DNA of 37,826 nucleotides from Saprospiraceae bacterium (GTDB taxonomy: Bacteria; Bacteroidota; Bacteroidia; Chitinophagales; Saprospiraceae), in NCBI GenBank assembly GCA_020848995.1, contig JADLHA010000045.1, positions 1 through 37,826 on the forward strand, given 5' to 3'. Positions 1 through 37,826 of this stretch are shown here, piece by piece. A program made the translations under genes and the position numbers. The notes beneath the pieces are model-generated. The model was not told the DNA's origin. It was given only the letters and a program-made list of their open reading frames with translations, and made no database searches. Within the stretch, counting starts at the first letter, position 1. The number at the start of each line of letters is the position of its first letter.

Positions 1-266
1 CAAAACAAGCCGAGGCGCAGCGAAGGAAGCTATGTGGAGCGATAACTGACTGAGCTGCAACGAAGGATTGTGAAGCTAAATTCATTGAGCGCGTGAGCCT
101 GTGCGGGCTGGCTGGCGCAGCAGGGAGTGGAGGGAGGCAGCCCCTGAGCAAAACAAGCCGAGGCGCAGCGAAGGAAGCTATGTGGAGCGATAACTGACTG
201 AGCTGCAACGAAGGATTGTGAAGCTAAATTCATTGAGCGCGTGAGCCTGTGCGGGCTGGCTGGCGC
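1..266. repeat. 148-bp direct tandem repeat, 1.8 copies
   Basis: Bases 1-148 form one unit and 149-266 repeat its first 118 bases without a visible mismatch. Each unit holds two related sub-blocks (18-41 and 54-76, both of the form GCnGC...GAAGGA...GTG-AGC). A hairpin-capable segment follows at 89-118: GCGC pairs with GCGC and AGCC with GGCT around a six-base loop, repeated at 237-266. Bases 118-143 are an inverted copy of part of the 41-bp repeat at the other end of the window (25 of 26 bases). All reading frames are cut by stops or are shadows, so I see no protein. The first 41 bases recur as the last 41 of the window, and a diverged copy lies at 10936-11040. Confidence 0.95.
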
Positions 267-278
267 TATTGGAGATTA

Positions 279-290
279 TTAGAAGTGCCC
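279..290. repeat. 12-bp arm, inverted copy of 37579-37590
   Basis: TTAGAAGTGCCC here is the exact reverse complement of GGGCACTTCTAA at 37579-37590. Each arm lies at the outer edge of a repeat block, close to the stop codon of the flanking gene (315 and 37578). If the window ends are contiguous, the two arms bound a repeat array of about 497 bp. A short half-echo follows here: AAGTGCCCTTAA (283-294) and AATTGCCCTTAA (302-313). Confidence 0.6.
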
Positions 291-314
291 TTAAAGTTTA
301 GAATTGCCCTTAAT

Positions 315-1199
315 TCACTCGGGGTGGTTAACAAGAGCCAATTGATTGCCCCGGATGGCAATGCGCCGGATATCGTTCAGTCCGGCAGGGCTTAAATCGA
401 TCAAGGTATGCCATAACCCCTTGGCATTCAGCCTAAGGATTCGTCCCTTGCTGGCACAATAAACCTGTCCTGAGTCGTCCAGAGCAAAATCCTGGGTGCC
501 GGAGGGCATGGTTGTCAAAGTTCGCGATCGCTGGCTTAAGGGATCGTATGATTTTAAGAGCCATTGTGCATCAACCGATTTGTCGACGTATAGGATTTGA
601 CCGGTATGGTTCAGCTCAAAGCATTGTCCGGGTTTTGAAGCGAAGATGCGCTTTAACCCTCGGGATTGGTCGCACAATCCCAACTGGTGTCTGCCATCGA
701 GCAGGTAACAGACAAATTGTTCCCCCGAGAGTTGCCGGTAATAGGCTACCGTTCCAAAGGCCCTGAGCAGATATCGAAAGTCGCTTGCCCGGGTGGTAGA
801 GGCTGCAACCAGATCCTGTACCGTGGTGTCGTAGGCAGGGACTCTGACGTAACTGATGCTGTCCTTACCGCCATGTAAACCTTTCGGTGAATATTCTGCA
901 GAACGACTTCTGGTCAGGTTCTGTTTAGTTCTTTTAGCCAAGTTAAACAGGTAGATTTCCGTTGCTTCGTTTGGATTGGTTTGCAGGCTTGCTATCAGCG
1001 TATTTTCTGCTAAAAAATGAGGCTGGTTGTTGTAGCCACGTCCATTAAAAGCAGTGAGATAGGAAACCTGCACTTCATCCCAGGAGCTATCCTGGATAGA
1101 GGGCGTCCGGATGACAAAGAGCTGGCTTGGAGGCAATGGCCTTTGGCCATATAGGGCGCCCGATGCGAGAACCAGTGCGGCCAGGTATTGGAAGGTCAT
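315..1199 (-). CDS. Secreted TolB/PD40-like beta-propeller protein
   Basis: This 294-residue protein starts with a Sec signal peptide (MTFQYLAALVLASGALYGQ), so it should be periplasmic or surface exposed. The body resembles PD40/TolB-type propeller blades: a segment near residues 60-115 reads as a strand-rich repeat with an LTRSRSAEYSPKG turn, and similar blades follow to the C-terminus (YDPLSQRSRTLT, FALDDSGQVYC, ILRLNAKGLWHTLIDLSP). I see no catalytic motif. A TTG at 1202 is in frame, but ATG at 1199 gives a TGATG overlap with the stop of the signal peptidase gene, so I chose 1199. It is probably the second gene of that operon. Its function is unknown; a link to protein export is only suggested by position. 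Confidence 0.8.
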   Translation of the reverse strand: MTFQYLAALVLASGALYGQRPLPPSQLFVIRTPSIQDSSWDEVQVSYLTAFNGRGYNNQPHFLAENTLIASLQTNPNEATEIYLFNLAKRTKQNLTRSRSAEYSPKGLHGGKDSISYVRVPAYDTTVQDLVAASTTRASDFRYLLRAFGTVAYYRQLSGEQFVCYLLDGRHQLGLCDQSRGLKRIFASKPGQCFELNHTGQILYVDKSVDAQWLLKSYDPLSQRSRTLTTMPSGTQDFALDDSGQVYCASKGRILRLNAKGLWHTLIDLSPAGLNDIRRIAIRGNQLALVNHPE

Positions 1200-2767
1200 C
1201 AATCCATTTTGTTGGTGGAGCGGAAGATCCGGTTCCAGTTGATCCCGTTGCTAAGGCTTCCGTTTTTCAGACTGAACCAGATGAACAGCGGCTTGCCCAC
1301 TACGTGGTCGAATGGCACAAAACCCCAGGCCCGGGAATCTTCTGAGTTATGGCGGTTGTCTCCCATGGCCCAATAATAATCCTGCTTGAAGGTGTATGAA
1401 TCCGCCAGGGCCCCATTGATTCGGACCTCATTGCCGTCCACTCGAAGGTCGTTCCCTTCGTAAACCGAAATGATGCGAGAATACAGGGAAATATTTTTTC
1501 GCGAGAGCGATACCGTCATACCTTTTCCTGGTATCCAGATGGGGCCATATTGGTCGAAGCTCCAATTGGAAAAGTACTCGGGATCATGGGGAAAAACCTT
1601 GTTTTCCTGGTAATTGAAGGCTTCAACCACGACGTCGGGACCCATGGATTTTACCTGGTTGAGCTGGGCATCGTCGAGAAAATAAAAGCCGTTTTTAGCA
1701 TAGGCATCGTACACGTTAATGCCCCATGACGCCAGTTTCTTTTTGTTGAGCTGGGTGCCGGATGACCGCACCTGATAGAGGTATTGAAGGTGGGCAGGAT
1801 GCTCTGCGGGCTGGCCATTGACGAACAACTGGCGGTTGATCACTTGCAGGGTGTCGCCCGGGATCCCAACGCAACGCTTGATGTAGTGGTCTTTTTTATC
1901 GAGGGGACGCACGATCAGTGGCAGACCCCTGCATTCACGCGCTGCGTCTTCCTGGGTCAGGGTTTGAAAATGCGTCCACGATCGGGTAGGGGTTACGTAA
2001 ACGCTGTCTCCAACAGGCCAGTTGAAAACAAAGGGATCGTTGCGTTTGACTTCAGTGATGGCTGGAAGTCGAAAATAGGGCAACTGAGGCTTTGAAAAAT
2101 AAGACTCCCGGTTGATTCTCGGGATGCGGTTGTGCAACAAGGGCAACATGGCTATGGTCATGGGTGTTCGAATGCCGTAATGCGCCTTGCTCACAAATAA
2201 AAAGTCTCCCACTTTGAGACTGCCTTCCATGGATGGTGTTGGAATGACGTAGGCCTCAATCAGGAACATGCGAATGAAGGTAGCTGCAAACACCGCGAAA
2301 ATGATGGACTCAGCCCATTCTCTTATTGTTCCTCTGGCGTATTTGTTTGTCGTTTGCAGTTTCGTGACCAAGGCGCTGTCGCGGTTTTTTCTGGCCAGGT
2401 GCAATTGACGGGTGTATTCGCCTTCTTTGGCAAAAGCTGGTTCAACGAATGATGCCGCAGGATTGCGACCAATCAACCAAAAGGCCAGAGGCGGGTATAC
2501 CACTGCAAGAACGGAGTCTGCGAACCCCAATTTTCCAAAAGATTTCACCATGTCGATGCAGAGCGCAGCAAAAATGAAAATATTGACGATGGGGAAGAGT
2601 AGCCACCAGGCATGCGACGGCTTATGACCGACGATGCGGGACCAAACTCCAAATTGGATCCCGGGGATCCATGCCTTCGTAGAGTCTTCACCGGCTTTTT
2701 TGAAAAGCGCAGCGAGGGTAAAACAAAGCAAGAGGTAAGTAACGAGCAAAAAGGCGAGTATTCCCAC
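1199..2767 (-). CDS. lepB: Signal peptidase I, long Bacteroidota form
   Basis: The enzyme removes Sec signal peptides at the inner membrane with a Ser/Lys dyad. Residues 1-110 form an extra N-terminal hydrophobic domain (DUF5684-like) with about three membrane segments. The peptidase anchor follows at about 152-172. Box B is PTPSMEGSLKVGD with nucleophile Ser179, box D is YIKRCVGIPGD with general-base Lys297, and box E is MGDNRHNSEDSR at 468-479. At 522 residues it is far longer than the E. coli enzyme (324), because of the N-domain and a long insertion between boxes D and E (about 310-460), both usual in Bacteroidota. The only plausible start is GTG at 2767: stops TGA TAA lie just upstream and the next Met is at residue 73. 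It is followed with a TGATG overlap by the propeller gene. Confidence 0.95.
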   Translation of the reverse strand: MGILAFLLVTYLLLCFTLAALFKKAGEDSTKAWIPGIQFGVWSRIVGHKPSHAWWLLFPIVNIFIFAALCIDMVKSFGKLGFADSVLAVVYPPLAFWLIGRNPAASFVEPAFAKEGEYTRQLHLARKNRDSALVTKLQTTNKYARGTIREWAESIIFAVFAATFIRMFLIEAYVIPTPSMEGSLKVGDFLFVSKAHYGIRTPMTIAMLPLLHNRIPRINRESYFSKPQLPYFRLPAITEVKRNDPFVFNWPVGDSVYVTPTRSWTHFQTLTQEDAARECRGLPLIVRPLDKKDHYIKRCVGIPGDTLQVINRQLFVNGQPAEHPAHLQYLYQVRSSGTQLNKKKLASWGINVYDAYAKNGFYFLDDAQLNQVKSMGPDVVVEAFNYQENKVFPHDPEYFSNWSFDQYGPIWIPGKGMTVSLSRKNISLYSRIISVYEGNDLRVDGNEVRINGALADSYTFKQDYYWAMGDNRHNSEDSRAWGFVPFDHVVGKPLFIWFSLKNGSLSNGINWNRIFRSTNKMD

Positions 2768-2790
2768 TGTTTATCACAATTTTATAGTGG

Positions 2791-2798
2791 CAAAGATA
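2791..2798 (-). promoter_or_regulatory. TAnnTTTG -7 promoter element for lepB
   Basis: On the minus strand the bases read TATCTTTG, a perfect match to the Bacteroidota -7 consensus TAnnTTTG. It lies 23 bases upstream of the GTG start at 2767 and supports that start. I could not identify a clear -33 element. Confidence 0.6.
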
Positions 2799-3062
2799 GC
2801 CATATTGCCTTGGAGGAAGCTATTTTAAGACCGGGGCCCCCAATTGATCGGCAAAGACCCATTGAAGATCGGTAAATGAACCAATCGTTTTTAAAATTGC
2901 CATCCTGTGCCGGATTCCAAGGTTAAAAAGATTCCGGCTACATTCGAAGGATCAACTGAACTGGGCGAACATGGCTATGCCATAGATGTGGCGCAAACCG
3001 TGGTCTTTCTCTGGCCTAGCCCTGTAAGTGTTAAAGCATTAGCAAGAGTACACCAAGTGACT

Positions 3063-3070
3063 TACTTTTG
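3063..3070 (+). promoter_or_regulatory. TAnnTTTG -7 promoter element for TonB receptor
   Basis: TACTTTTG matches the Bacteroidota -7 element and lies 20 bases before the ATG at 3091. No Shine-Dalgarno sequence is visible between them, as is usual for this phylum. Confidence 0.65.
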
Positions 3071-3090
3071 TTGCTCCATTTTTTAACCTC

Positions 3091-5325
3091 ATGCGAATTT
3101 ATACATTATTATTTTTTATAATATGTCTGTTGGGGGGGCTTAGTGCCCAAAAGGCCAGCATTCGTGGAAACGTTTACGACAAGGCAACAGGAGAGCCCTT
3201 GAGTTTTGCGACGGTCCTATTGGAAGGAACCAAGTTTGGCGACGTTACGGACAACCTCGGTTTTTTTGCCATTTCCGGGATGCCGGCTGGGGAGTATCGC
3301 CTGGTCGTTTCTTATTTGGGGTATGACACGTTTAGCGTAGCCATATCGGTCAGGGGAGCTCAAATCCTCAATAAGCAGATCCATTTGTCGGAGTCATCCA
3401 CCTTGCTTGGGGAGGTTAGCATTTCTGGAAAAAAGCAACAGGCAAGAACAGAAGTAAAGGTCTCCGCGCTTACTGTCTCGCCCAAGGAAATCAAAGCACT
3501 TCCTTCGACAGGAGGGGAAGCCGATATTGCTCAGTACCTTCAGATCATACCAGGTGTCATCTCTACAGGAGATCAGGGAGGTCAAATTTACATCCGCGGT
3601 GGTTCCCCTGTTCAAAACAGGATCTTGTTGGATGGCATTACTGTTTTTAACCCATTTCACAGCATCGGCCTGTTCAGCGTTTTTGAAACAGAAGTCATTC
3701 GTTCCGTTGAGGTACTCACGGGAGGATTTCCAGCTGAGTACGGTGGAAGGATTTCTGCAATTGTTGATATTAAAACCCGAGAGGGAAATAAGACCCGACA
3801 GGCAGGCATGCTGTCCGTAAGTCCGTTTATGGCCAAAGCGATCCTGGAAGGTCCCATTTCCCGGTTCAGCGATGAGTCGAAGGGAAGTGCCTCCTACTTA
3901 GTCACTGCAAAGAAGTCGTTCATCGATAAAACTTCGGAAAAGCTATACCAGTATGCGCTGGACGAAGGTGCCGAGCAACTTCCTTTTCGATTTGATGATT
4001 ATTATGCCAAGATCAGTACGGTTTCCGGAAATGGCAGCTTCCTCAATGCTTTTGGATTCAGTTTTAATGATGACGTCAGTTTCAACAACCTGGCATCTCT
4101 TGACTGGAATGCATTTGGCATGGGGTCAAATTTTAAGCTTGTGCCATCCAATTCGAGCCTCATCATTGGCGGAAATGTAGCCTATTCAAAATACGCCATT
4201 CAGTTGAATGAGGTCAACGAAGATCCACGTTACAGTGAGCTCAAGGGTTTGCAGGCCAATTTTGATTTTAGTTATTTTGGACGGAATTCGGAAGTGAGAT
4301 ACGGGGTTGAATTCAACGCGAATCAAACGGTATTCAATTTTACCAATTTCCGCAAGATCCCAATTGATGTTGAAGAGAACAATACGGAACTGGCGGGCTA
4401 TTTGAAATACAGGGTTGTCCTTGGGCGATGGGTACTCGACCCAAGCCTTCGACTTCAATACTATGCTACGAATAAGAAGACAGCTCTGGAACCGCGTTTT
4501 GGTTTAAAATACAACGTTTCCGACCGATTGCGCCTGAAAGCTGCCGGTGGTTTATACACCCAAAACCTAATGAGTTCTGTCAGTGAACGCGACATTGTCA
4601 ACTTGTTTGTAGGCTTTATTACCAGTCCTGAACTCGTAGAGGCAGCACATGCAGTTGCCGGTTTTGAAGTGGATATTAATGATCACATGGATCTGAATGT
4701 CGAAACCTACTACAAGGATTTTAACCCGCTGGTTGCCTTGAACCGAAACAAGAAAGCAGTTGCTGAATCCAACTTTACCACGGAGACGGGAGAGGCCTAT
4801 GGGCTTGATGTATTGCTCAAGTCCGGGTGGAAGGACTGGAACCTATGGTTGGGATATAGCCTTGGCTTTGTGAATCGGGATGACGGCGTTCAGGAGTTTC
4901 CAGCATTATTCGATCGTCGCCACAACATCAATCTCGTTTTGGATTATACTTTTGGCAAGGGTAAACTTTGGCAGACCGGTGTCCGGTGGAATATGGGCAG
5001 TGGTTTTGCCTTCACCAAGATTCAGGGATTTTTTGAAGACAATAAAATTCCGGATGGATTGGAAACAGTCTTTCCTACCGAGAATGCCCCTATTGGAGTC
5101 ATTTATTCCGATAAAATCAACTCAGGCAGGCTGCCCTATTATCACCGGCTGGATGTTTCCATTAAAAGGAAAATTGAATTTTCTAAAAATTCGCACCTTG
5201 ACCTGACGGCAGCAGTGACCAATGCATACGACAGGAAGAACATATTTTATTTCAACGTCATCGAAAACAGGCGGGTCAATCAATTGCGGGTTCTGCCTTC
5301 GCTGGTAGCTGCATTTCACTTTTGA
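3091..5325 (+). CDS. TonB-dependent receptor with CarboxypepD_reg-like domain
   Basis: This is an outer-membrane active-transport receptor of 744 residues. A signal peptide (to about residue 19, ending GLSAQ) is followed by a carboxypeptidase-D regulatory-like Ig domain at about 22-105 (IRGNVYDKATGEPLSFATV). The plug domain at about 130-230 contains IYIRGGSPVQNRILLDGI, and a beta-barrel runs to the C-terminal Phe of VAAFHF, as expected for BAM-assembled barrels. The length is typical of the compact FecA/BtuB-like class, without an obvious N-terminal signalling (STN) domain. No SusD partner is adjacent, so the substrate cannot be inferred. Its last ten bases overlap the end of the convergent cytochrome gene. 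Confidence 0.93.
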   Translation: MRIYTLLFFIICLLGGLSAQKASIRGNVYDKATGEPLSFATVLLEGTKFGDVTDNLGFFAISGMPAGEYRLVVSYLGYDTFSVAISVRGAQILNKQIHLSESSTLLGEVSISGKKQQARTEVKVSALTVSPKEIKALPSTGGEADIAQYLQIIPGVISTGDQGGQIYIRGGSPVQNRILLDGITVFNPFHSIGLFSVFETEVIRSVEVLTGGFPAEYGGRISAIVDIKTREGNKTRQAGMLSVSPFMAKAILEGPISRFSDESKGSASYLVTAKKSFIDKTSEKLYQYALDEGAEQLPFRFDDYYAKISTVSGNGSFLNAFGFSFNDDVSFNNLASLDWNAFGMGSNFKLVPSNSSLIIGGNVAYSKYAIQLNEVNEDPRYSELKGLQANFDFSYFGRNSEVRYGVEFNANQTVFNFTNFRKIPIDVEENNTELAGYLKYRVVLGRWVLDPSLRLQYYATNKKTALEPRFGLKYNVSDRLRLKAAGGLYTQNLMSSVSERDIVNLFVGFITSPELVEAAHAVAGFEVDINDHMDLNVETYYKDFNPLVALNRNKKAVAESNFTTETGEAYGLDVLLKSGWKDWNLWLGYSLGFVNRDDGVQEFPALFDRRHNINLVLDYTFGKGKLWQTGVRWNMGSGFAFTKIQGFFEDNKIPDGLETVFPTENAPIGVIYSDKINSGRLPYYHRLDVSIKRKIEFSKNSHLDLTAAVTNAYDRKNIFYFNVIENRRVNQLRVLPSLVAAFHF

Positions 5326-5717
5326 GGAGCCGTACATTGCAAGAGCCACTGGCTGGTGTGTTTCAGGTGGAAGGCTGGCAATTTCCAATGTACAGAGTTT
5401 AGGAAATTGAGCACGTTGGTGATTTCCACTTCGGTCAGTTCAGGAAAGGCAGGCATTGCAATCAAGCGATCTTCAGGGTTGACTGCACCACTTCCCAGTC
5501 GGATCAGGCAGGGGATTTTTTCAAATGGTACTGAAAACTTGCTGGCATCGGTCAGGGATGGATAAAGTTTGCCGAAGCCTTCCTGATTGTTTCCGTGACA
5601 GCTGCTGCACTGTCGTTCATAAATGGATTTGCCTTCTTTGTAGACCTGGGTTGACAGATCACAGCACGTGAGGAGAAGGAGGCCTGCTGCGGTAGCGAAT
5701 AAAACGCGGTTACTCAT
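5316..5717 (-). CDS. Small c-type cytochrome, probable lipoprotein
   Basis: From ATG 5717 the product has 133 residues. A hydrophobic signal (MSNRVLFATAAGLLLL) runs into TCCDLS, giving a plausible lipobox cysteine. One covalent haem site, CSSCH, lies at residues 37-41 and a likely axial Met at 88 (LIAMPAFPEL), giving a class I cytochrome c fold. The longer frame to 5765 would put 16 extra hydrophilic residues before the signal peptide, so I reject it. The chosen ATG overlaps the stop of the SCO gene by 8 bases (ATGAGTAA), indicating translational coupling. It is likely a periplasmic or membrane-anchored electron carrier. Confidence 0.88.
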   Translation of the reverse strand: MSNRVLFATAAGLLLLTCCDLSTQVYKEGKSIYERQCSSCHGNNQEGFGKLYPSLTDASKFSVPFEKIPCLIRLGSGAVNPEDRLIAMPAFPELTEVEITNVLNFLNSVHWKLPAFHLKHTSQWLLQCTAPQK

Positions 5718-6339
5718 CGAGTAGCCGCTGGACATCCTGGATAAATTTCTTGACCGCATTTTCATCAGTGCCCAGACAAAAGGCTCTTAGATGCAATTCG
5801 GGATCCGCCAAAAGCAGCCAGCCACTGTGGTCAAATCCGCCTGCTGCCTCGGGGTTTTCTGTGGCGATGCTAAGGTACTTTTGAGGTACGCGACGCAATT
5901 CTTCACGATTCGGAATGCGCAACAGGTGGAAATTGGGAAGGTCAATATCCAGGCGATCGTAATACGCCTTTAATCTCGGGATGCTGTCGCGCCGGTAATC
6001 AATGCTGAAATTTATGTATTGTATACGCGGATCAGCGCCGAAATGCCTGGCGATTTCAACCATGCTGCGAACCGTTTTGGGGCAAATGGTCGGGCATGAA
6101 GTAAAAAAGAAATTGGCGATATGGATCTTTCCTTTTAAATCCGCACTTCGAACGGTTTGCCCGTCCTGGTTTTGGTACGAGAAATCCGGAATTTTCGCAA
6201 AAGTTGGTTTACCATCGACGATTTCCTGGTATCCTATGATCGGCAACCGGTCTTCTTTACATCCGCAAAAAAAGACCATGAGTAGGGCAAGCGAGAATGC
6301 CATACGGAGGTAGAAAGGTTCATTCGACAATTTTGCCAT
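5710..6339 (-). CDS. SCO1/SenC family copper chaperone or thioredoxin-like protein
   Basis: SCO proteins deliver copper to, or reduce, the CuA site of cytochrome oxidase and related enzymes. The thioredoxin fold of this 209-residue protein has the copper-binding motif SCPTICP (Cys82, Cys86) and the distant histidine His171 in FDHSGWLLL, so all three metal ligands are present. A lipoprotein signal ends FFCGCKED (Cys27), placing it on the periplasmic side. ATG 6339 overlaps the upstream ATPase gene by 20 bases; an internal ATG at 6303 would leave a shorter signal and a 16-base gap, and I cannot exclude it. The adjacent cytochrome c suggests a job in respiratory-enzyme assembly. Confidence 0.93.
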   Translation of the reverse strand: MAKLSNEPFYLRMAFSLALLMVFFCGCKEDRLPIIGYQEIVDGKPTFAKIPDFSYQNQDGQTVRSADLKGKIHIANFFFTSCPTICPKTVRSMVEIARHFGADPRIQYINFSIDYRRDSIPRLKAYYDRLDIDLPNFHLLRIPNREELRRVPQKYLSIATENPEAAGGFDHSGWLLLADPELHLRAFCLGTDENAVKKFIQDVQRLLDE

Positions 6340-6979
6340 CTTTCATCAATATTGAATGATCAGCACTGGATGCGACCTGCGGGTCATGGGTGACGAGCAG
6401 GGTCGTCATGGGCTGTTCCCGGCGCAGTTCAAAAATCAATTGCAAAACCTGTCTGGCATTCTCCTGGTCGAGGTTGCCGGTGGGTTCATCTGCAAGCAGG
6501 ATCCTGGGGCAATTGATCAGGGCACGGGCCAGGGCCACGCGTTGTTGCTCTCCACCGGAAAGTTCGCCCGGCCTGTGGCCCATCCGGTCCGACATGCCAA
6601 GTCTTTCAAGCAAGGCTATCGCCCTGTTTTGGCTTGACTTTTCTGGCCGATTCCCAATAAGGGAAGGCAAAAGCACGTTTTCCAAGGCGGTAAATTCCGG
6701 CAACAGGTGGTGGAACTGAAAGATGAATCCGATCTCCTGGTTCCTCAGGGTAGCAAGTTGTTTGGCGTTTAATTGGCCGACTTCTCGACCATAAAGCAAG
6801 ACCCTTCCTTGATCGGCAGAATCGAGGGAACCAATGATGTTGAGCAAGGTGCTTTTACCCGCTCCGGATGCCCCAAGTATGCTGACAAGTTCCCCTTCAC
6901 GGATCTGCATGCTTACGCCCTTCAGGACGCGCAGCTTCTGATAACTCTTTGTTATTCCTTGACAGTCAATTGCATACAT
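6320..6979 (-). CDS. lolD: LolD-type ABC transporter ATP-binding protein
   Basis: This 219-residue ATPase belongs to the MacB/LolD/FtsE group. Walker A is GASGAGKST (36-44), the signature is LSGGEQQR (140-147), Walker B is ILLADEP, and the switch His is His198 in VTHDP. The sequence FQFHHLLPEFTALENVLLP is characteristic of LolD, which powers release of lipoproteins from the inner membrane. An in-frame TAA shortly upstream fixes ATG 6979 as the start. No permease gene (LolC/E type) is next to it, so the partner is encoded elsewhere. It is the first gene of an overlapping operon with the SCO and cytochrome lipoproteins. Confidence 0.9.
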   Translation of the reverse strand: MYAIDCQGITKSYQKLRVLKGVSMQIREGELVSILGASGAGKSTLLNIIGSLDSADQGRVLLYGREVGQLNAKQLATLRNQEIGFIFQFHHLLPEFTALENVLLPSLIGNRPEKSSQNRAIALLERLGMSDRMGHRPGELSGGEQQRVALARALINCPRILLADEPTGNLDQENARQVLQLIFELRREQPMTTLLVTHDPQVASSADHSILMKDGKIVE

Positions 6980-7205
6980 CGATTAAGTCCACTAAGGCGT
7001 TCACTCGCTCGTCAGGCGAAGGTAGCCAACGCCAACCATTTGGAGCACCCCGGCCCCAGTCCAAGGAATGGCCGCGGTCCATTCCGGCTCAAGGACTTAG
7101 CCCGCCTTACCGGTGGGCCTTGCAAATTTTCCAGGTCTCAATACTAAAATACTTCTCTGTACAGTTAAAGGATAGATACCGTTCAGCTATATAGATGCGA
7201 AACGT

Positions 7206-7213
7206 TAGTTTTG
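7206..7213 (+). promoter_or_regulatory. TAnnTTTG -7 promoter element for glycosyltransferase operon
   Basis: TAGTTTTG is a perfect Bacteroidota -7 match, 34 bases before ATG 7248. The 268-bp divergent region 6980-7247 otherwise shows no clear feature. Confidence 0.55.
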
Positions 7214-7247
7214 TGTGCGTCAATAAAACCAGCTCAAGGCAATCCCG

Positions 7248-8498
7248 ATGAAGATTTTGCAGGTTAGCAAGAAATTTCCCCACCCAGCCAAGGACGGGGA
7301 ATCCGTTGCAATCCTGCAGATGAGTAAGTCCCTCGCGGCTGCTGGTTGTCAGGTAAGTTTATTGGCGATGAATACGACCCGGCATTTTGTTGAAATTGGT
7401 GATCACATGCCGGAAGAGTTGAGCTATTATCATTCCATTCGGTGTGTAAAGGTGGATAACAGAATACACTGGCGCGGTGCCCTGCGCAATTTGTTCAGTT
7501 CGGCATCCTACCATGTCACAAGGTTTATTTCAGAAGATTTCAGGCAGGCCCTTGCCGAGACCCTGCAAAATGAGCAGTTTGATATCATTCAGTTGGAAAC
7601 CCCTTATCTAGCGCCCTATATGCCGGAAATCAAGGCAAATTCGGATGCTCTGGTGGTCTTGCGTGCTCACAACATAGAGCACGAGATCTGGATGCGCATT
7701 GCAAATCAGGTGAAATTTTTGCCCAAAAAGTTTTATTTGGCTCACCTCGGGAAAAAGTTGCGCAATTTTGAACTGTCCATCCTTAACGATTACGATTTTC
7801 TTGTGGCCATTACAGAGCGCGATCTGGTGCAATTCCGCTCCCTCGGATATAAAAACGGTTGTGTCGCCAGCCCTGTAGGATTGAATTTTCATCAGTACCA
7901 GCCGAATTATGATGCATTTCAGAACCCATTGACCTTATCTTTTATAGGTTCGTTGGATTGGTTACCCAATGCGGATGCTGTGAGATGGTTCCTGGAAGAA
8001 GTATGGCCCGCGGTCCATTCCGAAATGCCTGTTGTCGAATTCCATTTTGCCGGTCGCAACGCTCCGGCAGACCTCCTGCCACCGCACCAAACTGGCGTGT
8101 ATTATCATCCTGAAGTGCCGGATGCACGCTCTTTTATGCTGGACTATCAGGTGATGGTTGTTCCGATCTTTGCAGGCTCCGGTATACGGGTGAAAATTTT
8201 AGAAGCTATGGCCCTTGGAAGAGTAGTGATCACGACGAGTATTGGGTTGGAGGGGATCAATGCCCGTCATAAGGAGGAAGTATTCATAGCAAACTCCGTT
8301 GCAGATTTCATTGACAGCATCCGCTATTGCATGGAGAACCCTATGGCTCTTCAAAAAATGGGTGAAAAGGCTCACCGTTTTGTAGTGCAGAATTTTGATA
8401 GTAACAAGCTGGGGACTAAACTCATGGCTAACTATCGAAAGGTACTTTCCACACATGCAAAGGTAAATCAAGAGGTGTCGGGGGATGCACATTCTTGA
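7248..8498 (+). CDS. Glycosyltransferase family 4 (GT-B fold)
   Basis: This is a 416-residue retaining glycosyltransferase of the GT4 type, acting at the cytoplasmic face of the membrane. The N-terminal Rossmann half begins MKILQVSKKFPHPAKDG. The C-terminal half has FIGSLDWLPNADAV (232-245) and the nucleotide-sugar motif FAGSGIRVKILEAMALG, with the family glutamate at 319. No membrane segment is visible. It overlaps the next glycosyltransferase by 14 bases, so the two are likely co-translated and work on the same surface glycan. Donor and acceptor cannot be told from sequence. Confidence 0.92.
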   Translation: MKILQVSKKFPHPAKDGESVAILQMSKSLAAAGCQVSLLAMNTTRHFVEIGDHMPEELSYYHSIRCVKVDNRIHWRGALRNLFSSASYHVTRFISEDFRQALAETLQNEQFDIIQLETPYLAPYMPEIKANSDALVVLRAHNIEHEIWMRIANQVKFLPKKFYLAHLGKKLRNFELSILNDYDFLVAITERDLVQFRSLGYKNGCVASPVGLNFHQYQPNYDAFQNPLTLSFIGSLDWLPNADAVRWFLEEVWPAVHSEMPVVEFHFAGRNAPADLLPPHQTGVYYHPEVPDARSFMLDYQVMVVPIFAGSGIRVKILEAMALGRVVITTSIGLEGINARHKEEVFIANSVADFIDSIRYCMENPMALQKMGEKAHRFVVQNFDSNKLGTKLMANYRKVLSTHAKVNQEVSGDAHS

Positions 8499-9687
8499 GA
8501 CGGCTTTTGCCATTTTTTGCTTTCTGCTTATCTATCCATTCATCCTTTACCCTCTGGTTGTCTATGGTGTGTATGTGTTTGCGGATATCCGGACCAGGAA
8601 ACCAATAAAGACAGAGGGTTACTGTCCGGATGTTTCCATCATCATTGCGGTGTACAATGAAGCCAAGGTCATCGCTCAAAAGCTTCAAACGATTTTCGAC
8701 TCGTTATACGAACACGGCAAGGTGATCATTTATATCGGATCCGATGGGTCAAACGACGGTTCCGTTCAAATCATTCAGGAAATTGAATCCCGGCGTAGCG
8801 ATATCCGTTTTTTTTCATTTGCAGAGAGGCGGGGAAAAACGAGCATTATCAACGATTTGTGTGAAGCAGCTTTGCGGGAGAGGCCTGCTTCACGCGATCA
8901 TGTGTTCGTCTTTACCGATGCAAATGTTTTTCTGGAGCCAAATGCGATTGCGGAGCTGGTGGCGCCATTATCAGATGCGCGCGTTGCCCTGGTCGATTCA
9001 AAGATCATACAACGTTCCCAACGGCTGGAAGGAATAGCTGAATCTGAAAGGGCCTATATGGGATTTGAATCCAGGCTGAAGTTCATGGAAGGGCAGCTCT
9101 GGGGATATGCCATGGGGGCTTTTGGCGGTTGTTACGCTTTGCGGACGAGCTTTTACCAGCCTTTACCTCAAGGTTTGTTGGTTGACGATTTTTTTCTTTC
9201 CATGCAAGCTATGTTGGCGGGTGGAAGATGCATTGTTAACCCTGAAGCGTTATGCTACGAGGATATTCCGACCAAAATATCAGAAGAATTTCGCAGGAAA
9301 CGGAGGATTGCATCCGGCAACTTCCAAAATCTCAGAAAACTGCTTACATCTCTGCGACGCATGCCCACGGGTCTGCTCTTCGTTTTTGTTTCTCACAAAG
9401 TGCTGAGATGGCTGCTTCCTTTGAACCTCATCTTGTTCTTCCTTTGCACGGTCATGCTCTCACCGACTGGAGCACCGTTTTATCATGCCATCCTTTGGAT
9501 GCTCCTCGTTGTCCTGATCGGCTTGCCGGTCTTTGACGGGTTACTCGAGCGATTTGGCCTTCGAATTCCCCTCCTGCGTTCTTGGAAATATTTTGTGGCG
9601 ATGAATTGTGCTGTATTACTTGGTTTTTGGGGATATTTGCGGGGCATCAGACAAAGTAGCTGGCTTCCGCCCGATCGGACTGCCTGA
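8485..9687 (+). CDS. Membrane glycosyltransferase family 2
   Basis: The 400-residue protein has an N-terminal membrane helix (about 8-33), a GT-A catalytic domain and two to three C-terminal helices (about 300-385). Catalytic marks are VSIIIAVYNEA, the nucleotide-binding DGSNDGS (87-93), a TDAN metal-binding motif in place of DxD (144-147), the acidic pair Asp234/Asp235 in LLVDDFFLS, and RRKRRIASG where processive enzymes have QxxRW. This layout resembles chain-elongating membrane GT2 enzymes, but the QxxRW motif is not intact, so processivity is uncertain. It lies between the GT4 gene (14-base overlap) and ribB (2-base gap). Confidence 0.92.
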   Translation: MHILETAFAIFCFLLIYPFILYPLVVYGVYVFADIRTRKPIKTEGYCPDVSIIIAVYNEAKVIAQKLQTIFDSLYEHGKVIIYIGSDGSNDGSVQIIQEIESRRSDIRFFSFAERRGKTSIINDLCEAALRERPASRDHVFVFTDANVFLEPNAIAELVAPLSDARVALVDSKIIQRSQRLEGIAESERAYMGFESRLKFMEGQLWGYAMGAFGGCYALRTSFYQPLPQGLLVDDFFLSMQAMLAGGRCIVNPEALCYEDIPTKISEEFRRKRRIASGNFQNLRKLLTSLRRMPTGLLFVFVSHKVLRWLLPLNLILFFLCTVMLSPTGAPFYHAILWMLLVVLIGLPVFDGLLERFGLRIPLLRSWKYFVAMNCAVLLGFWGYLRGIRQSSWLPPDRTA

Positions 9688-9689
9688 TT

Positions 9690-10787
9690 ATGACAAATTT
9701 CAACAGCATCGAAGAAGCCATTCAGGATTTTCGAGAAGGAAAAATCCTGATCGTTGTCGACAATGAAGACCGCGAGAATGAAGGTGATTTTATTTGCGCA
9801 GCAGAGACCATTACGCCTGAGCTCGTCAATTTCATGGCCAGTCATGGAAGGGGATTGCTTTGTGCACCTTTGGAAGAAGCCAGGGCGGATGCACTGCAAC
9901 TTCCCCTCATGGTCAGGAAAAATACATCCTTGCACGAAACAGCATTTACCGTATCGGTGGATCTGATTGGAAATGGATGCACCACGGGAATATCGACAAG
10001 GGACCGGTGTCTGACCATCCAGGCGCTATCCAATGAGCATTTTAATAAGGACGACTTTGCACGTCCGGGGCACATTTTCCCGTTGAGGGCAAAGCCGGGG
10101 GGGGTGCTTCAGCGGGCGGGCCACACTGAAGCGGTCATCGATATGGCACGTCTGGCCGGTATGGCACCCGCGGGGGCGCTGATCGAAATTCTGAACGAGG
10201 ACGGCAGTATGGCCAGGCTTCCTCAGCTTTTTGAAAAATCGGCAAAATTCGGATTAAAAATCATCTCTATCCACGATCTGATTGAGTATCGCCTGAAAAG
10301 TGAAAGACTCATTCAACAGGAGCGGACCATGATGGCAAACATTGGAGGGACTTCCTATCGCATCGTTCAATTCCGCCAGACCAATACTGAGGACATCCAT
10401 TTAGTTTTTGTTAAAGGAACCATAGATCCCGACGTTCCATGCGCAGTAAGGGTACAATACGCCGATCTGTACGTCGAATTGGTCGATCTACTTGTACAAG
10501 CGGAAAAGAGCATGTTGCGCAGGGCATTGGACGTCATTGAAAAGTCGTCTTGTGGTATATTGGTCTTGCTTTGCGGCCAGGAGCGATCAGAGAAGCCCTT
10601 ATCGCGTTTGGAACCCATTGGTTCAGAGGTTCACCGCGCGGAATACGAACAGCGCGAAATTGGCATCGGCGCGCAAATTCTCCGGGACCTGGCTGTTGGT
10701 AAAATGATTGTGCTTTCCAATTTTCCTAGGAAGCATGTTTCGCTTGAAGCTTATGGTTTAGAGATCGTTGGCTACGCCCATTTCTGA
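9690..10787 (+). CDS. ribB: 3,4-dihydroxy-2-butanone 4-phosphate synthase with degenerate RibA-like C-domain
   Basis: RibB makes the four-carbon precursor of riboflavin from ribulose 5-phosphate. Residues 1-205 carry its hallmarks: [10 protein letters not shown] (24-33) and [15 protein letters not shown] leading to QRAGHTEA (His145). Residues 206-365 align in layout with GTP cyclohydrolase II, as in bifunctional RibBA. However, the region that should hold the three zinc cysteines (HSEC...CDC) reads [13 protein letters not shown], and the GRGIGL-type motif is gone. Only the tail [21 protein letters not shown] and GLEIVGYA is recognisable. I infer an active RibB and an inactive RibA-like domain. 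It lies 2 bases after the GT2 gene, in the same transcription unit. Confidence 0.93.
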
Positions 10788-10826
10788 TGACATGAGAATG
10801 GGCTTCAATCGTCACTCCATTGGCCT

Positions 10827-11040
10827 AATGAAAAGGGCTGACTCACTTTGCTTTGCCTTGATGCCAGCATGAATGGAGGAACTCTTTTCATTCGATTTTG
10901 ATGCTGCTATGTATTCAGGGACTCAATGCGCAGTACAGCGAAGGAAGCAAAGTGTAGACATACCGATGGAACTGCAAAGGAATATTGTAAAGCCAATTTC
11001 TATGGGCATGCAAGTCAGGTCGAGGAGCCTTGCGCACTGG
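10827..11040. repeat. Diverged internal copy of the composite 41-bp/148-bp repeat
   Basis: Bases 10827-10873 match the 41-bp tandem repeat of the window end (37611 onward) without gaps at 36 of 47 positions by hand alignment. This includes an exact AATGAAAAGGGCTG and a near-exact TTGATGCCAGCATGAA. Bases 10936-11040 match the 148-bp repeat: exact CAGCGAAGGAAGC (10936-10948, same as 18-30), ATTGTAAAGC (10984-10993, compare 67-76) and GAGCCTTGCGCACTGG (compare 95-111). Order and strand are the same as in the terminal elements. The copy lies between the convergent ribB and porP genes; a short ORF across it is not credible. Confidence 0.85.
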
Positions 11041-11063
11041 GGAGATCGTTGTGGGGGTCTCGT

Positions 11064-12119
11064 TCAGAAAGCGACAGGAGCATCCTTCCCGCGCTCGTAG
11101 TCTCCGGATATCCGCAGACTTAATTCAAATGAATGCGTTGGAGAATTGTATTTGCTCGCATCGCGAATTCCAATGTCGTAATGAAGGCCTACGATTGCCT
11201 GATTAAACTCTAGCCCCAGTAAAAGGCCGAGGTCAACTGGAGTAATGCTCATTTCGCGGTTGCTCCAACGCCCGGAAAGTCCGGCATAGATGGCCGCTGC
11301 ATTTTTTGGGGGAAGGAGCTTCCGATAATGCACACCCGTTTGGATCAATCGGTGAGGTCCCTGGGCAAACAGGTAGATGCGAGGAAACAAGGCGTCCACC
11401 CTCGTATATGCATAGCGGAAATTGGCCGTCGCAACGATATTTCTAAATGCCGGCGCTTCCCGGGAACCTGTGTAATCTGGATTATCGTATCCATTGAAAA
11501 ATGAATGATCTGCCGACAGGATCTTGTCGGCAGAAAGTCCCAATTCCATACCCCATGCATTACTGAAGGAAGTCTGGTAGCGCAATCCGAGTTTTACAAT
11601 GGGAACGGCATGAATATTGGCGGGAAGCAGTTCACTGGTTGGCCGGTTATATGCTTCCAGACCGTCAAATTGGTCTTCGAAGTAAAGATGATCGTAATTC
11701 ACCGAACGTTGAACGAGCCCAAAGGACAATCCTCCTGAAAGAAAACTTTCAGTTCTTTTGTCAAGCAATTTGTGGTATGCCAGATGAAGCACCATTTCAT
11801 TTTTGTTCCAGTCGAACAATTGCGAACGATCTGTAGCAAAATAAACGCCAGCTCCAATGAAATCTTTGGTGACGAGGCCCTCTCCCGTGAGAAACTTAAT
11901 TTCCCCAGTAATGGCCAATTGGACGAATGGTTGATCCTGAAAGCCAATCCACTGATTCCGGTAAATGCTACCAACCCGGAAGTTTCCCCCGAAAAAACCG
12001 GAAGCAGCTGGATTGTAGTAGGCCCCAATGGCATTGTATTGCGAGAATTGAATGTCCTGCCCGGCGAGTCCTAGGCAAATGAATTGCAACAGCAAATAAA
12101 AAGTCAGTCTGGATGCCAT
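11064..12119 (-). CDS. PorP/SprF family type IX secretion system membrane protein
   Basis: This outer-membrane beta-barrel family supports T9SS secretion and gliding in Bacteroidota. After a signal peptide ending CLGLAGQ the mature protein begins DIQFSQYNAIGAYYNPAASG, the typical PorP/SprF opening (QFSQY...NPA). Many alternating strands follow, and a late conserved segment reads GLLLGLEFNQAIVGLHYDIG. From ATG 12119 it has 351 residues. A longer frame begins at 12140, but a near-consensus promoter at 12144-12151 would leave that start almost without a leader, so I prefer 12119. T9SS cargo proteins lie at 16134-18632 and 29590-31266. PorP/SprF paralogs often pair with one cargo; no SprE/PorE-like neighbour is seen here. 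Confidence 0.88.
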   Translation of the reverse strand: MASRLTFYLLLQFICLGLAGQDIQFSQYNAIGAYYNPAASGFFGGNFRVGSIYRNQWIGFQDQPFVQLAITGEIKFLTGEGLVTKDFIGAGVYFATDRSQLFDWNKNEMVLHLAYHKLLDKRTESFLSGGLSFGLVQRSVNYDHLYFEDQFDGLEAYNRPTSELLPANIHAVPIVKLGLRYQTSFSNAWGMELGLSADKILSADHSFFNGYDNPDYTGSREAPAFRNIVATANFRYAYTRVDALFPRIYLFAQGPHRLIQTGVHYRKLLPPKNAAAIYAGLSGRWSNREMSITPVDLGLLLGLEFNQAIVGLHYDIGIRDASKYNSPTHSFELSLRISGDYERGKDAPVAF

Positions 12120-12143
12120 ATTTTTGATTCCGGTTCTCATGGG

Positions 12144-12151
12144 TAAAGTTA
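12144..12151 (-). promoter_or_regulatory. Near-consensus -7 element (TAACTTTA) for porP/sprF-like gene
   Basis: The minus strand reads TAACTTTA, one base off TAnnTTTG. It ends 3 bases before ATG 12140 and 24 bases before ATG 12119, which favours the second start. Confidence 0.4.
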
Positions 12152-12175
12152 AACCACGGGCATCGCATTTTTGAA

Positions 12176-12904
12176 ATGAATGTATTTACGTGCAGGGTTT
12201 CCTGCCTTCCCCTTCGCCAGCAACCGTCTCACCGTTCTGAAATGGTCAGCCAGGTATTGTTTGGAGAACAGGCAGAGCGCCTGGACCTTCGCGGCAACTG
12301 GGTGTTGGTTTCGACTACCCATGATGAGTATTGCGGGTGGGTCGATTGGTTTGATTTCTGTTGGGAGCCTTCTGCGACGATGAATCACCTGGGGGTGATC
12401 AGCAGTGTGCATGCTCTCGTTCATGCGGATGGCACATTCCGAAGGATCCTTTTTGGAAGTCTGGTCGACATCGACCAGTATTCCATCATCGAAGGGTCCT
12501 CCACCAAACGCCTGGCTCGGAATGCTGCGCTCACTGTATTAAGCGAGGCCTTTGAGGGGGCACCATACCTCTGGGGTGGACGAACCCCTTATGGGGTCGA
12601 TTGCTCCGGCCTGACTCAGCTCTATGGTCGCCTTATGGGCGTAAACTTGCCCCGGGACGCTAAAGATCAGGCATTTAGGGGCGAAGACGTCATTATGGGG
12701 GCCTTTTTACCTGGAGACCTTCTGTATTTCAGTCAACCCGAAGGAGAGCCCATCACCCACGTGGGCATTGCACTGGATGAATCGCGGCTGCTGCATGCTT
12801 CCGGAATGGTTCACGTAGGCATTTACGACGATCAGGGGATCAGAAAGCCAGGAAAAAATGCCTATAGCCATCGGCTGCGCATGGCAAAGCGCCTTTCAGT
12901 TTGA
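12176..12904 (+). CDS. NlpC/P60 (C40) peptidase with SH3b domain
   Basis: NlpC/P60 enzymes cleave gamma-D-glutamyl bonds in peptidoglycan peptides. Residues 1-65 look like an SH3b domain, and 115-240 form the catalytic domain: the nucleophile is Cys143 in YGVDCSGLTQLYG, with His195 in ITHVGIAL and His207 in LLHASG. The YLWGGRTPYG entry sequence is typical. No signal peptide is present, which resembles the cytoplasmic YkfC-type dipeptidyl-peptidases that process recycled wall peptides rather than secreted hydrolases. The start ATG follows CATTTTTG, a variant -7 element, by only two bases. Confidence in the family is high and in the location moderate. Confidence 0.92.
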   Translation: MNVFTCRVSCLPLRQQPSHRSEMVSQVLFGEQAERLDLRGNWVLVSTTHDEYCGWVDWFDFCWEPSATMNHLGVISSVHALVHADGTFRRILFGSLVDIDQYSIIEGSSTKRLARNAALTVLSEAFEGAPYLWGGRTPYGVDCSGLTQLYGRLMGVNLPRDAKDQAFRGEDVIMGAFLPGDLLYFSQPEGEPITHVGIALDESRLLHASGMVHVGIYDDQGIRKPGKNAYSHRLRMAKRLSV

Positions 12905-12998
12905 AGTTGTGAGCGAAATCTTCCGGATAATCCAGAGCTCTCGCATCCAGCTGAGTCCAAATGGTTGAAGTAAAGGCGCGAGACGCAAGTCGCGTATG

Positions 12999-14357
12999 TT
13001 ACAGGGCGCGTATAATATCGTATTTGGTTACGACATGGTACTGCCCAGATTCGTCACGTGCGATGACACCAGGGCATTTTTCGGTGAAATACTTGTTCAA
13101 TGTACTCATTGGCATGTCGAGGGAGACCATTGGCATAGGATCCGACAGGATGTTTGAAACCGAGAGATCGGGATGTTGTTGCGGATCTTCAAGAATGAAA
13201 TTCAGCAAGGTATTTTCAGCTACGGTACCAACAATTTCATTGCCAGATAGAACGGGAATCTGGGAAATGTCGTGTTGTTTCATCATTGCAAGCACATTTC
13301 GGATGCGCTCGCCGGAAGCAACGGAGTAAAACGATTTGTCGTTCTTGGAACGCAGCAGATCGGCAACGGTTCTGTCTTTGCGCAAAAATCCGCGTTCAAT
13401 CATCCAATCATCGTTGTAAATCTTACCAATGTAACGGCTCCCATGATCGTGGAAGATGAGAACGACGACGTCGTCAGCAGTTAGCCGTTCCCGGAGTTGA
13501 TGCAGGCCAGCTAGCGCTGAACCTGCAGAATAGCCCAGGAGCAATCCCTCCTCCCTGGCTAAACGCCTGGCGGCAAGGGCTCCATCCTGATCGCTTACCT
13601 TTTCGAAATAATCGATAAGCGAAAAATCTACGTTCTTGGGCAGTATGTCTTCACCTATGCCCTCGGTAATGTAGGGGTAAATCTCCTTTTCGTCAAAAAT
13701 GCCCGTTTCCTTGTACTTCTTAAAAACCGATCCGTACGTGTCAATTCCCAAGATTTGGATGCTGGGGTTTCGTTCCTTCAGATAGCGGGCTACGCCTGAA
13801 ATGGTGCCGCCTGTACCAACGCCAACGATGAGATGCGTAATGCGGCCATCCGTCTGTTGCCAGATTTCCGGACCCGTGCTGAGGTAATGCGCCTGAGCGT
13901 TCGACAAATTGTCGTACTGATTGCACCAGAATGAGTTAGGAATTTCTTCGCTGAGCTTTTTGGCAACGGAATAATAGGATCTGGGATCTTCCGGACTTAC
14001 GTTTGTCGGGCAAACGATGACCTCAGCCCCCATGGCCTTCAGCATATCGATTTTCTCCTTTGATTGCTTGTCGGACGTAGTGAAAATCGATTTATAGCCG
14101 CGAACGCATGCTACCAAAGCAAGTCCCATGCCGGTATTGCCGCTGGTACATTCGATGATGGTCCCGCCAGGACGCAGTTTTCCCAAATTTTCTGCATCAT
14201 CCACCATCTTTACCGCCATCCGGTCTTTGATGGAATGTCCGGGATTGAAGGTCTCCACCTTGGCCAAGACGATGGCAGGGATCCCATTGACGGATCGTCG
14301 CAATCGGATGAGGGGCGTATTGCCAATGGTCTCCAGAACGCTGTTGAAATATTTCAT
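12999..14357 (-). CDS. Cystathionine beta-synthase with C-terminal CBS pair
   Basis: This PLP enzyme of fold type II joins serine or homologues with homocysteine (cystathionine synthesis) or makes cysteine. The N-terminal catalytic domain starts MKYFNSVLETIGNTPLIRL. The PLP lysine is Lys44 in NPGHSIKDRM, the substrate loop is TSGNTGMGL (71-79), and the phosphate cradle is GVGTGGTISG. Residues from about 330 to 450 form a pair of CBS domains (DISQIPVLSGNEIVGTV, VSNILSDPMPMVS), as in eukaryotic-type CBS. The frame is open to 14420, but ATG 14357 fits the family N-terminus and lies just 6 bases after a perfect TAnnTTTG. The product has 452 residues. Cysteine synthase activity is the alternative. 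Confidence 0.93.
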   Translation of the reverse strand: MKYFNSVLETIGNTPLIRLRRSVNGIPAIVLAKVETFNPGHSIKDRMAVKMVDDAENLGKLRPGGTIIECTSGNTGMGLALVACVRGYKSIFTTSDKQSKEKIDMLKAMGAEVIVCPTNVSPEDPRSYYSVAKKLSEEIPNSFWCNQYDNLSNAQAHYLSTGPEIWQQTDGRITHLIVGVGTGGTISGVARYLKERNPSIQILGIDTYGSVFKKYKETGIFDEKEIYPYITEGIGEDILPKNVDFSLIDYFEKVSDQDGALAARRLAREEGLLLGYSAGSALAGLHQLRERLTADDVVVLIFHDHGSRYIGKIYNDDWMIERGFLRKDRTVADLLRSKNDKSFYSVASGERIRNVLAMMKQHDISQIPVLSGNEIVGTVAENTLLNFILEDPQQHPDLSVSNILSDPMPMVSLDMPMSTLNKYFTEKCPGVIARDESGQYHVVTKYDIIRAL

Positions 14358-14363
14358 GAGTGG

Positions 14364-14371
14364 CAAAATTA
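14364..14371 (-). promoter_or_regulatory. TAnnTTTG -7 promoter element for cystathionine beta-synthase
   Basis: The minus strand reads TAATTTTG. Only 6 bases separate it from ATG 14357, so the transcript should be leaderless or nearly so. It excludes the longer start at 14420. Confidence 0.6.
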
Positions 14372-14469
14372 CAAAGAGCCGACGACCCTCAAGACTGTAT
14401 AAGGGCTTGTATGGGGCCAAATTTACCCGCTACGCCTCCGTGCGGGGGCCATGATTGCCTTGAAACGCA

Positions 14470-15321
14470 TCAATTGAACGAGACAATCCCAAAAAACCGA
14501 TTGTCAGGCACGCCCAAAGCGCGTGCAACCGCAGAGGACACAATGACGTTGACCGCCGATTCGTAGACAGGTGGGATCCTGCCTATGACTTTAGCTTTTA
14601 CCCGCCTTCCGTTCAATGGATTGTAGACTTCGATGCGCGAGTCCATTTGTGCAGTTGCATGCAAAGCGAAATACCGCCCTTCCCCAAAACCTGATGCTTC
14701 AACATGAACCACACTTCGCTGGATTTGAGCGAATGAAGCTTCTGATGTCAGCCTTTCCGGCTCGCTGAATGCGGTATCCCGGACGAATCTGGAATCCGCT
14801 TTGGGCCCGATTTCTGATCTGGACCATACCTCATCTGGGATAAAGTAGCCAACCACCAGGGTGTCGCCGGGTTTGAGTGGGCGCCCTTCCAGTGCGTTCA
14901 AACCGTATAGCTGAGCGGTGGGTATTTTAAACAGGCGACGACACAAAGCATAGATTCCGTCTTTTGGCTTGACCAGGTAATAGAGCAAAGAAGCGGAGGG
15001 CTGTCCGGTGGCCGCAAGATGTCTGGTGGCAACCGGAATGTAAACAGTATCACCGCTGAGCGGAATTCCTTCCACCTTTAAACCATGAGGATTCAGAAAG
15101 GAGGAAGATGGAATGCCGTATCGCCGGGCAATTCCGTATAGGGTTTCAGATTTTCTAACTTTGTGGACGATGCACGGGTTAGCCCCGGAGCCTGGGCACT
15201 GTACCAGTTCCTGATGAAGTGGTTGGGCCTCAAGGGCGTAGGGCACTACCAACGCCAAAGACCATGCGCCCAACCGGAATAGTCCCTGCATCGCCCTGAA
15301 TGTCCAACAAGTTCCTTGCAT
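14470..15321 (-). CDS. Secreted double LysM protein with RlpA-like DPBB domain
   Basis: The 283-residue product carries a signal peptide (SLALVVPYALEAQ) and two LysM peptidoglycan-binding domains, at about 53-96 (HKVRKSETLYGIARRYGI) and 114-157 (YLVKPKDGIYALCRRLF). A C-terminal double-psi beta-barrel of RlpA type spans about 215-283, with IEVYNPLNGRRVKAKVIGRIP and VNVIVSSAVARALGV. It probably binds or remodels the cell wall. Starts at 15321 and 15291 (residue 11) are both possible. The -7 element at 15330-15337 leaves only 8 bases to the first, so the second, which begins directly before the hydrophobic core, is attractive. No catalytic residue can be assigned by eye. Confidence 0.85.
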   Translation of the reverse strand: MQGTCWTFRAMQGLFRLGAWSLALVVPYALEAQPLHQELVQCPGSGANPCIVHKVRKSETLYGIARRYGIPSSSFLNPHGLKVEGIPLSGDTVYIPVATRHLAATGQPSASLLYYLVKPKDGIYALCRRLFKIPTAQLYGLNALEGRPLKPGDTLVVGYFIPDEVWSRSEIGPKADSRFVRDTAFSEPERLTSEASFAQIQRSVVHVEASGFGEGRYFALHATAQMDSRIEVYNPLNGRRVKAKVIGRIPPVYESAVNVIVSSAVARALGVPDNRFFGIVSFN

Positions 15322-15329
15322 GTCAGGCG

Positions 15330-15337
15330 CAAATATA
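15330..15337 (-). promoter_or_regulatory. TAnnTTTG -7 promoter element for LysM protein
   Basis: The minus strand reads TATATTTG. It overlaps the divergent control region of kdsB, where TAAATTTA at 15341-15348 is a possible variant element on the plus strand 6 bases before ATG 15355. Confidence 0.55.
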
Positions 15338-15354
15338 TTATAAATTTATTTAAT

Positions 15355-16113
15355 ATGAATACGCTTTCTAACGCGGTGCTCGCCGTGATCCCCGCCAGGT
15401 TGTCTTCGAGCCGCCTTCCGGGCAAAGTGCTCCTGCCCATTGGAGATAAATCGATGCTGCAGCGCGTTTACGAACGATGCCTGCAGTGTAAGCAAATAAA
15501 CCAAGTCATCATTGCGACGGACCACCAAAGCATTTTTGAACACGCCAGGTTTTTTGGTGCAAGGGTGGAAATGACCTCCACTGACCACCTGAGTGGCACG
15601 GACCGGGTGGCGGAAGTGGCTGAACGGAATGAATCCTTCTCGCATGTGGTAAATGTGCAGGCAGATGAGCCCTTTTTGGAGCCACTGGGGGTTGATCTGC
15701 TGGTCGAGGTGTTACTGGAATCCCAAGCTCCCATTGCCACCTTGGTCAGCTACCTCGATGACGAAGCGTTGATCAGCCGACCGAGTGTGGTGAAAGTCGT
15801 CCGGGATGTATTTGGAAATGCCCTCTATTTTTCCAGGGCAGCCATACCATTTCGGCGGGACGAACAATCTGCTGGGGAAAGGTGCACCTATTTCCGGCAT
15901 CACGGGATCTATGCTTTTGAAAGACAGGCCCTGCTGCGGATACGGTCGATGGCTCCGGGCATCCTCGAACGCTGTGAGCAGCTTGAGCAGCTCCGCTGGC
16001 TGGAAAATGGCCTACGCATTATGACCGCAGTGGTCGATGGCAACGGCCCCGGAATAGATACGCCGGCCGATTATGAAGCAGCCCTTCGGTTTGCGATGCA
16101 AAAGAACCTCTGA
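15355..16113 (+). CDS. kdsB: 3-deoxy-manno-octulosonate cytidylyltransferase (CMP-KDO synthetase)
   Basis: KdsB activates KDO with CTP for lipopolysaccharide inner-core synthesis in the cytoplasm. The 252-residue protein starts with the nucleotide-binding segment AVIPARLSSSRLPGKVL and continues with the family motifs IIATDHQSI, STDHLSGTDRVAE, VVNVQADEPF and YFRHHGIYAF, ending in GPGIDTPADYEAA. The frame is open from 15316, but that stretch carries the promoter of the divergent LysM gene, and ATG 15355 sits at the normal KdsB N-terminus. It ends 20 bases before the convergent metalloprotease gene. Confidence 0.95.
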   Translation: MNTLSNAVLAVIPARLSSSRLPGKVLLPIGDKSMLQRVYERCLQCKQINQVIIATDHQSIFEHARFFGARVEMTSTDHLSGTDRVAEVAERNESFSHVVNVQADEPFLEPLGVDLLVEVLLESQAPIATLVSYLDDEALISRPSVVKVVRDVFGNALYFSRAAIPFRRDEQSAGERCTYFRHHGIYAFERQALLRIRSMAPGILERCEQLEQLRWLENGLRIMTAVVDGNGPGIDTPADYEAALRFAMQKNL

Positions 16114-16133
16114 AAAGATTCCGGTACTCCGGC

Positions 16134-18632
16134 TTACCTGTTAATGGTAAAGGGGATTTGGTAAAGTCCTGTAGGTGAATTCAACTGAAGGTAATAGTTG
16201 CCATTTTTTAAAGAGGAGGTGTAAATGTTGTATGTGTTTTGGCCGGGTCGGGCATAATAGGTGTAACTGCGCAGACTCTTGCCATTTGCATCAAGTATTC
16301 TCACGGTGATCCGTGCAGAGGAGCTCGATTCATGCAGGTATTCAAAAGTAAGAACGCTTTGCGTTACAGGGTTCGGGTACAATTTGAGAACCGGATTTTG
16401 GGGTTTTGGGATATCGATGTCAACTGTGGGAGAATAGACAGACGATCCATCGATATGGACAGCCATTACGCGGTAATGGGCGGTTTCTGCTGAAGGTTTT
16501 ACCAGTTTAGCAAGGTATTGAAACGAGGGTAAGCCATTTCCTTTTGAAGGAATGGTTTGCATTTGGACAAAGCCCGCATCATCCAGGGCCTGTTCCACAA
16601 TGAAGTTTTTGCATCCTTGCTCTTTGAGTGTCGCAAAGGAAAACTCAATATCTGCATTATTGATTTCAGCATTCATCGCACCAAATTGGACAAAGCCGGC
16701 GAAGGGTTTTAGCATGCCAAAACCTATGGGGGCCAGTTTGTTCGTTTTGAATTCCAGCAGGTAGTTGCCGTCTCCAGCGTCTGTCACGCTGAAATGTGCC
16801 TGGTCGGCGTTGGATCCATACGTGTACGAGCAAAATGTTTTTTGGGTTGTGCCTCCCAAATGCATGCGTGGATCAGCGCTCCCTGGTGACTGTACCTGGT
16901 ATACAACAGCACGCTCCCATGGAAATGTTGTGCCATTGCCAGAAAGGTCTTCCAGATCCTTTGCAGAAACAGGTAGGAGTACATTGACATATTGACCGGT
17001 TGTCAGGGGGCCATTCAAATTCCAGAATCGGTTGGCGGCCAGAAGGATGCTGCCAGGGTAGAGTTCCTGTTTGTCGAGCTCAATAACTTGTCCCATATGC
17101 AGCGATTCGGTGGTGCCCAACTGAACCATGAGGCTTTCATCCGCAGGCGATCCGATATCATTGCCGAATTTTCGGATCCCAGCAACGTATATGTCATCAT
17201 TGGAAGCCGCGCTATGGTTATCAAAGTAATAGTGGGTGATTTCTCCTTCATCACAAGACACATTTGCTGTAATCGTTTCTCCAGCTTCTTCAGATGCGGA
17301 CTGTTGAGGACTTTGAGATTCCAGGCAAGAGGCTTGTTGTACACTGGTCCGGAGCAAGGCTCCAGGTTCGGGACCAAAACCCTTTAGAAAATCTATTCCC
17401 GGCATTGAGCTAAGATAACAATAGCTCATCATGGTCCCGGATGCGGGAATTCCCGGAGAGGCGCAACTTCCCTCAAGAGGAGCACAGTGGTCGAGAGCCC
17501 TATTTTTTTGAGGTCCCCAAGCACAGGCATGGGTATGCCTTGATCCAATCACATGCCCTAATTCATGGGTGGTGGAAAATACATCCCAGCTATAGGCCAT
17601 GCCGGATGTATAGGTGCCTGAAACATTCGCATAGGCATATGCATAAGATTTTAAACAAAGCGTATTGATGTATGCTTTACCCCCGAGGACTGCTTGTCCG
17701 TTTTTGGCATACCCGCATAGCAACAATCGGATAACATTCGCAGTGTTGGGATATTTTTTGCGAAAATATTCCAGATCTGCCGTTGAACTGCTGTGGCGAA
17801 AATAGTCTTCTGAAGTATGAATGTTCAATTGAGAAAGGGAAATGCGTATGCTTTCTCTTTGATATAACATATGAACTACGTTGAAGAGCCCTGTAGCATA
17901 ATTGCTGATTGCCTGGAGGTCCTTATTGAATTTTAGGTAAAGATCGTAGTCGATGTCCATCTCAATCTTCAAGGTTTTGCAATTGCCGTCAGACCGCTTT
18001 CCGATGTCCGGGGTATTCCCAAAATGATCATCCCAGTCGTTTGTGGAGCATGCTGCATTTACCGTTGGCCATTCAGTTGATTGCCCTTCAGAGAGGATAA
18101 GTTTCCCGGATTCATTGTATGCTAAATGTTCCGGAACCAGGTTAATGGTTTTTCCACCGGGAAATGCAAAGAGTCCATAGACCTGGTTGTCCTGAAATAA
18201 AGAGAAGGCTGCAATGCTATTCCGGTTGTTTCCATCAGTTGCCATAAAGTGCATTCCGCGGTCCAGTGTAGTTGTGCGCTGTCCGGTTTCATCAACCAGC
18301 GTTACCTTATATTCCGGCGCAAAAAAATCGCATGAAACGGGTTCAATTTTTGCAACATCAGGTGAGATGGACTGAAGCATTCCTATGTGACCCTTCATGA
18401 GTTGATCTGTGGCAAATTCGTAGAATCGAGGAGGTAACTTTACGGTGGTATTCAGTTCATGGTTATCCAGGTTTGTGCTTTCCTCAATTGCATTTTGAAC
18501 GAACTGCGATTGGGTTTCGGAAGGACCGGACTGGCTTAGTTTTGGTGCAGACGGGAAAGAGAGATGCTGACTGGAGAGATTGAATGACCACATGGTCGCC
18601 AGGGCATACGGGAACACGAGCAAATTGCGCAT
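16134..18632 (-). CDS. Secreted M12B-like zinc metalloprotease with T9SS sorting domain
   Basis: The 832-residue protein begins with a signal peptide (MRNLLVFPYALATMWSF). A propeptide-like region leads to a reprolysin/adamalysin-type catalytic domain with the metzincin zinc site HELGHVIGSRH (His356, Glu357, His360, His366). A cysteine-rich stretch and the Met-turn SGTMMSYC follow. A beta-rich region then leads to a C-terminal T9SS type A sorting domain (LKLYPNPVTQSVLTFEY ... YYLQLNSPTGLYQIPFTINR). It is therefore predicted to cross the outer membrane through the T9SS and act outside. The frame is open to 18671, but ATG 18632 directly precedes the signal peptide. Substrate unknown. Confidence 0.92.
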   Translation of the reverse strand: MRNLLVFPYALATMWSFNLSSQHLSFPSAPKLSQSGPSETQSQFVQNAIEESTNLDNHELNTTVKLPPRFYEFATDQLMKGHIGMLQSISPDVAKIEPVSCDFFAPEYKVTLVDETGQRTTTLDRGMHFMATDGNNRNSIAAFSLFQDNQVYGLFAFPGGKTINLVPEHLAYNESGKLILSEGQSTEWPTVNAACSTNDWDDHFGNTPDIGKRSDGNCKTLKIEMDIDYDLYLKFNKDLQAISNYATGLFNVVHMLYQRESIRISLSQLNIHTSEDYFRHSSSTADLEYFRKKYPNTANVIRLLLCGYAKNGQAVLGGKAYINTLCLKSYAYAYANVSGTYTSGMAYSWDVFSTTHELGHVIGSRHTHACAWGPQKNRALDHCAPLEGSCASPGIPASGTMMSYCYLSSMPGIDFLKGFGPEPGALLRTSVQQASCLESQSPQQSASEEAGETITANVSCDEGEITHYYFDNHSAASNDDIYVAGIRKFGNDIGSPADESLMVQLGTTESLHMGQVIELDKQELYPGSILLAANRFWNLNGPLTTGQYVNVLLPVSAKDLEDLSGNGTTFPWERAVVYQVQSPGSADPRMHLGGTTQKTFCSYTYGSNADQAHFSVTDAGDGNYLLEFKTNKLAPIGFGMLKPFAGFVQFGAMNAEINNADIEFSFATLKEQGCKNFIVEQALDDAGFVQMQTIPSKGNGLPSFQYLAKLVKPSAETAHYRVMAVHIDGSSVYSPTVDIDIPKPQNPVLKLYPNPVTQSVLTFEYLHESSSSARITVRILDANGKSLRSYTYYARPGQNTYNIYTSSLKNGNYYLQLNSPTGLYQIPFTINR

Positions 18633-18685
18633 GATATGTAATTTAGCGGTTCTCTGATCTGATCGCGGCATCAGATCATATTACA

Positions 18686-19537
18686 ATGTTTTTTAATAGG
18701 AGAATGGATCAAACACTGTGCCATTATTTGGAAAAACGCCTGGCCGGCACCTACGAGCCTAGAGAGATTTACGGCATGAGCAGGTATTTTGATGCGGAGT
18801 GTCGCCGAAGATCGGAGCTCAGTGGGGCAAATGTGAGCAATTGCAAAGAAATGGCCTGGGTCGACGAATGGATCGTCCGTTTGCTCGGGGGGGAACCCAT
18901 TCAATACATTTCAGGTTCTGCACCTTTTCACGAATTTGACCTCATTGTTCGACCCGGGGTCTTGATCCCCAGGCCCGAGACCGAGGAGTTGGCGCACCGG
19001 GTTCACACCGAAATGGGAGGAAAAAGGTGTTTGCACGTGATCGATGTAGGGACCGGTTCAGGCTGTATTGGAATTTATCTGAAGTCCCGCAATCCGAGCT
19101 GGCGAATTACCTGCATCGATATTTCTGAAACTGCAATCGGCTGTTCACGGGAAAACGCCCTTAAGTTTGCGCTCGAAATCGATTTTAGGTGTATTGACTT
19201 TAACCATTTTTTGCCGGAGCCCTTTGAAAAATGGGACGTGCTGGTGAGCAATCCTCCCTACATCAGTAAAAGCGAAGCTGGCAAGATGGATGCATCGGTG
19301 TTGCAGCACGAACCACATCAGGCGCTGTTCGCTCCTGATGCCGAAGGCCTGCATTTTTACAGGCTCATCGCCAAATTTGCCCACAAGCACATGCGGCCGG
19401 GTGGGAAGATTTTCGTTGAGATCAACCCAACTCACCTTGAGCAAACCTGTGGCGTATTCAGAGATGCGGGCTACGCACACCTGGTTTGTCTGGATGATCT
19501 GCAGGGCAGAACACGTATCCTTTGTATAAGCTGTTAA
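18686..19537 (+). CDS. prmC: Peptide chain release factor N5-glutamine methyltransferase
   Basis: PrmC methylates the GGQ glutamine of release factors RF1 and RF2. The 283-residue protein has the N-terminal helical domain (to about 85), the linking segment PIQYISGSAPFHEFDLIV, the substrate-contact motif LIPRPETEEL, the SAM-binding loop VGTGSGCIGI (121-130) and the catalytic NPPY (189-192). An alternative ATG at 18704 follows AGGAG immediately, but Shine-Dalgarno sites are rarely used in this phylum. It ends one base before the convergent BNR-protein gene. Confidence 0.94.
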   Translation: MFFNRRMDQTLCHYLEKRLAGTYEPREIYGMSRYFDAECRRRSELSGANVSNCKEMAWVDEWIVRLLGGEPIQYISGSAPFHEFDLIVRPGVLIPRPETEELAHRVHTEMGGKRCLHVIDVGTGSGCIGIYLKSRNPSWRITCIDISETAIGCSRENALKFALEIDFRCIDFNHFLPEPFEKWDVLVSNPPYISKSEAGKMDASVLQHEPHQALFAPDAEGLHFYRLIAKFAHKHMRPGGKIFVEINPTHLEQTCGVFRDAGYAHLVCLDDLQGRTRILCISC

Positions 19538-19538
19538 T

Positions 19539-21980
19539 TTAGGGTACGATAATCTTCTTAACCCAGTTTCTGACTTGTGGATGAAAGAGGAAGTGCAATC
19601 CTTTCGCGTTATTCGTTAGGTGTATTGCATTGCTTTCAATCGCGTATGCTTGGCATCTACCCATCAAATCACCGAATAAAAGCTGGGTGATTCCCGGTGG
19701 AGCAGGAAGACTCGCTATCTGTTTCCCCTCTGAATAAATGTAGAGTTGTTCGTTTCCGGCATTCGCTATGCAGTCCGTTGATGCAATTCGAGGTTCCGGA
19801 CGGTTACAGGAGAAGGCGCCATGACCATGGGTAAATAGAATTAACCTCCCAGTATGAGGATCAACATGGATATCGTACACTGAAACGACATCGTATGGAT
19901 GTGAATTGCTTTCTTCCCAGTTCCTGCCGGCGTCGAAGCTGACGAATAGTCCAAGGTCCGTGCCAACATAGAGCACTTCTGGTTTTTCCGGATCTGCGAG
20001 TATGCAATGACAGGTAATGTCCGGCAATGTGTTGCTATTCAGCGGATACCAGCTGGCCCCTGAGTCCATACTGGCAAATACAGCCCTGTTGGTCGCCAGG
20101 TAACATCGCCCATCTGACCAGGGAGAGAATGCAATGTCGCGGATAAACAGGTACTCATCGGGGAGCAATGCAAGGCGAAGTGTTTGGCCGTAGTCGCTGC
20201 TCAAATAGAGTTTTCCTATGCCCTGAACTGGATTGAAGCTTGCCACCATGATATCAGAGGGTGTGGTTGCATTCACTGCGATAGCCGTAATTTTCTCATC
20301 GGGTGATTCCAGAGAAGTCGAAAGCCAATTTTTGCCACCATCGAATGAACGGGAAAGGGTGTTTCCACCTGAATACAACAGCTGCCCCTTAGAATCGCCA
20401 AGCGCAAAGGGAGCTATAAATGCTGCCAGATCATTTGTCGGGATGAGCTCCTGCCAGGTATTTCCTTTGTCGGCACTCCTGTAAAGATTCTGGAATTGGC
20501 TTGCAACGAAAATAATGCGGTCGTCATTCGGGACGAACGCATTGAAGGTTCCGTCTCCCCAGTGAATTGATCGCCATTCACCCTGCTCGAAATATGCCGA
20601 TTTGTTGTCCTGCAGTCCGCCAATCATGGTGAAGGAAGCATGAGAAATGCTGCCTGTGTAAAACTGAGCACTCAGATACCCATCATTTGCGGGGAAGACA
20701 GTGCGGCAAAAATCGTCAGTTCGGTAGACTCCTCCGTCCGTTGCAAAATATACCTTGTCCGGGTCGAGCGGATTGGAAATGAGGTCGTGAAAATCTGCAT
20801 GGATCCGGATTTTTTGATGTACGAGGTTGATCAATTTATTGCCCGTTCCGCTGGAGTCGTAATACAGGTCAACCCCTCCGATTAACATCTTTTTCGGATC
20901 GTCGTCTTTAAGATGCAGGGACTTTGCATACCAGCCCTGGTAGCTGCACACATCCTTGGTGTTTGTATAATAGGAAGTTGTTTCGAAGTGATCGTCGGTG
21001 CGCAGAATTCCGATCGATCGGAACGCATCCGAAAAAGCTGCAACGACCCTGCCTGGCTTTCCCTTTGAAATATGTACCATGATGCGACCCTGGGCGTCAT
21101 TGGGTGCTGAACAGGGAATGCGTTCCCAATGCTGGCCACGGTCTCCTGTTTTATACAACCCGTAAAGTGGACTGGCTATCCCGCCAAGACCTGCATAGAG
21201 TATGCTTGGATTGTGGGGGTCTTGTGCCAAGTCGGCGACTACGGCAGGGGCCAGTAAATTTTGCCAGCTCAAGCCGCCATTTTCCGATCGCAACAGGCCG
21301 GAATTCGTCGCCAGGTAAATTCGACGTGTGTCGTGCGGGTCAATGACAATCTTCCAGATGCAGCTGTTTGGCCGATGGCTCCAGTCGAGCAGCAGGGTCC
21401 AATTCTTCCCGGCATCTGCAGATTTTAGGAGGCCCATTCCGCGACTTCCCCGCAAGGTGCGTGTAAGGATAGGGGAGCCTTCCTGCTCGAACGTGTAATT
21501 TTCTCCGGTTCCGGCGTAGATGATTTGCGGGTTCTCCGGGTCGATTGCAAGGGATGCAATGGCCATCACCGGGTATCCTGTAGGAATGTTCTCCCATGCG
21601 TCGGGCCCCAAACCGCCATGGCGCGACCTCCATAAACCCGACCCGGCAGATCCCATCCAGATCGTTCCTGTGTCAGAGGGGTGGATGGTAAGGCAAAGAC
21701 TCCGTCCAGCAATCTGACTGGGGCCAAGGGACTCCCATTCCCCGGAAAAATGTCTCGGATTGGGATTGCCAATAAGGCTTTTTGATGTAACAAACCATCG
21801 GTAAAATGGGTCGTCTGCCGGAGTGGATTCATACCATGACCGATATGCCAATGCATGAAAGGAAGCAGAGGCTCCTTTGGGCTCTTTAGGGGGGAGGCAA
21901 GCCGATGCCAACAATGTAATTGCAGTGAACCCCAAAAAGATGTGCTGCAACCCGGATTTTGATTCACACATGGAGCGCAT
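19539..21980 (-). CDS. Exported VPS10/BNR-repeat beta-propeller protein
   Basis: The 813-residue protein carries repeated Asp-box/BNR motifs of the form S-x-D-x-G-x-x-W (SADAGKNW, SENGGLSW, TGDRGQHW, SADKGNTW, SFDGGKNW, SSDYGQT, SMDSGASW, SFDAGRNW). It opens with SLGPSQIAGRSLCLTIHPSD, together the sortilin/VPS10-like propeller of the glycoside-hydrolase/BNR class. The signal ends LLASACLPP, which can be read as a weak lipobox (Ala at -3) or as a signal peptidase I site (ASA). The C-terminus (KGLHFLFHPQVRNWVKKIIVP, read as two parts) resembles a T9SS sorting domain end. No catalytic residues are recognised. It is the last gene of an operon with Hsp70 and SUI1 genes. Confidence 0.88.
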   Translation of the reverse strand: MRSMCESKSGLQHIFLGFTAITLLASACLPPKEPKGASASFHALAYRSWYESTPADDPFYRWFVTSKSLIGNPNPRHFSGEWESLGPSQIAGRSLCLTIHPSDTGTIWMGSAGSGLWRSRHGGLGPDAWENIPTGYPVMAIASLAIDPENPQIIYAGTGENYTFEQEGSPILTRTLRGSRGMGLLKSADAGKNWTLLLDWSHRPNSCIWKIVIDPHDTRRIYLATNSGLLRSENGGLSWQNLLAPAVVADLAQDPHNPSILYAGLGGIASPLYGLYKTGDRGQHWERIPCSAPNDAQGRIMVHISKGKPGRVVAAFSDAFRSIGILRTDDHFETTSYYTNTKDVCSYQGWYAKSLHLKDDDPKKMLIGGVDLYYDSSGTGNKLINLVHQKIRIHADFHDLISNPLDPDKVYFATDGGVYRTDDFCRTVFPANDGYLSAQFYTGSISHASFTMIGGLQDNKSAYFEQGEWRSIHWGDGTFNAFVPNDDRIIFVASQFQNLYRSADKGNTWQELIPTNDLAAFIAPFALGDSKGQLLYSGGNTLSRSFDGGKNWLSTSLESPDEKITAIAVNATTPSDIMVASFNPVQGIGKLYLSSDYGQTLRLALLPDEYLFIRDIAFSPWSDGRCYLATNRAVFASMDSGASWYPLNSNTLPDITCHCILADPEKPEVLYVGTDLGLFVSFDAGRNWEESNSHPYDVVSVYDIHVDPHTGRLILFTHGHGAFSCNRPEPRIASTDCIANAGNEQLYIYSEGKQIASLPAPPGITQLLFGDLMGRCQAYAIESNAIHLTNNAKGLHFLFHPQVRNWVKKIIVP

Positions 21981-21983
21981 GGA

Positions 21984-22346
21984 TTATCCCCCGCTTCGCT
22001 TGGTGTCAGGATACCCATTGCCTTTAAGCCAAAGGATGAGCTTTTCTGTACAGTCGCCCTGGAGGATGATTTCGCCATCCTTGGCTGAGCCCCCGACACC
22101 GCATTTTTGCTTCAAAGTCCGAGCCAGTCCCTGAAGTGTTTCGTCCGGACATTCAAATCCTCGGGCGACGCTTGCCAGTTTGCCACCCTTCAGTCGAATG
22201 AGATGCACCCTAATTCGCTGAGGGATGGAGTTCTTTTGAGAAGACGGTGGGGAATCAAAAATTGATCCAATGCCCTCATTCGACGTGTCGTTGGTCGAAT
22301 AAACCATTGAGAAGTCTCCCGATGACATCCGCCTGGATTTTTTCAT
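21984..22346 (-). CDS. SUI1/YciH family translation initiation factor homologue
   Basis: The 120-residue protein has a variable, Ser-rich first 40 residues and then an eIF1/SUI1 fold: IRVHLIRLKGGKLASVARGF, followed by LARTLKQKCGVGGSAKDGEI and ILWLKGNGYPDTKRSGG. The KCGVGGSAKDGEI loop is diagnostic. The bacterial homologue YciH is thought to influence start-site fidelity under stress, but its role is not settled. It lies 4 bases after the Hsp70 gene and 3 bases before the BNR-protein gene, so the three are co-transcribed. Confidence 0.93.
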   Translation of the reverse strand: MKKSRRMSSGDFSMVYSTNDTSNEGIGSIFDSPPSSQKNSIPQRIRVHLIRLKGGKLASVARGFECPDETLQGLARTLKQKCGVGGSAKDGEIILQGDCTEKLILWLKGNGYPDTKRSGG

Positions 22347-22350
22347 GGAG

Positions 22351-24204
22351 CTAAGTTAAACGGTCGACCTGACTTCCTCCTAGAGACTGCTGAATTTGTA
22401 TGTCCATAACCTTGTGGGCAATGGAAGCGGTTGCCTGATTAAAGGCTTCTATGGCATGTTGCAGAGCCTCTGCATCTGCTGATCCGGACAAGGAATCCAT
22501 TGCAGCTAATTTTTGAGAAATGAGTTGAACTTCTTCAGGGAGCAGCAGGGCTTGGTTGTTTTGTAAGAATTTTCTGGCGTTTTGGTTGATATAGGCAGCT
22601 TCGTTTCGGGCATCGATCAGCACTTTGTTTTTCATGTCGGAATCGGCGAATTGCACCGACTCTTTCAACCTGGAAATAATTTCCTCCTGACCAAGTTTAA
22701 ACGCTGACCGGATTTCTATTTCCTGTTCCTGGTTGCTACGGAGTTCCCTGGCTTTGGCCGACAGGATTCCGTCGACATCGATCGAAAATACGAGTTCGAT
22801 TCGGGGAAGACCTGCCGGCATGGGTGGAATCCCTTTAAGAAAAAACTCGCCAAGCAACAAATTGTCTTTTACCAATTCGCGCTCCCCCTGATAAACTGAA
22901 ATGCGGATATTGCGCTGGCCGTCGCGACTCGTAGTGTATTGTTTGGCGAGACGTAGCGGAAGTTTTGAATTTCGGGGGATGATGGTGTCCATCAGTCCGC
23001 CCATGGTTTCTATTCCAATGCTCAATGGGGTAACGTCCAGTAAGAGGAAGTCCTTGCGGTTTCCGGACAAGATATCTGCCTGCACGGCGGCTCCCATAGC
23101 AACAACCTGTTCCGGATGAAGCGCATCGTAGAGGTGAATTCCAAATTCATTGTACAAACGCTTTTTAACCAAAAGCAGCCTCGTGGAACCTCCGACGAGC
23201 ACGATCTCGTTGAGTTCTTTTTCATTGATTCCACTGTCCTTCATTGCAATTTTGCAGCATTGAATAGACTTCTCTATAAATGGTCCGGCGAGCTCGTCCA
23301 ATTCCGTGCGCGTCAGATTGAGCAACAGGCTGCGAAATGGAATTTCGCATTTGGTGTCCTCACTCAAACGCATTTTCGCATTTTCAGCGGCAACGCGAAG
23401 CTCTCCAAGGGTTTGCTGATCCTCCTGAATTGCATATCGGCGGATCCAATGACGGCAAATGGCCAGGTCGATGTCGTCACCACCAAGAAAATTGTCTCCG
23501 TGTGAAGCCAGCACATCAAAAATGCCGTCTTCAATTCGCAATATGGATACGTCGAAAGTTCCTCCTCCGAGATCGTAAACCATCACTGTTTTAGCTTCCT
23601 CTCTGCGCAAACCAATGCCATAGGCCATACTGGCAGCAGTTGGTTCATTGATGATGCGCAAGACCTCAAACCCGGCAAGTTCTCCGGCCTGTCGCGTTGC
23701 CTGACGTTGGGCATCGGAAAAATAGGCAGGAACCGTAATGACCGCTTTTCGGATTTCCTGGCGCATCAGAAAGGATGCCTGATCCTTGAGGTCTTTGAGG
23801 ATGTAGGAAGACAATTCCACAGGAGAATAAACGCGCTCGTCGATGACAATGTCGAGAATGCCAGAATCAGGACGGGATATGACGGTGTAGGGCAATTTCC
23901 TCTGTTCTTCAGTAAGATCGGCGGCCGTCCGGCCCATGAGCCGTTTGACGGAATATACGGTCGATTGTGGGTTGGAGACTAAACGGGCTTTTGCGGCATG
24001 TCCTACGACTATACCCCCTCCGATGTCAAAATGGATGGCAGAAGGCAGGATGCCGTTGGACGCATGACCTACGGGAATAATGCGGGGTTGGTCACCATCG
24101 ACATAAGCGATCATGCTGTTGGTTGTACCCAGGTCAATCCCTACGATGATTTCCCTTTGATCAGTGATCTTACCTGTCTTGATGTCGATTGGAATGCGCG
24201 CCAT
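22351..24204 (-). CDS. Hsp70 chaperone, HscA/DnaK family
   Basis: The 617-residue protein carries the complete Hsp70 ATPase domain: GIDLGTTNS (22-30), NEPTAASMAYG, VYDLGGGTFDVS and VLVGGSTRLLLVK. The linker region LLLDVTPLSIGIETMGG is followed by the substrate-binding domain. The length and the N-terminal extension MARIPIDIKTGKI match the HscA-like proteins of Bacteroidota that assist Fe-S cluster assembly more than DnaK (about 640). It also lacks the long acidic DnaK tail. No isc genes are adjacent, so the HscA assignment is an inference. Upstream, TAAGTTTA at 24226-24233 on the minus strand is a near-consensus -7 element. Confidence 0.93.
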   Translation of the reverse strand: MARIPIDIKTGKITDQREIIVGIDLGTTNSMIAYVDGDQPRIIPVGHASNGILPSAIHFDIGGGIVVGHAAKARLVSNPQSTVYSVKRLMGRTAADLTEEQRKLPYTVISRPDSGILDIVIDERVYSPVELSSYILKDLKDQASFLMRQEIRKAVITVPAYFSDAQRQATRQAGELAGFEVLRIINEPTAASMAYGIGLRREEAKTVMVYDLGGGTFDVSILRIEDGIFDVLASHGDNFLGGDDIDLAICRHWIRRYAIQEDQQTLGELRVAAENAKMRLSEDTKCEIPFRSLLLNLTRTELDELAGPFIEKSIQCCKIAMKDSGINEKELNEIVLVGGSTRLLLVKKRLYNEFGIHLYDALHPEQVVAMGAAVQADILSGNRKDFLLLDVTPLSIGIETMGGLMDTIIPRNSKLPLRLAKQYTTSRDGQRNIRISVYQGERELVKDNLLLGEFFLKGIPPMPAGLPRIELVFSIDVDGILSAKARELRSNQEQEIEIRSAFKLGQEEIISRLKESVQFADSDMKNKVLIDARNEAAYINQNARKFLQNNQALLLPEEVQLISQKLAAMDSLSGSADAEALQHAIEAFNQATASIAHKVMDIQIQQSLGGSQVDRLT

Positions 24205-24258
24205 AGTTCCGTTATCCCACTGGGGTAAACTTAATATTTATCTGATTGTTCAGGCTTT

Positions 24259-25062
24259 ATGAAAAATGCGGGCAAAAATAAGGCGAATGTGCTTTTTATT
24301 GTGCTTTCGGCCCTTTTCATCACCAATGCGCTAATAGCGGAGTTCATCGGGGTCAAGATTTTTAGCCTTGAGAAAAGTCTTGGGTTTGAGCCGGTTTCAT
24401 TCAGCTTTTTTGGACAAGAGGGGCTGAGTTTCCAATTGACGGCTGGAGTGTTGATTTGGCCTGTTGTCTTTGTTCTTACCGATGTGGTCAATGAATACTT
24501 TGGCAGGAAGGGGGTTATCCGCTTGTCTTACCTGGCCATAGCCATGATTGCATATGCCTTTCTTGCAGTATTTCTGGCAATGCGTTTGGCTCCGGCGGAT
24601 TTTTGGATCCACGCCCACCTCGATTTTGCTCAAGATGGCCTTGCCCGAGAACAACTGCGCGGTGAGGTTGGCAACTACAATACGGCTTTTCAGCTCGTTT
24701 TCGGTCAGGGGCTGAAGATCATTTTTGCCTCCCTGGTGGCTTTTTTTGTTGGTCAGGTTCTGGATGCCACCGTATTCCGTAGAATTAAGGGAATCACTGG
24801 GGAGCAAGGCATATGGTTACGTGCCACGGGGTCTACGCTCATCTCTCAATTTTTCGATAGTTTCATCGTACTGTTCATTGCTTTTTATTATGGTGCGAAC
24901 TGGCCAATTCAAAAGGTGTTGGCAATTGGAACCATGAACTACATTTATAAATTCAGCATGGCAATATTGCTTACCCCGGCCTTGTACCTGATTCATTGGA
25001 TGATCCGGAAATACCTGGGGGAGGTTTTATCTGCCAAATTGCGGTCCGGCGCTATGGGATAG
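24259..25062 (+). CDS. yhhQ: Queuosine precursor transporter (YhhQ family)
   Basis: This inner-membrane protein of 267 residues has about six hydrophobic helices. It carries the family signature VVFVLTDVVNEYFGRKGV and the later helix ATGSTLISQFFDSFIVLFIAFY. YhhQ proteins import the queuosine precursors preQ0/preQ1 for tRNA modification. The upstream gap is only 54 bases and shows no convincing preQ1 riboswitch fold. It is divergent from the Hsp70 operon. Confidence 0.92.
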   Translation: MKNAGKNKANVLFIVLSALFITNALIAEFIGVKIFSLEKSLGFEPVSFSFFGQEGLSFQLTAGVLIWPVVFVLTDVVNEYFGRKGVIRLSYLAIAMIAYAFLAVFLAMRLAPADFWIHAHLDFAQDGLAREQLRGEVGNYNTAFQLVFGQGLKIIFASLVAFFVGQVLDATVFRRIKGITGEQGIWLRATGSTLISQFFDSFIVLFIAFYYGANWPIQKVLAIGTMNYIYKFSMAILLTPALYLIHWMIRKYLGEVLSAKLRSGAMG

Positions 25063-25090
25063 AAGCCCGCCCACATATTCCCCCTTTCAT

Positions 25091-25098
25091 TAACTTTG
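25091..25098 (+). promoter_or_regulatory. TAnnTTTG -7 promoter element for CtlX-like gene
   Basis: TAACTTTG is a perfect match and ends only 4 bases before ATG 25103, predicting a leaderless transcript. If a leader is required, the start would be Met12 at 25136. Confidence 0.6.
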
Positions 25099-25102
25099 CT
25101 CG

Positions 25103-26029
25103 ATGCTTAGCAGGCAGTTGACAGATACGGTGCTGATGATCCGGCCGCTCCATTTCGGATTTAATGAACAGACGGCGGGGAGCAACAAATTCCAGCAAGC
25201 AGCTGCTGAAAATGAATACAGGAGTATAGCCGACAAAGCACGTAGTGAATTCGATGCCATGGTGGAGGCCCTGCGCTCTCATGGACTTAAGGTCATCGTA
25301 TTCGAAGATCGCGACAGCCCTGTACTGCCAGATGCCGTTTTTCCCAACAACTGGATCTCAACCCACGAGGGTGGAATCGCCTTTACATACCCCATGTACG
25401 CACCCATTCGAAGGCTGGAGCGGCGCGACGACATCCTCCAATTTTTAGCCTCTCACTATAAGCTCCAAAAACGCTACAGCCTTGAGGCCCTGGAACCTCT
25501 AGGGCAATACCTCGAAGGAACGGGTTCCATGGTTCTAGATCGACTGAATCGCATTGCTTACGCCTGCCTGAGTCCTCGGACTGACGTTCAGGCCCTTCAC
25601 AAGTTTTCATTGCTCAGCGGGATGGAAATGCTTCCATTTCATGCGTTTGATGCCACAAATACCCCCATTTACCACACCAATGTGTTAATGGCCCTTGGTT
25701 GGGACTTTGTGGTTTGTTGTATAGACGCAGTTGCGCCTAGTGAGCGGGAAACACTGCTGCAGCAATTTGAGAATACGGAAAAAGAGCTCATACCAATAGA
25801 CCTGGACCAAATGTGCGCTTTTGCCGGTAATATGCTCGAATTGAGAACCCCGAACGACCAAAGAGTCATCGTATTGTCAGATACTGCGTACCACTCCCTT
25901 ACTTCCTTTCAAAGGCAACGTCTTAAATCCCGTTCGCACTTGTTGCCTGTTTCCATTCCTACCATCGAAAAATGCGGCGGGGGCAGCGCCAGGTGCATGA
26001 TAGCAGAGATCTTTCTGCTTCCTGCCTGA
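25103..26029 (+). CDS. Arginine deiminase-like hydrolase (CtlX-type)
   Basis: The 308-residue protein belongs to the guanidine-modifying superfamily (arginine deiminase, amidinotransferase, dimethylargininase). Conserved sites are LMIRPLHFGFNEQT near the N-terminus, LPDAVFPNNWISTHEGG (75-91), EGTGSMVLDR (138-147), the catalytic His191 in IYHTNVLM and the nucleophile Cys298 in CGGGSARCM. This pattern fits the CtlX proteins described as citrulline-utilisation hydrolases. The exact substrate is not proven by sequence. Met1 lies 4 bases after a -7 element and Met12 is an alternative start. Confidence 0.9.
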   Translation: MLSRQLTDTVLMIRPLHFGFNEQTAGSNKFQQAAAENEYRSIADKARSEFDAMVEALRSHGLKVIVFEDRDSPVLPDAVFPNNWISTHEGGIAFTYPMYAPIRRLERRDDILQFLASHYKLQKRYSLEALEPLGQYLEGTGSMVLDRLNRIAYACLSPRTDVQALHKFSLLSGMEMLPFHAFDATNTPIYHTNVLMALGWDFVVCCIDAVAPSERETLLQQFENTEKELIPIDLDQMCAFAGNMLELRTPNDQRVIVLSDTAYHSLTSFQRQRLKSRSHLLPVSIPTIEKCGGGSARCMIAEIFLLPA

Positions 26030-26086
26030 GCTTTGCTTTTATCAATTGCTTTACGGTTTCTTAATGTATTAAGATAATAAGGTATG

Positions 26087-26094
26087 TATTTTTG
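26087..26094 (+). promoter_or_regulatory. TAnnTTTG -7 promoter element for Oar-like receptor
   Basis: TATTTTTG lies 19 bases before ATG 26114. It overlaps an in-frame upstream ATG at 26084, which therefore cannot be the start. Confidence 0.6.
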
Positions 26095-26113
26095 CCCCGA
26101 TAAACCATCAAAT

Positions 26114-29100
26114 ATGTACCAAATCAAACCAGTCTCCCACGCGCATGTAGCGTTTAAAGTATTGAAATTCATTGTTATGTGTGTCCTTATGGGACTTCCG
26201 TTTTCATTGTGGTCTCAAGGGGTCACCACGTCTTCTATCGGAGGTGCCATTCGGGACGAGCAGGAACAGCCATTGATTGGAGCTACCATCAGGGCTACTC
26301 ACCTTCCTTCCGGTACGATTTACGGAGCGATCACCAACGAGCAAGGGCGTTTTCTGATCCAGGGAGTGCGGGTCGGTGGCCCGTTCAGGGTCATAGTTAC
26401 TTACGTTGGCTACGAAGAGGATGTCAAGGAAAATCTAATGACAAACCTGGGAGTTACAACCAACCACAATGTGCGTATGCGGCCAGCAAACATTGGACTG
26501 GAAGAAGTAATAGTCACCGAGGTGCGCAGCGGCATTTTTTCCAGTGAGCGAACGGGTGCATCGACAACTTTCGGCAATGAAATAGTCAATGCCCTTCCCA
26601 ATTCAGGCAGCCGCTCCATTACCAGCATCACGAGATACAATCCCAATGGCGATGGAAAGTCGTTTGGAGCCCAGGACAGTCGGCTCAACAATTTTACCAT
26701 TGATGGATCAGTCTTTAACAATGCCTTTGGACTTGGATCCGCTTCACAGGCAGGAGGGCGTACCGGGTCAACGGCTATTTCACTCGATGCCATTCAGGAA
26801 ATTCAAGTCAACGTGGCTCCTTTTGATGTGCGGCAGTCCGGGTTTGTAGGATCTGGACTCAATGCGGTAACTCGTTCAGGTACCAACCGCTTTCAGGGTT
26901 CCGCCTTTTACAATTTTCGCAACAACGATCTTCAGGGCGCCAGAGCGGGAGACAATAGAGTGGCCAGCACTCAGTTTGACGAGATCATCATGGGTCTTCG
27001 CCTCGGAGGCCCAATCATTAAAGACAAGCTTTTCTTTTTTGTGGCTGCAGAGACGGTTGAAAAAACAGAACCGGCAACGAGCTTTGTTGCGAATGGTTCG
27101 ACAAATCCCGGAACGACAACGCGCGTGGAAAAGGCAGACCTTGACAATCTGAGTCTCTTTCTCAAGGAAAAGTACAATTACGTAACGGGGCCTTATGAAA
27201 ATTTCAACAGCGCAACGACATCTGAGAAATTTTTGGCAAGGTTAGATTACAACCTGAATTTAAAGAACAAATTGTCCCTGCGATACATCCATCACGATTC
27301 TCAAGCCGATCAACTCATTAGCGATTCAAGATCTCTTGGTGCGGGAGATCGCAGAACCAGGATTGATGCAATGGCCTATCAAAACAGTGGTTATGCCATT
27401 CTGGACAATACCCGGTCTATTGTCGGAGAATGGAATTCGTCTTTGACGAGTTCGCTGTTTAATAAGTTAGTAGTCGGGTACGATTACCAGAACGAAGATC
27501 GCAAGACCAATGTCGCTGTTTTTCCAACGGTCGACATCCTGAAGGACAACAAAACCTATATCTCCTTTGGTTACGATCCATTTACACCTTCCAATAAGTT
27601 GAATTACAATACGTTGCACGTCACTAATGACCTTAGCTACGGCACCGGAAAGCACAATTTCACCTTTGGAGTGAATTACGAACACTACAAGTCCAATAAC
27701 TTGTTTTTCCCTGGGTCAAACGGCGTTTATGTTTTCAATTCACTTGATGACTTTTATGCTGCTGCCAACAGTGATGCCGACACTTCACCGGTTACCATCA
27801 ATAAATTTCAATTCAGATACTCTGCATTGGAAGGAGCTGCTGAGCCGCTTCAGGTACTGCAAATCAACCGGTTTGATGCGTATGTGCAAGACGAATACCA
27901 GGTAACCGATCGCCTTGTCGTTACAGCTTGAATCCGCGGAAACTACATTGTTTTTGATCAGACAGCTCTTGAAAATACAGTCATCTCTGGTCAAACGTAC
28001 GTTGACCAGCTTGGAAACAGAGATTACAAGATCAATACCGGTAAGCTGCCAGAAGCAAAAATCTTGCTTGAGCCGCGGTTGGGATTCAATTACAGAACCG
28101 GAAACAACAATCAACTCCAGTTGCGTGGAGGTACCGGTGTGTTTACCGGCAAACCGCCTTACGTTTGGGTTTCCAATCAGGTCGGTAACAATGGCATTCT
28201 GACTGGTTTCATTCAAGCTGACAATTCAAGAACCTACCGATTTACGCCAAATGTGAGTGAATTCATTCCATCAACGCCTACGCTCCCAAGTACATTTGAC
28301 ATTGCCGCCACCGACAACGACTACAAATTCCCCCAGGTGTGGAAGTCAGATCTGGCAGCTGACTACCGGCTGCCGTTCGGTGCCATCGCAACCGTCGAAC
28401 TGATGTACAATAAAAATGTCAATGCTGTTCGGTATTTTGATGCTAACCTGGAACCGGCGGCAGACACCGCTAAATTTAGAGGTCCCGATACGAGATCGCG
28501 TTTCCCGGGTTCTTATGTCAGCGGATCACAGGTCAACTCTGCAACCCGGATCAATGACAACGTTGCCCGCGCTGCAGTCATGACTACAACCGATGAGGGT
28601 TTTTACCGGGCACTTACCTTTAAGCTGGAATTGCCCAATTGGCGAGGGCTTACCGCTATGCTGGCCTACACGCGCAGTGAGGCTAAGGATTTGATGTCAG
28701 CCGGATCCATAGCTTCCGGATCATTTACAGGTCTGCGCACGGTAGAGGGCAACAATAAGCCCGTGCTATCTTGGTCTGATTTTGACATCCCTCACCGAGT
28801 CATTGGATACCTCGGCTACCGCCTTGAATATGGGGATGCACGGGGCGGTGCCACGCAAGTTTACCTTTCTTACGCAGGGGCGCAATCGGCCCGTTATTCT
28901 TATGTATATGCGGGCGACATGAATGGTGATGGAATCCAAAACAATGACCTTTTGTTTGTCCCGCAAAAGGGTGCTGACCTGAGCTGGGAAGAATTTTCAG
29001 TAACCCAATCCAATGGAACCAAGACGACATTTACCGCTGCAGACCAAGCGGCAGCTTTTGATGCATTCATCGAACAATCCAGTTACCTTCGCGATAAACG

Positions 29101-29449
29101 AGGTGGCTATTCAGAGCGGAATGGCCTATTGTATCCGTGGTTACATCGCTTTGACTTGTCGTTTGTACAGGAATTCTACCTGAACATTGGCCATAGAAAA
29201 AATACCCTGCAATTGCGGTTGGATATGTTCAATGTTGGCAATTTCATCAATTCTGATTGGGGAGTTGGAAATACTTTGATTACAGACAGACCCCTGAGTT
29301 TCAGAAAGGTCGTCGATGGCGCACCTGTTTACAGACTTGCCACTCAGAACATCAACGGAACAACTTCCCTGATCCGCGACGCCTTGATCTCCAGCGCTTC
29401 GGGTTCTGATGTCTGGCAGGCCCAGGTAGGGATCCGCTACATTTTTTGA
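26114..29449 (+). pseudogene. Oar-like TonB-dependent receptor interrupted by one in-frame TGA
   Basis: The frame encodes a 1111-residue outer-membrane receptor of the Oar type, split by a TGA at 27929-27931 (codon 606). Before it come a signal peptide (MGLPFSLWSQG), a carboxypeptidase-regulatory domain (IGGAIRDEQEQPLIGATI), a plug with RLNNFTIDGSVFNNAFG, and half of the barrel. After it the same frame runs on without a break (IRGNYIVFDQTALEN) to the terminal Phe of IRYIF. The context VVTA-stop-IRGN fits a lost glycine, GGA to TGA. The two halves alone would not make a working barrel. It may be a real recent nonsense mutation, a strain variant or a sequencing error. Confidence 0.9.
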
Positions 29450-29570
29450 CCCTGGTGCAGAGTAGGGCACATTATTTGGAGATGATTTTTGGGCCCTGTT
29501 CAATCTCTGGTTGGCCTTGGGGTTAAGCGCCTAATTGGTTTAATGCAGGCAACGGAAGGAGCAATTGTTT

Positions 29571-29578
29571 TAATTTTG
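29571..29578 (+). promoter_or_regulatory. TAnnTTTG -7 promoter element for lamin-tail protein operon
   Basis: TAATTTTG lies 11 bases before ATG 29590 and would drive this gene and the patatin gene behind it. Confidence 0.6.
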
Positions 29579-29589
29579 TAAAAAAAAGC

Positions 29590-31266
29590 ATGCGCAACAT
29601 TATCTGCTCCGCCGTTTTGTCCTTTGCCAGTGTGTCGCTTTTTAGCCAATTTGTGATCAGCGAGATCATGTTCAACCCTCCCGAGAGTGGAACTGATTTT
29701 CTGGAATACATTGAAATTCAAAACATCGGCAATGCACCTCTGAACGCCCGGGATTATTCTATCCTGGATGCCATAGTATTCACGTTTCCCGATACGATGG
29801 TCATTCCTGGTGGTTTTTTATTGGTTGCGGTGGATAGTGCAAAATTGGATTCGATCACGGGTGCACGTGCATTCAAATGGCGCAGCGGCGGACTTCGAAA
29901 CACAGACGAGGTCATTACTTTGCTGGATCCTGGTGGACAATTCGCAGACAGTGTACATTACTTCAGCAGCTGGGCGAACGAAGCCAGCGGCAATGGAGCA
30001 AGCCTTGCCCTCTGTCGCCCTGCAGCGGATAACAGCCTGTCTGTATACTGGAGACCTTCGACTGCAGAACTGGGAGCCGTGGTTAACGGAAAGTCTTTAT
30101 TAGGGACCCCCGGAGCCCCTAACAGGATCGATTGCGCAGATTACACGATCTTTGCACAGTCGTCGTGGTTTGATCCGGACGATCTTGAGATTTTTACCGG
30201 TGAACGGGTCGAGTGGGCGAACGTATCAGGAACGCACAATGTAAATGGCGGTAAAAATGTCTTCCCGTCTAATCCAGTTTCTTTTTACAGCGGAGCGCCA
30301 TCGTCGTCAGCCTGGTCATTCATTCACCAGTTTGACATTCCTGGTGATTACGATTACCAATGCGACGTTCATTCAGGGGCAGGAATGCTGGGCAAGATCC
30401 GCGTTCGCATGCGAGACCTCAACTACCCCCTTATCGACATTGCCGTTTTGCGCTCGACGGACCAAAATGGTTTTCCGGATTCGCTCGACAAGCGCTTTAC
30501 CATCGAAGGGGTTGTCTATGGTGCAAATCTAAGGCCGTCAGGACTCCAGTTTACGGTTATGGATGGCCAGGGCAATGGAATTGGGATTTTTAACAGTTCC
30601 GGGAACCTCGGCTATCAGGTCCAGGAAGGCGATATGCTTCGCATTAAGGGAGTGGTCAACCAGTTCAATGGTCTTACTCAGCTTTTACCCGACAGCATTT
30701 TTCGACTTTCCACCGGAAATGCACTCGTTGACCCTCTTGCGGTGGTCCAATTAGATGAATTTTCAGAGTCGAGATTGGTTAAGCTGGAGGCTGTCGAACT
30801 CGTCGATCCTCAGACATGGACGAATTCGCCCTTAGGATTCACCGTTAAGGTCACCAATGGTACCCAAATTTTTGATATGCGCATCGACAACGATGTCGAC
30901 ATTCACGGCACTCCGGCTCCAGATGGCAAATTTAATGTTACGGGCATCGGCTCGCAGTTTGATGTAACGAGTCCTTATTTTGAAGACTACCAAATAATCC
31001 CCCGGTATCTCAAGGACATCGTGCGCATCAGCAACAATCAGGATGCCAGTTATGAACAAGTGTTCATTTACCCCAATCCTGCAACTGACCAACTGTTCAT
31101 TCAATCGGAACGACCATGGGATCGCATTGAAATTTTTGATTCCTGGGGAACCTGTATTTATCAATCCTCTTTTGTCCCGGTGTTGCATCCCGAACTGCCA
31201 AGGGGCCTTTATCTGCTCCGATTGTCTGGAGGCACAACGCAGGTGTTTAAGCTCATCATTCAATAG
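29590..31266 (+). CDS. T9SS-exported lamin-tail / cupredoxin / OB-fold protein
   Basis: The 558-residue protein has a signal peptide (to about Gln20) and a lamin-tail domain at about 21-130 (FVISEIMFNPPESGTDFLEYIEIQN). A plastocyanin-like domain at about 185-275 has a complete type 1 copper site: His216 in GTHNV, and Cys258, His261 and Met266 in YQCDVHSGAGMLGK, with the C-x2-H-x4-M spacing of plastocyanin. An OB-fold region of the extracellular-nuclease type follows (about 285-475, VVNQFNGLTQLLPDSI). It ends in a T9SS type A sorting domain (VFIYPNPATDQLFI ... KLIIQ). I infer a surface-attached copper protein; its redox partner is unknown. The patatin gene starts 6 bases later. Confidence 0.9.
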   Translation: MRNIICSAVLSFASVSLFSQFVISEIMFNPPESGTDFLEYIEIQNIGNAPLNARDYSILDAIVFTFPDTMVIPGGFLLVAVDSAKLDSITGARAFKWRSGGLRNTDEVITLLDPGGQFADSVHYFSSWANEASGNGASLALCRPAADNSLSVYWRPSTAELGAVVNGKSLLGTPGAPNRIDCADYTIFAQSSWFDPDDLEIFTGERVEWANVSGTHNVNGGKNVFPSNPVSFYSGAPSSSAWSFIHQFDIPGDYDYQCDVHSGAGMLGKIRVRMRDLNYPLIDIAVLRSTDQNGFPDSLDKRFTIEGVVYGANLRPSGLQFTVMDGQGNGIGIFNSSGNLGYQVQEGDMLRIKGVVNQFNGLTQLLPDSIFRLSTGNALVDPLAVVQLDEFSESRLVKLEAVELVDPQTWTNSPLGFTVKVTNGTQIFDMRIDNDVDIHGTPAPDGKFNVTGIGSQFDVTSPYFEDYQIIPRYLKDIVRISNNQDASYEQVFIYPNPATDQLFIQSERPWDRIEIFDSWGTCIYQSSFVPVLHPELPRGLYLLRLSGGTTQVFKLIIQ

Positions 31267-31272
31267 ACCTGC

Positions 31273-32037
31273 ATGTTGAATGTTGGCCTGACGCTTTCAG
31301 GTGGTGGCGCACGTGGTATTTACCATATAGGCGTCTTAAAAGCTATGGAGGAGTTTGGAATACGTCCTTCTGTACTTTCCGGCTCCAGCGCAGGCGCTTT
31401 GGTTGCTACTCTTTATGCCAATGGCTTACCCGCCGATGAGCTTCGAAAAATTGCTGCCTCAACCCGTTGGTTCAATTTCCTGAAACCAGGTCTGCCTTCC
31501 CGGGGGTTGATTGGTATGGAATACATGGAACAAGTACTTCGTCAGTACCTTCCAGCCGATCGATTTGAAGCCTTAAGGATGCCTTGCTATGTTACAGCAA
31601 CCAACGTGTCGCGTGGAATACTTCGCATATTTAACACCGGCGAGATCATCCGTCCAACACTGGCATCAGCCTCTGTACCCATGTTGTTCAAACCTGTAAA
31701 AATTGACGGAGAACTTTATTTGGATGGTGGGATTATTATGAATCTTCCCGCCCAGGTCATCCGCGATCAGTGCGATTTTCTCATTGGAGTCAACCTAACT
31801 CCCGTTGTAACTCTTGATGATGCAGATTTAAATTCTGGTCTCAAAATCCTTACCCGCGTGTTGGAACTCTCCATTGACAACGTTGCGCAAAATCAAAAAC
31901 AGTTGTGCAATTTACTCATTGAGAGTCCGGAAATTGCTAAGATATCCAAATTTGATTTAAAAGAACACGAACAACTTTATCAGATGGGCTATTCCATGGC
32001 GAAAGTCGCGATCAGGAATAGCGGTTTAGGCGTCTGA
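31273..32037 (+). CDS. Patatin-like phospholipase
   Basis: The 254-residue lipid acyl hydrolase has the oxyanion loop SGGGARG (9-15), the nucleophile elbow GSSAG with Ser39, and the dyad Asp151 in LYLDGGIIMN, so all catalytic parts of the patatin/RssA group are present. There is no signal peptide or barrel domain, indicating a cytoplasmic RssA-like enzyme. It follows the lamin-tail gene by 6 bases and ends 7 bases before the convergent phosphoribosyltransferase gene. Confidence 0.93.
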   Translation: MLNVGLTLSGGGARGIYHIGVLKAMEEFGIRPSVLSGSSAGALVATLYANGLPADELRKIAASTRWFNFLKPGLPSRGLIGMEYMEQVLRQYLPADRFEALRMPCYVTATNVSRGILRIFNTGEIIRPTLASASVPMLFKPVKIDGELYLDGGIIMNLPAQVIRDQCDFLIGVNLTPVVTLDDADLNSGLKILTRVLELSIDNVAQNQKQLCNLLIESPEIAKISKFDLKEHEQLYQMGYSMAKVAIRNSGLGV

Positions 32038-32044
32038 AAGAAGG

Positions 32045-32539
32045 TCAACACAATTCCACCATCCAATCATCACCCGAGGAGATCTGGACTTCTATGTGGT
32101 CCTTCACCGTAGTGGCAAGTCTCATGCCATGATAGCTGATCTCAACGGGAAATCTCTTGTGCATGCGTTCAACCAGGACGGCTGTTTCTATGGATTTGGG
32201 CTTGGTCTGCATTAGGCAACCCAACGCATAGAACATGGTCCTGCCGGAATTTGAGACGTCATCTACCAGGATGACGGTCTTATTCAGAAGTTGCTGTGGT
32301 TTAAAATCCAATTCAACACCCTCGCTTACGGGATGCTTCTTATTCATTCGGACCTGACCTATGGTACATTGGATGGCACTTTGCTCCTGCAAGGCTCTCT
32401 GAAGCTGCCTGGCGACGGTTGCGCCCTTCTCCAGAATTCCTATGAGAACCAGCTCAGATTCTTCGGCATGGCGCTCAATCATCTCGATTGCCATGCGTTT
32501 GAATTTTTGACGGATTTGATCTTTGGTGAGAATAATCAT
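32045..32539 (-). CDS. PyrR-like phosphoribosyltransferase
   Basis: The 164-residue type I phosphoribosyltransferase has the PRPP-binding motif VILVDDVSNSGRT (89-101), preceded by the flexible loop region. The N-terminal helix and the LIGILEKGATVARQL segment follow the PyrR pattern (regulator of pyrimidine genes with uracil phosphoribosyltransferase activity). The characteristic PyrR C-terminus is weak, so I name only the family. On the minus strand GAATTTTG at 32563-32570 is a one-off -7 element for it. Confidence 0.85.
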   Translation of the reverse strand: MIILTKDQIRQKFKRMAIEMIERHAEESELVLIGILEKGATVARQLQRALQEQSAIQCTIGQVRMNKKHPVSEGVELDFKPQQLLNKTVILVDDVSNSGRTMFYALGCLMQTKPKSIETAVLVERMHKRFPVEISYHGMRLATTVKDHIEVQISSGDDWMVELC

Positions 32540-32601
32540 AATTTTAAGCCTCGATGTATCGGCAAAATTCTCAAATTTGGCGGAATTGACAGCATAACAT
32601 T

Positions 32602-33915
32602 ATGTTTCAGGCGCTTGTATTTATTGGTGTAACTGCCATCGTGGGGTACTTTGCCTTACCGAAATACTTCGCTATTGTGAAGGCCATATCAATCGGCAGG
32701 GCTGCTCCAGCGGCCGGATCAGCAGGTGACCGATGGAAAAATATGCTCCTGTTTGCTCTGGGGCAGAAGAAAATGTTTGCCAGACCACTCGCCGGCATAT
32801 TTCATTTGTTCATATACCTTGCTTTTCTGTTTACCCAACTGGAGGCCATTGAAATATTCATTGACGGCATTAGCGGAGACCACCGTTTTTTTGCAGGAAG
32901 GATCGGCTTACTCTATCCCCTGTTGATCAACCTGATTGAAGTCCTTTCCGCGTTGGCCCTGATCGCCACTGCAGTCTTTCTTATTCGTCGCAACGTATTG
33001 AAAGTCAATCGGTTTCATAAACTGGAACTGGCAGGATGGCCCTTTCGCGATGCCAACGTCATCCTCGTGGGAGAAATTCTGCTCGTGATCAGTATTTTAA
33101 TGATGAATGGGGCATATCAGTCACTGGCATTGAAATTTCCGGATATTTATCCGGATGGGGGGACGTTTTACCTGTCGGCCCTGCTCACCCAACCCTCATT
33201 CAATGGGCATTTGGCTCCTTATGCGAGCTTGTGTGAACGACTGTTCTGGTGGTCCCATTACCTCGTGATTTTAGGATTCGTCGCCTACCTCCCTTTTTCA
33301 AAGCACCTGCACATTTTTTTGGCTTTCCCAAGCAGTTACTACGGCAACCAGCAGGGAAGGGGTAAGATGGATAAAATTCAGGGCGTAGAAAGGGAGGTGC
33401 GGGAAATGCTCGGTATGGATCCCGGTGCTCCGCCTGATGACGAGCCTCAGTTTGGTGCTGCGGATATCCACCACCTGGACCGCATCACCCTGTTGCAGGC
33501 ATTTTCCTGCACCGAATGTGGAAGATGCACCTCAGAATGTCCAGCCAATCAGACCGGCAAGCGACTGAGTCCTCGCAAAATCATTATGGATATCCGGGAT
33601 CGTTGCGAAGAAGTAGTCAAAAATTCAAGCTTCCAGCACAAGGAAAATGGAGAAATTGACATTCTTGATGGGAAAAGTCTGTTCGACCGGATAAGCCGTG
33701 AGGAGATCTATGCCTGTACGACCTGCAATGCCTGCGTTGAGGCATGCCCGGTATTGATCAACCCTCTTCATACCATCCTCGAAATGCGCCGGTGGGACGT
33801 TCTGATGCAAGGGGCAGGCCCCACTTCATGGACAACCCTGTTCAATAGCCTGGAAAACAACCAGGCTGCCTGGTCAATGCCGGGTGGACGCACGGACTGG
33901 ATGCAAACCAATTGA
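32602..33915 (+). CDS. Membrane haem b / 4Fe-4S protein, HdrC-NarI fusion type
   Basis: The 437-residue protein has about five to six membrane helices in residues 1-245, with histidines placed as possible haem b ligands (His68 in GIFHLF, His219 in WWSHYLV, His235 and His237). A soluble part carries two 4Fe-4S motifs: Cys303, 306, 309, 313 (CTECGRCTSECP) and Cys372, 375, 378, 382 (CTTCNACVEACP). This matches NarI-like membrane domains fused to HdrC-type ferredoxins, which move electrons between the quinone pool and a cytoplasmic partner. The CCG-domain subunit starts one base after it. Confidence 0.9.
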   Translation: MFQALVFIGVTAIVGYFALPKYFAIVKAISIGRAAPAAGSAGDRWKNMLLFALGQKKMFARPLAGIFHLFIYLAFLFTQLEAIEIFIDGISGDHRFFAGRIGLLYPLLINLIEVLSALALIATAVFLIRRNVLKVNRFHKLELAGWPFRDANVILVGEILLVISILMMNGAYQSLALKFPDIYPDGGTFYLSALLTQPSFNGHLAPYASLCERLFWWSHYLVILGFVAYLPFSKHLHIFLAFPSSYYGNQQGRGKMDKIQGVEREVREMLGMDPGAPPDDEPQFGAADIHHLDRITLLQAFSCTECGRCTSECPANQTGKRLSPRKIIMDIRDRCEEVVKNSSFQHKENGEIDILDGKSLFDRISREEIYACTTCNACVEACPVLINPLHTILEMRRWDVLMQGAGPTSWTTLFNSLENNQAAWSMPGGRTDWMQTN

Positions 33916-33916
33916 C

Positions 33917-34693
33917 ATGAAACCTGAATTGATGAGCGCTCTCGCGGCCAATGGCCAAAAGCCGGATGTTTTGTTCTGGGTCGGATGTGCCGGTAGTTAT
34001 GATGCCCGCGCACAACGCGTCACGAGAGCATTCTGCGCAATCCTCGATGAGATCGGCTACTCTTATGCCATCCTGGGGGATGAGGAGAAATGTACCGGAG
34101 ACCCTGCCCGGCGTGCCGGTAACGAATTCCTGTTCCAGATTCTCGCATTGCAGAACGTGGCCACTCTGAACCAATACGAGGTAAAGAAAATTGTCTGTAC
34201 CTGTCCCCATTGCTACAATACACTCAAAAATGATTACCCCGATTTTGGCGGTCAATACGACGTCATACATCATGCAGCTTTTCTCGATCAGTTGATTTCA
34301 GAGGGCAGGTTACGTCTAAAAACCAGCGTTTCTAAAGAGAAGGTCAGCTACCATGACTCCTGTTATCTGGGTCGGGCGAATGGGATATACGACGCCCCGC
34401 GAAATGTCCTGAGTGCACTGCGAAAAGACATCACCGAAATGGAGAGGTCGCGCGAACGCGGATTGTGCTGTGGGGCGGGTGGCTGTCAGATGTTCAAGGA
34501 GGAGGAAGCTGGAAATAAGCGCATCAATAGGGAGCGTGCAGAAGAAATCGCCCGACAAAACACTACGGCCGTTGTGGCAAATTGTCCATTCTGCCTGACC
34601 ATGTTAAGCGACGGACTCAAAGAGGCAGATTCCGCAGAACGCGTCATGGTTTACGACCTGGCTGAATTGGTATTGCAAAACTTACAACGATGA
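33917..34693 (+). CDS. CCG-domain (HdrB/LutA-like) Fe-S subunit
   Basis: The 258-residue protein carries two cysteine-rich CCG-type modules: WVGCAGSYDARAQRV with CTCPHCYN (Cys94-Cys99), and SYHDSCYLGR with LCCGAGGCQMF (Cys184, Cys185) and NCPFCL. HdrB-like proteins bind noncubane 4Fe-4S clusters and catalyse disulfide or quinone-linked electron transfer. The frame is open from 33884, but ATG 33917 follows the preceding stop by one base and removes an implausible leader. Its stop overlaps the next gene by 4 bases (ATGA). With its upstream neighbour it forms a split Hdr-like redox module. Confidence 0.9.
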   Translation: MKPELMSALAANGQKPDVLFWVGCAGSYDARAQRVTRAFCAILDEIGYSYAILGDEEKCTGDPARRAGNEFLFQILALQNVATLNQYEVKKIVCTCPHCYNTLKNDYPDFGGQYDVIHHAAFLDQLISEGRLRLKTSVSKEKVSYHDSCYLGRANGIYDAPRNVLSALRKDITEMERSRERGLCCGAGGCQMFKEEEAGNKRINRERAEEIARQNTTAVVANCPFCLTMLSDGLKEADSAERVMVYDLAELVLQNLQR

Positions 34694-35178
34694 ATCGCTT
34701 TTCCGACTTTCCAGATGGTTCACGCGTTTGGATCTATGCGGCGGACCAGGAAGTTCCTGGCCACCTGGAAGCTGCTGTCAGGGAACAGCTTAAAGACTTT
34801 TTGAGTCAATGGCATAGCCATCAAATGCCCCTTCGGGCAACGGGAGACCTGCTTTACCGGTATTTTGTCATCATAGTTGTAGATGAGACCAGCAATGCGG
34901 TAGGGGGGTGCAGCCTCGACGACAGTTACCGGTTTTTAAGGACCCTTTCTCAATTTGCAGGAGTGGACTTCCTCAGCCGTCAATATGCCTATTTTCTGAA
35001 TGACCAGAGCCGTGTGGAACAAACTTCCCTGGAGTCCCTGCGAACTCAGTTTCTCAAAGGGGAGTTGGCAGAAGACGCTCAGGTTTTCGATACCTTGGTG
35101 AATACGCTTGGGAACTTAAAGAGGGAGTGGATTAAACCCCTCAGCGCAAGCTGGCTTTGGCGTTACGCAAGCACGTAG
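34690..35178 (+). CDS. Conserved Bacteroidota protein of unknown function
   Basis: The 162-residue soluble protein resembles a family that databases often name 'ABC transporter ATPase', with a pattern like RVWIYAADQEVP, FLSQWHSHQMPLRA, GGCSLDDSYRFLRTL and a WLWRY end. No Walker A or B motif and no ABC signature is present, so that name cannot be right. There are no cysteines for an Fe-S cluster and no membrane segment. It overlaps the CCG-domain gene by ATGA and so is translationally coupled to the redox module; whether it serves it is unknown. Confidence 0.82.
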   Translation: MNRFSDFPDGSRVWIYAADQEVPGHLEAAVREQLKDFLSQWHSHQMPLRATGDLLYRYFVIIVVDETSNAVGGCSLDDSYRFLRTLSQFAGVDFLSRQYAYFLNDQSRVEQTSLESLRTQFLKGELAEDAQVFDTLVNTLGNLKREWIKPLSASWLWRYAST

Positions 35179-35182
35179 CGCT

Positions 35183-36082
35183 TTACTGGCCTTTATTTTT
35201 GTCCAAAATTTCCTGGAGTATTTCTTCCTCAGATTTACCCAGGTTCTTTAGCAAGATCTCTGCATCGTCTGCAAATTGGCTCTTGGGATATTGCTTTACG
35301 AATTCCATGTAGTATTTCCGTGCGAGTGCAGTATCCTTTAAGTCGTTGTCGAACAGAAACCCTTTCATAAAAGCAGCACTCTCTGCTTTGGGATGATTTG
35401 GGTATTTTTCGACAATCCAGTCAAACAAGCTCAGGCATTTGTCGTATGTCTGCAACAATTTTGCGGTCTGAGCTGCGCTGAAAAGAAACTCCGGACTTTT
35501 TTCATCCTCGGGTAAAACGAGCGCGAACGCCTCACAGGCGTCGACGTATTCGTAGGCAATGTCCTTATTGAAGGACCCAGCGGTATCTGGGAACATTGAA
35601 TTGGCCAGTTGGTCGAGAAAGTTTACGGCCGACTCCTGTCTTGGCAGAGCAGCCATAAGCTCCACTTTTGAGGGGTGATTGGGAAACGCTTCAGAAAAAC
35701 AAATGGTCAAGATGTCTGCAGCATAGTTTTTACCCAATTCCCGCATGCACCGGATCATATCAACTATGTCATCCGGAGTTTCCTTTCTCGAATAGTTTTT
35801 TCGGATCAGGTTGTTCAGGAAAATCACGGATTGTTTACACAAACCCATTTGCTTGCTGGCACTGGCGGCTTTCACCAGCACTTCTTCGACGATCGCCTCG
35901 TCATCCTTAAACTCCTGCATAATCTCGAGGTATTGCGTGATCAGTGGATCGTAGGTTGAGTCAGAGGGGTTGCTGGCAAAAGCACTTTCAAGCGCAGTAA
36001 GAGCGCTGCGGTCTGGTTGTGCAGATTTTTTACAGGAAACGGCCAACAACATGGCCGCCAGGCAAAGAATCGGGTACTTCAT
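35183..36082 (-). CDS. TPR-containing lipoprotein
   Basis: From ATG 36082 the product has 299 residues. A lipoprotein signal ends LLAVSCKKS, and helical TPR-like repeats follow, best seen near the C-terminus (KCLSLFDWIVEKYPNHPKAE, and ARKYYMEFVKQYPKSQFADD). The last repeats resemble BamD/YbgF-type scaffolds, but essential BamD features are not evident. The frame is open to 36184; the shorter start is supported by the signal peptide and by TACCTTTG at 36100-36107. It is convergent with the unknown gene at 34690-35178 (4-base gap). Confidence 0.85.
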   Translation of the reverse strand: MKYPILCLAAMLLAVSCKKSAQPDRSALTALESAFASNPSDSTYDPLITQYLEIMQEFKDDEAIVEEVLVKAASASKQMGLCKQSVIFLNNLIRKNYSRKETPDDIVDMIRCMRELGKNYAADILTICFSEAFPNHPSKVELMAALPRQESAVNFLDQLANSMFPDTAGSFNKDIAYEYVDACEAFALVLPEDEKSPEFLFSAAQTAKLLQTYDKCLSLFDWIVEKYPNHPKAESAAFMKGFLFDNDLKDTALARKYYMEFVKQYPKSQFADDAEILLKNLGKSEEEILQEILDKNKGQ

Positions 36083-36099
36083 GGAGAAATCTTTGCCGG

Positions 36100-36107
36100 C
36101 AAAGGTA
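36100..36107 (-). promoter_or_regulatory. TAnnTTTG -7 promoter element for TPR lipoprotein
   Basis: The minus strand reads TACCTTTG, 17 bases before ATG 36082. It lies inside the longer open frame and so rules out the start at 36184. Confidence 0.6.
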
Positions 36108-36249
36108 CAACTTCTACCGGCTCGCTCAATTGCAGGCGGGTTGTCAACTATGCAAGGGATGAGCTCGCCTGGGCGAATGGCCATAATTCCCTGGGTATCC
36201 GCTGGGGAATTTCTTTGAACGATTGGACGCCGGAAGGTGTTGACATTGG

Positions 36250-37578
36250 ATGAGTTATTGCGTATTTTGGATGAGGCGCGACCTGCGGCTTGAGGATAAT
36301 GCGGGCCTGTACTACGCGCTGAGTTCAGGATTCGCGGTAATCCCCTTCTTTGTATTCGACCGGAACATCCTCGCCAAGCTCGATGATGTGGAAGATCGCC
36401 GGGTGAATTTCATTTACAACCGCCTTGCATACATCAAAAAACAACTCAAAGAGCTGGGTTCCGACCTCCTGATAGCCAGCGGAGACCCGGTGGAGGAGTG
36501 GGGTGCATTAATCAATCAGTTCAACATTTCGTCCGTTTACTGGAACCGGGATTACGAGTCTTACGCGCTGCAGCGCGACGGACACGTCAGGAACATGCTG
36601 GCTCAAAGGGGAATTGACGTGCACACATTCAAAGATCATGTTCTGTTTGAGAAAGAGGATCTGACCAAAGCGGATGGCAGACCGTATACGGTCTTTACTC
36701 CATTTCTGCGAAAGGCCTATGAAAAGCTTGGGTACATGCCCTCAAGGCCTGATATGCCCTTGAAAATTAAGGCTTTTCCATCTGATGATCACCTGAATAA
36801 GCTGTGGAAAGAAAGGCAAAAGCCAATCCCTTCATTGGGATCCCTGGGTTTTCAGGTACAGAAGTGTCCTGAAGTCATTCCTGAACTTTCCCCGGTACGG
36901 ATGAAGGCCTACGCGGAAAATCGGGACATTCCGTCGATCGAAGGAACCACTCAGATCGGAATCCACTTACGCTTTGGGACCCTGAGCATCCGAAGTGCCG
37001 CCCGCAAGGCGGCAAAATACAGCCCTGTCCTACTTTCGGAATTGCTGTGGCGCGATTTTTACAGCATGATCCTTCAGGCGTTTCCCAGGGTAGAGACCAA
37101 GCCGTTCCGTTTGGAATTTGAAGGTATCGAATGGGAAAATGATCCGGTAAAATTTGACGCCTGGTGCAAAGGATGCACCGGATTTCCCATGGTTGATGCG
37201 GGAATGCGACAACTCAATGCAAGCGGTTTTATGCACAACAGGCTCCGAATGCTCACGGCGAGCTTTCTGGTCAAACACCTGCTGGTCGACTGGCGATGGG
37301 GTGAAGCCTACTTTGCCTCCAAACTCCTGGATTACGATCTGGCCAGCAACATTGGCGGTTGGCAGTGGGCCGCAGGCTGCGGGACCGATGCGGCTCCGTA
37401 TTTCAGGATCTTCTCACCCGATGCTCAGCAACAGCGATTTGATCCCCAATTCACCTATGTGCGCAAGTGGGTTCCTGAATACGGCACTTCCAGGTATCCT
37501 GCCCCCATCGTCCATCACGCCTTCGCACGAGATCGGTTTTTGCGCTTGGCGAAGGCGGCATTTAATAAAGACAATTAG
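36250..37578 (+). CDS. phrB: Deoxyribodipyrimidine photolyase (CPD class I)
   Basis: The 442-residue flavoprotein uses blue light to split pyrimidine dimers in DNA. The N-terminal antenna domain begins MSYCVFWMRRDLRLEDNAGL. The FAD domain contains SELLWRDFY, the binding stretch MVDAGMRQLNASGFMHNRLRML, and WQWAAGCGTDAAPYFRIFSP with the conserved Trp and Asp residues near the flavin. Length and motifs fit bacterial PhrB rather than DASH cryptochromes, which are longer. No -7 element is obvious upstream. Its stop TAG (37576-37578) directly abuts the repeat region. Confidence 0.95.
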   Translation: MSYCVFWMRRDLRLEDNAGLYYALSSGFAVIPFFVFDRNILAKLDDVEDRRVNFIYNRLAYIKKQLKELGSDLLIASGDPVEEWGALINQFNISSVYWNRDYESYALQRDGHVRNMLAQRGIDVHTFKDHVLFEKEDLTKADGRPYTVFTPFLRKAYEKLGYMPSRPDMPLKIKAFPSDDHLNKLWKERQKPIPSLGSLGFQVQKCPEVIPELSPVRMKAYAENRDIPSIEGTTQIGIHLRFGTLSIRSAARKAAKYSPVLLSELLWRDFYSMILQAFPRVETKPFRLEFEGIEWENDPVKFDAWCKGCTGFPMVDAGMRQLNASGFMHNRLRMLTASFLVKHLLVDWRWGEAYFASKLLDYDLASNIGGWQWAAGCGTDAAPYFRIFSPDAQQQRFDPQFTYVRKWVPEYGTSRYPAPIVHHAFARDRFLRLAKAAFNKDN

Positions 37579-37590
37579 GGGCACTTCTAA
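37579..37590. repeat. 12-bp arm, inverted copy of 279-290
   Basis: GGGCACTTCTAA begins immediately after the photolyase stop codon and is the reverse complement of 279-290. It marks the outer edge of the 41-bp array. Confidence 0.6.
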
Positions 37591-37593
37591 AAA

Positions 37594-37780
37594 CTCCCTG
37601 TTGCTGCCAGAATGAAAAGGGCTGCCTCCCTGCCCTCCCTGTTGATGCCAGAATGAAAAGGGCTGCCTCCCGCCCCTCCCTGTTGATGCCAGAATGAATA
37701 GGGCTGCCTCCCTCCACTCCCTGTTGATGCCAGAATGAATAGGGCTGCCTCCCTCCACTCCCTGTTGATGCCAGAATGAA
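37594..37780. repeat. 41-bp tandem repeat, about 4.6 units
   Basis: Units start at 37594, 37635, 37676 and 37717, with a partial fifth at 37758. Each is 41 bases and begins CTCCCTGTTGATGCCAGAAT, with single-base variants (GCTGCC in unit 1) and two flavours of the last four bases (TGCC/CGCC versus TCCA). There are no unique spacers. The period is not a multiple of three, so the long minus-strand open frame across it is fortuitous. The junction segments 37701-37726 and 37742-37767 match 118-143 in inverted orientation (25 of 26). Confidence 0.95.
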
Positions 37781-37785
37781 TTTAG

Positions 37786-37826
37786 CAAAACAAGCCGAGG
37801 CGCAGCGAAGGAAGCTATGTGGAGCG
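37786..37826. repeat. Partial copy of the 148-bp repeat, identical to 1-41
   Basis: The final 41 bases are identical to the first 41 and in the same direction. The window therefore ends inside the repeat unit that it begins with. Confidence 0.97.

Follow-up and report, generated by a model that had tools for sequence, protein, structure and literature searches.

Prokaryotic MITEs were reviewed in 2024 (PMC10969869), and two of those described from Porphyromonas gingivalis, PgRS/MITE464 and BrickBuilt, contain internal tandem repeats of 41 nt (PgRS) and 23 nt (BrickBuilt), the terminal inverted repeats (TIRs) of PgRS/MITE464 being of IS5 type (as outlined in PMC4596501). The locus analysed here lies between a ribB-type and a porP-type gene of a Saprospiraceae bacterium, in a contig of 37,826 nucleotides (JADLHA010000045.1, assembly GCA_020848995.1) whose whole length is referred to as the window. 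We conclude, with a probability of about 0.92, that the diverged repeat at this locus is a decayed copy of a small non-coding MITE, probably mobilised in trans by an IS5-family transposase. As far as the literature on Saprospiraceae or Bacteroidetes MITEs, IS5 and tandem repeats was searched, this MITE family was not found among the matches listed.

The original prediction placed a diverged copy of a composite repeat at 10827-11040, with a 41-bp and a 148-bp module in the same order and on the same strand as at the window ends. Both modules are present there. In the direct-repeat search, 10827-10881 aligned without gaps over 55 nt to the 41-bp array at 37611-37788 (69-73 %), and 10917-10959 matched the 148-bp module over 43 nt (65 %). 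Comparison of 10780-11060 with the whole genome by blastn gave at least 29 matches at E 0.001, with 40 of 61 first-look candidates scored, and the best non-self match among the candidates scored in the source genome had an E value of 1.9e-8. A family profile, built from 46 of the 53 listed elements with the window copy excluded and seven left out by choice, matched 10882-11051 with 61.7 bits (E 1.8e-18) and a single one-base gap. When 10780-11063 was dinucleotide-shuffled 1000 times, 33 shuffles had any profile match, the best with 4.4 bits, and the reversed window reached at most 6.5 bits. The copy thus scored above all 1000 shuffles, and both modules recur many times across the genome, so that the refuting condition set with the original prediction did not arise; the results agree with its claim of a defined composite element that was present at different times.

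Although a copy does lie at 10827-11040, that span proved too short. In the two-unit consensus alignment the copy ran from approximately 10800 to 11062 (+ strand) with 63 % identity over 260 columns, and the raw score was 215 with two 41-bp units as compared with 174 with one. The decayed copy at 10800..11062, delimited by this alignment and the profile match, therefore consists of two 41-bp units and one core, all on the + strand. The first unit, which carries the block AATGAAAAGGGCTG, occupies 10827..10867 according to the direct-repeat family and the consensus alignment; the second, more decayed and recognized by the alignment score, occupies 10868..10908 (boundaries approximate for both); and the decayed core, corresponding to the 148-bp module of the original prediction, occupies 10909..11051 and retains the loop block GAAGGA with its pairing partly gone. 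The left neighbour is a ribBA-type gene (9690..10787, + strand; DHBP synthase plus GTP cyclohydrolase II, PF00926 and PF00925), and the right neighbour is a convergent porP/sprF-type gene (11064..12140, - strand; PF11751), the stop codon of which abuts the copy. The porP end has been retained, since its C-terminus is similar to that of a sister genome of the same genus (G145), both finishing in AF. The copy is old and strongly diverged, as had been claimed: in addition to its 63 % identity, its profile score ranks tenth from the bottom of 72 merged loci in the stretches examined, eight of the nine lower-scoring loci being matches of at most 67 bp. Because only a rough left TIR remains and no target duplication is readable, we infer the boundaries of this copy.

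Well-preserved members of the family are cut by the contig at both window ends. The right part of one lies at 1..290 (+ strand), identified by repeat, profile and covariance-model matches, with two cores at 148-bp spacing and its right TIR at 279-290; the left part of another lies at 37579..37826 (+ strand), identified by repeat and profile matches, with its left TIR at 37579-37590, five occurrences of GCCAGAATGAA at 41-bp intervals and the start of a core. The 12-mer search also returned an extra TIR-like site, GGGCAATTCTAA, with one mismatch at 298..309 (- strand), immediately beyond the right end of the 1-290 element. At least 24 of the 104 contig ends of the source genome (G000) lie within 60 bp of a MITE copy, window positions 1 and 37826 included, so that the repeat probably breaks the assembly, and the MITE family accounts for a repeat that disturbs it. 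A second repeat family (TTTGGTTACTTTCTTTTGC or its complement) was also seen nested in TIR-bounded composites, several with tandem arrays of their own (L113 at G000 C27:37652 and L118 at G000 C31:25559; L243, L241, L240 and L244 in G145).

A single mobile element, a MITE with TIRs and 4-bp target duplications, accounts for the composite repeat; both modules are tandem units inside its TIRs, a point that the original prediction had not foreseen. The intact MITE is 185 bp long and, in the source genome, sharply bounded, with GGGCACTTCTAAAAACC or GGGCACCTCGAATAACC at each end, inverted at the opposite end, and an interior made up of a left part, repeatable as 41-bp units, followed by a core that is a long imperfect hairpin. 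Tandem repetition of the inner modules makes copy length vary roughly as 185 + 41a + 148b bp; among 13 lengths picked by hand from the pairs of the source and sister genomes, ten fitted this expression within 2 bp, and the other three were off by 4, 7 and 14 bp. The 12-mer GGGCACTTCTAA, with at most one mismatch, occurred 84 times in the source genome as compared with 10 for the reversed control, and paired TIRs were present in copies of both genomes. Exact 4-bp duplications flanked 20 of the 51 paired elements of the two genomes (53 listed minus nested duplicates), as compared with a mean of 5.7 and a maximum of 14 in 10,000 flank permutations; seven were TAAA and seven TTAA, with mostly T..A sequences overall, and the other 31 elements had no exact duplication. 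The MITE is short and has no transposase gene, its duplication-bounded copies measuring 119-1087 bp, and in the sister genome target duplications also enclosed entire arrays (841, 859 and 1087 bp). The spacer between the 148-bp units (window 118-147) is the reverse complement of the spacer of the 41-bp units (37635-37757), as also seen in minus-strand matches of query 118-143, which hints, from the sequence, that the arrays may have arisen by hairpin template switching. By eye, MITEs of another genus (G272, G105 and G185; L331, L332, L337 and L342) have inserted modules of their own, e.g. GCCGCC..TTCAGCG.TGGCGC, indicating that module gain is not special to the source genus.

The family is dispersed in multiple copies, with 72 merged loci in the stretches examined, and two loci are empty or nearly so in the sister genome. 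At the orthologous, near-empty ribB-porP site of the sister genome the gap between the stop codons is 13 bp, as compared with 276 bp in the window, and the flanking gene DNA is 78-79 % identical, suggesting that the window copy was inserted or else was lost from the sister genome. Four other genomes of the genus gave no DNA-level match to this locus, so that, without an outgroup, a deletion in the sister genome could explain the absence. At the second locus, the sister genome lacks the element (G000 C52:16449-16818) in its syntenic stretch. Searches with element DNA returned 144 matches in the sister genome and none in the four other same-genus genomes searched; among 298 genomes of the family, with two candidates scored per genome, three matched, including the source genome. 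Two pattern scans of viral contigs and one distant search of plasmids with a G299 element gave no match. Flanks 99-100 % identical between the source and sister genomes were observed at C18:30471-30696, C32:77559-77743 and the left flank of C43:41674 (G145 C25, C13 and C12), and the elements at C18:30471-30696 and C32:77559-77743 are themselves 100 % identical to the sister contigs; other syntenic stretches are 78-86 % identical. Such flanks point to recent exchange or bin contamination and may blur which copies are native.

The likely mobiliser of the MITE, judged by matching ends in relatives, is an IS5-family insertion sequence (IS). The TIR was searched in 398 genomes of the family, 95 of which had a match, mostly at the level of one or two per genome that the control also gave, and the enriched ones were followed. 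One of these relatives, G342, carries a 1269-bp IS at three places with TIRs GGGCATCTCTAAAAACT/GGGAACCTCTAAAAACC, with exact duplications at two loci (TTTA and TTAA) and the third interrupted by N beside the end. A second, G009, carries a 1268-bp IS without an exact target duplication, so that exact 4-bp duplications were found at two of the four loci; elsewhere it carries MITEs of 185 bp, whose TIRs are near-identical and whose duplications are exact. The IS proteins, of 345 and 354 aa, matched the NCBIfam model transpos_IS5_4 with 282 and 271 bits (cut-off 140), as well as PF01609 and PF05598. The two IS tested have ends, and not interiors, in common with the MITE, the best profile matches being of at most 2.5 bits and located at the IS ends. 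A tandem-repeat MITE is thereby tied to a probable IS5 mobiliser within one bacterial family.

No PF01609 match over the cut-off was found in the source or sister genome, the control being a match in 9 of 14 named genomes, and a single fragment of 21.5 bits, below the cut-off, was present in the sister genome. The case for the mobiliser therefore rests on the relatives, and since multi-copy IS can go missing from draft assemblies, the absence of the transposase from these two genomes is weak evidence; their MITE copies may be stranded without a PF01609-type transposase. An autonomous element within either genome was sought and rejected, as the long pairs among TIRs up to 1.5 kb apart in the source genome and up to 3.5 kb apart in the sister genome, within the stretches examined, enclosed ordinary genes, arrays or the second repeat family. 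Five ORFs in or beside long TIR pairs of the sister genome corresponded in Pfam to a subtilase, OmpA, TPR/PMT, one without a family and a DDE_3 fragment, none of them IS5. IS630-type elements duplicate TA, and for this reason the DDE_3 fragment (119 aa, G145 C30, L244:1544-1903), which lies beside a broken family member, was not taken as the mobiliser.

From the matching ends, we infer mobilisation of the MITE by the IS5 transposase of relatives. Acting in trans, this enzyme would cut at the inverted repeats of the MITE and duplicate 4 bp of the target, mostly T..A; the inner modules would grow by slippage or recombination, the transposase would later have been lost in the source lineage, and the window copy would have fallen into the short convergent ribB-porP gap and then drifted.

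Other Saprospiraceae genera have MITEs with the same TIR and duplication, which was exact in 6 of 11 short elements; in a further set, 13 of 24 TIR pairs had an exact duplication, a generous count because, at loci offering several possible pairs, one flanked by a duplication was favoured, and no pair was obtained at 16 of 40 loci. Of the 11 short elements, 9 exceeded the inclusion threshold of the family profile, which includes the TIRs (best E 9.8e-14). In a comparison within the genus, on a core structure taken from the fold of one row, 21 copies of 179-185 bp presented 41 double-change cells as compared with 23.2 in shuffles (reached by 0/500; slid registers gave at most 24); doubly changed pairs (152/500 shuffles) and pair types (365/500), two of the five within-genus covariation measures, were not raised above the shuffles. 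Across five genera, 12 cores presented 39 double-change cells against 13.7 (0/500; slid registers at most 11) and 12 doubly changed pairs against 7.6 (1/500), and the further pair types were reached by 38/500 shuffles. Concerted changes in the stems included GTTTC/GAAAC, GTCGT/GCGAC, GAATC/GATTC, GCAGC/GCTGC and GCGGT/ACCGC. The internal loops of the core, GACGAGGC / AACGAAGTAT and GAAGGA / TGACTGA, are conserved and give repeated GA/GA mismatches; their invariance is overstated, however, since the search expression, matched by 27 of 88 elements, partly determined which loops entered this alignment (A2), the 12 rows of which were chosen and trimmed by hand. The stem covariation in A2 is free of the loop selection, although the structure used is the fold of one row (G299).

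Of 40 loci picked by their TIRs in other genomes, four of which hold training sequences, 23 were matched by a core covariance model; outside the training loci the model matched 19 of 36, down to 14.4 bits. It also matched five of 30 further sources, among them one with a training sequence, and did not match the IS loci of two genomes. In the window, the model found both cores at 1-224 and the cut core at 37786. The genera with a core were g1, g10, g25 (by its training sequence only), g105 and g112, and weakly g39 (only 24-26 bits). It is possible, and we put this forward tentatively, that the core represents a structured nucleic-acid motif, new and conserved in the Saprospiraceae, with freely covarying stacked stems and conserved internal loops, which might serve as a signal for a transposase complex or host protein or be a transposon-borne RNA. 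Why the inner core should have kept its fold across genera in an element lacking a transposase is a puzzle.

The original prediction also saw a hint of constraint on the exact blocks of the window copy. A rival reading takes the repeat as a conserved cis-regulatory RNA or bidirectional terminator for ribB and porP with those blocks under selection; we consider this highly improbable. The copy does lie between convergent genes and keeps two blocks of 13-14 identical bases; the two longest exact runs together have a P value of 0.03, but the longest, of 14, is not unusual at 63 % identity (P 0.12). On either strand, 10800..11062 folds no better than shuffles (z +0.34 / +0.96), as compared with fold z values of -3.1 to -9.5 for five intact copies on both strands. 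Covariation, for which the prediction had suggested a test, is present at the family level and could be taken as support; it does not extend to the window copy, which the core covariance model did not find at E 1. No promoter or terminator match was obtained in 10700-11150 and no tRNA gene in the window; Rfam gave no match at the gathering score when the window and six loci were scanned, and a scan of five loci gave one match (E 0.54), below its gathering score. In addition, the same place in the sister genome has no copy, and the family has no clear orientation preference relative to genes (8 sense, 8 antisense, 8 convergent and 4 divergent, from 28 of 53 rows scored with rough gene calls and one locus counted twice). 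The block CAGCGAAGGAAGC overlaps the core loop GAAGGA, indicating that what was noticed is a family-wide part and is not specifically kept at this copy. The claim of constraint was thus not sustained: the window copy represents ordinary decay, the part of interest is the family core, and the stretch 10800-11062 should not be called a conserved regulatory element.

Another reading treats the intact element as above all a functional, structured RNA or DNA element that is spread by transposition, the window copy having decayed and lost the function. The covariation of the core stems across genera (39 against 13.7 double-change cells, 0/500) and the matches of the core model among TIR-picked loci would fit, and we rate this reading as rather unlikely, given that G-U versus A-C mismatches (91:43 in alignment A1, 14:20 in its inner stems and 16:9 in A2) name no consistent RNA strand, that orientation to genes shows no clear preference and that two of the five within-genus measures fail against shuffles. 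Moreover, paired changes could arise with no RNA function if quasi-palindrome correction acted between the two arms of an inverted repeat. As for two unrelated repeats adjoining by chance, the numbers of 41-bp and 148-bp modules do vary independently, but the modules stand in a fixed order inside one TIR pair in many copies of two genomes, often with target duplications, and this map of TIRs and duplications contradicts chance adjacency, which we regard as barely credible.

Taken together, a decayed MITE remains our preferred reading of the window copy, and its family is a new one of a known kind, the minisatellite-bearing MITE. Compared with the IS5-family IS that match transpos_IS5_4, the MITE has TIRs in common, with a 4-bp duplication at two G342 loci, and differs in having no transposase gene and an interior unlike that of the two IS tested. 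The BOX elements of Streptococcus pneumoniae, as described in PMC3049150, are likewise modular and base-paired, with variable inner units, TIRs and target duplications; BOX has boxA, boxB and boxC modules and evidence of transcription, whereas the Saprospiraceae MITE is described here from its sequence and is likened to BOX by description (PMC3049150). The closest resemblance is to PgRS/MITE464 and BrickBuilt, which according to the description in PMC4596501 also belong to the Bacteroidota and have inner tandem repeats, IS5-like TIRs and variable length, BrickBuilt being in addition intergenic and of limited host range, as is the Saprospiraceae MITE. The TIR differs (GAGAC.. against GGGCAC..), and the duplications of BrickBuilt are of variable length, whereas those of the Saprospiraceae MITE are of 4 bp (PMC4596501). 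Unlike PgRS and BrickBuilt as described there, the Saprospiraceae MITE, likewise characterized here from its sequence, repeats two module types and has a covarying core common to several genera.
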